Assembly (NCBI RefSeq): GCF_022565775.1
Contig: NZ_JAIUMC010000006.1
Location: 1 to 64,000, forward strand
DNA: 64,000 bases
Source: Natronospirillum sp.
GTDB taxonomy: Bacteria; Pseudomonadota; Gammaproteobacteria; Pseudomonadales; Natronospirillaceae
Direction of reading: 5' to 3'
Below, one piece after another: positions 1-64,000 of this stretch (positions within the stretch are counted from its first letter, which is position 1; each line of letters starts with the position of its first letter). The position numbers and the translations under genes are program-made. The notes beneath the pieces are model-generated. The model searched no databases, was not told the DNA's origin, and saw only the letters and a program-made list of their open reading frames with translations.

Positions 1-1492
1 CCGGATAGGACTCCGGTGCAAGATAACCGGCCCACCCCACCGAGCCATCCGACCAGTCACGCGGTTCACGCCCGTCAAAGTCACCAAAACGCTCCGGCAG
101 ACGCCCCATGATGGTCCAGGCCTGTTGACCCTGATCATCCACCACCACGAAGTTCTGCCCGGGAATACCGGCCTGCTGGGCAATTGGCAGTGCTTCTTCC
201 ACAGTCGTTGCCAGTTCCAGTGCCATGTTGTTCAGGTTGGCCCCTTCCACATCGTGGGCCACCCAGCGCATCACCATCAGTTGATCCTGATGGTTGCGTC
301 CGATGACTGGCCCCCAACGGGTATGTCGCACGGTTATGGTAAATGGTTCGCCGTCTGCCACCTCGATCACTTCGGCAGTCTCCTGCATCGGCTCCCAGCC
401 ATCAGGCGTCAGGTATTCCTGCTGGTCGTCGCGGGTCTGCAGCAGTACCACATCCTGAAAATCGGCATTGCTGTTGGTATAACCCCAGGCAATTCTCTGA
501 TTGGAGCCCACCACCATGGCTGGTGCTCCAGGCAAGGTGGCCCCGCTGATCTGGCGGTTTTCACCCGGTATATTCCAGGTTGCGCGATACCAGATATTGG
601 GCACATTCAGACCCAGGTGCATATCATTGGCCACCATGCCACTGCCCGTGCCGGTGAGCGCCCCGCCAACCGACCAGTTGTTCGAGCCAAGCTGGATGGG
701 GTCCTGATAACGAAAGGCATCGGCGGCATCAGAGCTGCGGAAATCGGACAGCGGCTGCTCCGGTAGCCACGCATCAAAGGTCAGTGCATCACCGTGCAGG
801 GGGGCATCCCATTCGCCGCCGTCCGGCTGCAGAAAAGCAAACCAGTCCGCCGGCAGCAGATCCCGCATCACGCCACGGCTGACAATCTGTTCTGAAAAGT
901 TGGGCTGCAGGTCCAGATACATGGAATAGAGGGTGAGAAACGTATCTTCCAGCAGCCAGGGCAGTGGCTCCTGACCGAGCAGCCAGTATTCGAAGGGTTT
1001 GCTGCGCAACTCGCCCAGGCCATGATTGACGCCCTCGACATAGGCATCCAGAACAGTCTTCTGATCTTCCGGCAATGCCTCATAGGCGGCCAGCGCGCGC
1101 TGCCTGAACTGGTGGCGGCGGATGGTGCGATCATGATCCAGAGCCACTTCGCCAAACAGTGCGCTGAGCTCACCGGCCGAATTACGGCGCAACAGATCCA
1201 TCTGAAAATAGCGTTCCTGGGCATGCAGGAAGCCGAGTGCAAAAGCCGAATCCGCGCGTTCCTGAGATATGATGCGGGGTATGCCTTGCGCATCGCGCTC
1301 CACCAGTACCGGCACCGACAGGCTGTTGTGGCGCACTTCGCCGTCCAACTGAGCCAGACTTCCACTCAACTGCCAGTAGACGAACCCGCCACCGGCGACA
1401 ACAACCACCATGACCAGCAGCAGAAAACTGCCTGCCCAACGTCCCAGTTTTCCAGCTTTCATGCCTGCCTCGACCTCCCGCTCCTGTTTCAT
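1..1492 (-). CDS. Penicillin acylase family protein (partial, runs off the left edge)
   Basis: Reverse-strand open frame from ATG at 1490-1492 (alternative 1460-1462) through position 1, not in the ORF track because it is open-ended. N-terminal TM, then ...VLVERDAQGIPRIISQERADSAFALGFLHAQERYFQMDLLRRNSAGELS... and the SNNW nucleophile region (LGSNNWSVGG) typical of penicillin amidases. Confidence 0.88.
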   Translation of the reverse strand, partial: MKQEREVEAGMKAGKLGRWAGSFLLLVMVVVVAGGGFVYWQLSGSLAQLDGEVRHNSLSVPVLVERDAQGIPRIISQERADSAFALGFLHAQERYFQMDLLRRNSAGELSALFGEVALDHDRTIRRHQFRQRALAAYEALPEDQKTVLDAYVEGVNHGLGELRSKPFEYWLLGQEPLPWLLEDTFLTLYSMYLDLQPNFSEQIVSRGVMRDLLPADWFAFLQPDGGEWDAPLHGDALTFDAWLPEQPLSDFRSSDAADAFRYQDPIQLGSNNWSVGGALTGTGSGMVANDMHLGLNVPNIWYRATWNIPGENRQISGATLPGAPAMVVGSNQRIAWGYTNSNADFQDVVLLQTRDDQQEYLTPDGWEPMQETAEVIEVADGEPFTITVRHTRWGPVIGRNHQDQLMVMRWVAHDVEGANLNNMALELATTVEEALPIAQQAGIPGQNFVVVDDQGQQAWTIMGRLPERFGDFDGREPRDWSDGSVGWAGYLAPESYP

Positions 1493-1683
1493 GGCAACAG
1501 AGTGCCATAGCATGGCGCTGCGCGCAGCAGCTCAAATCAATAATAGCAATAAACTATCACATTGAATCAGGACATATATTGAACCAAACCGAACACACCG
1601 GCGTAAACCCATGCAACTAAAACCCGCGCTTCAACAGTCCCGCCAGCGCGGGGCACAGCGCCCCTGACAGAGAAGCAGTCGTT

Positions 1684-3321
1684 ATGCGCATCAAACTTAC
1701 CCTGGCTCAGCGTCTTGGCCTGGGCTTCGGCCTGGTCGTGGCGCTTATGGTCATCATTACGCTGTTTGGCATACAGCGGGTCAGCATCATTGACAGCACC
1801 CTCACCGAAGTCAACGAAGGCGCCACGCAAAAGCAGCGCTATGCGATCAATTTCCGTGGCAGCGTGCATGACAGAGCCATTGCCATCCGCGATGCGGTGC
1901 TCACGGACAATGACACTGATCTGCGCGGTTTTCTGGCCCAGATCGATGAATTGGATGCCTTCTATCAGGCGTCCGCCCAGCCCATGAGTCTGGCCATGAG
2001 TGCCTCTGACGCAGGGCCGGAAGAACACCAGTTGATGGACCGCATCAATGACATCGAAACCCAGACTCTGGAAGCCACCGACCGCCTGCTGACCCTGCGC
2101 CGCAATGGCGACATCGATGCGGCGCGAGAGCTATTGCTGAATGATGTGTCAGCCCGCTATACCGAATGGCTGAATCGGATCAATGTGTTCATCGATTATC
2201 AGGAAGCAGAAATCCAGACGGACATCAGCCGTGTCCAGGCCATTGCCGGCGGGTTCGGCCGTGCCATGGTACTGGTCGCCGCCATTGCCCTGCTGGCCAG
2301 TGCCGTGATTTCTGCCGCCATCATCATCAACCTGAGGCGCACTCTGGGTGCCGAGCCCGAAGCGGTTTCTGCTGCCATCAGGCGGATGGCGGAAGGTGAT
2401 CTCACCGAGCTCCAGGAATCCCGTCACCCGGACAGCGTCATGGATCACCTCAATCGCATGGGCCGGCAACTGTCCGAGACGATTCTGGACGTGCGGTCGG
2501 CGGCGGATGATCTGACCCGCGCCTCACTGGAACTGCGCTCTACCGCCGGTGACAACAATCAGCAAATTCTGCTGCAGTCCCGCGAAACCGAGCAGATTGC
2601 CACAGCCATCAGCCAGATGACGGCCTCGGTGCGTGAAGTAACCGAGCAGGCCACCCGCGCCGCCGAAGCCACGCAGACTGCGGATCAGGAAGTGGATACC
2701 GGCAATTCGACGGTACGTTCCTCTACCGAAGCCATGAACCGGCTTGCCGAAACGCTGGAAGAAGCGGCTCGCCGAGTGCAGCAGGTGTCTTCGCAAAGCA
2801 GCGAAATCGAGGGCATCATTGAAGTGATCAGCGCGATCGCCGAACAGACCAACCTGCTGGCATTGAATGCGGCCATCGAAGCCGCGCGCGCCGGAGAGCA
2901 TGGTCGTGGCTTCGCCGTGGTCGCAGACGAGGTGCGCTCGCTGGCCAGCCGTACTCAGGAATCAACGCGAGAAATCAGCCGCATGATCGGTGAGTTGCAG
3001 ACCGGCTCGACACAGGCCAGCGAAGTGATGGAAAGCAGCCGTGAGCTGGCCCAGAACACGGTGACCAAAACACAGGATTCTGCGTCGGCCCTGGAGCGGA
3101 TACGCGGATATGTCTCGTCGCTGACTGACATGAACAATCAGATTGCCAGCGCTTCAGAGCAGCAGACCCAGGTCGCCGCCGAGGTGAGCCAGGCCATTGA
3201 GCGGATCAACACGGCCACCCAGGCCAGTTCGTCCAGCTCCGAGCAGGTGGCCAGTGCCAGCAGTGAACTGTCGGATCTGGCAGAGCAACTGACTGCGCGG
3301 GTCGGCGTATTCCGGATTTGA
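1684..3321 (+). CDS. Methyl-accepting chemotaxis protein (4HB-type sensor, HAMP, MCP signal domain)
   Basis: Two N-terminal TM segments, HAMP, conserved hairpin tip [43 protein letters not shown]. Confidence 0.95.
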
Positions 3322-3351
3322 CCGGAGGCCCCAGAGTGGCATGATGAGCCC

Positions 3352-5493
3352 ATGCCCACTGATACCTATAATCATGACGCCCCCATAGAGCCCGGTCGCG
3401 ATGCTTTTCTGCCGGCGCTCGGCGTCATGGTGGCGGGCCATCGACAGCCCCGCCTGGTACGACAGGGCCAGACACCCCCCTTCAACGACATCGCCGTAGC
3501 ATTGAAGCAGGTGCTGCTCACTGTGCAAGAGTGCGCCGCCGAGGCCTTCAAGGATGGTCATCCTGTATATCGCGGCCTTACACCGGCCTACCGGCTGTTT
3601 ACCGGTGATGCCTCGGGTACCGATGAAACCGCCGCACAGTTGGCCGAGCAATGCGGCTACCGCCTCAATATCATCGCTCCCGGTCGGGCCGCTGACGCCG
3701 CCTTCACCCAACCTGAAGCACGCCGTGCCATAGCGCTTGGCATGCGCCCCACGCGCCACCTGCAGCGCAAGCTGCGGCAGGAAGATTACAGTCTGCGCGA
3801 TGACCTGGCGCTGTGCTTTTCCGATCTGATGATTGCCGTCTGGGACGGCGAAGAACCCTTCCCGATGCGCAGTGGTACGGCACTGGCCGTGCGCACGGCT
3901 TTGCTGCGGCGCACACCGGTTGTATGGATTCAGCCGAGGGCCGACCAGCCGCCACGGGTGCACCTGACCGACCCGGAACGCCTGACCGACACGGCACTGG
4001 CGGAGCTGGAAGTGCTGGGTGCCACCCCCGACATGGTGCAAAAACTGTTCTCGACGCTGCCCGCTGACAGCGCAGCCTTCCGCCATCTGATGCAACGCTG
4101 GATGCGGGGCCTGCTGCTGCCCTTCGCAGACAGTCTGGATGACCATAACCCGGAACGTCGGCAGCGCGAGGTGCTGGCCCGTCAACACACCCTGCCCCAA
4201 CTGGGCTGGCAGTGGGTGCGCCATCTTTCAGGTCGTCATCCGGGACCAGCACCACCCAACCTGTGGCAGTGGTGGCAAGGTTTCCGTGCCTGGCTCAGGG
4301 CCATGGTGGATACCCCGCGGCCCTCCCCTGGATATCAGGTGCTCGAGTACCTCACCATGAGTGCTCCGCCTCCGCAATGGCATGAACGCATTACCAGCCG
4401 CCTGCATACAGCTCTGGCCAGCCTGATCAAAACCAGTCCGAGTGAGGTCCGCGAGCGCCTGCGCCAGAGTCAGCAGTCACCACCGCCACGCCAGACTGAA
4501 CCAGAACCGGATAGCCCGATCCGAGAGCAGTTTCTGCCCCACTACTTCGCTTTTGGCGAGCAGCAGGCAAGACGGTGCGCCATGCGTTACCGGGATGATA
4601 CCTGGTTGATCTTCTATGCCGCTGCCATGGCCGTTTTCTGTGCCGTCGCGGGTGCCATCTATCTCTGGCCAGCCAGTATCGGCGGCCTGAGTCTGGTCTG
4701 GGTGATCCTGGAGTTTCTGCTGCTGCGCCTGATCGTGAGCAAGGTGCTGGGGGCGCGCCTGCAGGGCTGGCACCGACGCTGGATGGGCTATCGCTTCATG
4801 ACCGAGCAATTGCGCATACTGCGCCTGGGGTTTCCATTGCTGGTACTTCCCGATTGCATGCGCCAGCGCCTGTGGACACCAGACCGCAGAGGCGATGGCG
4901 TCACCATGCGGCCGCTGCACCCGGAGTCGTGGATTCTGCAGCGTATTCTGATCGCCGAGGGCCTGCCGCGCAGCGCGACTGGCAAGCCCTGGTTTCGCAT
5001 CACGCACCACAACGAAGCCACGCTGAATCTGACCCGGCATGCGCTGTCCAGCAACCGGCGCTACTTTGCGCACCTGCACCACAAATTGCATGAAGACCAC
5101 CACCGGTTGCACCGCTTTTCTCTGGTGCTGTTCGGCATGACCTTTCTGGCCGTGCTCAGTCACTTCCTGTTCACGCTGCCCGGCATACTGTTCTTCACAG
5201 CGTTCTTTCCGGCCTGGGGGGCTGCCATCCACGGGGTGCTGAATCAGAATGAGGTGGCGCGGGTATCGGCCATGGCACAGCACACGCTGCACCAGCTGCG
5301 CACGCTGGATACAGCACTTACCCTGCACCGGGATGTCACCGAGAGCGGCATCCAGATCAATGACGAGGCAGAAGCCTGGGCCCGCACAAGAGAGCTGCGC
5401 GGCCTGGTCAGCGCCTTGACAGAGACGCTGGAAACAGAAAACCGGCAGTGGGTATCGTTGCTGCAACACAACGAACCCGATCTGCCGGGTTAA
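3352..5493 (+). CDS. SLOG-like N-terminal domain plus C-terminal paired-TM (SLATT/DUF4231-like) membrane protein
   Basis: N-terminus GVMVAGHRQPR...LFTGDASGTDETAAQLAEQCGYRLNIIAP...CFSDLMIAVWDGEEPFPMRSGTALAVRTALLRRTPVVWI matches the GHR/GADxxA/DxxIAxWDG/GTA pattern of SLOG proteins. C-terminus has two hydrophobic pairs (around aa 420-465 and 590-630), the first followed by W(M)GYRFMTEQLRIL. Confidence 0.6.
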   Translation: MPTDTYNHDAPIEPGRDAFLPALGVMVAGHRQPRLVRQGQTPPFNDIAVALKQVLLTVQECAAEAFKDGHPVYRGLTPAYRLFTGDASGTDETAAQLAEQCGYRLNIIAPGRAADAAFTQPEARRAIALGMRPTRHLQRKLRQEDYSLRDDLALCFSDLMIAVWDGEEPFPMRSGTALAVRTALLRRTPVVWIQPRADQPPRVHLTDPERLTDTALAELEVLGATPDMVQKLFSTLPADSAAFRHLMQRWMRGLLLPFADSLDDHNPERRQREVLARQHTLPQLGWQWVRHLSGRHPGPAPPNLWQWWQGFRAWLRAMVDTPRPSPGYQVLEYLTMSAPPPQWHERITSRLHTALASLIKTSPSEVRERLRQSQQSPPPRQTEPEPDSPIREQFLPHYFAFGEQQARRCAMRYRDDTWLIFYAAAMAVFCAVAGAIYLWPASIGGLSLVWVILEFLLLRLIVSKVLGARLQGWHRRWMGYRFMTEQLRILRLGFPLLVLPDCMRQRLWTPDRRGDGVTMRPLHPESWILQRILIAEGLPRSATGKPWFRITHHNEATLNLTRHALSSNRRYFAHLHHKLHEDHHRLHRFSLVLFGMTFLAVLSHFLFTLPGILFFTAFFPAWGAAIHGVLNQNEVARVSAMAQHTLHQLRTLDTALTLHRDVTESGIQINDEAEAWARTRELRGLVSALTETLETENRQWVSLLQHNEPDLPG

Positions 5494-5505
5494 CAGTGAA
5501 GGCGA

Positions 5506-6717
5506 TCAGTTGTTGTCCAGCTCCACCGCGTCGTAGATCTGCTCGAGGACATCCGGCACAGCGGCCTGGATGCGGTTCCAACTGGGGATGAACGGAGTCG
5601 CCATGGGGTTTTCCAGATACTGCTTGCCGGCTTCCATGATGGTGCTGGCAAACAGTTCGACAGCCTCTTCTTCCGCATGCCGGTCAACCTTCAGACCGTT
5701 GATGGTGGCGGTGTCGTAGTACATGCCGACAAAATCCAGCGCGATGCGATAGTAGGCTGCCTTGATCGATCTGAAATGCTCTTCCGACAGCACCTGCCCA
5801 TTAGTGGCCAGCTTGCGAAAGACAGACTTGCTGATATCCAGACTCATTTTGGCCAAGCCGGCTGTCGCGTCATCCTTCGACAGGGGCTGATGCTTGTGAT
5901 CATAGATGTCGGCGATGTCGACCTGGCAGACACTGCGGTTGGAATAGTTGCGGAACAGCTCACTGAGAATCCCGATCTCCAGACCCCAGTCACTGGGAAT
6001 ACGCATGTTCGGCAGCACATCGGTGCGCAGGGAAAACTCCCCCGACAGCACATAACGGAAGCTGTCCAGATAATCCAGGAACGGATCCGGGCCAATCACC
6101 TTGCGCAGACTGCGAATCAACGGCGATACCAGGAGCCGGCAAACGCGGCCATTCAGCTTGTTGTCTGCCACCCGGGCGTAATAGCCCTTGCAGAACTGAT
6201 AGCGGAATTTCGGGTTGGCCACCGGGTAGATCAGGCGGGCCAGCATGTCCCGATTGTAGGTCTTGATGTCGCAATCATGCATGGCGACGGCTTTCGCCTT
6301 GCCCGAGGCCAGAATGTAGCCATAGCAATACCAGACATTGCGCCCCTTGCCCGGGTCCTGCGGGGCCAGGCCCAGGTCTTCCAGTTGGCGGTCTATCTTG
6401 CGCAGGCGCGGTCCGTCATTCCAGAGAATGCGCAGCGGCTGGTTCATGCGCGCGAAATATTCCTTGGCGTGCTCGAACTCTTCCCGGTTGGCGCGATCCA
6501 GGCCCACCACCACCTCATTGAGGTAGTTGACTTCTTTCAGCTCATCCACCATTCCCTCGAGTGCCGGCTGCTGGAGCTCGGAATACAACGAAGGCAGTAC
6601 CAGTGCCATCGGGTTGCTGCGGGCAAACCCTCTGAGCTCAGCTTCCAGGCTTTCCAGTGGCCTGTCGACCAGATTGTGCAGATTGGCGATCACGCCGTTC
6701 TGAAAGAAATCACCCAT
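5506..6717 (-). CDS. gpgS: Glycosyltransferase, glucosyl-3-phosphoglycerate synthase type
   Basis: GT-A type protein (LVLPSLYSEL...EVVVGLDRA...AVAMHDCDIKTYNRDMLARLIYPV) located next to a mannosyl/glucosyl-3-phosphoglycerate phosphatase gene. Confidence 0.75.
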   Translation of the reverse strand: MGDFFQNGVIANLHNLVDRPLESLEAELRGFARSNPMALVLPSLYSELQQPALEGMVDELKEVNYLNEVVVGLDRANREEFEHAKEYFARMNQPLRILWNDGPRLRKIDRQLEDLGLAPQDPGKGRNVWYCYGYILASGKAKAVAMHDCDIKTYNRDMLARLIYPVANPKFRYQFCKGYYARVADNKLNGRVCRLLVSPLIRSLRKVIGPDPFLDYLDSFRYVLSGEFSLRTDVLPNMRIPSDWGLEIGILSELFRNYSNRSVCQVDIADIYDHKHQPLSKDDATAGLAKMSLDISKSVFRKLATNGQVLSEEHFRSIKAAYYRIALDFVGMYYDTATINGLKVDRHAEEEAVELFASTIMEAGKQYLENPMATPFIPSWNRIQAAVPDVLEQIYDAVELDNN

Positions 6718-6750
6718 ACCATTGCACTCCCAGTTTCATTATCGTTGGTG

Positions 6751-7575
6751 TCAGTCGAGTCGGATGCCTTCGCGTGCGAGCCAGTGCTGTACCCCTTCAA
6801 CCCAGCCTTTGGGACCGGCAGCATCGGTATAATAGGCATCGGCGCGTTCCAACTGCAGGTGCTCGCCTTTGCCGTTGCGTATAACCGCTGCACTGTCGGC
6901 ATTCTCCAGCATGGTGCGGTCGTTCTCGCCGTCGCCCAGCGCCATGGCATGACCCGGTTCAGGCAGGTGAGACTCCAGCCAGCGCATGGCCGTTGCCTTG
7001 CTGGTATCATCACCCACATGCACGAAACGCCCTCCTCGGGTGACGCTCCATCCGTCTGCTCGCGCCAGGCCTGCAAACTTCTGGTACGACTCGTCGTCGC
7101 CTTCCCACACCAGGGGTTCCCCACACTGTCGGCGCATGGACAGCGTCGCCTCTTCTTCGCTCAGCCCGGTCCAGGCCATCACCGTCTCGACTTCAACATC
7201 ATGAAACCCGGTAAAGCGAAAATCGTGCCGGGTGCGCACTTCACTGAGCCATTGGCAAACGGCACCGTAAGGCCGGGTCATCAGAAAACCCAGTGTGCGG
7301 GCGCCCTCCCACTCGGGTTCGTGGCTGCGCCAATAGTCATGCGATTCGGGTAGCAGAATCATACCGCCATTCTCTGCAACGCCGTAACCGGGCAGGTCAA
7401 GACGGTCCAGCCACATTTCGAGTTCATCTGCTGTCTTGCTGGTGTTGGGGATGACGAGGATATCGTTGCGGGCACAGGCTTGCAGAAGCGGTGCGGCCGG
7501 CGCCCAATCGTAGGTGTGATGGTCCAACAAGGTACCATCCATGTCGGTGTAAATCCGACGCCAGGTATCAGTCAT
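6751..7575 (-). CDS. gpgP: HAD-family mannosyl/glucosyl-3-phosphoglycerate phosphatase
   Basis: HAD motif IYTDMDGTLLDHHTYDW, NTSKTADEL, GDGENDRTML; paired with the adjacent glycosyltransferase. Confidence 0.78.
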   Translation of the reverse strand: MTDTWRRIYTDMDGTLLDHHTYDWAPAAPLLQACARNDILVIPNTSKTADELEMWLDRLDLPGYGVAENGGMILLPESHDYWRSHEPEWEGARTLGFLMTRPYGAVCQWLSEVRTRHDFRFTGFHDVEVETVMAWTGLSEEEATLSMRRQCGEPLVWEGDDESYQKFAGLARADGWSVTRGGRFVHVGDDTSKATAMRWLESHLPEPGHAMALGDGENDRTMLENADSAAVIRNGKGEHLQLERADAYYTDAAGPKGWVEGVQHWLAREGIRLD

Positions 7576-7697
7576 ATTTCGATTGCCCTAAACTGCTTGC
7601 TGTTACTGAAAAGCCGATTCATGCTGCGGCAAATACCCGCTTTTGGCAACTGACACCCTATTTGACCCATCTTCAGGACCCATTTCATGCCGAAATA

Positions 7698-7714
7698 TGC
7701 ACTATTTAGGTGCA
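7698..7714. promoter_or_regulatory. NtrC-like binding site 1 (TGCACTATTTAGGTGCA)
   Basis: Inverted repeat matching TGCAC(Y)N5GGTGCA, 123 bp upstream of the gpgP start and 189-206 bp upstream of the 7903/7921 ORF. Confidence 0.55.
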
Positions 7715-7726
7715 TTTCCAGCATCT

Positions 7727-7743
7727 GGCACTATATTGGTGCC
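7727..7743. promoter_or_regulatory. NtrC-like binding site 2 (GGCACTATATTGGTGCC)
   Basis: Second inverted repeat of the same type, centre 29 bp from site 1. Confidence 0.55.
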
Positions 7744-7920
7744 ATCAAGTGCGCATTTTTGGTTGCGCCGACTTGCCTTCGGAGCGATACAGGGATTCAT
7801 CAGCGCCTGACTCTCGGCAAGTGCAGAGCGCGCGCTGGTTCACAATGAGGAAAAGTAGCGGTTTTGCTGACCCTGATAATTATTTACACTGCATGAAGTC
7901 AAGTGGAGCGCCTTGCGTCT

Positions 7921-8703
7921 ATGGATTTCATTATAACGGTAAGCCTGGTGGTATTGGCCCTGGTTCTGATGGGTGCCATGGCGTGGATGCATGTGCGGTA
8001 CCGCAACTTGCAGGCCAGCCGAGAAAAGCTCCTGCAACTGGGCACTGAAAACAAGAAGCTTCAGGCTATGCTTCGCTCACTGCCCGACAACTTTCTGTCT
8101 CGTGCCCTGAAAGACTTCATTTACCGCACTCTGATCACCAACCTCAAGCAGATGATGGAGCTCGATCGCCACAGCAGCCGGTTTCTGCAAATGGACCTGG
8201 AGGAGGCCATAGAGCATCGGCGTCTGGTGCAGGCGAACTATCAGGGTGAGAGCGAGCACGAGCCGATTACCGATATTTCGGTCGCCAACAAAGCCCGGGC
8301 CGGCCTCAAGTCCCTCTACCGCTATATCAAGGTCGCCTACGAACAGCGCCAGATTACGCGTCAGGAGGCTCAGGCTTTACTTGACGAAATCGAGAATCGA
8401 TTGGTTCAGACCGGTGCCGAGTTCTACATCGCCAAAGCCCAGTATGCCCGCCGGCAAAAGCGGTTTCGTGAAGCCACTGCATTGTGGCGCCGTGCCATGG
8501 AAACCTATGGTCAGAGCCGCCTGTCGGCCCAGTACCAGCAGCGCATGGCACAATGTCGATCGGAGATCCGCAAGCTGCAGGAAGAATGGAAGGAAATCAA
8601 CCGCGAGCGCAACGAAGCCCAGACTGCGGCCATGCAGAAGGAAATGGACAAATGGATGGAAGAAGAGGAAGGCTGGAAGAAGAAACAACTCTATGACGAC
8701 TAG
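7921..8703 (+). CDS. Hypothetical protein, one N-terminal TM and long coiled coil
   Basis: MDFIITVSLVVLALVLMGAMAWMHV then charged helical sequence. Start at 7921 preferred over 7903. Confidence 0.7.
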   Translation: MDFIITVSLVVLALVLMGAMAWMHVRYRNLQASREKLLQLGTENKKLQAMLRSLPDNFLSRALKDFIYRTLITNLKQMMELDRHSSRFLQMDLEEAIEHRRLVQANYQGESEHEPITDISVANKARAGLKSLYRYIKVAYEQRQITRQEAQALLDEIENRLVQTGAEFYIAKAQYARRQKRFREATALWRRAMETYGQSRLSAQYQQRMAQCRSEIRKLQEEWKEINRERNEAQTAAMQKEMDKWMEEEEGWKKKQLYDD

Positions 8704-8830
8704 CGTGGCCTGCGGTAACATGGCCTGACATCAACTGAGCACCATACCTCTGGCCTTTCCGACAGTCGCCCACACGTTGTTCGGCACTGGTCAGCGCGCC
8801 CCATGACATACCGAGTGGAATCGACCCAAG

Positions 8831-10045
8831 ATGGATTTCAAGAAGTCCCTTAAGCTGGCCAATGTATTTTATGACATTCGTGGCCCCGTATTGCAGGAAG
8901 CCAAGCGCCTGGAGGATGAGGGCCACCGCATCCTCAAGCTGAACATCGGCAACCCGGCCCCGTTTGGTTTCAACGCACCTGACGAGATCATTACCGATGT
9001 CATCCGCAACCTGAATTCGGCGGAAGGCTACAGCGATTCCCGGGGCATCTATCCGGCGCGCAAGGCGGTCATGCAGTACTACCAGCAAAAGCGCGTCGCC
9101 AATGTCGATGTGGAAGACATCATTCTCGGCAATGGCGTCAGCGAGTTGATCGTCATGACCATGCAGGCCCTGCTCAATGACGGCGACCAGGTGCTGGTAC
9201 CCGCCCCCGACTACCCGCTGTGGACCGGCGCGGTCACACTGTCGGGTGGCCAGGCTGTCCACTACATGTGTGACGAACAGCAGGACTGGTATCCGGACAT
9301 AGACGACATCAAGGCCAAGATCACCGACCGCACCAAGGCGATCGTGCTGATCAACCCGAACAATCCGACCGGCGCTGTCTATTCGAAGGAACTGCTCGAA
9401 GAAGTCATTGAACTGGCCCGCCAGCACAGCCTGCTGCTGCTGGCTGACGAGATCTACGACAAGATCACCTTCGATGACACACCCCATCACTCGGTTGCAG
9501 AGCTTTGCGATGATGTCCTGTGCATCACCTTCAACGGCCTGTCCAAGGTCTATCGCCTGGCCGGTTTCCGCTCTGGCTGGATGATGCTGAGTGGCCCCAA
9601 GCACCGGGCCCGCGACCTGATGGAAGGCTTGAGCATGCTGGCCAATATGCGCCTGTGCTCCAATGTGCCAGCGCAACTGGCCATACAGACTTCACTGGGT
9701 GGCTATCAGACCATATACGACCTGACCGCACCCGGCGGGCGCATGTATGAACAGCGCAACCTGGCCCACGAGATGCTGACCTCGATTCCCGGCATTACCT
9801 GTGTGAAGCCCAAGGGCGCCCTGTATCTGTTCCCGAAAATTGATACCCGGCGTTTCAATATCCACAACGACGAAAAATTCATTCTCGATTTCCTGCGCGA
9901 GCAGAAAATACTGATGGTGCACGGGCGGGCCTTCAACTGGCCCGAAGTTGACCATTTCCGCATCGTCTTCCTGCCCAACCGTGAAGACCTGACGGAATGC
10001 CTTGAGAAGCTGGAGCGTTTTCTGGATGGCTACCGACAGCAATAG
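8831..10045 (+). CDS. alaA: PLP-dependent alanine aminotransferase (AlaA/YfbQ type)
   Basis: LNIGNPAPFGF...ADEIYDKITFDD...GLSKVYRLAGFRSGWM (PLP lysine region). Confidence 0.92.
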   Translation: MDFKKSLKLANVFYDIRGPVLQEAKRLEDEGHRILKLNIGNPAPFGFNAPDEIITDVIRNLNSAEGYSDSRGIYPARKAVMQYYQQKRVANVDVEDIILGNGVSELIVMTMQALLNDGDQVLVPAPDYPLWTGAVTLSGGQAVHYMCDEQQDWYPDIDDIKAKITDRTKAIVLINPNNPTGAVYSKELLEEVIELARQHSLLLLADEIYDKITFDDTPHHSVAELCDDVLCITFNGLSKVYRLAGFRSGWMMLSGPKHRARDLMEGLSMLANMRLCSNVPAQLAIQTSLGGYQTIYDLTAPGGRMYEQRNLAHEMLTSIPGITCVKPKGALYLFPKIDTRRFNIHNDEKFILDFLREQKILMVHGRAFNWPEVDHFRIVFLPNREDLTECLEKLERFLDGYRQQ

Positions 10046-10487
10046 ACAGCCGGATTTTCTGAGTCGTTCGGCGATTCCGCCGGACATTCACATGACCGAT
10101 TTCTACAACGACACCGGGCGCATCCTGATCAACCGGTATCGGTGCTTTCCGCGCGAAGAGCCTCTGTGGGTCGATGATATCTGCGGGCCGCATGATTTCG
10201 ACGAGTTTGGTCAGCACAGCCCGCGCCATCTGGCCTGTCTGGCCACTATTCTGTGGTTGGCCCGGGAAGGCTACCTGACCTACACCTCGCAGGATCAGCA
10301 GGTCGGTTTCAACCACTGTGTGCTGACCGAGAAGTCACTGGCGTTGTTGTGTGGCTGGCACAAGGATAGCTCGCAGCGGCCAATCGATGCCTTGGAGCAG
10401 GCGTTGCTCACCGGATCGTCGCAGGATATGGAGGCAGCGGTGCAGAGTGTACTGGTGGCCTCGGCGGGTCGGTATTTCAGGGTTTGA
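10026..10487 (+). CDS. Hypothetical protein (short, DUF-like)
   Basis: ORF with possible starts at 10026 or 10093; MTDFYNDTGRILINRYRCFPREEPLWVDDICGPHDFDEFG... Confidence 0.6.
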   Translation: MATDSNRQPDFLSRSAIPPDIHMTDFYNDTGRILINRYRCFPREEPLWVDDICGPHDFDEFGQHSPRHLACLATILWLAREGYLTYTSQDQQVGFNHCVLTEKSLALLCGWHKDSSQRPIDALEQALLTGSSQDMEAAVQSVLVASAGRYFRV

Positions 10488-10492
10488 TTGGG

Positions 10493-10652
10493 GGCCTGCG
10501 GCCCCGAGCGCGGCCAAGGCCGGCGCCTACAATAGAGGCACATTTGTAGGCGATGATTTATCTGCGCTTGGCGGCGGAGCCGCCCTGCATAGGGGCCTGC
10601 GGCCCCATCGCGCAACGGGGCCGAGGCGTCGGACCGGCGCTCCTACCGCACA
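10493..10652. repeat. Cluster of REP-like palindromic units
   Basis: Two copies of GGGGCCTGCGGCCCC with CCGGCGC(T)CCTAC tails, and an oppositely oriented TTTGTAGGCG...GGCGGCGGAGCCGCC unit, in the intergenic gap before pdxB. Confidence 0.6.
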
Positions 10653-11833
10653 ATAAAGCCCGCGGTGCGCAGCAGGCGCAGTGCCTCGTCTCCCAACCCC
10701 TGATGCTCGATCACCGTCGACCCCAGCTCGCGCCGAGGAGCGGCGCGCCCGGCATAATCACGCCGATAGGCATCAAACGCCGAGCCTCTGTCCTTCGCCG
10801 ACACCGCACCAATAGCCTCACGAAACCGCTGATCATCACCTACCGGGTCGCAGACACGCAGCACGGCCTCCCGCAGTACCTGCCAGGCGTCATCCGGCAG
10901 TTCAGCCGCATTCAACGAAATTGTCGGAGCGCGTGGCAGCAGGTCGGTAACCGACTGCACCGGTGGTGCCAGCCCAAGCTCTTCGGCCACCGCCCGGCGC
11001 AGCATCCAGGTGCCCCGCACCCGGCCCTCCAGCGAGTAGCCGGCAATATGGCCAGTGGCCATGCGGGTGTGGGCCATAATATCCAGAGGCAGGTCAGGCT
11101 CCGGATCCCAGACATCCAGCAGCAACTGAAGGTCGGGTCGCCGGCGCAGAGTCTCCCGCAACACGTCGGAGGCGATCACTCCCCCGCGCCCGGCATTGAG
11201 CACAATAGCGTGCTCCGGCATCTGCATCATCAGGTCGGCAGTCACCATACCCTGAGTCGGCCAACCGCCGCTGACCGTCAGTGGCGCATGACAACAGACT
11301 ATATCGGCTGTGAAGGCCTCTTGCAGACTGACAAATCGGGATTCAGGCGCACCGTCGGGTCCGGGTTCGCCAGTGGCTTCTCGCGGTGGGTCACAAACAT
11401 CCACCTGTAGACCCAGCGCCCGCAAGCGGCTGACCAGACGCCCCCCGACATTACCGGCGCCGACTACGGCAACCCGTTTCTTTCGCAGCGCAGCAGGGTC
11501 ATCGGGAAACTGCAGCAGCAGTGCACCCAGCACAAAGTCGACAACACCCAGTGCATTGCAGCCGGGCGCCCAGGCAAAGGGAATGGAACGGTCGGCAAGA
11601 CAGGCCCGATCGACATGGTCAGTGCCGATGGTGGCACTACCGACAAAGCGCAGATGATCGGCGCGGGAGAGCAGATCGGCATCCACTCGGGTGACGCTGC
11701 GCACCAGCAGCACATCCACATCAGCCAGCGCCGCGGGCGTCATGGTGCGCCCGGGGCAGGTTCTGATTTCGGTGGCGACATCGTCGAACAGCGCCGCCAC
11801 CGCCGGCATGTTTTCGTCAGCCAGTATGCGCAT
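10643..11833 (-). CDS. pdxB: 4-phosphoerythronate dehydrogenase
   Basis: MRILADENMPAVAALF...; GAGNVGGRLVSRLRALG NAD motif; PdxB C-terminal domain. Confidence 0.93.
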   Translation of the reverse strand: MRILADENMPAVAALFDDVATEIRTCPGRTMTPAALADVDVLLVRSVTRVDADLLSRADHLRFVGSATIGTDHVDRACLADRSIPFAWAPGCNALGVVDFVLGALLLQFPDDPAALRKKRVAVVGAGNVGGRLVSRLRALGLQVDVCDPPREATGEPGPDGAPESRFVSLQEAFTADIVCCHAPLTVSGGWPTQGMVTADLMMQMPEHAIVLNAGRGGVIASDVLRETLRRRPDLQLLLDVWDPEPDLPLDIMAHTRMATGHIAGYSLEGRVRGTWMLRRAVAEELGLAPPVQSVTDLLPRAPTISLNAAELPDDAWQVLREAVLRVCDPVGDDQRFREAIGAVSAKDRGSAFDAYRRDYAGRAAPRRELGSTVIEHQGLGDEALRLLRTAGFIVR

Positions 11834-13004
11834 GAGCCATGAGATGCTCGGGCGGGTGCTCTATCTGCAGACTCTGTCCGATAAACTTCTGCAGGTCTTC
11901 CACCAGAAAGGCATCGTCTTCACAGACAAAGCTGTAGGAACGACCCTCGGCCCCGGCACGACCGGTACGGCCAATGCGGTGTACATAGTCTTCCGGGTCT
12001 TCCGGCAACGTGAAGTTGATGACATGGCTGACATCATCCACATGCAGACCACGGCCCGCCACATCCGTGGCCACCAGGATATCGATATCGCCGGTCTTGA
12101 AGCCGGCCAGTGTTTTCAGGCGCTTGTCCTGGGTAATCTCACCCGACAGCATGGCCACCTTGTGCGGTGAAGACTTGAGCTTCTCGAACAGCTTGCGCAC
12201 CAGATCGCGACGGTTGGCAAAAATGATGGCCTTGGTCACTTCTTCCTGCTCGAGAATGGCCTGCAGCAGACCCATCTTCTCGTCGGTGGAGGTCAGATAC
12301 AGCTTCTGCTCGACTTTCTCGGCCGTCGTGAACTCCGGTGCAATGTCGACAAATTCCGCGTTATTTGTCCAGCGCTCCGACAGGTTGAGGATGTCCTGCG
12401 TGAAGGTAGCGCTAAACAGCAAGGTCTGGCGCTCCTTGCTCGGTGGCATGGCCCGCTCTATGTACTTGATGTCCGGTATAAAGCCCATATCCAGCATACG
12501 GTCGGCTTCGTCTATGACAAAGACCTCGGTCTGATCAAGGAAAACAGCACGCTGACGCACGAAGTCCATCAGGCGACCGGGCGTGGCAATCAGCAGGTCC
12601 ACATGCCGTGTCTGCAGCCCTTTGCGCTGCTTCTGCATGTCCAGCCCGCCAACCAGCGTGTGGATTTCCAGGTCGGTAAACTGTGCCAGCAGTTCCGCAT
12701 CGGCGGCAATCTGCAGGGCCAGTTCGCGCGTTGGGGCCAGAATGACCGCCCGCGGCTCGCCCTGGAACTGCTCCGGCAGCGGCTGATACAGCAGGTCGCT
12801 CATGACCGCCAGCAGAAACGCCGCTGTTTTACCCGTGCCCGTCTGGGCCCGGCCAATGCAGTCACGGCCGCGCAAAGCAAAGGGCAGCACCTGCTGCTGA
12901 ATCGGCGTGCATTCGGTAAACTTCATTTCATCCAGCGCCTTTTTCAGGGCACCGGGCAGGGGTAGAGCCTTGAAAGGCAGGGGTTGTTTCAGGTCTGTCG
13001 ACAT
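11817..13004 (-). CDS. rhlB: DEAD-box ATP-dependent RNA helicase, RhlB type
   Basis: AQTGTGKT, PTRELALQ, DEAD, SAT, HRIGRTGR motifs. Start placed at MSTDLKQ (13004) rather than 13043. Confidence 0.9.
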   Translation of the reverse strand: MSTDLKQPLPFKALPLPGALKKALDEMKFTECTPIQQQVLPFALRGRDCIGRAQTGTGKTAAFLLAVMSDLLYQPLPEQFQGEPRAVILAPTRELALQIAADAELLAQFTDLEIHTLVGGLDMQKQRKGLQTRHVDLLIATPGRLMDFVRQRAVFLDQTEVFVIDEADRMLDMGFIPDIKYIERAMPPSKERQTLLFSATFTQDILNLSERWTNNAEFVDIAPEFTTAEKVEQKLYLTSTDEKMGLLQAILEQEEVTKAIIFANRRDLVRKLFEKLKSSPHKVAMLSGEITQDKRLKTLAGFKTGDIDILVATDVAGRGLHVDDVSHVINFTLPEDPEDYVHRIGRTGRAGAEGRSYSFVCEDDAFLVEDLQKFIGQSLQIEHPPEHLMAHAHTG

Positions 13005-13088
13005 AGCAATACGTTCTCTTATCCGCTGTGCCGCAGCGCCCAAAACAGTTGGCCAGAGCAGATCCCCGATTCCAGTCGAAATCGGGCC

Positions 13089-13352
13089 TCAGGACGCGGC
13101 GGTTCTTATCCAATAGGTGTATAACCCGTCATCGCCCTGCGCCCGCAACAGTTCATGCCCCAGATACTGGCAGAAACGCGGGATGTCACGCTGGGTTGAC
13201 GGATCAGAAGCCAGTACCCGGATCACATCACCCGGGCCCGCTTTTCGGACTTCGGCATGCAACAGCATGACGGGTTCCGGACAGTTCAGCCCCTGGGTAT
13301 CCAGGTCAACAAACTCGTCCGGTGGTGTGAAGGGGGTTACTGACTCGCTCAT
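13089..13352 (-). CDS. tusA: TusA-family sulfurtransferase
   Basis: LDTQGLNCPEPVMLLHAEVRK...GDVIRVLASDPSTQRDIPRFC. Confidence 0.88.
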   Translation of the reverse strand: MSESVTPFTPPDEFVDLDTQGLNCPEPVMLLHAEVRKAGPGDVIRVLASDPSTQRDIPRFCQYLGHELLRAQGDDGLYTYWIRTAAS

Positions 13353-13399
13353 GGCGCCCGGATGATAGCATATTTCCGTGGTGTGAGCCTGTTTTCTGA

Positions 13400-14392
13400 C
13401 TATTCTGTCGCCAGTTGCTGACGCAGAAAAACCGCCAGCCGTTCGCTCTCCCAGAAATATCCGTTGGCAGCATAGAATCCGACATGCCCGCCCGTTGCCG
13501 GCTGCTCCAGCCAGAGCCAGTCATGCCTCTCCGCCAGTTGCGTCGGAAAGCAACTGCCACTCAGAAACGGATCATTGCGCGCATTCAGCATCAGTGTCGG
13601 CACACGAATGGTCTCCAGAAACCCGTTGGCGCTGCACTCGCTGTAATAATGGGCCGCATCGCGGAAGCCATGCATGGGCGCCGTGTAATGATCGTCGAAC
13701 TGGCGCACGGTGCGAATATCCTCCAATGGGCGCAGATCGAACTCGGTCGGGAAACGCAGTGCCTTGGCCCGCAGACGGCGGCGCAGGTCGCGCACGAAAC
13801 GGCGGCGATAAAGCGTGTTGGTGGGCTTTTCCAGCTCGGTATTGCATCCCATCAGGTCACAGGGCACCGCCACGGTGGCTGCGGCCTTTACCCCGAGCCT
13901 GGCTGCCTGATCTCCGGCTTCGCCCAGCCATTTCAGGGTAATATTGCCGCCCATGGAGAAGCCGCTGAGCACGACCGGGCCGGCATGCTGCGCCCTGCCC
14001 CATTCGATCACTGCATTCAGATCATCGCTGCAACCGGCGTAATAAGATTTCGGCAACAGGTTGTCCTGCCGACCGCAGCCGCGCAGGTTCCAGGCCAGCA
14101 CGGCAAATCCCTGACGCTGGGCAGCCTGCGCCAGACCCAGCACATAGGGTCGTTGCGAGTTGCCCTCCATGCCATGGGCAATCAGCAGCAACGGAGCCGT
14201 CCTGTCGGGCGGCGGATACCAGTCGGCAACCAGGCGGTCGCCATCCGGCGTGGCAATCTCGACCGGCTCGCTGGCCAGGCTCAGACGACGGAAAAAGAAC
14301 GGATACAGGGTCTGCAGGTGGCCACCGGGCAACCAGTGCGGCGAACGGAACTCGGATTCGACCAGGGGCAAGGCAACAGGACTCCAACACAA
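13400..14392 (-). CDS. Alpha/beta hydrolase, YheT family
   Basis: SPHWLPGGHLQTLYP, GMEGNS, LSGFSMGGNITLKWLGE, GGHVGF. The start may lie a few codons downstream. Confidence 0.88.
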   Translation of the reverse strand: MCWSPVALPLVESEFRSPHWLPGGHLQTLYPFFFRRLSLASEPVEIATPDGDRLVADWYPPPDRTAPLLLIAHGMEGNSQRPYVLGLAQAAQRQGFAVLAWNLRGCGRQDNLLPKSYYAGCSDDLNAVIEWGRAQHAGPVVLSGFSMGGNITLKWLGEAGDQAARLGVKAAATVAVPCDLMGCNTELEKPTNTLYRRRFVRDLRRRLRAKALRFPTEFDLRPLEDIRTVRQFDDHYTAPMHGFRDAAHYYSECSANGFLETIRVPTLMLNARNDPFLSGSCFPTQLAERHDWLWLEQPATGGHVGFYAANGYFWESERLAVFLRQQLATE

Positions 14393-14431
14393 AAACGGGG
14401 CCCAGTTTACCTAAACCAATGGCCCCGCATT
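14390..14431 (-). terminator. Rho-independent terminator downstream of the 14457-14978 gene
   Basis: Minus strand GCGGGGCC...GGCCCCGTTTTTGTG. Confidence 0.6.
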
Positions 14432-14456
14432 TCAGGCAGACTTCAAGACAGGCGGT

Positions 14457-14978
14457 TCAGGCCAGCTTGAAGCGCGAACTCAGCGCATCGTAGAAAGTTT
14501 CGCGCAGCTCTGCAATGTCCTGACGTACCTGGTCGATGCCGTGAATGTCATCACCGGTAAAGCTGTCCTTCTCGGCATAGATCTGCCGGCGCAGGTGCAC
14601 GATCTTGGCGCCATAGATGCGCAGGGCACGTTCCAGCTTCTTTTCACCGAGCAGCAGCAGCGTCGCCTCGGCTTCGGTCAGATTGCGGAACACCTTGACC
14701 AGTTCGTCCGTGGTGCGCCGCAGTTCCTGCTTGCGGTGCGCTGGCCAGCTGTTGCCCTGACGGGAAAACTCCAGCGCCAGCGCCAGAAACTGCTGATAGA
14801 CATGGTGCACTTCACTGACATTCTGCGCCACCGATTCAAGCAATGCACGCCGCGTCTGTTCTGCCGGGTCACCCTGGCCGTCACCGCGAAAACGCAATGC
14901 CACCAGCGCCGCCAGCCCGCAGGTCAGAATGCCGGCACTGAAGGTTCCGATAAGAATGCTGATATCCATTGTTTCCAT
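14457..14978 (-). CDS. Hypothetical membrane-anchored coiled-coil protein
   Basis: N-terminal TM (ISILIGTFSAGILTCGLAALVAL) and helical remainder. Confidence 0.6.
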   Translation of the reverse strand: METMDISILIGTFSAGILTCGLAALVALRFRGDGQGDPAEQTRRALLESVAQNVSEVHHVYQQFLALALEFSRQGNSWPAHRKQELRRTTDELVKVFRNLTEAEATLLLLGEKKLERALRIYGAKIVHLRRQIYAEKDSFTGDDIHGIDQVRQDIAELRETFYDALSSRFKLA

Positions 14979-15179
14979 GGCTACTCCACCACCTGTTAAC
15001 CGTTGTTGATCAATGTGTGGTAGAGACTATTCAAGATGCGGGCCAGCTTCGGCTGGCCAGCTGTTTTGCGGTGGATCGCGACGGGCAGTGCCTTTTCAGG
15101 CGGTATGGAGCGGAAACAAGCGGCAAGAGCTTGCAACCCGGTGCCGATTCACGGGCAAGGGGTGACCTGAAAAACGAAT

Positions 15180-16397
15180 CTAATGGGCCTGCTCATCCAG
15201 CAACTCGATCCAGTGTCTGACCGGCACGTCCGAGCGTGTCGCCAGGTGCATCTGGCAGCCGATATTGGCCGTTACTATCTGGTCCGGATTGTCACCGGTC
15301 AACGCTTTCAGCTTGTTGCCGAGCAATGTCTGGCTCATCTCCGGCTGCAGGATGGAATAGGTGCCGGCAGAGCCACAGCAAAGGTGATCATCCGTTGTTT
15401 CTGCCAACGGGATGCCGGCCTGCGTCAGAATCCGCTTGACCGTGCCCGTCAGCTTCAGTGCATGCTGCTGGGTGCAGGGGCAATGCACGGCGGTCTTCAG
15501 CGGTGATTCTGCCGGCTGCAGCTTGGTCAGGTCTTCCGGCAGCAGGACTTCCGACAGGTCTTTCGCCAGGGCGCTGACGCGTGCCGCCTTCTCGGCGTAC
15601 TCCGGGTCATCGCTGAGCAGCGCACCGTAGTCCTGCACCATGGCGCCGCAGCCAGAGGCACTGATCACAATGGCTTCGGCACCCGCTTCTATCTCCGGCC
15701 ACCAGGCGTCGATATTGCGGCGCATGAACTCCAGGCCTTCGTCGTGCGCCGCCAGGTGATAGCTGACGGCGCCGCAACAGCCTGCCTTCGGCGCTTCCAC
15801 CAGGCTGACTCCGAGCCGGTCCAGCACCCGCGCAGCGCTGGCATTGGTGTTGGGTGTGGCAGCACTCTGGGCACACCCCGCCAGAGTCAGCATGCGGCGC
15901 GGCTGGCGGGTCGCAGGCCAGGGCAAGGCCTTCTGATACTCGGGCACCTTGGCTTTCAGCGCACCCGGCAGCAGCGGCTTGAACACCTGCCCCAGACGCA
16001 ACAGGGGCGTGAACCGGACGGGGTATGGCAACACCTTGCGCAGGGCCCAGCGCATGGCTTTTTGCCTAAATGGTCGATCCAACTGCTCTTCCATGACATC
16101 ACGGCCGATATCGATCAGACGGCCGTACTGAACGCCCGAAGGGCAGGTGGTTTCGCAACTGCGACAGGTCAGGCATCGGTCCAGATGCGTTTGGGAGGCC
16201 TCAGTAATTTCGCCGGTTTCCAGAAACTGCTTGAGCAGGTAGATGCGCCCGCGCGGGCCATCGCGCTCGTCGCCCAGTTCTTGATAGGTCGGGCAGGTCG
16301 CATTGCAGAAGCCGCAATGCACACAGCTGCGCAGAATGGACTCCGCTTCGTCTATGTCACTGCGTTGCTCGAACTTGGGATGAATATTGGTTTGCAT
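15180..16397 (-). CDS. glcF: Glycolate oxidase iron-sulfur subunit
   Basis: Two 4Fe-4S motifs (CVHCGFCNATCPTY, CLTCRSCETTCPSGV) and CCG domains; adjacent to glcE and glcD. Confidence 0.95.
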   Translation of the reverse strand: MQTNIHPKFEQRSDIDEAESILRSCVHCGFCNATCPTYQELGDERDGPRGRIYLLKQFLETGEITEASQTHLDRCLTCRSCETTCPSGVQYGRLIDIGRDVMEEQLDRPFRQKAMRWALRKVLPYPVRFTPLLRLGQVFKPLLPGALKAKVPEYQKALPWPATRQPRRMLTLAGCAQSAATPNTNASAARVLDRLGVSLVEAPKAGCCGAVSYHLAAHDEGLEFMRRNIDAWWPEIEAGAEAIVISASGCGAMVQDYGALLSDDPEYAEKAARVSALAKDLSEVLLPEDLTKLQPAESPLKTAVHCPCTQQHALKLTGTVKRILTQAGIPLAETTDDHLCCGSAGTYSILQPEMSQTLLGNKLKALTGDNPDQIVTANIGCQMHLATRSDVPVRHWIELLDEQAH

Positions 16398-16409
16398 GGC
16401 GCTTTCCTG

Positions 16410-17471
16410 TTACATCCAGCCGTACAGCCGGCCCTTGTTGAAGATCCCGTCGGGATCCATGGCGACTTTCAGGCGCTGATGCAGCTTTTGCAGCGGTGGC
16501 GCCAGCGCCGGGCTGACCTCGCTCTGGCGATCACCACCGCGAAACAGCGATACCTGGCCACCCGCTGCGCCGGCCTGCTCAGTCATAACCGCCGGATCGC
16601 CGTCCCCGCTCAGCCAGCGCTGGCTGCCACCCCAGTCCAGCAGCCAGTTCTGCTGCGGCTGCCAGTGGGGAGCGGCCGAGTTGACTGAAAATCGCCAGAG
16701 CAGCCTGTCGGTGTTGAAGAAGTCGAGCTGGTGGTTGTTCAGTTGCTGCCACAGGGTATCAGCGTCCTCCAGACGCTCGCCGCCCCACTGCTGTGCCGTG
16801 CCATTGACCGCGCTCTCGGCGCCAGCCAGACGCAGGTAGAGTTTGCCGTCGAGCCAGAAGGCACCGGTCAATGGCTTGGGCAGGCCGCTGTAGCGGTTCA
16901 TCTGCGCAATGGCTTGATCGGCCGGCATCTCCTGTACCAGGGTCAGGGTCACTGCAGGTATGGGCATGACCTTCAGGCTCACCTCGGTAATCACGCCGAG
17001 AGTACCCAGAGCACCGGCCTGCAGACGGGAGACATCATAGCCGGCCACGTTCTTGATCACCTGACCACCAAAACGCAGATGTTCACCGCGCCCGTTGATG
17101 AGTCGCAGACCCAGCACCATGTCGCGCACCGAACCACTCCAGGGGCGAGCCGGGCCGGACTGATTGCAGGCCAGGGTACCGCCAATGGTGGCACCGCCCC
17201 CGAAATGCGGTGGCTCGAACGCCAGCATCTGATGGTGCTCGGCCAGAGCGGCCTCGATCTCTGCCAGTGGGGTTCCGGCACGGGCGGTCAGCACCAGCTC
17301 GACAGGCTCGTAACTGACAATGCCGTTGTGCCGACCCACCTCAAGCGACTCACCCTCAGTGGTCTCCCGGCCCATGAAAGCCTTGCTGTCACCCCCCACG
17401 ATTCTGAGGTGGCGCTGTTCGGCCCGGGCACTGTTGACCTGCTCGATCAGGCTCTGTGTTGCATCCGTCAT
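16410..17471 (-). CDS. glcE: Glycolate oxidase subunit GlcE (FAD-binding)
   Basis: FAD-binding PCMH features (FGGGATIGGTLACNQSGP), order glcD-glcE-glcF. Confidence 0.93.
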   Translation of the reverse strand: MTDATQSLIEQVNSARAEQRHLRIVGGDSKAFMGRETTEGESLEVGRHNGIVSYEPVELVLTARAGTPLAEIEAALAEHHQMLAFEPPHFGGGATIGGTLACNQSGPARPWSGSVRDMVLGLRLINGRGEHLRFGGQVIKNVAGYDVSRLQAGALGTLGVITEVSLKVMPIPAVTLTLVQEMPADQAIAQMNRYSGLPKPLTGAFWLDGKLYLRLAGAESAVNGTAQQWGGERLEDADTLWQQLNNHQLDFFNTDRLLWRFSVNSAAPHWQPQQNWLLDWGGSQRWLSGDGDPAVMTEQAGAAGGQVSLFRGGDRQSEVSPALAPPLQKLHQRLKVAMDPDGIFNKGRLYGWM

Positions 17472-18955
17472 GATGTTGATCCGTGCACGTGGGCCATGGG
17501 CTGCATGCCGTCCGGCTTCAGGGCGCGATATTCCTGACAGTTTTTCAGCACCGGTATGCCTTTGCCCGGGTTCAGCGTGCCGACCGGATCAAAGGCCGCC
17601 TTGATGGCATGGAACTGCGCAATTTCTTCATCCCGGAACTGAATGGCCATCTGTCGGATCTTCTCGACCCCGACCCCATGCTCGCCGGTGATGCAGCCGC
17701 CCACCGCGACGCAAAGCTCCAGAATCTCGCCACCGAAGGCCTCGGCGCGCTCGAACTCGCCCGGCACATTGGCGTCGAACAGAATCAGCGGATGCAGATT
17801 GCCGTCGCCGGCGTGAAAGACATTGGCCACGCGCAGGCCATGGCGTTCGGACATCTCCTGCATGGCCAGCAGCACGGGCGCCAACTGGCCGCGCGGAATG
17901 GTGCCGTCCATGCAGTAGTAGTCCGGCGAAATGCGGCCCACGGCAGGAAAGGCCGACTTGCGCCCCTTCCACAGCAGCGCCCGCTCGGCATCATCGTGCG
18001 AGACCCGGATACTGGCGCCCATGCCCTCGAACAGCTCGGACACCTGCTGGATGTGCTCCTGCACTTCTTCCTGCGTGCCGTCGACCTCGCACAGCAACAG
18101 CGCTTCGGCCTCGGTCGGGTAGCCGGCCTGCACAAAGGCCTCGGCCGCGACGATGGCGTGCTTGTCCATCATCTCCAGGCCGGCCGGAATAATACCCCGG
18201 CTGATCACCGCGCTGACCGCCTCTCCGGCGGTCTGCACCGAGTCGAAGGCGGCCATCACCACCTGTGCCTTTTCCGGCATCGGCAGCAGCTTCACCGTCA
18301 CTTCGGTAATCACACCGAGCAGCCCTTCCGACCCGGTGATCAGCGCCAGCAGGTCGGGGCCGCCACTGTCGAGGCCTTCGCTGCCGATCACCAGACGCTC
18401 ACCTTCGACCGTGATCATTTCCACCTGTAGCAGGTTGTGCACGGTCAGCCCGTATTTCAGGCAGTGCACACCGCCGGAGTTTTCTGCCACATTGCCGCCG
18501 ATGCTGCAGGCAATCTGGGAGGACGGGTCCGGCCCATAGTAGAGCCCATGCGGCCAGGCCGCTTCGCTGATGGCCAGGTTGCGCACCCCGGGCTGCAGCC
18601 GGGCGGTACGCGCCAGAGGGTCGATATCCAGAATCCGGTTGAATTTGGCCAGCGACAGCAGCACACCTTCACTGTGCGGCATGGCGCCGGCACAGAGCCC
18701 GGTACCGGCACCACGCGCCACCACTGGCACCGCGCGCTGGTGGCACAACCGAAGCACCTGCTGTACCTGTTCGACCGTTTCCGGCAACACCACCAGCAGG
18801 GGCATTTCGCAGTACATCGACAGGCCGTCGCATTCGTAGGGCTTCTGCGTTTCCTGGTCCGCGATAATGCATCCCGGCTTCAGAAAACGCGCAAACTCCG
18901 CCGCCAGATCCGATTTGATGTCGGTAGTCCCGTTTTCAGCAGTGGCCGTGGTCAT
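17468..18955 (-). CDS. glcD: Glycolate oxidase subunit GlcD
   Basis: FAD-linked oxidase: VPVVARGAGTGLCAGAMP, SIGGNVAENSGGVHCLKYG, CITGEHGVGVEK. Confidence 0.96.
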   Translation of the reverse strand: MTTATAENGTTDIKSDLAAEFARFLKPGCIIADQETQKPYECDGLSMYCEMPLLVVLPETVEQVQQVLRLCHQRAVPVVARGAGTGLCAGAMPHSEGVLLSLAKFNRILDIDPLARTARLQPGVRNLAISEAAWPHGLYYGPDPSSQIACSIGGNVAENSGGVHCLKYGLTVHNLLQVEMITVEGERLVIGSEGLDSGGPDLLALITGSEGLLGVITEVTVKLLPMPEKAQVVMAAFDSVQTAGEAVSAVISRGIIPAGLEMMDKHAIVAAEAFVQAGYPTEAEALLLCEVDGTQEEVQEHIQQVSELFEGMGASIRVSHDDAERALLWKGRKSAFPAVGRISPDYYCMDGTIPRGQLAPVLLAMQEMSERHGLRVANVFHAGDGNLHPLILFDANVPGEFERAEAFGGEILELCVAVGGCITGEHGVGVEKIRQMAIQFRDEEIAQFHAIKAAFDPVGTLNPGKGIPVLKNCQEYRALKPDGMQPMAHVHGSTS

Positions 18956-18971
18956 GGCAACGCTCCTCAGT

Positions 18972-19397
18972 TCAACCCATCTGTTGCTGCAGATAGTCGA
19001 TGCCGGCCTGGGCGCAGACCATATCCTGATCCGGCGTGCCCGAACTCAACCCGATGCCGCCGACCACCTCGCCGTCGACTGTCACCGGCAAGCCGCCGCC
19101 AACCACACAAAGCCGCCCGCCAATGGCGGTATGAATGCCAAAGGCCAGATTGCCGGGCACGCAGGCCTTGTTGTATTCGTGCGTCGCCTTGCGCGCCGCG
19201 CCGGCGGTGAAAGCCTTGTCCTGCGCGATGGTGATGCTGGTGACCTTGCCGCCATTCATGCGCTCGAAAGCGATCAGATTTCCGGACTCGTCCACCACGG
19301 CGATGCACATGGGCACGCCGATCTCTTCTGCCTTGAGGCGTGCCCCGGTGATCAGGTGATGCGCCTCGTCAATGCTCAGTCTCTTGATGGTCAACAT
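18972..19397 (-). CDS. glcG: GlcG/HbpS family heme-binding protein
   Basis: DUF336-type sequence: VCVVDESGNLIAFERM-like region; GGRLCVVGGGLPVTVDGEVVGGIGLSSGTPDQD. Confidence 0.88.
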   Translation of the reverse strand: MLTIKRLSIDEAHHLITGARLKAEEIGVPMCIAVVDESGNLIAFERMNGGKVTSITIAQDKAFTAGAARKATHEYNKACVPGNLAFGIHTAIGGRLCVVGGGLPVTVDGEVVGGIGLSSGTPDQDMVCAQAGIDYLQQQMG

Positions 19398-19420
19398 GCG
19401 TTGTTCTCCGAATCAGGTTA

Positions 19421-21595
19421 TCAGGTGTTTTTCTGCTCACGACGGCGCGCGTGCAGGACAGGTTCGGTGTAGCCACTGGGCTGGCGGGTGCCCTTGAACA
19501 CCAGGTCGCAGGCCGCCTGAAAGGCAACACCATCGAAACCGTGCGCCATGGGGCGATAGGCCGGATCGTGCTGGTTCTGCCGGTCCACAATGGCCGCCAT
19601 GCGCTGCAGTGTCTCCAGCAACTGCTCCTGCGTGCAGATGCCGTGGCGCAGCCAGTTGGCCATATGCTGGGCGGAGATGCGCAGCGTGGCGCGGTCCTCC
19701 ATCAGCCCGACATTGTTGATGTCCGGCACCTTGGAGCAGCCGATGCCCTGGTCAATCCAGCGCACCACGTAACCCAGCAGCCCCTGTGCATTGTTGTCGA
19801 GTTCCTGCTGGATTTCTTGCGGTGTCAGGGTGGTGCTGTGCATCAGCGGCGGCGTCAGGATGTCGGCGAGCATGGCGCGTGGCCGCGATTTGAGTTCCTC
19901 CTGCCGCTGGCGAACATTCACTTCATGGTAATGGGTGGCGTGCAGGGTAGCGGCCGTGGGTGACGGCACCCAGGCACAATTGGCACCCGCTTTCGGATGA
20001 CCGGCCTTGGTGGCCAGCATCTGCGCCATCTCATCCGGCTTGGCCCACATGCCCTTGCCGATCTGTGCCTTGCCCTGCAGACCACAGGTCAAGCCGATAT
20101 CGACGTTCCAGTCTTCATAGGCCTTGATCCAGGGCTGATCCTTGATGTCATCCTTGCGCAGGAAGGGGCCGGCTTCCATGCTGGTATGAATCTCGTCACC
20201 GGTGCGATCGAGAAAGCCGGTATTGATGAAGACCAGCCGGTTCTTCACCGCCCGGATGCATTCCTTCAGGTTGACTGTGGTGCGCCGTTCCTCGTCCATC
20301 ACGCCCACCTTCAGAGTGAAGCGCGGCAAACCCAGCGCGTCCTCGACCCGCTCGAACAGCAGGTCGGTAAACGCCACCTCTTCCGGCCCATGCATCTTGG
20401 GTTTGACAATATAGAGGCTGCCGGTGCGGCTGTTGGCCAGCTTGCCGCGGCCCTTCAGGTCGTGCAGCGCACAGGCCGTGGTGATCATGGCATCCAGGAT
20501 ACCTTCCGGCACTTCGTTGCCGTCGCGATCCAGAATAGCGTCATTGGTCATCAGATGGCCCACATTGCGCACCAGCAGCAAGCTGCGCCCGTGCAGGGTC
20601 AGCAGCTGGCCATCAGGCGCCTGATAGGTGCGATCCGGGTTCAGCGCCCGGGTCATCGGCTTGCCGCCCTTGGTGAAGGTGTCCGTCAGGTCGCCCTTCA
20701 TCAGGCCCAGCCAGTTGCGATACACCGCCACCTTGTCCTCGGCATCAACGGCGGCCACCGAATCCTCGCAGTCGATGATGGTCGACAGCGCCGATTCCAG
20801 CACCACATCGCGGATTCCGGCCTGACTCAGCTTGCCAATCGGGTGCTGACGGTCGATCTGCAGCTCGATATGCAGCCCGTTGTTGACCAGCAACAGCGAC
20901 CGCAGCTCAGGGTCCGCCAGGAAGCCCGCAAGCTGCTCCGGGTGCTGCAACCCGCTCTCAGTGCCATCGGCCAGCCTGGCAACAGCCTGCCGCTGACCAC
21001 CGGTCTCGTCGATACGGTACTCAACCACATCGGCGTGGCTACCGTTGTCCAGCGGCACAGAGCGGTCGAGAAAGTCGTGCGTCCAGTCGATCACGCGTCG
21101 GGCGCGTGTCTCATTGAATACCTTGCCGCGCTCTGCCCCGCCGTCTTCGGCGATGGCATCGGTGCCATAGAGCGCATCATAGAGACTGCCCCAGCGGGCA
21201 TTGGCAGCATTGAGCGCGAAGCGGGCATTGTTGACCGGCACCACCAGTTGCGGCCCGGCCAGTTGGGCGATCTCGTCATCCACATGCTCAGTGGCGATGC
21301 TGAAATCCGGGCCCTCGGGCTCCAGGTAGCCGATGTCCGACAACATGGCACGGTAGGCTTCGGCATCAAAGTCTGTCTTCCCCTGCTGCTGATGCCACTG
21401 GTCAATCCGGGCCTGCAGGTCGTCCCGCTTTTTCAGCAGATCCCGATTGACCGGGGCCAGATCATGAATAAGGGCACTGAAGGCAGACCAGAAGTGCTCG
21501 CTGCTGATGCCCGTGCCGGGCAGCACGTCCTGGTTGATCAAGTCAAAGAGAGGCCGGGCAACCTGCAGCCCCCCTGTCTGAACACGCTCTTGCAT
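19421..21595 (-). CDS. glcB: Malate synthase G
   Basis: [30 protein letters not shown], full-length GlcB; cistron order with glcDEFG. Confidence 0.97.
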
Positions 21596-21676
21596 CAGTT
21601 CATCCTCTAGTCATATCGGACAGCGCATCCTCGAAGAATGAGATTGCAAGGCACCCATGTCCACTGTAAATTTTAG

Positions 21677-21687
21677 TGGTAGTACCA
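21677..21687. promoter_or_regulatory. Putative GlcC operator 1 (TGGTAGTACCA)
   Basis: TGGT-N3-ACCA, the FadR/GntR-type operator pattern, within identical 16-mer AGTGGTAGTACCAGTT (21675-21690). Confidence 0.65.
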
Positions 21688-21784
21688 GTTATTTTTCAAA
21701 AAATGAGTGCTCAATTTTATATTTTATCAATTAAATCATAGTGATATTGAATTCCTACTAAAGATACAATGAGGATAATTTGAA

Positions 21785-22564
21785 GTGGTAGTACCAGTTC
21801 AAAAGGACAGAAAACACACCACGTCCCTGTCCAGCTCGCTGGCCCGGCGAATAGAGCAATTGATTCTGGACGGCACGCTCAAGTCCGGCAAACCCATGCC
21901 TTCCGAGCGCCAGTTGTCCGAGCGCCTGGGCGTCTCGCGCAACATTCTGCGCGAAGCATTGAAAGAGCTGCGCGGGCGCGGTGTGATCGACACCCAGCAT
22001 GGGCGCGGGTCCATCGTCAAAGGGCTGGTGCCCAATCTGGAACAGGGCAGCGCCCTGACCCATCTGTTCAGAGAGCACCCCAGAACCCTGTATGATCTGC
22101 TGGAAGTACGAGAACTGCTGGAGGGACGAGCGGCCTATCTGGCGGCCGACCGGGGCACTGAAGAAGATTTTCATCGCATTACCCATGCCTTTGAAGCCAT
22201 GGAACAGGCCGGGCAGGAATCGACCGACCCGCTGAAAGCCGCAAAGCTGGATCATGCCTTTCACCAGACCATATCCGAGGCCTCGCACAACCCGGTGCTG
22301 GTGCATACGCTGCAGAGCCTGATGGAGCTGATGCTGAACTCGGTGCTGGCTTCGGTGAACAACCTCTACCACCGAGAGGCTTCCAAGAAAAAGATCGACC
22401 GGCATCACCGTCAGATCTACAATGCGGTCATGAGTCGACAGGCCGATTGGGCCCAGAAAGCTGCCACAGCGCATATTCGCAATGTACGCGAGCGGCTGCT
22501 GGAGATCGAACAGGAAGAGCAACGCCTTGACCGCTCTTCCGACTGGGAGAGGCTGCTGCAGTAG
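21785..22564 (+). CDS. glcC: GntR/FadR-family transcriptional regulator (GlcC-like)
   Basis: wHTH LPSERQLSERLGVSRNILREALKELRGRGVI-like region plus FCD domain; divergent from glcB; GTG start with upstream GAGG. Confidence 0.85.
   Translation: MVVPVQKDRKHTTSLSSSLARRIEQLILDGTLKSGKPMPSERQLSERLGVSRNILREALKELRGRGVIDTQHGRGSIVKGLVPNLEQGSALTHLFREHPRTLYDLLEVRELLEGRAAYLAADRGTEEDFHRITHAFEAMEQAGQESTDPLKAAKLDHAFHQTISEASHNPVLVHTLQSLMELMLNSVLASVNNLYHREASKKKIDRHHRQIYNAVMSRQADWAQKAATAHIRNVRERLLEIEQEEQRLDRSSDWERLLQ
21786..21796. promoter_or_regulatory. Putative GlcC operator 2 (TGGTAGTACCA), overlapping the start of glcC
   Basis: Identical 16-mer AGTGGTAGTACCAGTT at 21784-21799, exactly 109 bp from site 1; overlaps the GTG start codon. 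Confidence 0.65.
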
Positions 22565-22753
22565 CCCGCAGACATTTCACATCCAGGACCAAAATCGCTT
22601 TAAAGAAAGCCAGAACAGCTGAATCCGGCGCGTCGGATAATGGCACACCGAACAGCGTAAGCCTGCTATAATGACGTCAAGGGTATGATATCGGGACAAT
22701 CTCGGTGAAAGCAGCTATCGGAGTTCGCTGCATGTTCTGCCTTCTGGCAAGGG

Positions 22754-24412
22754 GTGACTATGAAGTCCATATCATCCAAGATGACTGTCGCAATTCTTGT
22801 CATGGGTCTGACTTTGACTCTGGCTGTATACGTTCTGCAAAGCAGACTGGTCGCCACCGAGTTCAACAGGCTGGAAGAAACGCAGGCTGTAGCCAATACC
22901 AATCGAGTGCTGCAGCGTTTTGACATCCTGCTGGAGACCATAGATTTCACGGTATACGACTGGTCTGCATGGAGTGATACCTACCAGTTCGCTGAAGACA
23001 GAAACCAAGGGTATATCGACTCCAACCTCTACCCTGCCACCTTCGAAAACTATGGTACGGATGTAGTGGCATTTGTTGATCTGGACCTTAATGTACTTTG
23101 GGCAAGGGTTTTCGACTTTTCACCCGGTGCGCCGCAGATGGACCTTACTGACGCCCACCTGGATGACCTTCTCCAACATATTGCTGACTTTGTCCCCCGT
23201 ATCAGTCCGGATGTGCCCATGGATGAACGCTACCACAGCGGCCTGTTTCAGCTGAACGAAATGCCAGTCATGTTTTCCATGCGCCCCATTGTTCAAAGCA
23301 GCAGCATCGGCGTAGCCAACGGCTATCTACTGCTCGGTACCACGATCAATCCCACTCTGGTTGAAGCTTTCAGCTGGCAGGTTTCTGTTGACTTTGAAAT
23401 TGGTCCGCTTGTTTCTCATGCGGCGCTGACAGAGAATGCCGGCTTTCTGATCGAGCGTCCCAACCGTGAACTGCTGGTGGCCAGCGAACCCTACCTGTCA
23501 GGGCACGAAGGGGGATTTATAGTCACCACCTATCTGCCTCGGGACATTACGCTCTCTGGTGCTCAGACACTGCAGCAGGTCATCACCGCATTTGTTCTGG
23601 TATGCCTGCTCGCAGCGCTGGTCACATGGTGGGTGCTGCGCCGGCATCTGGTCACGCCGTTGCAGAGTCTGACATCAGAGATTCAGCAGATCACCAGTAC
23701 CGGGAATTATGCGAAACAATCGACACTGCAGAGCAACGATGAGATAGGCCAGTTGGCTGGCAACTTCAATAATCTGCTGCGGACGGTGGACAAGAAACAC
23801 CAGGAACTGAGCGAACTCAATACAAAGCTCAACAAGGAACATGCGCGCCTCATCAGCACCCAACAGGAACTGCAAAGAGCCAATTTCGAGCTAAAATCAC
23901 TATCGGAGAAGGATGCGCTGACCGGCCTGTACAATCGCCTGGCGCTGGACCGAAAACTGGAGTGGGACTGGGCAATATTGGGGCGAGCCGGCGCCCCCCT
24001 CTCTATTCTGTTGATCGATATTGACCTGTTCAAACAATACAATGATCACTATGGCCACCAAGCCGGTGACGACTGCCTGCGCCGCGTTGCCATTGCCATG
24101 GAGTCAGTTGCCCTGCGAGACTCCGATATGGTCGCTCGTTATGGTGGTGAAGAGTTCATTGTTCTGTTGCCCAACACTGCAAAAGACGCCGCCATTAAAC
24201 TTGCCAACCGACTGCTACAGGTCATCAAGGATGAAGCCATAGAGCACCAACACAGCCCGATCGAAAAAATCTTGACGGTCAGCATCGGCGTCGCCTCTGC
24301 CGTTCCCCAAAAAGACCATTCTGTGAAATCTCTGGTCGATGCCGCCGACAAGGCACTATACCGCGCCAAAGAGAACGGCCGGGGCCGTGTCGAGAACGGT
24401 TCCACCGTCTGA
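22754..24412 (+). CDS. Diguanylate cyclase with CHASE4-like sensor, HAMP and GGEEF domain
   Basis: Periplasmic ...FDILLETIDFTVYDWSAWSDTYQFAED...; HAMP; RDSDMVARYGGEEF (RxxD I-site and active site). Confidence 0.9.
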   Translation: MTMKSISSKMTVAILVMGLTLTLAVYVLQSRLVATEFNRLEETQAVANTNRVLQRFDILLETIDFTVYDWSAWSDTYQFAEDRNQGYIDSNLYPATFENYGTDVVAFVDLDLNVLWARVFDFSPGAPQMDLTDAHLDDLLQHIADFVPRISPDVPMDERYHSGLFQLNEMPVMFSMRPIVQSSSIGVANGYLLLGTTINPTLVEAFSWQVSVDFEIGPLVSHAALTENAGFLIERPNRELLVASEPYLSGHEGGFIVTTYLPRDITLSGAQTLQQVITAFVLVCLLAALVTWWVLRRHLVTPLQSLTSEIQQITSTGNYAKQSTLQSNDEIGQLAGNFNNLLRTVDKKHQELSELNTKLNKEHARLISTQQELQRANFELKSLSEKDALTGLYNRLALDRKLEWDWAILGRAGAPLSILLIDIDLFKQYNDHYGHQAGDDCLRRVAIAMESVALRDSDMVARYGGEEFIVLLPNTAKDAAIKLANRLLQVIKDEAIEHQHSPIEKILTVSIGVASAVPQKDHSVKSLVDAADKALYRAKENGRGRVENGSTV

Positions 24413-24466
24413 ATCAAACAGGCTGAAAATGCCCCTGCCATCTACTGGGTCCTAGGAGCAGGCTCT

Positions 24467-24488
24467 GTACGCCAGCGAACCGAGAACG
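24467..24488 (+). promoter_or_regulatory. Shared upstream motif copy A (GTACGCCAGCGAACCGAGAACG)
   Basis: Matches copies at 29158 and 32963; lies 137 bp before the ATG of the DUF4398 lipoprotein. Confidence 0.45.
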
Positions 24489-24517
24489 CCCACCCTTGTT
24501 GATAGATTGACGCACAC

Positions 24518-24603
24518 CAAGGAGAGTCTGCACGCCGCCCTGGCTTGCAGTGCTGCGCCCCTCGCGAGGCGTCTGCAGCTCCGGATCAACAGGGAGTGAC
24601 GCA
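24518..24603 (+). ncRNA. Putative structured 5' leader, copy A
   Basis: CAAGGAGAGTCTGC...GCGTCTGCAGCTCCG...GGGAG shared with copy B (29208-29294). Possible stem GGAG/CTCC, CTGC/GCAG, ACGCC/GGCGT. Confidence 0.4.
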
Positions 24604-24981
24604 ATGAACCACCTCAATACCACTGTTATACGGCACCGATTGTCTCTGCTGGGCCTGCTCATGCTGATTGCTCTGTTAGCGGCCTGTGCTTCAACACCCA
24701 TGGCGCCTGCTGATTCTCTCGACGCAGCAAGAAACGCCATTGCCAGTGCTGAACAGGCAGGCGCAAGCCAGCATGCCGCGCCGGAGCTTGAAGAAGCGAA
24801 GGCCCGAATGGTCATGGCCGAAGAAGCGGTTGAAGATGAAAATATGGCCAATGCCGACAGGCTTGCCCAGCAGTCTCGTATAGCTGCGGAACTGGCCATG
24901 GCAAAAACAGAGACAGCCATGGCAGAAGAGTTCAACCGTGGATTGGGCGGCACTGATATGCAACAGCAAGGAGATCAGTAA
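24604..24981 (+). CDS. DUF4398-type lipoprotein (copy A)
   Basis: Lipobox LIALLAACASTP; DAARNAIASAEQAGASQHAAPELEEAKARM typical of DUF4398. Confidence 0.8.
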   Translation: MNHLNTTVIRHRLSLLGLLMLIALLAACASTPMAPADSLDAARNAIASAEQAGASQHAAPELEEAKARMVMAEEAVEDENMANADRLAQQSRIAAELAMAKTETAMAEEFNRGLGGTDMQQQGDQ

Positions 24982-25805
24982 TGAATACTTTTTCACTCGT
25001 TAAACACCGGGTTGGCGGCATGGCCGGACCCACCCTGGCGCTGACCACGGTACTGCTGACAGCCTGTGCCTTCTCACCTGTTGCCCCCACCGGCGCGCAG
25101 GATGTGCGCAGCAAGCTGACCGAACTGCAGAATAACCCGGACATGGCCAACAACGCGGCTGAAGAGCTTAGGGTAGCTGAAGAAGCCGTCATCGTGGCAG
25201 AGGAAGCCGTAGGCCGGGGCGATACGGAACTGGGTGAACACCGCGTCTACATGGCTGACAACCTGGTGGAGATTGCTGAGGCCAAGGCCAGAACACGGCT
25301 CGCCGAAGCTGACCGGACACGCATAGAGGAAGAGCAGGAGTCGAGCCGCCTGGCAGCCGCTCAGGAGCGGGAAAACGAAAGTGTACAGACCGACCTGTTG
25401 GCATCATCCGTCACTGACAGCGATCTGCAGCAAGAGATCGAAGCGCTGAATGCTGAAGTGACCGACCGGGGTCTGGAACTGGCGGACGTGCTGTTTGCGT
25501 TCGGCAGTTCAGAACTTTCCGAAAGTGGCAGCCAGAACCTTGATCGGCTGGTGACGTTTCTCAACGGGCACCCGGAGCTCTATGTACTGCTGGAGGGTCA
25601 CACCGACAATGTGGGTGATGCCGAATTCAACCAGGGCCTGTCGCAGCGGCGCGCCGAGTCTGTTCAGCAGTATCTGACTGATCATGGCATCCGGGAAAGC
25701 ATGCTTGTAGTCTCGGGATTCGGACTGGAGCGCCCCGTGGGCAACAACCGCACTGTTTCTGGCCGCGAGCAGAACCGACGGGTCGAAGTGATCATAGAGG
25801 ACTAG
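24981..25805 (+). CDS. OmpA-family lipoprotein with N-terminal DUF4398-like region (copy A)
   Basis: LLTACAFSP lipobox; OmpA C-terminal GHTDNVGDAEFNQGLSQRRAESVQQYLTDHGI...GREQNRRVEV; 1-nt overlap with the preceding gene. Confidence 0.88.
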   Translation: MNTFSLVKHRVGGMAGPTLALTTVLLTACAFSPVAPTGAQDVRSKLTELQNNPDMANNAAEELRVAEEAVIVAEEAVGRGDTELGEHRVYMADNLVEIAEAKARTRLAEADRTRIEEEQESSRLAAAQERENESVQTDLLASSVTDSDLQQEIEALNAEVTDRGLELADVLFAFGSSELSESGSQNLDRLVTFLNGHPELYVLLEGHTDNVGDAEFNQGLSQRRAESVQQYLTDHGIRESMLVVSGFGLERPVGNNRTVSGREQNRRVEVIIED

Positions 25806-25842
25806 TGTCTCGACATTCAGTTCACTGAAGAGCTACCTCAGA

Positions 25843-25866
25843 AGCCACCACTCCGGTGGCTTTTCT
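25843..25866 (+). terminator. Rho-independent terminator
   Basis: AGCCACC-ACTCC-GGTGGCT followed by TTTCTT. Confidence 0.75.
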
Positions 25867-25890
25867 TCGCGCGGAGCCTGCAGCGCATAC

Positions 25891-28428
25891 TCAACGCTGG
25901 CCCTTGGGCTCTTTTCGCAAACGGGATTCCAATTGTTTGGTGTCGGTGATATCGAACATGGTGATCACCACTCCATCAATCACATTGTCGAGCCGACGAT
26001 AGGGCATGATACTGATTGAAAACCAGCGACCTTCGCTGGTGGCGATCTGCTTTTCGCAGATCTTCAGGGTATCCAATGTTTCCTTTGCGTCTTCTTCCAG
26101 CTCCGGGTATTCCAGAATACTGGTCAGCTCACCCAGCGGGCGGCCCACATCGCTGTCGCGCAGGCTGATGAGTTTGGCCGCACGGGCGGTGTAACGACGC
26201 ACGTTGAGGTTCTGATCCAGAAACAGGATGGCAATCTCTATGCTGTTGAGCACATTCTGCATGTCGCTCTGCGCCAGCGCCAGATCGTCCAGTTTGGTCT
26301 GCAATTCGGTATTGATGGTTTGCAACTCTTCGTTCATCGACTGCATTTCTTCCTTCGATGAGGTCAGCTCTTCATTAGCGGATTGCAGTTCTTCGTTGGT
26401 AGACTGAAGCTCTTCGTTGGAGGCCTGCAACTCCTCCCGGGTCAGAGTCGCCTCTTCGGTCAACTGATCGATGGACTGTTGATAGCGCAGAATCTCCTCA
26501 TCATGGTCATCGGCAGGTACAGACTTTTTGCCGCCGCGGCGGCCCTTGGCGGTCACAGCAGTATCCCGGAATACCACAATGGTCATGTCTTTCAGAGCCG
26601 CCGGATCGCTCAGCGCCTGCACGGTCACGTCGACATGCTGTATGCCATCTCCGGCCTGCACAGGCACACGGTGCAACATCACTGGCTCTTTTTGCAGGGC
26701 CGCCTGCTTCAGCGCCCCATACAGGGGGGTGCGCAACCCTTCGCGCGCCATGGCATGGATATTCCAGTTGGCTTTCCCGGCCGCAGGCTCCAGATATTTG
26801 CCGGTGCGGCCGCTGATATACACGATATCCGCCTCCTGATTCAGCACCACTGCGGCGGGCGAATACACCTGCAACAGCAGATGATCAGCAGCGGTCTGCA
26901 GGTTGTTGCTGCCCTTGGGCGAGACAGAATTGGCCGGCACAGACTGCTCCTTCGACAAGGTGGACAAGGGGGGAAACGACTTCAGCAGGAAATTCGAACC
27001 ACTGATGGAATCATGCCTTAACCGGCGATACAGACGCAATCTCGGCTTCAGGGCTTCAAACAGATGGCTCAATCTGCCAACAGTCTCCGAGCTGCCCAAC
27101 ATCAGCAGCCCGTGGCCCCGAAGGCTGTAGTGGAACAAGGGCAACAGTCGCCGCTGCAGCATGGGGTCAAAGTATATCAGGAGGTTCCGGCAGGCGATAA
27201 GATCCAGCTTGGTGAAAGGCGGGTCAAGAATGACATCGTGCTGGGCGAAAAGCACCTTGTCCCGAATGTCTGGCTTGACCTGATAGCCGCCGGCGGTTTT
27301 GATGAAATGGCGCGCCAGGCGCTGTTTTGACACCTGCTCTTCAATGCCCTTTGGATAGCGACCGGCACGGGCGACCGTGATCGCCTCCTGGCTCAGGTCC
27401 GTGGCAAAAATCTGCAGCGTGATATTGTGCCCTGACGGCAACTGTTCCAGCGCTTCAGTGAAGGTGATGGCCAGAGAGTAAGCCTCCTCGCCGGTAGAAC
27501 ACCCCACCACCCAGGCCCTGAGATCAGAGCCTTGCGGGGTTGTTGCAACGAGGGCTGGCAGGGCTTCTTCATCCAGATACGTCCAGATTTCCGGGTCGCG
27601 AAAGAAGGCCGTCACGCCGATCAGTATCTCCCGAAACAGCAGCTGTACTTCCTGGCTGTTCTCTTCCAGATACTGCACATAGGCCAGCGGCTCGGCAAGC
27701 CCGTGCACCAGCATGCGGCGCTCGATTCGGCGCATCAGGGTACTGGGCTTGTACAGGGAAAAATCGTGCCGGGTCTGTTGCTGCAGTATCTCGATGATGG
27801 CTTCAATGGGCCGCCCGGGCCGTGCCGGTGGCGGCACTTTTGCCTCCGGCTGGTTCCCGGCCGACTCGACCCTGTCAAGATCAAACGCCAGCAGGCGTTC
27901 CGCCAATTCTTCGGCTGGAGCCACTATATCTGCGAAACCGGTGGCTATGGCACTGCGCGGCATGGCATCAAACTCGGCTGAGGCTGGTGCCTGTACCATC
28001 ACCAGACCCCCAGTGGCACGAATCGCCTGAATACCCAGCGTGCCGTCGGAGCCCATACCGGACAGCACAACCGCAATGGCCTGCTCATTCAGCACGGCGG
28101 CCAACGAGGAAAACAGCACATTGATGGGCAGGCGCATTCCCCGGGGCTCCAGGGGTTGACTCAGCCGGATCCGCTCATCAACGACGCGCAACTCTGAATT
28201 GGATGGGATCACATAAACCCGATTGGGCAGGATGAGGCTATCCTGCGCGGCTTCCTCTACCGGCATTCTGGTATATCGTTGCAGCAGCTCCGGCAGCATC
28301 GCTCTTTGCGTGGGGTCCAGGTGCTGCACCACGATAAACGCCAGGCCGGTATCCGGGGGCATATGGCGAAAAAAATCCTCCAGTGCCACCAGGCCTCCCG
28401 CAGAGGCCCCAATGCCGACAATACGCAT
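25891..28428 (-). CDS. CheB-CheR-PAS hybrid protein
   Basis: CheB methylesterase (GASAGG, VVQHLDP, GMGSDG), CheR methyltransferase (WVVGCSTGEEAYSLAI), coiled coil (ELQASNEELQSTNEELQSANEELTSSKEEMQS), PAS; no kinase domain before the stop. Confidence 0.92.
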   Translation of the reverse strand: MRIVGIGASAGGLVALEDFFRHMPPDTGLAFIVVQHLDPTQRAMLPELLQRYTRMPVEEAAQDSLILPNRVYVIPSNSELRVVDERIRLSQPLEPRGMRLPINVLFSSLAAVLNEQAIAVVLSGMGSDGTLGIQAIRATGGLVMVQAPASAEFDAMPRSAIATGFADIVAPAEELAERLLAFDLDRVESAGNQPEAKVPPPARPGRPIEAIIEILQQQTRHDFSLYKPSTLMRRIERRMLVHGLAEPLAYVQYLEENSQEVQLLFREILIGVTAFFRDPEIWTYLDEEALPALVATTPQGSDLRAWVVGCSTGEEAYSLAITFTEALEQLPSGHNITLQIFATDLSQEAITVARAGRYPKGIEEQVSKQRLARHFIKTAGGYQVKPDIRDKVLFAQHDVILDPPFTKLDLIACRNLLIYFDPMLQRRLLPLFHYSLRGHGLLMLGSSETVGRLSHLFEALKPRLRLYRRLRHDSISGSNFLLKSFPPLSTLSKEQSVPANSVSPKGSNNLQTAADHLLLQVYSPAAVVLNQEADIVYISGRTGKYLEPAAGKANWNIHAMAREGLRTPLYGALKQAALQKEPVMLHRVPVQAGDGIQHVDVTVQALSDPAALKDMTIVVFRDTAVTAKGRRGGKKSVPADDHDEEILRYQQSIDQLTEEATLTREELQASNEELQSTNEELQSANEELTSSKEEMQSMNEELQTINTELQTKLDDLALAQSDMQNVLNSIEIAILFLDQNLNVRRYTARAAKLISLRDSDVGRPLGELTSILEYPELEEDAKETLDTLKICEKQIATSEGRWFSISIMPYRRLDNVIDGVVITMFDITDTKQLESRLRKEPKGQR

Positions 28429-29054
28429 CAGAACGGATTGATGTTGGCGTCTGCATCTCCACTGTGGGAGATCGCCAGCATGACACTGTCATCGGTCGGA
28501 CCGACTCTGGCATTGATGGACAGGGGGTATTCAGGGCGATCAGCCAACCGCACCAGACAAGTGGCCCCAGAGCTCATGGTTTCCACCCGGTGCAACATGG
28601 ATGCCAGCGCTTTGCGACTCAGCGGAGCCAGGTACTGGGCCAGAGTTTGCCCCTCGGCGTGGTCCAGAGGTATACCCAACAAGGTAGCGGCGGCAAGGTT
28701 GCTGTCCATCAACTGGCCGCCCCGATCGACTACCACGCAAGCCGTTGGCGCATTTCTGAACAGAGCCCGATAGTAGACCAGTTCTGCCGTTGCCTCTCTT
28801 TCGCTGGCCAGAATCTGCTCTACCAACAGATCCAGCTCTACCTGATGCGTCTGCAATTCATGCAGCAGTTTCAGCGCATCCGCAGCGAACTCAGGGTTGC
28901 TGGCGCGGCGATAGAGCAGCTCCAGTGCCTCGACACCCAGATGACCACCGCCAATATCAGAGGCCACTGCAGCACCCTCGCGAATCAGCTTCTCAGCTTT
29001 TTCCCGGAGCTGATCCCGGCTCTCGGCGCGAGCGCGTTCCTTTTGCGTTGTCAT
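28428..29054 (-). CDS. PAS-domain protein
   Basis: Coiled-coil ELQTHQVELDLLVEQI then PAS-like YRALFRNAPTACVVVDRGGQLMDSNLAAATLLG; ATGA overlap with the CheB-CheR gene. Start placed at 29054. Confidence 0.75.
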   Translation of the reverse strand: MTTQKERARAESRDQLREKAEKLIREGAAVASDIGGGHLGVEALELLYRRASNPEFAADALKLLHELQTHQVELDLLVEQILASEREATAELVYYRALFRNAPTACVVVDRGGQLMDSNLAAATLLGIPLDHAEGQTLAQYLAPLSRKALASMLHRVETMSSGATCLVRLADRPEYPLSINARVGPTDDSVMLAISHSGDADANINPF

Positions 29055-29157
29055 AGTGGCTACCTTGATACCAAGCGTTGCGGATAAGCCCATACTACGC
29101 TGCGCAACCCGCATTAGACAGAGCCTTTCGCCAAACCACTGTACTTTTGACCACTAT

Positions 29158-29179
29158 GTGCGGTGGCGAACAGAATACC
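29158..29179 (+). promoter_or_regulatory. Shared upstream motif copy B (GTGCGGTGGCGAACAGAATACC)
   Basis: Matches copies A and C; also 137 bp before its ATG. Confidence 0.45.
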
Positions 29180-29207
29180 TTGCTCCCGGCTGTTAATTTG
29201 CGTCATA

Positions 29208-29294
29208 CAAGGAGAGTCTGCGTGCCGCTCAGGTGCGCAAGTGCAGAGCCCCTATGGGCCTCTGTCAGCTCCGCATTCAAGGGAGCAAGTTGCA
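29208..29294 (+). ncRNA. Putative structured 5' leader, copy B
   Basis: Shares CAAGGAGAGTCTGC...GCCTCTGTCAGCTCCG...GGGAG with copy A; local hairpin CAGAG-CCC-CTAT-GGG-C-CTCTG. Confidence 0.4.
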
Positions 29295-29693
29295 ATGAAT
29301 CATTATCTGGCCGCTGTTGTGCACAGACCCTTTTCTCTGTTTTGCAGTCTGGCACTGGTTGCCCTGCTGGCCGCCTGTGCGTCAACACCCTCCGCTCCTA
29401 CCGAGTCTCTGACTGCCGCCCGCGATGCAATCGCCAGTGCCGAGCAGGCCGGCGCCCGTCAGCATGCTGGGGCCGAACTTGAAGAAGCCCAGCAGCAACT
29501 CGCCCGAGCTGAAGAGGCCGTGATCGCAGAAGCCATGGTCGAAGCGGACTGGCTGGCGCAGCAAGCCCGGATAACCGCCGAACTGGCCATGGCCAGAACC
29601 GAGTCTGCCCGAGCCACCGAAGTCAATCGAGACATGCGGCGCGCAGCAGAAGCCCTTGAAACCGAAATGCAACGGCAGGGAGACCAGCAATGA
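29295..29693 (+). CDS. DUF4398-type lipoprotein (copy B)
   Basis: VALLAACASTPSAPTESLTAARDAIASAEQAGARQHAGAELEEAQQ; paralogue of 24604-24981. Confidence 0.8.
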   Translation: MNHYLAAVVHRPFSLFCSLALVALLAACASTPSAPTESLTAARDAIASAEQAGARQHAGAELEEAQQQLARAEEAVIAEAMVEADWLAQQARITAELAMARTESARATEVNRDMRRAAEALETEMQRQGDQQ

Positions 29694-30664
29694 ACAGGAT
29701 ATCAATCAGGAAAGTCGGATCCGGCGGCAAGGCCGGACTCACTATGGCTCTGGCCAGTTTACTGTTGACTGCCTGCGCCATGGGGCCGGTCAGCCCGGAT
29801 GGCTCTGCACAAGCTCGGGACAGACTGAACGAACTGCAATCAGATGCTCAGATAGCCGACAGTGCCCGCACTGAACTGCGCGAAGCGGAAGAGGCCGTGC
29901 GGCTTGCCGAGCAGCCCCTGAACAGTGGTGATCGGGCCCTCGGCGAACATCGGGTCTATATGGCCAACCAGAAAGTGGAGATCGCCCGGGCGAAGGCCAT
30001 TTCAAGGCTGGCTGAATCAGAGCGGCAGCAGATGGTCGAAGAGCGCGATGCCGCCCGCCTGGCGGCCCGCACACGGGAAGCAGATCGAGCCCGCGCCCAG
30101 ATGGAGGCCCGAGCTCTGGAAGCGGATGAGGATCGCGCTGAAATGCAGGCCCGTGCAGAGGAGTCGGAAAGTGAGCGCGCTGAAATGCAGGCTCGTGCCG
30201 ATGAATCAGACAGAACCCGTGAAGACATGGACGCTGCACTCGGAACCTCGGCACTGGCGGCAGCTGACCTGCAGAGCCGGATTGATGAACTCGAAGCTCG
30301 CCCTGCACCTCGTGGTCTGGTACTGACACTGGGAGATGTGCTTTTTGAGACCGGCAGCTCGTCTCTTGAAGGTGGTTCCGGTCACACGCTGGATAACCTG
30401 GTGGCATTCCTTCACGAGTATCCGGACCGATACGTGGTCATTGAAGGGCACACGGACAATGTGGGCAGCGCGGCGTTCAATCAGACTCTGTCAGTGCAGC
30501 GCGCAGAGTCTGTGCGCGAATACCTGACAGACCACGGTATTCCGCGCAGCCGAATTGCAGTAGCCGGTTTTGGCCTGGACCGACCTGTGGCCAGCAATGA
30601 CAGTGCTACCGGGCGACAGCAAAACCGTCGTGTCGAAGTCATCATTGAAAACCAGGATCAATAA
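29690..30664 (+). CDS. OmpA-family lipoprotein with expanded coiled-coil linker (copy B)
   Basis: LLTACAMGP lipobox; OmpA domain GHTDNVGSAAFNQTLSVQRAESVREYLTDHGI; 4-nt overlap with the upstream gene. Confidence 0.88.
   Translation: MNRISIRKVGSGGKAGLTMALASLLLTACAMGPVSPDGSAQARDRLNELQSDAQIADSARTELREAEEAVRLAEQPLNSGDRALGEHRVYMANQKVEIARAKAISRLAESERQQMVEERDAARLAARTREADRARAQMEARALEADEDRAEMQARAEESESERAEMQARADESDRTREDMDAALGTSALAAADLQSRIDELEARPAPRGLVLTLGDVLFETGSSSLEGGSGHTLDNLVAFLHEYPDRYVVIEGHTDNVGSAAFNQTLSVQRAESVREYLTDHGIPRSRIAVAGFGLDRPVASNDSATGRQQNRRVEVIIENQDQ
30092..30217 (+). repeat. Three in-frame 42-bp tandem repeats (14-aa unit RAEMQARAxExxxx)
   Basis: RAQMEARALEADED / RAEMQARAEESESE / RAEMQARADESDRT, followed by a degenerate REDMDAAL. 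Confidence 0.8.
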
Positions 30665-30666
30665 CC

Positions 30667-31713
30667 ATGCTGAACTTCTGGAAGCACCTTCACTCTGTGG
30701 AGCCTGACTCCGGGAAAGTATTGAAGGGCGGCGTCTTTCCGGCCCGCCATTTTCTGGTGCAGGATCTGAAAGCCAAGGTTAAAGCCCCAACCAGAAGGGA
30801 CAAGGCCACCGAGCAGAAAGACTGGGCGCATGTGCTGCTCGACTTTATTGGTGATTCGGTGCTGAGTACCGACATTGATGCCAAGATCACTTACATGAAC
30901 GCGGCCGCCGAGAAGCTGATTGGCTTCAGTCGGCAAGAAGCCATTGGTCGGCCCGTGCAAGAGATCTTTCGGGTGATAGACGTTACAACCCGCGAGCCCA
31001 GAGCCAATCTTGCCCGGCAGGTTATGGACACCGGTTTTGCCGTTGGGCTGCACAACAGTGCCCTGCTGATCACTCGCGATGGCCGTGAAGTGGCCATTGA
31101 AGACGCTGCGGAGCCACTGCGCAACGGGATTGGTGTCATTGTTGGTGCTCTGGTGAAGTTTCATGACTCGCGCTATTCCGCCGAAACAACAGCCCGCATG
31201 GCCTACCTGGCCCAGCACGACGCCCTGACCGGGTTACTCAACCGGCACTCCTTTGCCGAGCGCTTTGAACAGGCTTCGGCACTGGCTGAACGGCACCAGA
31301 AGAAAATGGTGATGTTGTTTGTCGATCTGGACAACTTCAAGGAGGTCAACGACACCCTGGGGCACAGCAGCGGAGATGCCATACTCAAGTCTCTGGGGCG
31401 CAAACTGGTGCAATGTGTGCGCACAACAGATCTTGTCTGTCGATATGGTGGCGACGAGTTCCTGATTCTTTTGAGCGATCTTACAGATCACGAGCAGGCT
31501 TTTGCCGTGGTGGACAAAGTCCGTTATGCGGCCGCCGAACTGCGCGACTACAGTGGCCATGAGATTTCGCTTGAACTCAGCATCGGCGTCAGCATATTCC
31601 CGGATCATGGCACCACTTTGGATAAGCTCCTGCCCCATGCCGACGCCGACATGTATACCGTCAAAGCCTGTCACAGAAGAAGCCGCCTGCAACCACCGAC
31701 AGGCAACGAGTAG
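30667..31713 (+). CDS. PAS-GGDEF diguanylate cyclase
   Basis: PAS (VLSTDIDAKITYMNAAAEKLIGFSRQEAIGRPVQEIF) and RTTDLVCRYGGDEF. Confidence 0.9.
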   Translation: MLNFWKHLHSVEPDSGKVLKGGVFPARHFLVQDLKAKVKAPTRRDKATEQKDWAHVLLDFIGDSVLSTDIDAKITYMNAAAEKLIGFSRQEAIGRPVQEIFRVIDVTTREPRANLARQVMDTGFAVGLHNSALLITRDGREVAIEDAAEPLRNGIGVIVGALVKFHDSRYSAETTARMAYLAQHDALTGLLNRHSFAERFEQASALAERHQKKMVMLFVDLDNFKEVNDTLGHSSGDAILKSLGRKLVQCVRTTDLVCRYGGDEFLILLSDLTDHEQAFAVVDKVRYAAAELRDYSGHEISLELSIGVSIFPDHGTTLDKLLPHADADMYTVKACHRRSRLQPPTGNE

Positions 31714-31715
31714 AG

Positions 31716-32435
31716 TCAGAGAGTCAGCGGACGAACTTCCAGACGATCGGTTTCCTTTTTGACCACGGCGTAGCACTCGCAGCAGCGGGCCTCAAGCTTC
31801 TTGCGGTCCACCACCGTGATATGCCCGCGCCGGTACTCGATAATTCCCAGTCGCTGCAGTTTGCCCGCAGCTTCCGTGACACCTTCACGACGCACCCCCA
31901 GCATGTTGGCGATCAGTTCCTGCGTCATATCCAGGCGATTGGTATCCAGGCGATCCAGTGACAGCAGCAGCCAGCGGCACAACTGCTGCTCAATGGCATG
32001 GTGCCGGTTGCATACCGCAGTCTGTGACATCTGTGTAATCAAGGCCTGGGTGAAGCGCAGGGTAAGAATGCGTATTTCGGATTGGGCGTTGAATTCCTGC
32101 TTCAGGTCCGTGGCCAACATTCTGTAGGCGGTGCCCTTGCTCTGCACCACCAGTCGATTGGGCGTACTGTCGCTGCCCATCACCACGGACACCCCGACCA
32201 AGCCTTCACGACCGACCACCGAGATTTCAGCGGAGGAGCCGCTTATGGTTTCGTACAACAGTGAAACAATACAGTCGATCGGAAAGTAGATGTAGTCAAT
32301 CGATTGGCCGGACTCATAAATCACTTCACCCAGCGCCATCTCAACGTGGGTCAGTTTCGGTAATATGCGGCGTCGGGCGTCTTCCGATAGGACCGCTAAA
32401 ATGCGGTTTCTTAGTGGGTCGTGTGCATCTTTCAT
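31716..32435 (-). CDS. Crp/Fnr-family transcriptional regulator
   Basis: cNMP-like domain and HTH (LDMTQELIANMLGVRREGVTEAAGKLQRLGIIEY). Start placed at MKDAHDP. Confidence 0.88.
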   Translation of the reverse strand: MKDAHDPLRNRILAVLSEDARRRILPKLTHVEMALGEVIYESGQSIDYIYFPIDCIVSLLYETISGSSAEISVVGREGLVGVSVVMGSDSTPNRLVVQSKGTAYRMLATDLKQEFNAQSEIRILTLRFTQALITQMSQTAVCNRHHAIEQQLCRWLLLSLDRLDTNRLDMTQELIANMLGVRREGVTEAAGKLQRLGIIEYRRGHITVVDRKKLEARCCECYAVVKKETDRLEVRPLTL

Positions 32436-32962
32436 TCTGGTCCTTGGGCAAATCCTGTAGAGCAAGAAAACCTGCCCGAATGGACTGCTGGCTAGTGCTT
32501 ACTTCGCACATCACCACCATTGCTGAAAGACTCAAAATGCAACAAATTGGCAGGTACTGCTCCTCACAACCATGTGAGAAGGACTCCCCTTGCTCCCTCG
32601 GCGTTTTGGGCCGACATCGAGAGCTTAACCCACCCTCAAACCGAAGCAGGGGGAGGACGTTCAGTGTACCACCTATCAAGCCGGAACGTTCGAATTTATT
32701 GTTAAATGTAAATGCTTTCACTAACACGGTTAAACAGGGACAGTGGGCGGCTCTACCAGACACCAGACAGGGCTACCGATAATCAGCGACGAGGCGCCCG
32801 GATTTCACGGTTTCTGCTTCGTGCATGGTTTCCCGCCAAGGTTCCTGCAACGCCGCTTCATACCAGTCCCGCATGGCGGGCAAAGCCCAGAATATGGTTG
32901 ACCCAGGCTTGTGAAATCTTGCTCAGGGGCCGCCATTCTCAGCGCTGTTTTTCTACTCGAAA

Positions 32963-32984
32963 GTGCGGCAGCGAACAGAGCACC
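32963..32984 (+). promoter_or_regulatory. Shared upstream motif copy C (GTGCGGCAGCGAACAGAGCACC)
   Basis: About 18/22 identical to copy B; 99 bp before the PRC-barrel gene ATG at 33062. Confidence 0.45.
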
Positions 32985-33061
32985 CAGTTCCTTTCTGCAA
33001 GACTTCCCACAGCTCAGTCACCTTGCCATGGATATCCGCAGATAAAACCAGAGGGGCAGGG

Positions 33062-33559
33062 ATGACTGAGCCCTTTGGAAGACCAATAGTACATCAAGAT
33101 GGAGACTCACTCATGGGCCCGAACGCTGAAGACGATGTAAGGAATAACGACCTGCTTTCCGGTGATGAACCCGACAAATGGAGTCATGACCTTCGCGCCA
33201 AAGATGGTATTGATCGCATCAGTGAAGAGGAAAACGCTCTTTTCGATCTTACACCGAATGAACTGAAGAACACGGAAGTCGTGGGCTCGGATGGCAAGAC
33301 CATCGGCAAGATCAAGAACGTAGTCGGTAGCAAGACCAGTGATGATGTCTATGCCGTTGTGTCGCAGGGTGGCCTGATGGGCATTGGCGCTCACGAATTT
33401 CTTATTCCGCTGGATGAATTGACGCAAGTGAACAACGACCAGGTGCGCGCTGATTTCAACGAGGCTATCGCAAAGGATCGTCCGGAATATGAATCCGACA
33501 ATTTCTCGGAAATGGACCCTGCTCAACCCGTCTTCGAATACTCCTATTTGACTCGCTAA
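33062..33559 (+). CDS. PRC-barrel domain protein
   Basis: NTEVVGSDGKTIGKIKNVVGSKTSDDVYAVVSQGGLMGIGAHEFLIPLDELT. Confidence 0.8.
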   Translation: MTEPFGRPIVHQDGDSLMGPNAEDDVRNNDLLSGDEPDKWSHDLRAKDGIDRISEEENALFDLTPNELKNTEVVGSDGKTIGKIKNVVGSKTSDDVYAVVSQGGLMGIGAHEFLIPLDELTQVNNDQVRADFNEAIAKDRPEYESDNFSEMDPAQPVFEYSYLTR

Positions 33560-33578
33560 CCATGAAAAGGACAGCTGG

Positions 33579-34199
33579 CTACTGATGCACGGGCACCAGG
33601 TGCCGGCTGCCCGAGACAATAAAGACAATGGCCAGCAGTACGCCGAACAACAGCGCCGAAAATATCCAGAATGCAAGCAAAGCCGAAGAAGGAGCCGTCG
33701 TCTCGACTGGTTCAGGTGTTGCCTGTTCAGTGACAGTAACAGGGACGCTCTGTCTCGCCTGAGTCACTATCGTGGCCAAACGTTCCTGTGCCTTCTGCTC
33801 GGTAAGCCCGGTCTGGCTGGCTACGAGCCGAACGGCATGACGGTAGTCTTCTGCGCTCAGTCGGTCATCAATCAGATCGCGCATCAAAAAAGCCCACAAT
33901 TCGACATGACCATCACCCTCGGCAAGCGGATTGATATCGACACCGGGAGCGCTGCGCAACAATGAATCAATAGGATCCTTGGCGCCTTGAACGCCGCTGT
34001 CGGCTGCCAACTCTGTCAGTGTTTCTGTCGAGCTGGAGGCGCCATCGAGCGCATCGTCCGAGAAGGGTGACGCCGCCTGAAGATCCATGCCATGGCCAGG
34101 AGTCAGCAGTACAAAACAGAGCACAGCAGCGAAAGGAGCACAAACCAGCATGGATCCTGAAGATCCACTGGCCAGGCCGTCAGCCGATACGATTAGCAT
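33579..34199 (-). CDS. Hypothetical membrane protein
   Basis: N-terminal hydrophobic segment and C-terminal TM (LLAFWIFSALLFGVLLAIVFIVSG). Confidence 0.55.
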   Translation of the reverse strand: MLIVSADGLASGSSGSMLVCAPFAAVLCFVLLTPGHGMDLQAASPFSDDALDGASSSTETLTELAADSGVQGAKDPIDSLLRSAPGVDINPLAEGDGHVELWAFLMRDLIDDRLSAEDYRHAVRLVASQTGLTEQKAQERLATIVTQARQSVPVTVTEQATPEPVETTAPSSALLAFWIFSALLFGVLLAIVFIVSGSRHLVPVHQ

Positions 34200-34239
34200 A
34201 AAGAATCCCTCCCATGCATGAGAATGGCTCTCTCACACA

Positions 34240-35403
34240 TTATTTTTTTCCCTGTGTCTCTTCTGTGCGGTAGCCCACATTGATCTCCGGAGAACTGCTG
34301 GCAGGCTCCATGGTGCGACTCAGCCCTGGCTTGGCTTGTTTCCATACTGCGATAAAGAAAGCGGTCAGAGGCACCGCGAGTATCATGCCGATAATACCGC
34401 CCAGCGCTATGCCCCAGAAAATGACCGAGATCACGATAAGCGCAGGATGGAGCCCCGACCGGTTGGCCATGATCTTCGGCGTCAGCAGCCAACTCTCCAC
34501 CAGTTGAACAACCAGGAACACAGACAGACTCAGGCCCAGCAATAGCAGGCCACCATCGGGTTGAAAGTAAGCCCACGGCAAAACGACAAGCAGACCAATG
34601 AGTGTGCCGAGAAAGGGAACGATATTGAGCAAACCCAGAACCAGGCCAACGAGAATGCCGCCTTTGAGGCCGATCATTGTAAACCCGACGGACAACATGA
34701 TCGCCATGATCAAAGCGATCACGAGCTGACCCTGAAAAAAGCCGGTCACCTGGCTGACAAAGACATCAATAAAGTACATCACCCGCTTCTGCACCGCCTT
34801 ACTGGCCACCGAGAGTGCTTCCTCGGTCTTTTCGCGCAGCCGACCTCCCGACAACAACATGAAAAACAGCAGCAGCGGCACGAAACTCAGGGTCACCAGC
34901 AGCCCCGCATAGGACATCACCGCCTCTCTGGTGTTTTCGGCGGAAGGCAGCATATCCGCCAGCGTGCCATCCTCGACGCGAGCCTTGAGCATTTCCGTCA
35001 GGCCGGGAAAACGCCGGGACAAATAGCCGTCCCATCCTTCTATCACGCCGGGCGCCGCCTCAATAAAGTTCGCGGTCTGGCCATATAGAGTCGGCACCAA
35101 TAGGAGCCCGGCTCCGGCAATCAGCCCCATGAAGATCGTTACAACAATAACGGTGGCGATCATCCTGGGCCACCCGCTCCACTTCCCGAGGACGTCTACC
35201 AGCGGATAGAGAATGAGCGCGAGAATGCCCGCCACGGCCAAGGGCACAATCAAATTGAAGAAGTACGACAGGGTCAGTGCCAGAATCCACACTACCAAGC
35301 CAATGAGCGCCGCGAAGGCAACCATGACGAACATGATCACCGTAACCCGAAACAGGCGGCGCTCTACCGTTCCGAACAGCCGGTCTTCAGGGTTTACGCT
35401 CAT
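34240..35403 (-). CDS. AI-2E family transporter (YdiK/PerM type permease)
   Basis: Multi-TM; IVPLAVAGILALILYPLVD, GLLNIVPFLGTLIG, LTPKIMANRSGLHPALIVISVIFWG. Confidence 0.9.
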   Translation of the reverse strand: MSVNPEDRLFGTVERRLFRVTVIMFVMVAFAALIGLVVWILALTLSYFFNLIVPLAVAGILALILYPLVDVLGKWSGWPRMIATVIVVTIFMGLIAGAGLLLVPTLYGQTANFIEAAPGVIEGWDGYLSRRFPGLTEMLKARVEDGTLADMLPSAENTREAVMSYAGLLVTLSFVPLLLFFMLLSGGRLREKTEEALSVASKAVQKRVMYFIDVFVSQVTGFFQGQLVIALIMAIMLSVGFTMIGLKGGILVGLVLGLLNIVPFLGTLIGLLVVLPWAYFQPDGGLLLLGLSLSVFLVVQLVESWLLTPKIMANRSGLHPALIVISVIFWGIALGGIIGMILAVPLTAFFIAVWKQAKPGLSRTMEPASSSPEINVGYRTEETQGKK

Positions 35404-35564
35404 ACGTCATGCCACAGTAGGTTCACAGGTCAACCCACAATAATGAGGGCAACTGCGCCAGTCCGTGCGACGAGACACACAGGGCCTATGCGGCGGAGCG
35501 CACAGACGGGCGTGCAAAGTGATTTCATCATCAGCTTTCATTCCCTGAAGAGCCTGCGAAAAAT

Positions 35565-35750
35565 ATGAAAACGACGACAACTATTCTGAACATGAAGTCC
35601 CTGCGCGCAATTGCCCTGGCGGCCCTGCTTGCCCTTGGAGCCGGTGGCCTGGTTGCGGGTTGTGACAGTGGCCCGGCCGAAGACGCTGGTGAGTCCATTG
35701 ACGATGCCGTAGATGATACCGGCGACGCCATTGAGGATACCTTTGACTAG
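35565..35750 (+). CDS. Small acidic lipoprotein
   Basis: Signal peptide with lipobox LVAGC, then DSGPAEDAGESIDDAVDDTGDAIEDTFD. Confidence 0.65.
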   Translation: MKTTTTILNMKSLRAIALAALLALGAGGLVAGCDSGPAEDAGESIDDAVDDTGDAIEDTFD

Positions 35751-35861
35751 CTGGGTAATTGTTGCACCTCTGTACGATGACGTACCGATGGAACTCAACG
35801 ACTGGTTTAAGGTGACAACGAGCAATTCGCTTCTTAACGCACGACAAGGAGAACATGGATC

Positions 35862-36143
35862 ATGGATATTCTTATCTGGCTCGTAATGGGCGGTATCATC
35901 GGCTGGCTGGCCAGCCTGATCATGAAGACCTCTGGCCAACAGGGCATCATCATGAATGTAGTGGTCGGGATACTGGGCGCAGTAATTGGCGGTTGGATTT
36001 TCGGCCCCATGCTGGGCTCAGGTCAACTTGGCCAGGGTTTCAGCATCACGAGTCTATTTGTCGCTCTGATGGGCGCGATTATTCTGCTGGCCATTGTAAG
36101 CTTGTTCACCCGCGGCAGAACCCGCAATATCAACAAGCTCTAG
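35862..36143 (+). CDS. GlsB/YeaQ/YmgE family stress-response membrane protein
   Basis: IGWLASLIMKTSGQQGIIMNVVVGILGAVIGGWIFG. Confidence 0.88.
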   Translation: MDILIWLVMGGIIGWLASLIMKTSGQQGIIMNVVVGILGAVIGGWIFGPMLGSGQLGQGFSITSLFVALMGAIILLAIVSLFTRGRTRNINKL

Positions 36144-36166
36144 GATAGCCCCGCGCGGCTTTCCGG

Positions 36167-36200
36167 GCTGATCTTCTGGTTTTATCTCAGAAGATCAGCC
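36167..36200. other. 13-bp perfect inverted repeat
   Basis: GGCTGATCTTCTG-gtttatct-CAGAAGATCAGCC downstream of the GlsB-like gene; no T tract. Confidence 0.75.
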
Positions 36201-36361
36201 TGAGGGCAATGCCATGAAAAAGCGTGGAAAACAGTCAGCAAACCGGTCAATTGGCGTACAAGTCCACACAGACTAAAAGGGGCTCACAAAATAGTCTTTT
36301 TATTCATTTTGCCGGCACTCTTTAGGCCGCACGCATATCTCGTTTCTCATACTATCAAGTT

Positions 36362-36391
36362 CATCACACCTATTTGAGTGCGCGTGTGATG
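36362..36391. promoter_or_regulatory. Inverted repeat CATCACAC-N14-GTGTGATG upstream of the DmdA-like gene
   Basis: Perfect 8-bp arms 50-79 bp before the ATG; overlapping direct repeats AGTGCGCGT at 36377 and 36400. Confidence 0.45.
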
Positions 36392-36440
36392 CGAAGCATA
36401 GTGCGCGTTAGTCGCGCCGGTACAATAAGAGGACGAGACA

Positions 36441-37703
36441 ATGATCCAGCAGCAGCAACAGAATGAATTTGGTTTTGGTACGCAAATTCGCAAATCACCT
36501 TATTTTGACGCGACCCTGCGTTGGGGCGCGAACGCGTTTTCGGTCTATAACCACATGTATATTCCGCGCGATTTCGGGGACCCGGTGCAGAATTTCTGGA
36601 ATCTGGTCAACGACGCCATTCTTTGTGATGTCGCAGTAGAGCGTCAGGTCGAGATCACCGGACCCGATGCAGCGACATTTACCCAGATGCTGACACCCCG
36701 CGACTTGTCAAAGTGCGCTGTTGGTCAATGCAAATATGTACTGATCACCAACGCCGATGGCGGGATATTGAATGACCCCATCCTGCTGCGTCTGGCGGAA
36801 AACCACTTCTGGATATCCGTGGCTGACAGCGACATCTTGCTGTGGGCTCAGGGCGTCGCCATCAACTCGGGCCTGGATGTGCATATCTGCGAGCCGGATG
36901 TTTCGCCACTGCAGCTGCAGGGCCCGAGATCTGCAGAGATCATGCAAGCACTGCTCGGTGACAGCATTGCCGATCTGCGCTACTACTGGCTGCGTGAGTA
37001 TGACCTGGACGGCATTCCGCTGATTGTGTCGCGCACCGGCTGGTCCAGTGAAGTCGGCTACGAGCTGTATCTGCGCGATGGCTCCAGGGGTGACGAGCTG
37101 TGGGAAAAGATCATGGCGGCCGGTGCACCGTTTGGCCTGAAGCCCGGTCACACGTCGACTATCCGTCGCATCGAAGGTGGCATGCTCTCCTACCACGCCG
37201 ATATGGACCACACCACCAACCCGTTTGAACTGGGCATGGACAGACTGGTCGACCTTGAGATGGAGGCTGATTTCATCGGCAAGGCGGCGTTGATGCGCAT
37301 CCGTGACGAGGGCGTGGCACGCAAGCAAGTCGGCCTGGTGATTGACGGGCCGGCCTTGTCGGGCCCCAACACCCGTTTCTGGGCCATCGGAAAGGACGGA
37401 GAGCGCGTGGGCATGGTGACGTCTGCGGTGCATTCTCCGCGACTGGAGAAGAACATTGCTCTGGCAATGGTGACGGCAGACCTTGCCGCTATTGGCACGA
37501 CTGTCGACATTGAGATGCCGAGCGGTACAAGAACCGCGACCGTGGTCGACAAGCCGTTCTATACACCCAATCAGAAGAACCCCACGACGGCAGTCACGGC
37601 AACCCAGACTCAAAGTCAGGCGCAGTTGTCCGCAGAGACTCTGCCTGGCGTGCACGTTTCAGGCAGCACCTACGATCCAACTGGCAACCACAGCCTGCAG
37701 TAA
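36441..37703 (+). CDS. Aminomethyltransferase/GcvT-family protein, DMSP demethylase (DmdA)-like
   Basis: SVYNHMYIPRDFG...DVAVERQVEITGPDAATFTQMLTPRDLSKCAVGQCKYVLITNADGGILNDPILLRL; resembles DmdA as I recall it, but the DmdA-like versus true DmdA distinction is not resolved. Confidence 0.7.
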   Translation: MIQQQQQNEFGFGTQIRKSPYFDATLRWGANAFSVYNHMYIPRDFGDPVQNFWNLVNDAILCDVAVERQVEITGPDAATFTQMLTPRDLSKCAVGQCKYVLITNADGGILNDPILLRLAENHFWISVADSDILLWAQGVAINSGLDVHICEPDVSPLQLQGPRSAEIMQALLGDSIADLRYYWLREYDLDGIPLIVSRTGWSSEVGYELYLRDGSRGDELWEKIMAAGAPFGLKPGHTSTIRRIEGGMLSYHADMDHTTNPFELGMDRLVDLEMEADFIGKAALMRIRDEGVARKQVGLVIDGPALSGPNTRFWAIGKDGERVGMVTSAVHSPRLEKNIALAMVTADLAAIGTTVDIEMPSGTRTATVVDKPFYTPNQKNPTTAVTATQTQSQAQLSAETLPGVHVSGSTYDPTGNHSLQ

Positions 37704-37710
37704 ATCGATA

Positions 37711-37754
37711 AAGTGGGCTCGCGAGAGCATTTGATGCTCTCGCTTGGCCCACTT
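37711..37754 (+). terminator. Long interrupted hairpin, possible terminator or processing signal
   Basis: AAGTGGGC-tcg-CGAGAGCAT-ttg-ATGCTCTCG-cttg-GCCCACTT, 17 bp total stem, directly downstream of the DmdA-like gene; no T tract. Confidence 0.5.
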
Positions 37755-37828
37755 AATGATTGAAGAACCCTACCATGGTGATTAGACTCCCAAGAGGCAA
37801 CTGACTGGGCAAAGCGTACGGTATCAAT

Positions 37829-38347
37829 ATGAAAAAAGTCGTACTGGATGCTCTGGATATCCGTATTTTAAGTGCTGTTCAGCAACACGGACAAATAAGC
37901 AAAAACCGGCTTGCCGAACTGGTCAGCCTGTCGCCGACACCCTGCTGGAACCGCCTGACCAGACTCAAGAATTCCGGCCTTATCAAGGGCTATCGAGGGC
38001 TGGTCGAAGTCGACCGGATCATCGACCTTACCCGGGTTTTTCTCACCATTGCGCTGAAGTCGCACAAGAAGTCCGATTTCGAGCGCTTTGAAAAACGCAT
38101 TCAAACGATAGATGAAATCGTCGAATGTCATGCGACGGGTGGCGGTTCAGATTATGTGATCAAGGTTGTCACAACCAGCCTGTCCGCTTTCCAATGCGTA
38201 ATACAGGAGCTGCTTGACGAAGATATCGGAATAGACCGTTACTATATCTATGTCATTATCAAGGAAGTGAAATCGACCTCACTGACCTTGTCGCAGTTGA
38301 TGAACATCAAGAACCGCAGCGACGCCCAAGAGACGACCTCCGAATAG
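37829..38347 (+). CDS. Lrp/AsnC-family transcriptional regulator
   Basis: LDALDIRILSAVQQHGQISKNRLAELVSLSPTPCWNRLTRLKNSGLIKGY. Confidence 0.92.
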   Translation: MKKVVLDALDIRILSAVQQHGQISKNRLAELVSLSPTPCWNRLTRLKNSGLIKGYRGLVEVDRIIDLTRVFLTIALKSHKKSDFERFEKRIQTIDEIVECHATGGGSDYVIKVVTTSLSAFQCVIQELLDEDIGIDRYYIYVIIKEVKSTSLTLSQLMNIKNRSDAQETTSE

Positions 38348-38464
38348 CACCCCCTGTCATTATGGATTAGCTTTATTTTACCGAAAGCTTAGAAATCGTC
38401 GTTTTACCGCCACATGGCGCCCTGTTAAATTAATTATAAATAAACTGATATCAGGGGTTTAGCA

Positions 38465-38914
38465 ATGTCTATCCATGAAGCAGCCATCAGTTGGCAACGA
38501 CAGCCCCACGCGTCGGATCCAACCACCTACTCGCGCAATCATCTGGTGACGCTGAACGGCGACCAGCAGCTCAAGGTGTCAGCCTCTGCAGAGTTCAAAG
38601 GCGACAGCCGGTGTGCAGATCCGGAACAAATGCTGCTCAGCGCGGTATCCAGCTGCCATATGCTGTTCTTCCTGGCGATTGCCGAGTATCAGGGCTACCT
38701 CATCGAGTCCTACGAAGACAGCCCACAGGCCTGGCTGGAAAAAACCGGCAAGGGCGGCATGGAAATCACGCGAGTGGTGCTTTCCCCCAAAGTGGTCATC
38801 GGCGGCGACAAGCAGCCGGACCCGGCAGCACTGGCGCGCATACACGAGAGCGCCCACAAGAACTGCTTCATCCGAAACTCGATCACGGCCAGTGTCGAAA
38901 TCAATCACTCATAG
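38465..38914 (+). CDS. OsmC-family protein
   Basis: DPEQMLLSAVSSCHMLFFLAIAEYQG and C-terminal HKNCFIRNSI. Confidence 0.88.
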   Translation: MSIHEAAISWQRQPHASDPTTYSRNHLVTLNGDQQLKVSASAEFKGDSRCADPEQMLLSAVSSCHMLFFLAIAEYQGYLIESYEDSPQAWLEKTGKGGMEITRVVLSPKVVIGGDKQPDPAALARIHESAHKNCFIRNSITASVEINHS

Positions 38915-38939
38915 CGCTGACCTGTCGCGGAGACAAGCC

Positions 38940-39740
38940 ATGTCGACCCATCCTGACACCACGAACCTGCTGCAGAGAACCGACCGGAACGGCGCGGTTT
39001 ATCTGACCATGAACGATCCGGACAAGATGAATGCGCTGTCGGAAGACATGCTGACGGTATTGCAAGCCCAGCTTGATCTTATCGCGGAAGATCCCAGCGT
39101 GCGCTGCGTGGTACTCAGCGGCAAAGGCAAGGCGTTCTGTGCCGGCCATGACCTGAAGCAGATGCGCGCCCATCCCGATCAGGCCTATTACCAGACCCTG
39201 TTTCGACGCTGCAGCACCATGATGCAGAGCATAGTGTCACTGCCGGTTCCGGTGATCGCCCGGGTGCACGGCATTGCCGTCGCCGCCGGCTGCCAGCTGG
39301 TGTCCAGCTGTGACCTGGCCATCGCCGGACGCTCCGCTCGCTTTGGTGTATCCGGTATCAATGTGGGCCTCTTCTGCTCGACTCCTGCGGTGGCGCTGTC
39401 CAGAAACGTGTCGGCCAAGCGCGCCTTCGACATGCTGGTCACAGGCGATCTGATAGACGCCGAAACCGCCGAGGACTGGGGACTGATCAGCAGCGCTGTT
39501 GACGACGCTGAACTGGACGACGCTGTGGTGCAGAAAGTCGACAAGATCCTGAGCAAGAGCCCGTCTGCCATTCGTTTCGGCAAGTCCATGTTCCACGCCC
39601 AGCGGCAGATGTCGCTGTCCGAGGCCTATGAGCTGGCCGGCAATGTAATGGCGGACAACATGATGACGGACGACGTGTCCGAAGGCATTGATGCGTTCCT
39701 CGAAAAGCGCAAACCCACCTGGAAGCAGCTGCCGGAGTGA
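38940..39740 (+). CDS. Enoyl-CoA hydratase/isomerase family protein
   Basis: Start re-assigned to MSTHPDTTNLLQ; VLSGKGKAFCAGHDLKQM, RVHGIAVAAGCQLVSSCDLAIAG. Confidence 0.9.
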   Translation: MSTHPDTTNLLQRTDRNGAVYLTMNDPDKMNALSEDMLTVLQAQLDLIAEDPSVRCVVLSGKGKAFCAGHDLKQMRAHPDQAYYQTLFRRCSTMMQSIVSLPVPVIARVHGIAVAAGCQLVSSCDLAIAGRSARFGVSGINVGLFCSTPAVALSRNVSAKRAFDMLVTGDLIDAETAEDWGLISSAVDDAELDDAVVQKVDKILSKSPSAIRFGKSMFHAQRQMSLSEAYELAGNVMADNMMTDDVSEGIDAFLEKRKPTWKQLPE

Positions 39741-39747
39741 CCCCGAT

Positions 39748-41385
39748 ATGATGGAGCCCAGTGCATTCAACGAGGCGCTGCCAAAGACAGCTGCCAATCA
39801 CGTGGCGCTGTCGCCGCTGAGCTTTCTCAAGCGGGCTGCTGCGGTCTGGCCGGACAGTCCGTCCGTCATCTATGGTGCCACCACCTATACGTGGCAACAG
39901 ACCTGGCAGCGGTGTCGCCAACTGGCCTCGGTGCTGGCAGGCTTCGGTATTGGTCGCGGAGACACTGTCTCTGTGATGCTGCCCAATGTGCCGGCCATGT
40001 ATGAGGCACATTTCGGAATACCCATGACTGGGGCGGTACTGAACGCCATCAATATCCGCCTGGATGCCGCCACTGTGGCCTTTATCCTCGACCACAGTGA
40101 CACCAAGCTGCTGTTGGTAGACCCGGAGTACATTGACGTGGTGAATCAGGCGCTGACGCAGTTACAGGGGCCAGCACCGCTGGTGATCACTGTGGCCGAC
40201 CCGGAATTTGATCAGAGTGCCTCGCTGGGTGATCTGGAATATGAAAGCCTGCTGGCCGGACGAACCGAGCTGACTGACTGCTCTGCCCCGATCGATGAGT
40301 GGGATGCCATCACCCTGGGCTACACCTCCGGCACAACGGGCAACCCCAAAGGCGTCGTGTCACACCATCGGGGGGCCTACCTTAATGCGGTCAGCAATAT
40401 TCTGTCCTGGGGGCTGGCCTCGAATGTGGTCTACCTGTGGACCCTGCCGATGTTTCACTGCAACGGCTGGTGTTTTCCCTGGACGCTGGCCGCCCTGGGT
40501 GGCACCAGCGTCTGCCTGCGCAAGGTCGACCCGGAGCGTATTCTGCACCTGATCAGGCAACACCGGGTCACTCATTATTGCGGGGCACCCATTGTCCACT
40601 CGATGCTCGCCGAAGCTGCCGTGCAGTCCACACCGATAGAACACAAGGTGGCCGGCCTGATTGCCGGTGCCGCCCCTCCCGCTTCCGTGCTGGCCAAGAT
40701 GGAGCGCATCGGGATCGAACTGACCCACGTCTACGGGCTGACCGAGACCTATGGCCCGGCGACCGTGTGTGCCAAACAGAAGGACTGGGCCGAGTGCACC
40801 CTGGAAGAGCGTGTGGAACTCAACGGCCGGCAGGGTGTTAGCTACCCGCTGCAGGAAGACGTGGTAGTGCTTGATCCGGACACCCTGGAGCCGGTGCCGG
40901 CGGACGGCAAGACGGTGGGTGAAATCATGTTCCGGGGCAACATTGTCATGAAGGGTTACCTGCGCAACGAGAAGGCAACGGAAGAAGCCTTTGCGGGGGG
41001 CTGGTTCCATACCGGCGACCTGGCCGTTGTGCATGCCGATGGGTATATCAAGATTTCCGATCGCTCCAAGGATGTCATCATATCGGGCGGCGAGAACATT
41101 TCGTCTCTGGAGGTCGCGGAAATCATCCAGCGCCACCCGCAAGTCGAACTCGCAGCGGTCGTCCCCATGCCCGATGAAAAATGGGGTGAAGTCCCTGCCG
41201 CGTTCGTACAGCGGATTGACGGCAGTGAGCTGACGGAGCAGGCACTGATCGACTTCTGCAAGAACAACATGAGCCGCTTCAAGGCGCCGAAGAAAATCTT
41301 CTTCGAGTATTTGCCCACCACGGCCACAGGAAAGATCCAGAAGTTCGTCCTGCGGCAGCGACTGGCTGAAGGGCAACGGAGCTAG
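39748..41385 (+). CDS. Acyl-CoA synthetase (AMP-binding)
   Basis: Start re-assigned to [72 protein letters not shown]-like motifs. Confidence 0.93.
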   Translation: [545 protein letters not shown]

Positions 41386-41466
41386 TGTCCCGCCTTTTTT
41401 GCTTGCTATAGTAGCAGGCGGTAGCGCCCATTACCGGGCGCCTGGCTGGCCTGAAGAGTATCCGGA

Positions 41467-42402
41467 ATGTCACAACGCGCCCCGCTTATTGCGCTCTCCT
41501 ATTTCGAGGTGGCTGCCCGCTCCAAAAGCTTCGCCCTGGCAGCGAAAGAGTTGAATGTCACCCCGGCGGCCATCAGCCACCAGATCAAGGCGCTGGAGGA
41601 TTATCTGGGCGTAGACCTGTTCGTGCGCCATCATCGCCGCGTCAGCCTCACACCGGCTGCACGGGCGGCCCTGCCTGAGCTGCAGGAGGGGTTCCAGGCG
41701 CTGGCTCAGGCCGTCGACAAGATTCGCCTGCACAGTGAGGAAGGCAAGGTCATTACGGTCTGCGCAGAGCCCCTGTTCGCCACCAAGTGGATCGTACCCC
41801 GTCTGCATCGCTTCTATGCCCGCTACCCGGAGGCCGAAGTGCGCCTGCAGGCCAGCCTGCACTCGGTTGACCAGGCTCGCGGCAGCGGATTCGGACTGGC
41901 TCATATGAAACGGGCTGGTATCGATGTATCGGTGCGTCTGGGTTATGGCGACTATGAGGGCCTGGAAGTTCAGCGGCTGATGCCATTGGAGCGGGTACCC
42001 ATGTGCAAGCCTGGCCTGATATCCAAGACCCGCGACATGGCATTGCTGAAAGACAACCCGCTGCTGTGCGATGGCACCCTGGCCCACTTTGAAGATCTGT
42101 GCGGCTGGCGAGAATGGCTGCGGCAGCAAGGTCTTGAACAGGCCAAGTCGTTCAGAACCTTGCGCTTTGGCAATGGACTGCTGACGCTGGAGGCCGCCCT
42201 GGCCGGACAGGGCTTGCTGCTGGGCTCCAGGGACCTGCTGAGTCCGGAACTCGACGCAGGCAAGCTGCAAGTCGCCATGGATCGACCTGTTCACTGCGAG
42301 CAGGCCTACTTTGTGGTCAGTGCCGAGACCAGCAGTGAACGCCCGATCGCCCGCGAGTTCCGTGAGTGGCTGCTGGGCGAAATCTCCGTGCCCGAGACTT
42401 GA
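41467..42402 (+). CDS. LysR-family transcriptional regulator (GcvA-like)
   Basis: N-terminal HTH: LSYFEVAARSKSFALAAKELNVTPAAISHQIKALEDYLGVDLFVRHHRRVSLT. Confidence 0.92.
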   Translation: MSQRAPLIALSYFEVAARSKSFALAAKELNVTPAAISHQIKALEDYLGVDLFVRHHRRVSLTPAARAALPELQEGFQALAQAVDKIRLHSEEGKVITVCAEPLFATKWIVPRLHRFYARYPEAEVRLQASLHSVDQARGSGFGLAHMKRAGIDVSVRLGYGDYEGLEVQRLMPLERVPMCKPGLISKTRDMALLKDNPLLCDGTLAHFEDLCGWREWLRQQGLEQAKSFRTLRFGNGLLTLEAALAGQGLLLGSRDLLSPELDAGKLQVAMDRPVHCEQAYFVVSAETSSERPIAREFREWLLGEISVPET

Positions 42403-42414
42403 GGTGGCCCAGGT

Positions 42415-44634
42415 CTATTGGCGGATGCTTGCTCGGACCAGTCTCGCCACACCACTGCTCGCATTGGCTTCTGCAGCCAGTTTGCGCTCTTCCTCATTGG
42501 CGAAGTGCTCATCCCAGGCCAGCAATCTTGGGGTCATCAGTTGATGCCACAGCGGCGGGATCAGCGCCACCAGAATGGTCGAAAGGTAACCGCTGATCAT
42601 CATGGGTGCATTGGGATAGGCCGACAGTTCATGGAACGGTGCCTCACCCTGCGCATGATGGTGGGAATGACGCGTCAGGTTGAACAGCGACCATGAACTC
42701 AGACGCTTGTTGGTGTTCCATGAGTGCCGGGGCTGAACAGGGGTGGTCGCATTGCGCACCAGGCCGTAATGTTCCATATAGTTCACGACCTCCAGCAGTG
42801 CTTTGCCCCAAAGCGCGGCTAACGTGAAGAACACAGCACCGACCCAGCCACCCAGGGCCCACGCAGCGGCGAGCAGACACAGGCTCATGGCATAGCCGCG
42901 CAACACCGCATTATGATGACCGAACAGCCTGTACCCCCGCCGCTTCAGGCGAGCCCGTTCGATGCGCCAGGCACTGAGATTGCCCGTCCAGGTGGAGGCC
43001 ACCATATGGTGATAGACATGGCGCCCACGCGGTGCGGTGGCGGGGTCTTCACGGGTGGCAACATAGCGGTGGTGGCCGTAGACATGCTCGATTGAGAAAG
43101 CAGTGTCAAAACTGAAGGCAAGCAGCCAGCGACCAATACACAGTGAGGCCTTGTCCCAGGTACGATGGGTCAATTCATGCGCGGTAATGGTACCGATCAT
43201 TCCGATCATCAGTCCTGTCAGCAGCCACATCGACACCCAGTGCCCCGGAGCAGTCGCAGCCTTGGCGACCAGCAGGTCATAGCCGGTCAACTGCGTGAGC
43301 ACCTGACCAAAACCGAGCGGGTCTCCGGGGCTTATCTGCCAAACCGCAGCAAAGACAATGAGCGCCAGCAACGGCAAGGCCAGCCAGAGCTGCAACGTCA
43401 ATAGAAAGGGGTAGCGGTAGATTGGCCGCGAGGTGTCGTTGCCTGACAGGGCATCACCCGCCACATAGAATACGAGAATCGCCAGCAGGCCGAACGAAAC
43501 AGCGGCACCACCGGCCAGTATACTGAGCAGTGCGACCACGCCGACAACATGAAACAGGGCAAATTTCAGGTAGTGCCAGACTGACGCAGTCTTTGCACCT
43601 TGGACGGTTTCAGCGTCATCCCCCCTGCTGGCATCTTCAGCAGCCGCGCCGGGCTGGGGAGTAAACCGATCTACATGAATATTGTCTTCATCGACGCCCT
43701 TCTGCGCGAGCAAGGCTGCCACCTGGTCAACCATGGCCGGCGAGCCGCAACAATAGGCCTGAGTATCAGGCACAATGGTGTCTGGAATATGGTCGGTAAT
43801 GCGCCCGCGGGCACCGCTCCAGTGGTCAGCGACCCGGGGTGCTGACAGCACTGGCACAATCCGCATCTCGGCAGGCCATGCACGGGCCAGCTCGTCGAGT
43901 TCTTCGAGAGCAAAGAGATCTTCCAGATGCCGGGCCCCCAGGACCAGTGTCACCGGGCGCTGCTCGCCTGCTGCCAGAGCCTGGTGCAGTATGGCCAGAA
44001 TGGGCGCGAGACCGCTGCCGGTGGCAAAAAACAATAACGGGGCCGTGCCCGGCTGCAACTGAAACTGACCCAGCGGGCCAGTCAGGGTAACCGACTTACC
44101 GACCAGATCCCGACTGTGCACCACACCGGAAAACTGCCCCTCCGGTTCGTGCTGAACAAGAAAGACCACCTGGCCATCGGCCTGTGGCGACGTGGCAAAG
44201 GAGTAAGGCCTGACCACACCGGGCAGGCTGGCCAGTTCAAGCTGTGCATACTGCCCGGCCTGATAGTCAAAGGTCGCTTCAAGCTGCACGACAAGCCGCA
44301 TTATGCGCGGTGTCAGTGCCTGCTGAGCCGTGACCCGCCCGGCAACCCTCTCAGGCAGTTCAACGCGGATGGTCAGATCGCTTCGGGCCACACTCTGGCA
44401 GGCCAGAATGTGCCCGCTCGCCAGCTCGGGTCCGCTCAGCAGGTAACCGGATTCAGTCAGCTCGCGCACCTGTCCCGAGGTAAGCTGGCACTTGCAACTG
44501 GCACAACCACCGACTCGGCAGCTGTGCGGAAAGGGCAGGCCCTCGCGCAAAGCGGCTTCGAGCACAGTTTCCCGATCACCTACGCTGATGGTCTGGTCAT
44601 TGATAGTGGCCTGGAACTCGGTCAGAGAGTGCAT
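42415..44634 (-). CDS. Alkane-1-monooxygenase (AlkB)-like protein with N-terminal 2Fe-2S ferredoxin / ferredoxin reductase
   Basis: 2Fe-2S CRVGGCASCKCQL; FAD RPYSFATSP; NAD domain GSGLAPILAILHQ; membrane domain with HELTHR, EHVYGHHR, NYMEHYGL, RHSHHH histidine motifs. Confidence 0.88.
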   Translation of the reverse strand: MHSLTEFQATINDQTISVGDRETVLEAALREGLPFPHSCRVGGCASCKCQLTSGQVRELTESGYLLSGPELASGHILACQSVARSDLTIRVELPERVAGRVTAQQALTPRIMRLVVQLEATFDYQAGQYAQLELASLPGVVRPYSFATSPQADGQVVFLVQHEPEGQFSGVVHSRDLVGKSVTLTGPLGQFQLQPGTAPLLFFATGSGLAPILAILHQALAAGEQRPVTLVLGARHLEDLFALEELDELARAWPAEMRIVPVLSAPRVADHWSGARGRITDHIPDTIVPDTQAYCCGSPAMVDQVAALLAQKGVDEDNIHVDRFTPQPGAAAEDASRGDDAETVQGAKTASVWHYLKFALFHVVGVVALLSILAGGAAVSFGLLAILVFYVAGDALSGNDTSRPIYRYPFLLTLQLWLALPLLALIVFAAVWQISPGDPLGFGQVLTQLTGYDLLVAKAATAPGHWVSMWLLTGLMIGMIGTITAHELTHRTWDKASLCIGRWLLAFSFDTAFSIEHVYGHHRYVATREDPATAPRGRHVYHHMVASTWTGNLSAWRIERARLKRRGYRLFGHHNAVLRGYAMSLCLLAAAWALGGWVGAVFFTLAALWGKALLEVVNYMEHYGLVRNATTPVQPRHSWNTNKRLSSWSLFNLTRHSHHHAQGEAPFHELSAYPNAPMMISGYLSTILVALIPPLWHQLMTPRLLAWDEHFANEEERKLAAEANASSGVARLVRASIRQ

Positions 44635-44839
44635 ACGTAACCTCAGGGCTAGTACCCCATGATAGACCGAACTGGAGGGCTTAAACAGGACTGGAGCAGC
44701 TTTATCGCTGGTATTTCAAGTCCTTGTCGATCTCTGTTCAAATTGTGCTTTACCGGCAATTGTGCAAAGCTTTATCGTATTCAAATATTAGAAAAAGCAG
44801 GACAGCGCCTGAACCTGCATCGGCTGCCAGAGGCAAACT

Positions 44840-46363
44840 GTGAGTGAGCGTGAGATAACGCAGTCGACCTGGCGAATGCCACTGTTGACCAGAATCAATC
44901 GACTCCCCCGAACGCTCGGGTTCGCGGCTACCTTTGTGGCCGTCAGTTGGCTGACCCTGGAACAGGGGTGGTCGCACTGGAATATCCTGCTGGCGGGCCT
45001 GTATTTCCTGCTTTACCCCCACCTTGTCTATTGGTTCGACTACTGGCGCCGGGCCAGAAACACCATTGAATTTCGGGCGATGATGGTCGACTCCTTTGTG
45101 TTGGGGTTCTGGGTAGCGCACCTGGAATTCTCGGCAGTCATTTCATTTGCCCTGCTGACCACAGTGGTGCTGAACAACACCATGACGGGCGGTGCCCTGC
45201 AGTTCCTGCGTGCCATGGGCTTTTTCGTGCTGGGCATGCTGGCGGTGGTGCTGGTCTCCGGGTTTTCCTGGTCACCCACGGCACCCCTGGCGATCAACGG
45301 CTATATTCTACTGACATTGCTGCTGTACATTTTCGGTGTCTCTCTCGCGTTCAACGCACAGAGCGAGAGGCTGTTGCGTATCAAGCGGGCTGTAGAACGC
45401 TCGAACCGGGTGTTTCAGTCCATGCTGACACTGACCGAACTGACGGATCGCGCGGACAATTTTGAAGACATGGTGGACTCGGCTCTGGCCGAACTGCAAC
45501 GGCTTTACCCCGATCGGTCCTTTGGTTTCGTGCTGAAAGATCAGGAAATGACAGATGATGTGCACTTTGCGGCCTTTACAGACGATCTTGTGGCTACTCA
45601 GCAGACTCTGATTCGAACTCAGGTGGCTGCCCTTGGCAGTGAACTTCCGGATCGGCACGAAATTGATATCGGTGCCGGGCAGGCGCGCTGCCTGCTTTAT
45701 CCCTTGCCGGAGCAGTTTGGCCACTTGCGCGGCTTTCTGATCACCCAGGCCCTGCCGAGCCCTGACGATAACGACACCTCATTGCCGCTGCTGATAAAGC
45801 AGCTTGGCACCGCCATCAGCAACAAATTGCTGACCATGGAACTGAAGGTCGCAGCGGAGCAAGATGCCCTGACCGGGGCCTACAACCGCGGACAACTGGA
45901 TGCCGAACTGGCCGAGGCCCAATCTCGACAGCAGAAGAATGACGCTGAGCATTTTGCTGTGCTGCTGGTTGATCTGATTGACCTGAAAGGCGTCAACGAT
46001 CAGCACGGCCATGAAGCGGGCGACCAGCTCATTCGAGAGGCGGCAGACGCGCTGCAGGAGACCTGCAGAGGCAATGACAGGCTGTATCGATATGGTGGTG
46101 ACGAATTTGTCATTCTCTGTGATGATGAATCTGGCCAAAGTACCCAGGCGCTCGAGAAGCGTATTCTCTCACGCGTTCACGGTCGTCAGGTCGAACTGAC
46201 TACCGCTGAGGGTAAATCAGTCAGCATCACGCTGCATCTGAGCGTTGGCGTTGCCAGTTCGGAAGAGGCGCCCGCCGAGACAGTGCTGCAACTGGCGGAC
46301 AAGCGCATGTACGAGCAGAAAAAGCAGTGGTATGGCGACGATGGCAGAAGGCGGCGGGGGTGA
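44840..46363 (+). CDS. Diguanylate cyclase with N-terminal membrane region
   Basis: Six or so TM helices, then RGNDRLYRYGGDEFVILC. Confidence 0.9.
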   Translation: MSEREITQSTWRMPLLTRINRLPRTLGFAATFVAVSWLTLEQGWSHWNILLAGLYFLLYPHLVYWFDYWRRARNTIEFRAMMVDSFVLGFWVAHLEFSAVISFALLTTVVLNNTMTGGALQFLRAMGFFVLGMLAVVLVSGFSWSPTAPLAINGYILLTLLLYIFGVSLAFNAQSERLLRIKRAVERSNRVFQSMLTLTELTDRADNFEDMVDSALAELQRLYPDRSFGFVLKDQEMTDDVHFAAFTDDLVATQQTLIRTQVAALGSELPDRHEIDIGAGQARCLLYPLPEQFGHLRGFLITQALPSPDDNDTSLPLLIKQLGTAISNKLLTMELKVAAEQDALTGAYNRGQLDAELAEAQSRQQKNDAEHFAVLLVDLIDLKGVNDQHGHEAGDQLIREAADALQETCRGNDRLYRYGGDEFVILCDDESGQSTQALEKRILSRVHGRQVELTTAEGKSVSITLHLSVGVASSEEAPAETVLQLADKRMYEQKKQWYGDDGRRRRG

Positions 46364-46407
46364 CTGCTGGCCTCAGCGATGCAGCCTCATGTCTTTTATG
46401 TCAGCCA

Positions 46408-47235
46408 TTAATGCATGGACAGCGGCGCTGTTCTCCTGGCTGAACGCAAAAAACCGACGGTGGGTAGTTCGGGAAAACCTTCGGCCTCACTCAAGGCGCG
46501 CAGACCCGGCGACATTTGGCTGGCAGCCACAGGGGCAACGGCCAGACCAGCCTGCGCCGCGGCAAGGCAGGCCGTCATGCTGAAACTCTCGCAGGCGATC
46601 CGCCATTCCCGGCCAGCATGGTTCAGTGCATTGGTGGCTGCCTGCCGGTACACACAGGTGTCGGGGAAAACCGCCAGAGGGACCACCTGTTGACCAATAC
46701 CTTCACTGTTCGCGCAAAAAGCCCATACCATGGGCTCACGCCACAACAGGCTGCCCTGGTTGGGCACAGTGTCACACTGCTTGCCGAACACCATATCCAG
46801 CTCTCCTGCTTCCATGCGGGCCAGAAGGTGTGACGTCAGCCCCACTCGCAGTTCAACCGAAGCCCTGGGATGACGGCGATGAAATGCCTTCAGAGCACCG
46901 GGCAACCAGGCACTGGCAAAATCCTCTGTAGCGCCAATACGAACCCGTCCTGCAATAGTGTCGCCCTTTAGCCGTTGATGCGCCTCGCGCTCCAGATCAA
47001 CAATACTGCGTGCATAGCTGAGCAGCATTTCTCCTTCTGAGGTCAGTCGAACAGATCGTGTTGTGCGCGCCAGCAGGGGCACATCAACAGACCGCTCCAG
47101 TCGTTTGATATGTCCACTGACGGCCGCGGGGGTGAGCGCCAACTGCTCTGCCGCAGACGCGAACCCACCGTACTCCACCACGGCAATGAAGCTTTGCAGC
47201 AACTGGATATCCAGGCTGGCCCGATGAAAAGGCAT
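46408..47235 (-). CDS. LysR-family transcriptional regulator
   Basis: LLQSFIAVVEYGGFASAAEQLALTPAAVSGHIKRLERSVDVPLLARTTRSVRLTSEG. Confidence 0.92.
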   Translation of the reverse strand: MPFHRASLDIQLLQSFIAVVEYGGFASAAEQLALTPAAVSGHIKRLERSVDVPLLARTTRSVRLTSEGEMLLSYARSIVDLEREAHQRLKGDTIAGRVRIGATEDFASAWLPGALKAFHRRHPRASVELRVGLTSHLLARMEAGELDMVFGKQCDTVPNQGSLLWREPMVWAFCANSEGIGQQVVPLAVFPDTCVYRQAATNALNHAGREWRIACESFSMTACLAAAQAGLAVAPVAASQMSPGLRALSEAEGFPELPTVGFLRSARRTAPLSMH

Positions 47236-47340
47236 TTAACACACTCACAACATATCGTTGTTAATATGAGCCTATTATTAATCAATTGATAACCTATTTT
47301 CCAATACTCTGTGTCTGTCAGTCGACAAGGGAGATACACA

Positions 47341-48246
47341 GTGAACGACTATCATCTGATCAATACCGACTCACTGAACATCGGGTATCTTGAATGGCTG
47401 CCGCAGCAGAGTGAACCGGTCAACACAGCAGTGCTGTTGCATGGATGGCCGGATTGTCCGGAGGGATGGGCGGGCGTTGCGGAAAAGCTGGCTGATGCGG
47501 GATATCGAGTCCTGGCGCCGGCATTGCGTGGTTTTGGCCCCACCTCCATTCGCTCGGCGGACCGACGCGGAGGCCAGCTCGCGGCACTGGGCCGAGACCT
47601 GCTTGAGTTCATTGACACCCTGCAGTTGGACAAGCCTGTGCTCATCGGGCACGACTGGGGCGCGCGAGCGGCGAGCAACGCCTGCGGCCTTGTGCCCGGT
47701 GTTGCCCGCCATCTGGTGATGATGTCGGTGGGTTATGGCACCAATGATCCGCAGCAAAAGCTGTCGCTGGTTCAGGTGCGCAACTACTGGTATCACTGGT
47801 ATATGGCGACGGAACGGGGGGCGCACACCGTGCGGCAGGATCGCGAGGCCTTTACCCGCATGATGTGGGATACCTGGTCGCCCGCCGGATGGTATACAGA
47901 AGCCGACTTTCAGCAAGCCCAGCAAGCGTTCAGAAACCCGGAATGGTCGGATGTCGTACTGCACTCCTACCGCCACCGCTGGGGATTCGAAACGGGCATG
48001 CCCTACTATCATGGTGATGAGGTCAGCCTGAACCCGGCACCGGTGCTGGACGTCCCTACCCTCGTTTTGCACGGCGACACGGACACCTGCAACCACCCTG
48101 ACAGCTCTGCCCGGAAGGAACACTTTTTCAGCGGCCGCTACCAACGCACCCTGCTGCCCGGCATAGGCCACTTTCCCCACCGAGAGGTGCCGGCGCTGGT
48201 GGCAAAGGCGGTGTTGTCATTTCTGGATGAAGGTGCGGGCCAATAG
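47341..48246 (+). CDS. Alpha/beta hydrolase (epoxide hydrolase-like)
   Basis: LLHGWPDCPEGWAGVAEKL, LIGHDWGARAA, GIGHFPHRE; probable GTG start at 47341. Confidence 0.88.
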   Translation: MNDYHLINTDSLNIGYLEWLPQQSEPVNTAVLLHGWPDCPEGWAGVAEKLADAGYRVLAPALRGFGPTSIRSADRRGGQLAALGRDLLEFIDTLQLDKPVLIGHDWGARAASNACGLVPGVARHLVMMSVGYGTNDPQQKLSLVQVRNYWYHWYMATERGAHTVRQDREAFTRMMWDTWSPAGWYTEADFQQAQQAFRNPEWSDVVLHSYRHRWGFETGMPYYHGDEVSLNPAPVLDVPTLVLHGDTDTCNHPDSSARKEHFFSGRYQRTLLPGIGHFPHREVPALVAKAVLSFLDEGAGQ

Positions 48247-49167
48247 GTCCGATTCCGGCGACGTTTCCGGGGCCGTCGTGCCCTGGTCTTGCCAGAGCCC
48301 GTGAACCACTTCGATGATGGCGGCTATCAGCTTGTGTTCCCGGCTATCAGGGCGCACCACCAGGTTGAGAGCAGTCCTGATGGGCGGGTCTGTCAGGATG
48401 CGCACGCTGCCCCGGTCAGCCCAGTGCTGTGACATCTCTCTTTCCACCACACCGTACCCCAGGCCGGCCCTGATCATTGACAGTGTGACATGCTCGTCTT
48501 CGGAATCGGACACCACCCGCGTCTGTTCGCGCTCGAAGCCAATGATGTTGGGCATCAAGTGCGTTATCGGACACTTGTCGGATGCCCATATCCAGGGCAG
48601 AGCGCGACGCTTTTCCGGGTCGGGCGGCAGAGCACTCAGTTCGCTGTCGGGCGGGCCGACCACACAGAACTCGATATCCGCCAGATAAATGGCCTTAACC
48701 GCTTCGTGCGCAGGGGTGCCGTACATGAAGCCCAAGTCCATTTTACCCTCGCGCACCTGATCGGTGATCAGATAGGAATTACTGGTGACCAGTTCCAGTC
48801 TGGCTTCGGGCACTTCCTGAGCCACCCGACGCAACAACTGATCGACCTTAAGGTACTCCGGCGGCGCATTCAGACCCAACACCAGTGTGGTTGGTGCTTC
48901 ACAGCGCAGTTGGCGGGCAATCTCGTCCAGCTCAGCGATCTGCATCAGTGCCTGGCGAGCTGGTGGCAGCAGTTTTCGGCCTTCCGGTGTGAGTTCCATG
49001 CCTCGGCTGGAGCGGTCAAACAGGGTCAGGCCGAACTGGTCTTCCAGTTGCCGCAAATGTTCGCTGACGGCCGAGGGCGTGGTGTGCCTTCGTTTGGCGG
49101 CTCGAGTCAGGTTGCCCTCATCGGCAACGAGCACGAACGAGCGCAGCTTATCCAGCTTTATGTTCAT
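48217..49167 (-). CDS. LysR-family transcriptional regulator
   Basis: LRSFVLVADEGNLTRAAKRRHTTPSAVSEHLRQLEDQFGLTLFDRSSRGMELTPEG. Confidence 0.92.
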   Translation of the reverse strand: MNIKLDKLRSFVLVADEGNLTRAAKRRHTTPSAVSEHLRQLEDQFGLTLFDRSSRGMELTPEGRKLLPPARQALMQIAELDEIARQLRCEAPTTLVLGLNAPPEYLKVDQLLRRVAQEVPEARLELVTSNSYLITDQVREGKMDLGFMYGTPAHEAVKAIYLADIEFCVVGPPDSELSALPPDPEKRRALPWIWASDKCPITHLMPNIIGFEREQTRVVSDSEDEHVTLSMIRAGLGYGVVEREMSQHWADRGSVRILTDPPIRTALNLVVRPDSREHKLIAAIIEVVHGLWQDQGTTAPETSPESDLLARTFIQK

Positions 49168-49260
49168 TTTATACGAACGCCCCCTTCAATAAAGACTGAT
49201 GGCACAAGCCACTATAGAGCAGTTTAATGGCAATTACAGGCCTGCCTCAATTCATATTTT

Positions 49261-49497
49261 ATGGAGGACAACCTAATGGAGAACTTACGGGACAGTAGTG
49301 GCTTACAGGCCAAAACTGCGGAGCCACTTTCGCAGCGTGTCAGGGCGACCCTCAGGGTTTGGCGCTGGCGCCACAGCGTTCGGTCGCGCTTGCGCATGGA
49401 ACTGCAGGAGATGGATGTGGCCCGCACGGAAAAAGATGTGGGCATCGCAACCGGGGAGCTGCGTCGTGAGGCCAACAAGCCTTTCTGGAAGACCTGA
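49261..49497 (+). CDS. DUF1127 (YjiS-like) small protein
   Basis: VRSRLRMELQEMDVARTEKDVGIATGELRREANKPFWK fits the DUF1127 pattern; start could be 49276. Confidence 0.6.
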   Translation: MEDNLMENLRDSSGLQAKTAEPLSQRVRATLRVWRWRHSVRSRLRMELQEMDVARTEKDVGIATGELRREANKPFWKT

Positions 49498-49577
49498 TTC
49501 TTCAGCCTATTCGGATTGGTCGTGGCAGATCAGGAGCAGTGCGCTTCAATTGCCTAAACTCATAGCAGCAGGTACAG

Positions 49578-50030
49578 TTGCCTGACGCTTTGATGCACTT
49601 ATCTGACCTTGGCATGCCTGTGATAAACCCAGAGAAATCAGCACCCATCATCTGCAATAGGCTGCGCCAGGCGTTGCCCGGGCTGATGGGAATCTACAGT
49701 TTCGGAAGCCAGGCAAAACAGAATGCAGGGCCTGACAGCGACCTGGACCTGGCCGTGTTGGTAGCGGGCTATGTCGAGAAGGTCACGCTCTGGGATTTGG
49801 GCAACAAACTGGCCAATGAGCTGGATATCGATCTGGATCTCGTGGATTTGCGAGCCGCCTCGACCGTCATGCAGTACCAGATCCTGACCGGAGGACAACG
49901 GCTCTGGTCCGCCGGCACAGCAACCGACGAATTCGAGCTTTATGTGCTGAGTGAAAAGTTCGACCTCGACTTGTGGCGCCAGCCACTGATTGATCAGATT
50001 CGAGAACAGGGCCACATCTATGACCGATGA
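49578..50030 (+). CDS. mntA: MntA-type minimal nucleotidyltransferase antitoxin
   Basis: GIYSFGSQAKQNAGPDSDLDLAVLVAG (GSxAx9DxD) and ELDIDLDLVDLRAASTVMQYQILTGGQRLW; start may be internal. Confidence 0.82.
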   Translation: MPDALMHLSDLGMPVINPEKSAPIICNRLRQALPGLMGIYSFGSQAKQNAGPDSDLDLAVLVAGYVEKVTLWDLGNKLANELDIDLDLVDLRAASTVMQYQILTGGQRLWSAGTATDEFELYVLSEKFDLDLWRQPLIDQIREQGHIYDR

Positions 50031-50064
50031 TGTGATACTGAACAAGTGCTCCTGGCAGGGGTAA
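50020..50064 (+). pseudogene. hepT: Truncated hepT remnant (MTDDVILNKCSWQG*)
   Basis: ATG overlaps the mntA stop in the usual mntA-hepT arrangement; the first nine residues MTDDVILNK resemble HepT N-termini, then the frame stops after 14 aa. Confidence 0.55.
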
Positions 50065-50106
50065 CAAAGCCCTTAAAACACTTTCTTCATGGGTAAGGAC
50101 AACCAC

Positions 50107-50961
50107 ATGATAGACAACTTTGAGTTCCTTGCCCCGCCTGCCGACCTGCAATCTTTCATCAAGTTTATCTGGGTATTCGAAGGTCGCGCATCAGCAGAGG
50201 ATCCCTATTTCCACCGAACTCCGGTCGATGGCTGCACGCAACTGATCTTCGCTTTTCGCGGTGGCTTTTGTCGCCAGGCCGACCCGAGCCAGTGCAGCCA
50301 GCAACTCAAGTCCGCCCTGATTGCCCAGACCACCACCAGCCTGACCTATCGCCTCAGCGAGGATTTCGGGCTGTTCGGTGTTTGCCTCTACCCCTTCAGC
50401 ATCCCCTACCTGACAGGCATTGAAGGGCCTGATTTCATTGATCGATATTTCGCCCCGGGAGACCTGCTTGGGGAGCCGGCAAAGGAACTGGCCGCGACTA
50501 TGGCCAGCGTCGACCGGAATGAACACAGGCTGGCGCTGGTTCAGAACCTGCTCAGTCCCCTGTTTGCCCGGCGGTCGACCAGAGAGCCACAGGTCATTGG
50601 ACTTCTGAGACAACTGTTCAGTGCCTCTGACGCTGACGAACTCGAAGCCCTGAGTCACCCGTCGACCATTTCAAGTCGCCATCTGCAACGCCAGGTCAAG
50701 CGCTACACGGGTTACACCCCAAAACAGCTGGTGCGCATCCTGCGCCTGCAACTCGCCATGCAGTCCGACCCGGCCCCCGCCCTCTCGGACATTGCGACCC
50801 GGGGGGACTATTACGACCAGTCCCATCTCAGCAATGAGTTTCGCAGCCTGTCCGGCACAACACCCGGAGACTACTTCAAGGGCCTGAAACCGGACATACG
50901 ATGGCGACGTGAAGGCAGAGAGGTCGCTTTTTTCCAATCAAGGCGCAGCAAAAAGCCCTAA
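50107..50961 (+). CDS. AraC-family transcriptional regulator
   Basis: C-terminal HTH: SSRHLQRQVKRYTGYTPKQLVRILRLQLAMQ...YYDQSHLSNEFRSLSGTTPGDYFK; start 50089 or 50107. Confidence 0.88.
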   Translation: MIDNFEFLAPPADLQSFIKFIWVFEGRASAEDPYFHRTPVDGCTQLIFAFRGGFCRQADPSQCSQQLKSALIAQTTTSLTYRLSEDFGLFGVCLYPFSIPYLTGIEGPDFIDRYFAPGDLLGEPAKELAATMASVDRNEHRLALVQNLLSPLFARRSTREPQVIGLLRQLFSASDADELEALSHPSTISSRHLQRQVKRYTGYTPKQLVRILRLQLAMQSDPAPALSDIATRGDYYDQSHLSNEFRSLSGTTPGDYFKGLKPDIRWRREGREVAFFQSRRSKKP

Positions 50962-50993
50962 GCTGTGGTCAAACACTGACCCGGAGAAACCCG

Positions 50994-51395
50994 ATGGAAG
51001 CCATCAACCGACTGCTGCTGAATGTGCTGTCAGATAATCTGGAAAACAGTAAGGCGTATTACACCACCCTGTTCGATTTTCAGGTCGACTATGACAGCGA
51101 CTGGTTCGTGCATCTGATCTCACCTGGACGTCAGCTCGAACTGGGCATCCTCAGTGCCGACAGCGACATGCTGCCGACTGGCGTCAAACCTCAGTCCGGG
51201 GGCTTTTTTACGACGTTTGTTGTCGAGGATGCTGGCGCCGTGTTCCGAATGGCTCGGGAACGGGGATTCACGGTACTCAAGGAGCCGGAAGACACCTTCT
51301 ACGGCCAGCGCCGCCTGGTGTTAGAGAGCCCCGAGGGCGGCATTATCGATGTCTCTTCACCCATTCCGGATTTCACACCGGGTGAGGGCCTCTAG
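50994..51395 (+). CDS. VOC/glyoxalase-family protein
   Basis: LLLNVLSDNLENSKAYYTTLFDFQVDYDSDWFVHLISPG...RRLVLESPEGGIIDV. Confidence 0.85.
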   Translation: MEAINRLLLNVLSDNLENSKAYYTTLFDFQVDYDSDWFVHLISPGRQLELGILSADSDMLPTGVKPQSGGFFTTFVVEDAGAVFRMARERGFTVLKEPEDTFYGQRRLVLESPEGGIIDVSSPIPDFTPGEGL

Positions 51396-51413
51396 GCCTG
51401 GCTGGTATTGATA

Positions 51414-51737
51414 TCACTTTCGCGACCGGAGCGCGGCTTCATGGGCGCTTCTTGCCCACTGGGCGGCCAGTTCGAGGTCGTCCATGATTTCCTCGTGTGC
51501 CTGATAGTAGGACATCTTCATCAGCTTGCCGTTCTTGTTGTATTCGAACGGGCCCAGCCCTAGCTGTTCAAAGTCAGGCTTGTTGATCGCATCTACCTTC
51601 AGGTAGAGGGTGTTGTCGGCCACCAGGCCGAACATGACGCCGTCGTGATACAGGCCATAGCCGCCAAACATCTTGCGAGCGCTCACCGGCCCAAAGTGCG
51701 CGAAGACTTCTTGCAGGTGTTCGATATATTCATTCAT
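51414..51737 (-). CDS. TfoX N-terminal domain protein
   Basis: HFGPVSARKMFGGYGLYHDGVMFGLVADNTLYLKVD. Confidence 0.9.
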   Translation of the reverse strand: MNEYIEHLQEVFAHFGPVSARKMFGGYGLYHDGVMFGLVADNTLYLKVDAINKPDFEQLGLGPFEYNKNGKLMKMSYYQAHEEIMDDLELAAQWARSAHEAALRSRK

Positions 51738-51826
51738 GATTCACGACTCCGAAGCAATCACATAGCGCGCGCTGCGTCCGCCACCCGGCAACTGCGCGGG
51801 TGGGCTGAATTGTCATCCCAGCTCAC

Positions 51827-52291
51827 TTATCCGGTGATGGCTCTGAGACTGGTCAGCGTTTCCTGGCAGGCGCGCGCTGCTTCCCTGCCCTTTTTGACAA
51901 AATGCTCCCTGAAATACTGCAGGTGCTCATCATGCTCGTGAAAATGATGCGGCGTCAGTACCACACTGAATACCGGTACTTCGGTATCAAGCTGAGCACG
52001 CATCAGGCCATCGACTACCGCCTGAGCCACAAAATCATGCCGGTAGATGCCGCCGTCCACCACCAGAGCACAGGCAATGATGGCGTCATAACGGCCCGTC
52101 TGGGCGAGCAGCTTGGCATGCAGCGGGATTTCATAGGCACCTGGCACTCGGATGTGTTCAACCAGAACATCAGTGCCGGTAAGCTTAAGTTCGGTTTCTA
52201 TGGTGGTGCTGGCCTGATTGACAATATCGGCGTGCCAGGACGCCGAAATCACGGCCACAGAGGTGTTGCGGGTATTGGTAGACTGATTCAT
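51827..52291 (-). CDS. ribH: 6,7-dimethyl-8-ribityllumazine synthase, RibH2-like
   Basis: SASWHADIVNQA...RVPGAYEIPLHAKLLAQTGRYDAIIACALVVDGGIYRHDFVAQAVVDGLM...VLTPHHFHEHDEH; start re-assigned to MNQSTN. Confidence 0.92.
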   Translation of the reverse strand: MNQSTNTRNTSVAVISASWHADIVNQASTTIETELKLTGTDVLVEHIRVPGAYEIPLHAKLLAQTGRYDAIIACALVVDGGIYRHDFVAQAVVDGLMRAQLDTEVPVFSVVLTPHHFHEHDEHLQYFREHFVKKGREAARACQETLTSLRAITG

Positions 52292-52389
52292 GGGTTTCCT
52301 TGCAAGTCGCAATGACATTGGTTGACCAGAATCAGGGCGCGCGAGTACGCAACAACGACCGCGCAAGCGCGGCAATTATCAGGTGGTTC

Positions 52390-52456
52390 GCGATCTCTTT
52401 CATCCTGACTACGTCAGATACCGCCGGTGGGGAATTTCACCCCGCCCTGAGAACGC
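52390..52456 (-). promoter_or_regulatory. Internally deleted FMN riboswitch (RFN element): P1-P2-P6 retained, P3-P5 absent
   Basis: Minus strand GCGTTCTCAGGGCGGGGTGAAATTCCCCACCGGCGGTA-TCTGACGTAGTCAGGATGAAAGAGATCGC: canonical 5' RFN half fused to the canonical AGTCxGGATGRRAGA 3' end; 99-165 nt upstream of ribH. Confidence 0.8.
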
Positions 52457-52481
52457 TGCCGGCATTGAGCCGGACGACCGG

Positions 52482-52487
52482 AATTAT
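52482..52487 (-). promoter_or_regulatory. Candidate -10 box TATAAT for the ribH leader
   Basis: TATAAT on the minus strand 26 nt before the RFN remnant, overlapping the stop codon of the upstream HAD gene; no good -35 seen. Confidence 0.3.
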
Positions 52488-53152
52488 ACCTGAAAATCTT
52501 CGCAACGCACTGCCAGCCAGTCCTTCGGCGAGCGGAACCAGTGCCCGGGCGACTCTGACTGCAGCTCTTCAACAGAGCCATATCCCCACAGCACCGCACC
52601 ACCCACAATGTCATTTCTGCGGGCTGCCTCCAGGTCTACCGCACGGTCCCCAATCATCAGGGCACTACCAGTCAGTCGCCCGTCCTCCCGCATGGCTGCA
52701 ATCTGCTGCCACTTCTCGATGCCGACGTCCCCACCGTCCACAAAGTTGAGCAGGTGTGCCAGTTCGAAGCGCTCAAGGATGCGCTCAGCAAAATCCCTGC
52801 GTTTGGACGTACAAACTGCCATTCTTGTGCCGCGTTCATACAAGGTTTCAAGCACCTCTTTCACACCCGGATACAGCGTATTCTCCGCGAACCCGATCTC
52901 CGCATAGCGCTCTCTGTATTTCGCAACCAGCTCAAGCACTTCAGCCTGCGACTCGGTCCCGGTAATCCGCGCGAACGACGTATCCAGCGGCGGGCCGATG
53001 CAGGGGCCAATCTGATCATTGCTCAGGGGCTCGTAACCAAAGTGAGTGAGCGCATAGTTGAAGGAGCGACCAATGCCCAGAATCGGGTCGCTGATGGTTC
53101 CATCGAGATCGAAAAGATAAAGGTCGTAACTCACTGTCGTTGCATCGTTCAT
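52484..53152 (-). CDS. HAD-family hydrolase (phosphoglycolate phosphatase-like)
   Basis: YLFDLDGTISDPILGI, CTSKRRDFAERIL, MIGDRAVDLEAARRN. Start placed at MNDATT. Confidence 0.88.
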   Translation of the reverse strand: MNDATTVSYDLYLFDLDGTISDPILGIGRSFNYALTHFGYEPLSNDQIGPCIGPPLDTSFARITGTESQAEVLELVAKYRERYAEIGFAENTLYPGVKEVLETLYERGTRMAVCTSKRRDFAERILERFELAHLLNFVDGGDVGIEKWQQIAAMREDGRLTGSALMIGDRAVDLEAARRNDIVGGAVLWGYGSVEELQSESPGHWFRSPKDWLAVRCEDFQV

Positions 53153-53176
53153 GTCGGGCACCACTCTATCCCTCAG

Positions 53177-54940
53177 TTACTTGTACCGCCCATTGTCCCG
53201 CATCAACTGATCGGCTCTGTTCTGGGCTTTCTTCAGTGCTTCGGCAACGGTGGATTTACCAGACAAGGCGTCATGAACTTCTTCTCCGGCAATCTGTACC
53301 AGTTGGTTGATTTCCGGTACCGGGGGTCTTGGCCAGGCTTGCAGTTGGTCTTGCCTGGCCAGTTTGTCGACAATGCTGATCACCGGGGACACCTGTGCCA
53401 CCTGAGGATCTCTGCTGACACTGAAACGGGCACTGACCACGCTGCCGTTGGTAATGTAGAGCTTGCTCAGGCCGGCAGAGGTCAGGGTTTTCATCGCGGT
53501 CCATATGGCGCTTCTGCGCTCCGGCGCAACATTGGCCGGTATGGCCAGTGCATAGCCGCCAAGCGGGGCGATGGGTGAGCCTCCAGGGCCATGCGGATGC
53601 GGCAGATAACCGGTATGGCCAAAGGCTGGAGAGGATTTGTCCAGCTCGAAAAGCGGCGCCAGTATGCTGTAGCAATAGGCCATGGCAACACGCCCTGAAG
53701 CATACACCTGGGCCCTGTCATACCAGGACATGTCGAGTGTCCCTCTGGGTGAGTACGGCAGCAAGGCCTTCATGTACTCCAGCGTCATCTCGGCAGCCTC
53801 GGACTGAAACATGGGGCGCCAGTTGTCCGCTTTCAGCTTGCTGTAGGAATAACCCAGGTGCCTGCGCTCCAGATTGAGAATCGGCTGACCAAAGGCCGAC
53901 ATCATCATCAGGAAAGAGTGGCCGAGTGGGGTGCCGCGCGCGCCATTCCAGGCAATACCATGTACCCCACGCGACGGACTGTTCAAACGTTTTGCGGCTT
54001 CGACAGTCTGCTCGATGGTGTGCGGTGGATTCAGTCCGGCTTCACGAAAGATGTCTTCCCGATAGCATAGCAATTCGGGTGACGGCTGCACGGGTATACC
54101 GTATTGCTTTCCTTCATAGCTGGCGCTGGTAAGCGCTTCAGGGTGAAAGTCCGAGAGGTCATGCTTGCCTTCGGCGTACAGGTCATCCAGGGGCAGCAGA
54201 ATATCCTGCGACGCCAGTTCACCGAACCAGGGCAGGTCGCACGCAATGATGTCATATTTGGATTCAGCCAGGGCCGCATTGGCCCGTATCTCGTCGTGCA
54301 ATCGGTCAATTGACAGGGCTTTGTTGCGGATCGGCGTGCCGAAAATATTCTCGATCTGTTTTTTGAGGTTGTGCATGGACATGAAGGTCGGGTCCGCATG
54401 CAACAACATGCGCAACTGGCCGCTCAGCTCCAGTTGCCGTGACAGCACGGTCGGTGGCGGTATTATCTTCGCGCTCTGCAGTGAAGCGCCAAAGAAGAAG
54501 CCGGCGCCAACGTCGCTGTCCGGGAAACCAAATGCCGTGCCGATCATTGTCTTGATGCGTTGCGCGAAATCCTGCCAGTCATTGATCAACGTATCCGAGG
54601 GGTGCAGCGAAAATGTCTTGCCTGTTCGTGTCCTGGGGCGCCGAACAATCAGCCCGCGTTCTATAATACTGTCTATCCCTCGCATGGCAGTGCCATAGGA
54701 CAAGCCGCTGGCTGCTGCAAGGGAGGTCGGAGTAGTCAGACGGCCCTCCAGATGATTGCGCATCAGATGCACCATCATGCGCAACTCCCGATAGCCTGAT
54801 TTCATGGACAACGCTGCTTCCGACTCGGACTCGAATTGCTCGACGAAGCGTATCAGCCGGGCCAATTCGGTATTCGAAATATCGGCCTGGGGCCGGGAGG
54901 ACAGCAGATCATAAGGCCCTTCGGGTTGATTCTGAGACAT
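53177..54940 (-). CDS. Cytoplasmic wHTH fused to a family-1 (MalE-like) solute-binding domain; putative one-component regulator
   Basis: No signal peptide; N-terminal LTTPTSLAAASGLSYGTAMRGIDSIIERGLIVRRPRTRTGKTFSLHPS (wHTH), then SBP_bac_1-like body (YDIIACDLPWFGELASQDILLPLDDL...YEGKQYGIPVQPSPELLCYREDIFREAGLNPPHTIEQTVEAAKRL). Confidence 0.8.
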   Translation of the reverse strand: MSQNQPEGPYDLLSSRPQADISNTELARLIRFVEQFESESEAALSMKSGYRELRMMVHLMRNHLEGRLTTPTSLAAASGLSYGTAMRGIDSIIERGLIVRRPRTRTGKTFSLHPSDTLINDWQDFAQRIKTMIGTAFGFPDSDVGAGFFFGASLQSAKIIPPPTVLSRQLELSGQLRMLLHADPTFMSMHNLKKQIENIFGTPIRNKALSIDRLHDEIRANAALAESKYDIIACDLPWFGELASQDILLPLDDLYAEGKHDLSDFHPEALTSASYEGKQYGIPVQPSPELLCYREDIFREAGLNPPHTIEQTVEAAKRLNSPSRGVHGIAWNGARGTPLGHSFLMMMSAFGQPILNLERRHLGYSYSKLKADNWRPMFQSEAAEMTLEYMKALLPYSPRGTLDMSWYDRAQVYASGRVAMAYCYSILAPLFELDKSSPAFGHTGYLPHPHGPGGSPIAPLGGYALAIPANVAPERRSAIWTAMKTLTSAGLSKLYITNGSVVSARFSVSRDPQVAQVSPVISIVDKLARQDQLQAWPRPPVPEINQLVQIAGEEVHDALSGKSTVAEALKKAQNRADQLMRDNGRYK

Positions 54941-54950
54941 AACTCACCTG

Positions 54951-54969
54951 AATAACCAATGTGGACGAT
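54951..54969. promoter_or_regulatory. Weak operator-like site (AATAACCA-ATG-TGGACGAT)
   Basis: 13/15 match to AATATCCAATATGGA from the site at 55062, just upstream of the regulator start. Confidence 0.3.
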
Positions 54970-55061
54970 CTGATCTTTGCCCATTGGCACACCGTATGTA
55001 AAGGCAGGCTTTCAGAAATGACTGTGTGGCACGAAAAATCACTGCCTGGGAGAGCAAGTAG

Positions 55062-55080
55062 AATATCCAATATGGATATT
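55062..55080. promoter_or_regulatory. Palindromic operator AATATCCA-ATA-TGGATATT
   Basis: Perfect 8-bp arms; midway between the divergent regulator (54940) and SBP gene (55201); the same palindrome type recurs at 62202. Confidence 0.65.
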
Positions 55081-55200
55081 ATTCAGCAGCGGATTGCTTG
55101 CCGGTTCAGCGGAGTGAAACCTACTATCGAAATCATTGCGTCGAAGGCCCTATCCAATGACGCAATGTGTTTAACAACAAATACAATACAGGAAAGTGCT

Positions 55201-56142
55201 ATGACTAACCAAAAACTGATTCCATTGAGCCTGGGACTTATGCTGGTCGCGTCTGCGAGTGTGAATGCACAGTCACTTCGCATTGGCATCACACAAAACA
55301 ATGTTGGCGTGGACAGCTATCAGACAACTTACGAGCGCGCCTTCATCGAGGCTGCAGAAGAAAACCCCGACGTCGAGACCATCGTGCTGGATGCCGGTGG
55401 TGATGTGGCTCGTCAGATCGGTCAAATGCAGGACCTGATTCAACAGCAAGTCGATGCGATCATCATCTGGCCGACTGATGGCCAGGCAGTGGTGCCTGCT
55501 GTGCGTCAAGCGCACAGTGCAGGGATCCCTGTGGTGGTCACCAACTCCCAGATCGCAGACGCCGGGTTCGACTATATCCAGTCATTCTCGGGCCCGGACA
55601 ATATCACTCAGGGTGCCTACTCTGCAGAGATGATGTGTGACGCTCTGGGCGGCGAGGGTGAAATCGTTCAGATCGCCGGACAGCCCGGATATACCACCGC
55701 CATGGAGCGCGCCCAGGGCTTCGAAGAGCGTCTGGCTGAAATGTGCCCGGGTGTGACCCTGATGGAAACTCAACCCGGCAACTGGAACCGTGAGCGCTCT
55801 CAGAGTGTGATGGAAAACTTCCTCACCAAGTATGATCGCATCGACGGCGTTTATTCCGGTGATGACAACATGGGTGTGGGTGCACTCAATGCGGCGCTGG
55901 CAGCCAACCGTGCCGACGAAATCATCTTTGTGGGCGCTACCAACTTTGCAGTCGGCTACGAGGCGATGGAAGAAGGCAACTACTGGGGTTCCGTTTACCA
56001 GTCGCCGGTGGAAGATGCCCGCAACGCGCTGGCAACCGCCATTGCCGTGGCAAACGGCGAAGAGGTGCCCTTCCTGAACTACTTCGATACTCCGAAGATC
56101 ACTCAGGACAATATGCACGAGTTTGACAAGCCGGTCTTCTGA
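55201..56142 (+). CDS. Ribose-type sugar ABC transporter substrate-binding protein
   Basis: Signal peptide MTNQKLIPLSLGLMLVASASVNAQ; LRIGITQNNVGVDSYQTTYERAFIEAAEE...GQMQDLIQQQVDAIIIWPTDGQAVVPAV. Start re-assigned from 54961. Confidence 0.92.
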   Translation: MTNQKLIPLSLGLMLVASASVNAQSLRIGITQNNVGVDSYQTTYERAFIEAAEENPDVETIVLDAGGDVARQIGQMQDLIQQQVDAIIIWPTDGQAVVPAVRQAHSAGIPVVVTNSQIADAGFDYIQSFSGPDNITQGAYSAEMMCDALGGEGEIVQIAGQPGYTTAMERAQGFEERLAEMCPGVTLMETQPGNWNRERSQSVMENFLTKYDRIDGVYSGDDNMGVGALNAALAANRADEIIFVGATNFAVGYEAMEEGNYWGSVYQSPVEDARNALATAIAVANGEEVPFLNYFDTPKITQDNMHEFDKPVF

Positions 56143-56248
56143 TTGGCAGATGAGCGTCGTGTACCCAAGTTGGTATACGGCGCTCATGATTCGCGCAGAA
56201 AATGTCCAACAATTACAAAATCAGGTCATCATTCGGGGTATCTGTATT

Positions 56249-57256
56249 ATGGCGACCAAGCCTGTCATTGCCTGGGAGACCTTGTCTCCCTTTTTCAGCC
56301 GGGAGAAGATCCTCGCCTTCTTGACACAGCACGGCATTCTGCTGGTGTTCATCTTGTTCCTGCTCGGCTTTTCGCTCCTCTCCGAGCGATTTCTCACAAC
56401 CGGTAACGTCATGTCGGTTCTGCGGCAGGCCTCGATTATCGGCGTCATAGCAATCGGCGTGACTGTGGTGGTCATCGGGGGCAATCTCGATTTGTCAGTA
56501 GGCTCAATGCTGTCGTTTGCCACCGTGCTGGTGGTTGATCTGCATGACAAGGTGGGTCCGGAACTGGCCATTCCCATGATGTTCTTTTTCACACTCCTGC
56601 TGGGTGCCGTCAACGGAGTGCTGATCGGGTATCTGAAGCTGAATTCGCTCATTGTGACATTGGCCATGCTCTCTGCCATTCAGGGCATAACGCTGATCTA
56701 CACCGGCGGACAGAATGTGGATATCACCAACCGGCCCACCTGGTTCGGGTTTTTTGGTCGTGGCTCGGTAATGGGCATTGCAACACCGATTGTCATGTTC
56801 TTTCTGCTCGCCGCGATCATGCATGTGATTCTGAAAATGACCAGCTACGGACGCAAGGTTTTTGCCATTGGTGGCAACCCTGTCGGCTCACTTTATTCCG
56901 GTATTCGAAGCAACCGAATGGTCTTCAGTACCTATCTGATTTCTGCCTTCTGTGTCGCCTGTGCGGCCCTGATCCTCGGATCCCGCGTGATGGGGTCACA
57001 GAACAACGTGGGCCAGGGGTACGAACTGCTGGTCCTGGCCGGGGTCATTCTGGGCGGCACCAGCTTGCTGGGCGGCTCCGGCGGCATCTGGAAAACCGTC
57101 ATCGGAGTGCTCATTCTCGGATTTATCCAGAACGGCCTCTTGCTGATGGGACAGCCCTACTACACCCAGTGGCTGGTTACCTGGGTGGTTATTATTGTTG
57201 CGGTTTGGATGGATCTGGCCAACCAGCGCAAAAAACTGTTCACAACGCATTCTTGA
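56249..57256 (+). CDS. Sugar ABC transporter permease (RbsC-like), first
   Basis: VVVIGGNLDLSVGSMLSF, VILGGTSLLGGSGGIWKTVIGVLILGFIQNGL. Confidence 0.93.
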   Translation: MATKPVIAWETLSPFFSREKILAFLTQHGILLVFILFLLGFSLLSERFLTTGNVMSVLRQASIIGVIAIGVTVVVIGGNLDLSVGSMLSFATVLVVDLHDKVGPELAIPMMFFFTLLLGAVNGVLIGYLKLNSLIVTLAMLSAIQGITLIYTGGQNVDITNRPTWFGFFGRGSVMGIATPIVMFFLLAAIMHVILKMTSYGRKVFAIGGNPVGSLYSGIRSNRMVFSTYLISAFCVACAALILGSRVMGSQNNVGQGYELLVLAGVILGGTSLLGGSGGIWKTVIGVLILGFIQNGLLLMGQPYYTQWLVTWVVIIVAVWMDLANQRKKLFTTHS

Positions 57257-57269
57257 TCTGGTGGGAATA

Positions 57270-58229
57270 ATGAATTCAACAATACTATCCATGATAAGAC
57301 GCGTGCAGCCAATCTGGTTGTTTGTCATTGTTTTGCTGGTCTTTTTCGGTTTCATGTCCGAATACTTCTTCACGGCGAGCAACCTCTTCAACATTCTGAT
57401 TCAGACCTCCACCATTGGCCTGATCGCACTGGGCATGACCTACGTCATGATCAACGGCAACATTGATCTGTCGGTCGGCGCCGTTGTGGCCTTGTCTGCT
57501 GTGCTGGCGGTAGATCTTCAGCAATATGTCGGTATTCCAATGGCCATCCTGATCGCATTGGCCACCGGCACTGCCTTGGGGTTTCTCAACGGCATGATCG
57601 TTTGGAAGACCGGTGTCAATGCGTTCATCGTCACCTTGGGCGCCATGCAAGGTGTACGGGGCCTGGTGTTCGTGTATACAGAGGAACAGTCCTACTTTGC
57701 CATGGATTTTTCCTACTCCGATTTCGGCACGAGCACCTTCGCCGGAATTCCCACCCTGGCCATCATCTTCCTCGGATTCGCCCTGTTGATGCACCTGATT
57801 CTGACGCGAACGGTGCACGGACGTGACACCTACGCCGTCGGCAGTAATATTGAGGCGGCGCTCGATTCAGGGATCCGGGCGGGTCGACACATGGTCATCA
57901 ACTTCATGATCGTCGGCTTCTTCGCCGCGCTGGCCGGAATCACTCTGTCCATGCAGATGGGTGCAGCCACCCCCAATCTGGGGCGTGACTACGAACTGTG
58001 GACCATCACCGCGGTGGTGCTGGGCGGGACCAAAATTGCCGGGGGCTCGGGAAGTATTATCGGCACTCTGGGTGGTGTACTCGCCATTGGCATTCTGCGC
58101 AATGGCATGAATCTTTTGCAGGTACCTTCGTTCTACGTTCTGGTCATCATGGGCACGATCCTGATCACGGTGCTTATGCTGGACCAGTACACAACCCGAA
58201 GCAAAGCGGGAAGGGAGGCTGCAGCATGA
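57270..58229 (+). CDS. Sugar ABC transporter permease (RbsC-like), second
   Basis: YVMINGNIDLSVGAVVAL, VVLGGTKIAGGSGSIIGTLGGVLAIGILRNGMNLL. Confidence 0.93.
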   Translation: MNSTILSMIRRVQPIWLFVIVLLVFFGFMSEYFFTASNLFNILIQTSTIGLIALGMTYVMINGNIDLSVGAVVALSAVLAVDLQQYVGIPMAILIALATGTALGFLNGMIVWKTGVNAFIVTLGAMQGVRGLVFVYTEEQSYFAMDFSYSDFGTSTFAGIPTLAIIFLGFALLMHLILTRTVHGRDTYAVGSNIEAALDSGIRAGRHMVINFMIVGFFAALAGITLSMQMGAATPNLGRDYELWTITAVVLGGTKIAGGSGSIIGTLGGVLAIGILRNGMNLLQVPSFYVLVIMGTILITVLMLDQYTTRSKAGREAAA

Positions 58230-59791
58230 CCGCACAACCCGTCGAAACAAACGAAACAATCGAGAAGCCGGATCAGACTCACCCCGTATTGGCGTTGCAG
58301 AACATCACCAAACGCTTTCCCGGCGTAGTAGCTCTGAATGATGTCAGCTTCGATGTACGTCCAGGAGAAGTTCATGCACTGGTGGGAGAGAACGGGGCCG
58401 GCAAATCCACGTTGATGAAGGTCCTGGCTGGCAAATATCAGCCGGAAGAAGGCAGTATCGTTCTGTCCGGACAAACGGAACAATTTGATACGCCCATGGC
58501 CGCCAAGCACAAGGGTGTGCTGCTGATTCACCAGGAATTGTCCCTGGTCGATGACCTGACTGTGGCAGAAAACATCTTTTTGGGAAGTCTTCCGAAGAAG
58601 GCATTCAATCGGGTCGACTGGAAGCTGCTGCGGCAGAAGACTGACGCGATATTGCAGCAGTTGAATTGCAGCTTCAAGTCCAGTGATATGGTGGGTGGGC
58701 TGTCCATTGCCAACAAGCAGATGGTGGAGATTGGCCGTGCGCTGGTGTTCACACCCAAGGTGGTCATCTTCGATGAGCCGACGGCTTCACTGACCGATCA
58801 TGAAAAACCGGTTCTGTTCAAGGTCATCAATGACTTGAAGGACAAGGGTGTCGGTATTGTCTACATCTCCCACCGTATGGACGAGATATTCACCCTGTCC
58901 CAGCGTATCTCGGTTTTGCGGGACGGGGCTTATCAGGGCACGGTCAATACGGCTGACACGGACGAAGACTTGGTAACCAAGATGATGATCGGCCGCAGCC
59001 TGGAACGGGACAACAGCGCCAAGCCAACTGAATTCGGTGAGCAGGTGCTGGAAATCAGGAATCTGAGCCTCCCCGGCAAGTATCACGATATAAACCTGAC
59101 CGTGCGCGCCGGTGAAATCGTCGGCATGTACGGCCTGATAGGCGCGGGGCGCACCGAAGTGGCCGACACCATTTTTGGTGTTCGGGCGGCCAAGTCCGGC
59201 GAAATCCGAATCGAAGGCAAGCTCGTGCAGGTCAAGTCACCGACCGATGCCGTGCGGCTGGGCGTCGCCCTGGTGCCTGAGAGTCGCAAGGAACAGGGGC
59301 TGATTCCCGTGCTGAGCTGTCGTGACAACATGAGTCTGTCCAATCTGAAAAACCTGAACAGCTGGGGGTTCATGAGCGGCAGGGCCGAAGCCAAGGTGTT
59401 TCAGCGTTATCACGACCGTCTGAAAATAAAGACACCAAGCGCGCAGCAAAAAGTCAGCAATCTCAGTGGGGGCAACCAGCAGAAAATCGTTATTGGCAAG
59501 TGGCTGTCGACGCACCCGAAGCTACTGATTCTGGATGAACCCACGCGGGGTATCGATGTTGGGTCCAAGGCCGAAATACATGCACTCATCAAGGAACTGG
59601 CCAAGTCCGGCTATGCGATTCTGGTGATTTCCTCCGAAATGCCCGAAGTGCTGACAGTCAGCAATCGCATTGTCGCCATGTACGACGGCCGCATCACGGC
59701 AGAGTTCAATGCCGAGCAAGTGACTGAAGATGGATTGATACAGGCCATTACCGGTCTGACTATTACCGACAATGAGGGTCAGCTGTCATGA
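58226..59791 (+). CDS. Sugar ABC transporter ATPase (RbsA-like, two NBDs)
   Basis: Walker A GENGAGKST, LSIANKQMVEIGRAL, VSNLSGGNQQKIVIGKWL, LILDEPTRGIDVGSK. Start re-assigned to MTAQPVE. Confidence 0.95.
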   Translation: MTAQPVETNETIEKPDQTHPVLALQNITKRFPGVVALNDVSFDVRPGEVHALVGENGAGKSTLMKVLAGKYQPEEGSIVLSGQTEQFDTPMAAKHKGVLLIHQELSLVDDLTVAENIFLGSLPKKAFNRVDWKLLRQKTDAILQQLNCSFKSSDMVGGLSIANKQMVEIGRALVFTPKVVIFDEPTASLTDHEKPVLFKVINDLKDKGVGIVYISHRMDEIFTLSQRISVLRDGAYQGTVNTADTDEDLVTKMMIGRSLERDNSAKPTEFGEQVLEIRNLSLPGKYHDINLTVRAGEIVGMYGLIGAGRTEVADTIFGVRAAKSGEIRIEGKLVQVKSPTDAVRLGVALVPESRKEQGLIPVLSCRDNMSLSNLKNLNSWGFMSGRAEAKVFQRYHDRLKIKTPSAQQKVSNLSGGNQQKIVIGKWLSTHPKLLILDEPTRGIDVGSKAEIHALIKELAKSGYAILVISSEMPEVLTVSNRIVAMYDGRITAEFNAEQVTEDGLIQAITGLTITDNEGQLS

Positions 59792-59941
59792 ACTGCCAGA
59801 TCGGGCGCACTCCTGTGTTTGCGCACCGAGGCACAAGAGTATTTACAAATGGTGACCGATAGACGTTTTGAGGAGGCCTGAAAACTGTTGTGAGCGGTAC
59901 TGCGAAGTACCTGCGTCGTCATGTGTTGCGGTGCTCATTGG

Positions 59942-59968
59942 GGGGCACTTCGTTGCCCCTGTTTTTTT
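59942..59968 (+). terminator. Rho-independent terminator
   Basis: GGGGCA-CTTCGT-TGCCCC followed by TGTTTTTTT. Confidence 0.88.
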
Positions 59969-60032
59969 CCGTGACTCAATGGTCCGCTGAAGGACTGAAT
60001 CACCTCATACAATAACAAGAGTGAGGTCAGAC

Positions 60033-62153
60033 ATGAAAGCCTGGTCATTGCGGCTAAAACTTACGCTGGGCGTTGCCATAATGCTGGTGATTGCCACCAG
60101 CTTTCTTATTCTGCAGAGCGTCAATTCCATGCGCGCCAGCGGTGAATCAGCGATTCAGCGATCGGCCGAGTCTATGGAGACGATGACGCTGCAGAGCTTG
60201 CAGGAAATAGCCAATTCCGTGGCGTCAGAAGTCGAGAGCCAGTTTACCGGCACACTCGATGTCACTGGTGTCATGGCCGCGTTGCTGTCGGGTACCGCCG
60301 TAAACGTCGACAGTGAGGAACTCAGAATCCCGATGGACCGCGGCATCATCATGCGTATGGCGCGCGACACGCTGACTTCGCAGCCACGCCTGCAGTCACT
60401 CTTTATCCATTTTGAAGAAAACGCCTATGACGGCAATGACCGCTTTTTCCGTGGCAGTTGGAACCACTCTTCCGACTCCGGCACCCTGGCCGTGCACTGG
60501 CGCCGCGATGCAGAAGGGCTGGTGACAGAAGCCAATGTCACTGATGCCGAGCTCAAGTACGACATGACAGAGCTCGCGCCGGGCGTGCGGGTCGGTGAAT
60601 GGTATCTGTGCAGTCTGGACACTGCGTCAGTGTGCGTCACGGAGCCATTCAATGATCTGGAGACAGAGCAGGCCATTATCGCCCTGACAACACCTGTGCT
60701 GGTACAGGACGAATTCCGGGGTGTGGTCGGGGCGGATCTGGCCCTGAATCATTTGCAGGATCATATCGAATCACTTGCAGACTCAGTGTTTGAAGGTGCC
60801 AGCCGCATCTATCTGGTCAGCCCGGGCGGACAACTAGTAGCGAGCAGCGACCCGGCTATCGAACCCGGAGAAACCAGACTTGACGCTACCGACCCCGAGG
60901 TCGCGCAGCGTCTGAACGACGACACCGGTGCACTGCTGTCGGACAACCGGCTTCTGGCACAGGCTCCGGTTTCCACAGGTCAGGAGCTGGGAGACTGGTC
61001 TGTCGCCATTACGGTTCCCGAGGCCCTGGCCCTGTCGGCAGTGGATGAGCTGCAGGCCGAACTGACGCAAGGCTATCAGTCCACAGCCTTTCAGATGGCA
61101 GCGCTGGGGCTCGTGATGCTGGTGCTGGCACTGCTGGTCATGAGCTTCTGGCTGTCCTACACCACACGCCCCCTCGCCATGATGGGCCAACGTGTGGCCG
61201 AACTGGCTGGCGCCAAGGGGGATCTCACGCGGCGCCTTAACATGGACCGTCACCGTGAACTGATCACCGTCTCCGAGGGGTTCAACAACTTCACAGCAAA
61301 GCTTCGCAGCATGATCACTTCATCCAAGTCCCATGCGGATGCGCTGGTCGAACAGGGTAATGCACTGATCGAGGCCGCCAACAGCACACAGCAGGCAACT
61401 AACGCGCAGCAGGAGGAAGTGCACAGCATCGTCACGGCCATGGAGCAGATGAGCACAACCGCCGATGAGGTGTCGCGGCTGTCGCTCGATAACGCGCAGG
61501 AAACGGAAGCGTCCACGGTCTCCCTGGTCGAAGCCAGAGAAGCCTTCGAGCGCACGCTGAGTGAGGTGACGGCAGTCGCGGAAGACATGACCGAAATCAG
61601 CCAGCGCATCAGCCGAGTATCGGCCAGCAGCAACAACATTTCCAACATCATCGAGGTTATTCAGGGCATTGCCGAGCAGACCAATCTGTTGGCCCTGAAC
61701 GCAGCCATCGAAGCCGCCCGTGCCGGAGAGCAAGGGCGCGGTTTCGCCGTGGTAGCGGACGAAGTCCGCAGCCTGGCGGCGCGAACACGGGACTCCACCC
61801 AGCAAATCGAGAACCTGATAGAGGACCTGCATCAAGAGGTCAAAAGCACGGTCACGGAAATTGACCGCTCCTCCCGCCGGTCGAAACAGACAGCGGATGA
61901 AGCCATCAAGGCCAATGACAAATTTCAGACGGTGGCAGACAGCATAGAGTCCATCTCTGAACGCGCCACCCAGGTCGCCAGTGCCGCAGAAGAACAAAAC
62001 CGAGTGAACGAGGAGATCAATCGCAGCATGTCGCAAATCAATGAAGCCGGGCAACACCTGCTGACGTTATCCCGATCTGTGAATGAGGCAAGCGGGCGAG
62101 TCGGTGAATTGGCGCAAAAGCTGGACGGTCAGCTGGGTCAACTAAAAGTCTGA
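60033..62153 (+). CDS. Methyl-accepting chemotaxis protein with large periplasmic (dCACHE-like) domain
   Basis: TM, approximately 300-aa periplasmic domain, [58 protein letters not shown]. Confidence 0.93.
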
Positions 62154-62201
62154 ATATGCGCGGAACACCCGCCATGAGCAGGCTTTCGCAAAGCAAACAA
62201 A

Positions 62202-62220
62202 AAAATCCAGAGTGGATTTT
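62202..62220. promoter_or_regulatory. Palindromic operator AAAATCCA-GAG-TGGATTTT
   Basis: Perfect 8-bp arms; the 23-mer including ATTC is 18/23 identical to the site at 55062; 140 bp before the SDR gene. Confidence 0.6.
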
Positions 62221-62359
62221 ATTCATACTGGCAACGTTTGAGTTGATGACTTTATTGGTCGATTATCGAAACAGGGGCCTCTGATACATGCCATACGGAC
62301 AATGTTGATGGGCGCCTTACAAATACAAGATAAATCAAAGAGGAAAAGGTGATATCCCA

Positions 62360-63166
62360 ATGGATAAAACAAGACTAAAGGGTAAAAACTGCTTGATCAC
62401 TGGTGCTGCACGCGGCATGGGTGCTGCCGTGGCTGAAGATTACGCTGCTCAGGGGGCCAACGTGTGCGTGGCAGACCTGAATGTTGAGGGCTGTGAGGAA
62501 GTAGCAGCCCGCATCAACAGCAAGGACGGTGGTCGTGCCATTGCGGCCAATCTCAACGTGACCGACCGTGCTCAGATGCGAGCCGCTGTTGCTGCCACTG
62601 TAGAGGCGTTTGGCAGCCTCAATGTCATGGTCAACAACGCCGGCATCAACAAACCACTGATGTTCATGGATATCACGGAAGAGAACTGGCAGCAGATCAT
62701 GGACGTCAATGCGCTCGGCACCTTGATCGGGATGCAGGAGGCCGCCCGCCAGATGATCGATCAGGGCAAGGAGAACGGCCCCTACAAGATCATCAATGTC
62801 GGGTCCATTTTGTCGCGTCAGGCGTTCGATGATGTGGTGCCCTACTCCTGCAGCAAGCATGCTGTACTGGCCATGATCAATGGCGGGGCCAAAGCGCTGG
62901 TGGACCACAACATCACCGTCAACGGGTACGGTCCGGGCGTCGTGCGCACGGAACTGTGGGAGCAATTGGACAAGGACCTGGTCAACATCGGCAAGTTCGA
63001 CAAGCAGGGTGAATCAATGGACAAGCTCGCCGAGAACATGATTCTGATGAAACGCTATTCGTATCCGGAAGACGTTATTGGAACGGCGTCCTTCCTTGCA
63101 GCCAAGGACTCGGACTACATGACCGGTCAGCTGCTGATGATCGATGGCGGCATGATCATGCAGTAA
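62360..63166 (+). CDS. Short-chain dehydrogenase/reductase (SDR)
   Basis: LITGAARGMGAAVAEDYA, NNAGIN, YSCSKHAV, C-terminal GQLLMIDGGM. Confidence 0.93.
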   Translation: MDKTRLKGKNCLITGAARGMGAAVAEDYAAQGANVCVADLNVEGCEEVAARINSKDGGRAIAANLNVTDRAQMRAAVAATVEAFGSLNVMVNNAGINKPLMFMDITEENWQQIMDVNALGTLIGMQEAARQMIDQGKENGPYKIINVGSILSRQAFDDVVPYSCSKHAVLAMINGGAKALVDHNITVNGYGPGVVRTELWEQLDKDLVNIGKFDKQGESMDKLAENMILMKRYSYPEDVIGTASFLAAKDSDYMTGQLLMIDGGMIMQ

Positions 63167-63282
63167 GGCGATCCCGAGACATGGAACCGACCCGATGATT
63201 CTGGTCGGTTCTGTCGCATCGCGTCTCGCAATGCGCTCAGTGTCTCTTGATGGCCACTGGATAATCCGGGAGTGTCTCTGTC

Positions 63283-63810
63283 ATGAATATCCTGCGAATG
63301 TTTCGTATAGCACCGGCTTTGTTTGGGTCCATGGTGGCACTGCCTGTGCTGGCTGACATCTCGTCGGCCGCTGGGGATTGCGTTTCCAATCTCAGTGAGA
63401 GAACGCCGTCTAGTGCGTTCACCGCGTTCGACAATGGCTCCGTGGTGCGCCACGAACCCACAGGGCTGGAGTGGCAACGCTGTCCACTGGGCATGAGCTG
63501 GAGCAATTCAGCCTGCGTTGGCACTGCTGGGGGCTACTCATGGCAGGACGCCGTGCAACTGGCCGAGAATGATGCGGAATGGCGCCTCCCCGAGATCCAG
63601 GAACTGCGCACTATTGTGGAAGTGTGCAGGGTCAAACCGTCGATCAATCAAGCGGTCTTTCCGGGCACCCCGGCGCTTCTGTTCTGGTCCGCCTCGATTT
63701 CTGTCAGAAACCCGGACCTTGCATGGTTTGTGGACTTCAATGACGGTTACGGCTACTGGGGACGCAAATCCTACAACCGTCGCGTGCGCCTGGTGCGCGA
63801 CGCGCAGTAG
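63283..63810 (+). CDS. DUF1566-domain protein with signal peptide
   Basis: VVRHEPTGLEWQRCPLGMSW...WQDAVQLAENDAEWRLPEIQELRTIVE...FWSASISVRNPDLAWFVDFNDGYG. Confidence 0.82.
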   Translation: MNILRMFRIAPALFGSMVALPVLADISSAAGDCVSNLSERTPSSAFTAFDNGSVVRHEPTGLEWQRCPLGMSWSNSACVGTAGGYSWQDAVQLAENDAEWRLPEIQELRTIVEVCRVKPSINQAVFPGTPALLFWSASISVRNPDLAWFVDFNDGYGYWGRKSYNRRVRLVRDAQ

Positions 63811-63883
63811 TTGCAGATACCAGATGCGCCCGCAAACCCTGGCAGGCAAACGCCTCAGATCTTAGGGTGTCTTGTGAGGTGCA

Positions 63884-63921
63884 AAAAAGCCGCAAAGTGC
63901 GCAAGGCCCTCGCGGCTTTTT
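63884..63921. terminator. Bidirectional rho-independent terminator
   Basis: AAAAAGCCGC-N18-GCGGCTTTTT. Confidence 0.75.
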
Positions 63922-63951
63922 GGTTTGTGCCTGTCACGGGCAGCCTGTCAC

Positions 63952-64000
63952 TCAGACCAGGAGCAAACGAATATCGGCCAGGCTGCGTGCATATTCACTC
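63952..64000 (-). CDS. C-terminal end of a minus-strand gene (partial; ...EYARSLADIRLLLV*)
   Basis: Open minus frame ending in TGA at 63952-63954, just behind the bidirectional terminator. Too short to identify. Confidence 0.3.
   Translation of the reverse strand, partial: SEYARSLADIRLLLV

What the first reader, a model, noticed from the sequence alone, without database searches (positions are those of the whole stretch)
52390..52456. A half-size FMN riboswitch: P1, P2 and P6 kept, P3-P5 lost, upstream of ribH2
Seen directly: the minus strand reads GCGTTCTCAGGGCGGGGTGAAATTCCCCACCGGCGGTA followed at once by TCTGACGTAGTCAGGATGAAAGAGATCGC. The first 38 nt fit the canonical 5' RFN half, and AGTCAGGATGAAAGAGA fits the canonical 3' end. 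P1 still pairs (GCGTTCTC with GAGATCGC, one mismatch), P2 is intact, and CTGAC-GTA-GTCAG is a P6-like hairpin. The middle (AGCCCGCGAGC..., P3-P5, about 80-90 nt in E. coli ribB) is missing. Established: in the FMN riboswitch structure the aptamer is two similar peripheral domains, P2-P6 and P3-P5, so one whole domain is gone here. Inference: this is either a decayed riboswitch or a minimal variant with altered ligand specificity or ligand-independent activity.
Basis: partly seen in the sequence, partly recalled or inferred. Interest (0 to 1): 0.8.

Follow-up and report, generated by a model that had tools for sequence, protein, structure and literature searches.

The report
FMN riboswitch missing its middle half
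Upstream of a vitamin B2 synthesis gene in a Natronospirillum-like bacterium, the usual RNA sensor for the coenzyme FMN has lost its middle half, including most of the FMN-binding pocket, while the on/off switch it controlled is intact; it is most likely a sensor that has gone blind, seen so far in one genome only.

Summary
At 52388-52458 (minus) lies an RFN element with P1, P2 and the 3' end intact and P3-P5 absent (RF00050, 46.4 bits, E 1.8e-8, below the 66.2-bit gathering score), upstream of an intact ribH2. Against the only held congener (Natronospirillum operosum, full-length, 108 bits) the aptamer is 80 nt shorter. No other half-size copy turned up in the family, in 368 Gammaproteobacteria, 398 Pseudomonadota, IMG/VR, or 5,395 E. 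coli ribB leaders. The deletion removes FMN contacts A48, A49, U61, G62 and changes G84/A85. GCCCUGAUUC can pair with UCAGGGC of the aptamer (ON) or with the start codon AUGAAUCAG (OFF), as in about 35 other ribH2 leaders. Best reading: an internal deletion made an FMN-blind leader, probably leaving RibH2 translation permitted at all FMN levels, like roseoflavin-selected laboratory mutants. It is recent or still constrained; one genome cannot tell. A ligand-binding minimal variant is not excluded, but its only support is a C-to-A change completing the P6 hairpin, to which folding gave no special rank (43 of 213).

The parts
52388..52458 (-). half-size FMN riboswitch aptamer (RFN element without P3-P5)
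   Evidence: cmscan RF00050 46.4 bits, E 1.8e-8, model 1-138 with 76 positions skipped
52449..52456 (-). P1 5' strand GCGUUCUC
   Evidence: sequence; identical in N. operosum
52390..52397 (-). P1 3' strand GAGAUCGC
   Evidence: sequence; identical in N. operosum
52426..52446 (-). P2 hairpin
   Evidence: MFE fold and Rfam alignment
52405..52417 (-). rebuilt P6 hairpin CUGAC-GUA-GUCAG spanning the deletion junction
   Evidence: MFE fold; C to A at a position that is C in 78 of 78 other aptamers
52444..52450 (-). UCAGGGC, anti-sequestor strand inside the aptamer (end of P1 and J1/2)
   Evidence: 7-bp complement of GCCCUGA
52326..52338 (-). switch strand GCCCUGAUUCUGG; pairs with UCAGGGC or with the start codon region
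   Evidence: CCCTGATTC in 42 of 79 distinct leaders
52283..52291 (-). start codon region AUGAAUCAG, sequestered by CUGAUUC in the OFF form
   Evidence: 36 of 42 leaders with the switch strand have GAATCAG downstream, nearly always as ATGAATCAG
52297..52301 (-). Shine-Dalgarno-like AAGGA
   Evidence: sequence
51827..52291 (-). ribH2, 6,7-dimethyl-8-ribityllumazine synthase (second paralogue)
   Evidence: NF009084 232 bits, PF00885 122.8 bits; RibH1 is at G000:C2:121261-121674
52483..52488 (-). TATAAT, possible -10 box overlapping the stop codon of the upstream HAD gene
   Evidence: read from the sequence only; not supported by a -35 in the scan

Best explanation
An FMN riboswitch of a proteobacterial translational type lost P3-P5 by an internal deletion in this lineage. 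Shown: the remaining aptamer parts, the loss of most FMN-contacting positions, and the intact downstream switch. Inferred: the element can no longer bind FMN in the known way, so the leader no longer responds to FMN. In relatives, FMN-stabilised P1 frees GCCCUGAUUC to cover the start codon (OFF); without FMN, UCAGGGC pairs with GCCCUGA and the start codon is open (ON). With no FMN to stabilise P1, RibH2 translation most likely stays permitted at all FMN levels. The loss is either recent or the remnant is still held by selection as a fixed leader structure.
For: RF00050 alignment with a single large gap. N. operosum and the 15 other family genomes with an RFN over the cut-off have elements of 148-242 nt, and 31 of the 32 matching genomes in the order sample are over the cut-off. 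FMN stacks between A48 and A85 and contacts A99, U61, G62, G84, G10, G11 (PMC10809319; PMC7573352); A48, A49, U61, G62 are deleted and the G84/A85 positions read A/U. Switch strand and start-codon complement are exact here and in about 35 other leaders. The anti-sequestor (ON) form is relatively most favourable in this leader among 35 leaders, though only just (1.0 against 1.3 kcal/mol for N. operosum). RibH2 is intact and under purifying selection. Laboratory precedent: roseoflavin-resistant strains carry RFN deletions or point mutations and overproduce riboflavin (PMC1570366; PMC10116070; PMC5449655).
Against: Retained parts differ from N. operosum at 2 of about 65 positions while four-fold sites of ribH2 differ at 29 of 60, so a long period of free decay is excluded; the only substitution at a family-invariant retained site completes the P6 hairpin. 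The folding balance is sensitive to the assumed transcript start (anti-sequestor 0.52 or 0.19), so ON rather than OFF is not established. Wilt et al. argue that P3/P4 stacking destabilises P1 without FMN, so losing P3-P5 could instead stabilise P1 and lock the switch OFF.
Confidence: 0.62

Rival explanations
1. A working minimal variant: P1, P2 and the rebuilt P6 form a three-way junction that binds another ligand, or FMN in another way, and still drives the intact platform.
For: P1, P2, platform and start codon are all intact; the C to A change completes CUGAC/GUCAG at a site that is C in 78 of 78 others and raises the isolated hairpin from -3.2 to -4.9 kcal/mol.
Against: Found once only: none in 368 Gammaproteobacteria, 398 Pseudomonadota, IMG/VR or plasmids by exact pattern or BLAST. 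Over the whole 71 nt the C to A change ranks 43 of 213 possible substitutions, and quasi-palindrome correction during replication would give the same change without selection. Two of five conserved L6 positions are lost.
Confidence: 0.12
2. Locked OFF: without P3/P4 stacking, P1/P6 stack constitutively, the switch strand covers the start codon and ribH2 is nearly silent, RibH1 doing the work.
For: In the apo aptamer P3/P4 stacking competes with P1/P6 (PMC7573352); a second lumazine synthase exists; sequestor pairing dominates the free fold in one computation (0.80).
Against: P1 itself has a probability of only about 0.02 in the free fold; ribH2 is intact and clearly under purifying selection (75% amino acid identity with 48% of four-fold sites changed), which a long-silenced gene would not be.
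Confidence: 0.13
3. Assembly or library artefact at a stable GC-rich hairpin region of a draft genome.
For: The genome is a 173-contig draft, 91% complete; no second genome of the species is held and no reads are available.
Against: The junction carries sequence that is not a simple join of the congener's ends, plus a substitution at an otherwise invariant site; the site is inside a contig with intact genes on both sides; no second copy of the missing part is found in the genome.
Confidence: 0.1

Closest known systems
FMN riboswitch aptamer (RFN element), Rfam RF00050
   Same: P1, P2, J1/2, J2/3 and the 3' GGAUGAAAGAGA segment; gene context (ribH2)
   Different: P3, P4, P5 and their junctions absent; P6 rebuilt; score below the gathering cut-off
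Full-length ribH2 leader of Natronospirillum operosum (L003/L104)
   Same: P1 arms identical, P2 the same stem, same TATCTG after GGCGGT, same switch strand and ATGAATCAG start
   Different: has P3-P5; aptamer 80 nt longer; lies in a different chromosomal neighbourhood
Roseoflavin-selected RFN deletion mutants of lactic acid bacteria (PMC1570366, PMC5449655, PMC10116070)
   Same: loss of aptamer sequence, expected loss of FMN control
   Different: laboratory selection, rib-operon leaders assumed to work by transcription termination, different deletion limits

Membership tests
FMN riboswitch (RF00050) | covariance-model score at or above the curated gathering score (66.2 bits) | tested here: not met
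   46.4 bits
FMN riboswitch (RF00050) | six-helix junction P1-P6 | tested here: not met
   P3-P5 absent; 76 model positions skipped
FMN riboswitch (RF00050) | FMN pocket residues A48, U61, G62, G84, A85, A99, G10, G11, G32 | tested here: not met
   only the J1/2, J2/3 and J6/1 residues (G10, G11, G32, A99) remain by alignment; F. nucleatum sequence recalled, its numbering agrees with residues named in the papers
FMN riboswitch (RF00050) | common descent with RFN elements of ribH2 leaders | tested here: met
   E 1.8e-8, same gene, near-identical retained halves
FMN riboswitch (RF00050) | binds FMN | not testable with these tools
   needs in-line probing or calorimetry
Translational ribH2/RFN expression platform | switch strand complementary both to J1/2 and to the start codon region | tested here: met
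   UCAGGGC / GCCCUGAUUC / AUGAAUCAG, exact

The most novel reading that the evidence does not exclude
A natural three-helix (P1-P2-P6) derivative of the FMN aptamer that still works as a switch, with a different ligand or none, on an unchanged expression platform.
Probability: 0.12. Interest if true: 0.75.

Novelty: new variant of a known kind. Interest (0 to 1): 0.38.

Why it matters
Natural loss of exactly one of the two pseudo-symmetric domains of the FMN aptamer is a ready-made experiment: it tests whether P2-P6 alone can fold, bind anything, or set the P1 switch without P3-P5, and whether wild bacteria escape FMN control the way roseoflavin-selected strains do. As a single genome it is a curiosity until a second strain is seen.

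Tried and rejected
Chance match: rejected by E 1.8e-8 and gene context. A conserved class of half-size RFN elements: rejected for the sampled genomes. Common natural deletion in E. coli ribB: all 5,395 matching genomes cover at least 80% of the query. Selection for the P6-completing change shown by folding energy: not supported (rank 43 of 213). Intrinsic terminator platform: none found. Synteny as a way to date the deletion: ribH2 is in a different neighbourhood in N. operosum, so it did not help. Exact join of the deletion: no single-step parse from the N. operosum sequence was found by eye. Literature search for natural truncated FMN riboswitches found none in the open-access library.

Full report
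Observation. The minus strand of 52388-52458 reads CAGCGTTCTCAGGGCGGGGTGAAATTCCCCACCGGCGGTATCTGACGTAGTCAGGATGAAAGAGATCGCGA. Against all Rfam families in 5 kb the only match is RF00050, 46.4 bits, E 1.8e-8, aligned over the full model with one gap of 76 positions. Nothing in the window reaches a gathering score, and no other credible RFN or missing middle part is found in the genome (second match E 1.14, 14.9 bits). The element is therefore a true homologue of the FMN riboswitch with its middle removed.

Setting. The downstream gene, 51827-52291 minus, is a complete 6,7-dimethyl-8-ribityllumazine synthase of the RibH2 type (NF009084, 232 bits against a cut-off of 160). A second lumazine synthase, RibH1, lies on another contig. 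The organism is a congener of Natronospirillum operosum: the genus neighbour G001 carries a contig of the same length (1386867) as NZ_SRMF01000001.1, which gave the best ribH2 hit, 73%.

Comparison. 80 ribH2 loci were fetched. In 79 distinct aptamers whose two halves could be located, including this one, the measured lengths run from 127 to 295 nt for the others and 69 nt here, with nothing between. In the family, 16 genomes have an element over the cut-off and only this genome has a short one. In the order sample, 31 of 32 matching genomes are over the cut-off. An exact pattern for the half-size form found only this locus in 369 Gammaproteobacteria and in 399 Pseudomonadota genomes (overlapping samples; many genomes have no RFN, so the effective sample is smaller) and nothing in IMG/VR. 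Of 5,426 E. coli genomes 5,395 have a ribB RFN match and all of these cover at least 80% of it, so internal deletions are rare in nature where they can be counted.

What is lost. In the F. nucleatum aptamer FMN lies between A48 and A85, pairs with A99 and touches U61, G62, G84, G10, G11 and G32 (PMC10809319; PMC7573352). By alignment A48, A49, U61 and G62 are deleted and the two residues before P6 (G84, A85) read A and U; G10, G11, G32 and A99 remain (the F. nucleatum sequence was recalled and its numbering checked against the residues named in the papers). Known-mode FMN binding is therefore not expected.

What is kept. The retained 5' part matches N. operosum at all but one of 42 positions, including TATCTG, which belongs to P3 there; the retained 3' part at all but one of 23. 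Four-fold degenerate sites of ribH2 differ at 29 of 60 between the two (corrected distance 0.78, about 0.39 per branch). Some 25 changes would be expected in 65 unconstrained sites over the whole branch, so the deletion is either recent (inference: within roughly the last quarter of the branch) or the remnant is still constrained. One genome cannot separate these.

P6. CUGAC-GUA-GUCAG is formed by the joined ends. Its 3' arm carries an A where 78 of 78 other aptamers have C; with C the hairpin has a mismatch and an alternative hairpin is preferred. This looks compensatory, but across the 71 nt the change ranks only 43 of 213 for stability, and replication-templated correction of an imperfect palindrome would give it too. 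L6 in most of the family reads T-N-A-N-A-G-T; here ACGTAGT, two conserved positions changed.

Expression platform. Constrained folding showed that GCCCUGAUUC (52329-52338) can pair with UCAGGGC inside the aptamer or, through CUGAUUC, with AUGAAUCAG at the start codon. Among 79 distinct leaders 42 carry CCCTGATTC and 36 of these have GAATCAG 23-39 nt further on, nearly always as ATGAATCAG, in Gamma-, Beta- and Alphaproteobacteria. Leaders with UCGGGGC keep a G-U pair. This is a mutually exclusive translational switch of the sequestor/anti-sequestor kind described for riboswitches in general (PMC2258182); I did not find this exact pairing in the papers read. All three strands are exact in the window. 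No intrinsic terminator was found.

Mechanism. In relatives FMN is expected to stabilise P1, which uses up the strand next to J1/2 and leaves GCCCUGAUUC free to close the start codon. Here the pocket is gone, so the leader should ignore FMN. Folding puts this leader at the ON-leaning end of 35 leaders, but the numbers shift with the assumed 5' end, and one structural study implies that losing P3/P4 stacking might favour P1 and hence OFF. RibH2 is intact and under purifying selection, which fits continued expression. Laboratory strains selected with roseoflavin lose FMN control through RFN point mutations and deletions, a close functional parallel.

Verdict. A real deletion derivative of a known riboswitch; not a member of RF00050 by score, architecture or pocket, but descended from it and attached to an intact copy of its switch. 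Ordinary loss of sensing is the best account; a functional minimal variant remains possible at about one in eight.

Noticed in passing
52283-52338 (-) and L003, L004, L010, L043, L065 and others: A three-strand translational switch (UCAGGGC / GCCCUGAUUC / AUGAAUCAG) is shared by about 36 ribH2 leaders; it ties the first codons Met-Asn-Gln of RibH2 to RNA pairing.
   Followed up: partly
52483-52488 (-): A perfect TATAAT overlaps the stop codon of the upstream HAD-family gene, 25 nt before the aptamer.
   Followed up: no
52375-52403 (-): A promoter-like ATGAAA-17-GATAAT lies across the 3' end of the aptamer; consensus match only.
   Followed up: no
51414-53164: The ribH2 neighbourhood is not shared with N. 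operosum: the TfoX_N ortholog there is 90% identical but about 710 kb from its ribH2, and the HAD gene has no close ortholog there (best 29%).
   Followed up: partly

Follow-up and report, generated by a model that had tools for sequence, protein, structure and literature searches.

The minus strand at positions 53177-54940 of the window (the whole 64,000-nucleotide stretch of DNA analysed here) encodes a 587-residue protein that most likely functions in the cytosol as a DNA-binding switch, with a MarR-like winged-helix head attached to a complete MalE-type body, and that very probably controls the adjoining genes for uptake and breakdown. We are fairly confident in the overall explanation, according to which the protein acts in the cytosol as a one-component transcription factor, carries a ligand sensor derived from a solute-binding protein (SBP), binds a palindrome as a dimer and switches uptake together with catabolism. 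On balance, we also lean toward the view that it belongs to an undescribed regulator family of the Alpha- and Gammaproteobacteria, with a single fusion origin and a TATCCA-N3-TGGATA operator (often doubled 20-21 bp apart), which governs cyclitol- or polyol-like uptake-and-breakdown sets and senses via another SBP family than the one used for uptake.

Results

Architecture of the regulator

The regulator gene (P0001) extends from an ATG at 54940 to a stop at 53177, exactly the reading frame named in a preliminary description of this DNA, which had also proposed an N-terminal winged helix-turn-helix (wHTH) followed by a complete MalE-like body. Both proposed halves are borne out. The MarR-like winged-helix DNA-binding domain, delimited with AlphaFold, Pfam and Foldseek, covers residues ~21-137 (54530..54880, minus strand). 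When the N-terminal 140 residues were modelled alone with AlphaFold, the pLDDT was 82 and reached ~93 in the core, and the predicted elements (helices at 23-44, 51-64, 71-78 and 82-94, strands at 98-102 and 110-114, and a further helix at 116-137) comprise the helix, HTH, two-stranded wing and flanking helices of a winged-helix fold. Residues 82-94 (54659..54697, minus strand) constitute the recognition helix according to the alignment and the AlphaFold model, and its T84 and R87 are invariant in 29/29 aligned family members. At the sequence level, the likeness to MarR is slight, as Pfam MarR_2 matches residues 62-103 at a sub-cutoff E of 0.002 and the MarR/MarR_2 scores of 18.7-21.9 bits fall short of the gathering score of 27, which places the protein outside the MarR family proper. 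MarR_2 is matched independently by the N-terminal domains of 18/27 family members. Nine Foldseek matches of the head to PDB structures were obtained at E <=1e-3 and all of them are MarR proteins, albeit weak matches (best E about 3e-4 to 4e-4, TM ~0.5), and a sequence search of the PDB with a wHTH profile returned weak matches to MarR and TubR only.

A linker (residues ~138-176; 54413..54529, minus strand) leads from the head to the proposed sensor, a complete MalE-type (SBP_bac_1, type II) binding-protein domain at residues ~177-583 (53192..54412, minus strand). SBP_bac_1 (PF01547) is matched over residues 218-488 with 82.3 bits, where the cutoff is 26, and SBP_bac_8 is matched as well. In a phmmer search of the PDB, the sugar ABC-transporter binding protein 5iai was found at 4e-35 over residues 188-579, and the same structure is the best solved Foldseek match of the C-terminal part, with a TM of 0.81 relative to the target across 425 columns; hence, the domain possesses the complete two-lobe fold. 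Conservation of the domain is strong and extends to many aromatic and charged residues such as W238, W331, W536 and R538. For the full-length protein, AlphaFold reached moderate confidence (pLDDT 66, pTM 0.59).

The Pfam searches also separate the protein from the familiar regulator families. Neither HTH_1 nor LysR_substrate was matched at E<=1, the same is true of the LacI HTH and the type I binding-protein domain, and in place of the SBP_bac_5 domain of SgrR, which gave no match, there is SBP_bac_1. The preliminary description had set the architecture apart from that of LysR, and this distinction stands for family and size, but not for fold class, since MalE and the LysR effector domain both adopt the type II periplasmic-binding-protein fold.

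For export, we compared the most hydrophobic 13-residue stretch within the first 60 residues on the Kyte-Doolittle scale. The window regulator has a polar N-terminus and reaches only 0.61, and the collected fused members range from 0.2 to 1.6, whereas 8/9 unfused binding proteins score 1.8-2.5 at the classic signal-peptide position, the ninth having an unclear start. Several homologues begin right at the first helix of the head (MNRNEI..., MTREEL...). The signal peptide or lipoprotein N-terminus of ABC extracellular binding proteins is therefore absent from the regulator, as had been claimed from its sequence, and the result speaks against secretion.

Family membership and origin of the fusion

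Full-length members of the family were collected from the Gamma- and Alphaproteobacteria (n=31), and they share 27-72% identity with the window protein in the DNA-binding part. Scanning the contigs of genomes yielded proteins from Marinobacterium (66%), SAR116 (48%), and an alphaproteobacterial MAG and Saccharospirillum (42%), while plasmid records added Skermanella (61%), Shinella, Agrobacterium, Phaeobacter, Tritonibacter, Loktanella and Rhizobium. The distribution is sparse. Whole-genome searches detected the regulator in 3/22 genomes of its own family (its own genome included), in 5/392 genomes of its order, in 1/369 sampled genomes of its class (only its own genome), and in 9/385 genomes of the class to which the SAR116 genome belongs, one of these nine having an unfused relative only.

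A maximum-likelihood tree was built from the sensor halves of 29 fused proteins together with nine unfused transport proteins, and in it a branch supported at 100/99 sets all 29 fused halves apart. Among the unfused relatives, the nearest (L041, L042 and L062) are 24-27% identical and adjoin MalFG-type permeases. The simplest history would be one fusion event between a wHTH and a transport binding protein, in a tree for which the program flags long branches.

Gene neighborhood

As the preliminary description had recognized, a ribose-type ABC transporter is divergent from the regulator gene. Its plus-strand Rbs-type operon has the order SBP-permease-permease-ATPase and encodes an Rbs-type (Peripla_BP_4) transport binding protein (55201..56142), an RbsC-like permease with a BPD_transp_2 domain (56249..57256), a second RbsC-like permease that is a paralogue of the first (57270..58229), and an RbsA/AraG-like double ABC ATPase (58226..59791); the starts of the latter three are inferred. 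For the binding protein gene, the mechanical ORF start at 54961 was discarded and replaced by the true start, ATG 55201. Its product has another fold than the sensor, and its best family matches are ribose- and allose-binding proteins, both below cutoff. The linkage proved to be conserved when the neighborhoods were checked for RbsABC-type transporters, with an Rbs-type transporter gene present within the fetched stretch in 25/28 non-redundant regulator loci, often divergently oriented; none was found in L028 (contig end), L048 or L061.

Further downstream on the plus strand, an SDR dehydrogenase resembling acetoin/butanediol dehydrogenases (62360..63166) is 65-81% identical to the SDRs adjoining homologous regulators. 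Between the Rbs-type operon and this gene lies a methyl-accepting chemotaxis receptor (60021-62153, plus strand), possibly providing chemotaxis toward the solute of the transporter. The commonest gene set is illustrated by Phaeobacter (L045), in which one side encodes RbsB, SDR, RbsC, RbsC, RbsA, a hydroxyisobutyrate-dehydrogenase-like protein and ThuA, and the other side SDR, M24 (DddP/creatinase-like), E1 alpha, E1 beta, E2, aldehyde dehydrogenase, E2 and lipoamide dehydrogenase. The genome of the window has counterparts of this set, namely the SDR at 62360-63166 plus an E2/ALDH/E2/E1 operon and an M24 gene past the window end. The latter genes (G000:C6:63952-71378, equivalent to L056:3953-11379) sit just past the end of the window, where the 2-oxoacid dehydrogenase-type operon is divergent from the M24 (DddP/creatinase-like) gene and a TGTCCATTTTGGATA site is found between the two. 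Their orthologues are linked to homologous regulators elsewhere, and the association of regulator genes with Rbs-type transporter, SDR, M24 and E1/E2 genes extends over both the Alpha- and the Gammaproteobacteria.

A second locus type, found in Marinobacterium, Skermanella, Shinella and Rhizobium, contains intradiol dioxygenase and/or maleylacetate reductase. The regulator was observed together with intradiol dioxygenase, maleylacetate reductase or Gfo/Idh oxidoreductases in L048, L061, L047, L004, L005 and L043, which may point to a route for polyols or cyclitols via hydroxyquinol-like intermediates. In the third type, from SAR11-like 1.4-Mb genomes (L038, L039 and L040), the regulator is accompanied by IolE, IolG and an HpcH/HpaI aldolase. 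The linked genes vary between subclades (SDR/M24/E1/E2/E3/ThuA, intradiol dioxygenase/maleylacetate reductase/Gfo/Idh, or IolE/IolG) and so point to no single substrate. Elsewhere in the window, the translation at 42415-44634 (minus strand) reads as a 739-aa protein with an apparent ferredoxin plus ferredoxin-reductase-like module fused to an AlkB-like membrane hydroxylase.

A conserved palindrome at the promoters of regulator loci

The intergenic region between the regulator and the transporter (54941-55200) contains a proposed operator, AATATCCAATATGGATATT (55062..55080), recognized as a palindrome that recurs in homologous loci. Its core, TATCCA-N3-TGGATA, spans 55064-55078 and its center is 130-131 bp from both start codons. 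Within 27 loci and the 3' part of the window, this core occurs at 7 exact and 13 one-mismatch sites, where dinucleotide shuffles predict 0 and 0.75, and nearly all sites are located at promoters. The palindrome recurs upstream of regulator, RbsB, SDR and M24 genes: at regulator/RbsB in L009, L010, L031, L033, L034, L035, L043 and L050, at RbsB in L032, and at the gene downstream of the regulator in L049. In the SAR116-type loci L006, L011 and L036, the regulator gene is situated at the distal end of the transporter operon and the sites are found at the SDR/RbsB transporter promoter. A second, weaker proposed operator in the window, AATCCAGAGTGGATT (62204..62218), is located upstream of the SDR gene and is a perfect 6-3-6 palindrome with 2 mismatches to the core. 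In six loci (L009, L010, L031, L033, L011 and L036), the palindrome is doubled at a distance of 20-21 bp, or two helical turns, which suggests cooperative binding of two dimers to one face of the DNA.

The half-sites also differ among subgroups of the family. SAR11-like L038-L040 have TATTCA-N3-TGAATA at their regulator/RbsB and SDR promoters, and the deepest regulator clade has TATCCG-N3-CGGATA (L048) or TCTCCG-N3-CGGAGA (L060). A pattern search of the regulator's own 3.55-Mb genome found a single exact site, that of the regulator/transporter promoter. Of the six sites with one mismatch, one separates the M24 gene from the E1/E2 operon. Exact matches elsewhere in the regulator-bearing genomes L057, L058 and L059 fall inside coding sequence and were taken as chance occurrences. 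Some loci, such as L028, L046 and L047, yielded no clear operator, and a promoter and terminator scan of the intergenic region gave no consensus match and recognized no sigma-70 promoter.

Discussion

The best reading of these data remains the one put forward at the outset, a one-component regulator that co-opted an SBP as its cytosolic sensor, and it is supported independently by a fused architecture spanning two classes, a conserved Rbs-type linkage and a conserved palindromic operator. Presumably, a dimer of the MarR-like winged-helix heads would bind TATCCA-N3-TGGATA in the promoter region common to the regulator gene and the divergent Rbs-type operon, with further target promoters being those of the SDR gene in the window and of the M24 gene and 2-oxoacid-dehydrogenase-like operon ~6 kb past its end. 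The C-terminal half, derived from a transport binding protein, would close on a cytosolic small molecule, probably polyol- or cyclitol-like. Its family is distinct from that of the transporter's own SBP, and it may sense either the solute taken up or a product of its breakdown. Closure of the cleft by the ligand would be relayed by the long helix 116-137 and the linker to the DNA-binding heads, and the altered DNA binding would switch uptake and catabolism on. Dimer binding, cleft closure and the relay to the heads are modeled upon the behavior of SgrR, MarR and binding proteins. As no promoter was recognized, the position of the operator does not distinguish repression from activation, and we favor ligand-released repression by a slight margin.

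Several other explanations deserve consideration. It is conceivable, if rather unlikely, that the sensor half has lost its small-molecule ligand and instead monitors the state of the transporter or of some other protein, or is there for oligomerization only. This idea draws upon the different families of the sensor and of the linked transporter's own SBP; indeed, because SBP_bac_1 is another family, the sensor did not arise from that transporter. However, the completeness and strong conservation of the domain would be needless for a mere dimerization module. Less probable still is a scenario in which these genes have a different regulator, to which the conserved palindrome belongs, and the wHTH-SBP protein has its targets elsewhere. 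The rare exact palindromes in relatives lacking the regulator could be read this way, yet the 3 exact sites among 19 such genomes of the same taxonomic family amount to a low background rate. Furthermore, we saw no further transcription factor in the gene clusters common to the regulator loci, and the half-sites of the palindrome vary with the regulator clade.

The annotation of these proteins would point elsewhere altogether, since nearly all homologues are named "extracellular solute-binding protein" by NCBI, as would befit a normal, exported sugar-binding protein whose N-terminal extension is mis-called or fortuitous. We regard this as extremely improbable, given that the regulator combines a conserved wHTH with a lack of signal peptide, that the fused full-length proteins form a clade, that the N-terminal analysis speaks against export, and that the permeases near the regulator in the window are of the Rbs type only.

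A binding-protein sensor on a DNA-binding domain is a known principle, for which SgrR provides a precedent. SgrR and DsvR are transcription factors in which an HTH is joined to SBP_bac_5, and the window regulator resembles them in its N-terminal HTH, its full-size type II binding protein and its character as a cytosolic regulator tied to sugar physiology (PMC13060122). It differs from SgrR in its sensor, which is SBP_bac_1 (MalE/UgpB-type) rather than SBP_bac_5 (peptide/OppA-type), and in its targets, which are an Rbs-type transporter and catabolic genes. With MarR regulators, it shares the predicted winged-helix topology with flanking helices and a palindromic operator in a divergent promoter, but it adds a binding-protein sensor of ~400 residues and its Pfam MarR score is sub-cutoff. 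The complete fold is common to the SBP_bac_1 transport proteins (MalE, UgpB; PDB 5iai), whereas the regulator has a DNA-binding domain but neither a signal peptide nor, in its surroundings within the window, a MalF/MalG-type partner. LacI, LysR and the AraC-type proteins with Peripla_BP_2 (e.g. Btr) likewise carry a binding-protein-derived sensor on a DNA-binding domain, although their binding-protein families and DNA-binding domains are others. Proteins joining GntR to SBP_bac_1 exist in Paenibacillus-like Firmicutes. Our literature searches, which covered chiefly papers available without subscription, found no HTH + SBP_bac_1 regulators. A tabulation restricted to Gram-positive siderophore clusters lists HTH_18 + Peripla_BP_2 and LacI + Peripla_BP_3/4 combinations, and in it SBP_bac_1 is combined with another domain in 0/148 genes (PMC13293324).

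Owing to their annotation as exported sugar-binding proteins, this family of transcription factors has probably been overlooked. Its hosts are marine and plant-associated, including SAR116, SAR11-like organisms with 1.4-Mb genomes, roseobacters and rhizobia. The architecture offers a clean system for examining how the closure of a transport binding protein couples to DNA binding, and a soluble sugar-responsive switch on a MalE-type scaffold is an attractive biosensor part. Lastly, the operator renders the regulon, and hence the substrate, directly testable.
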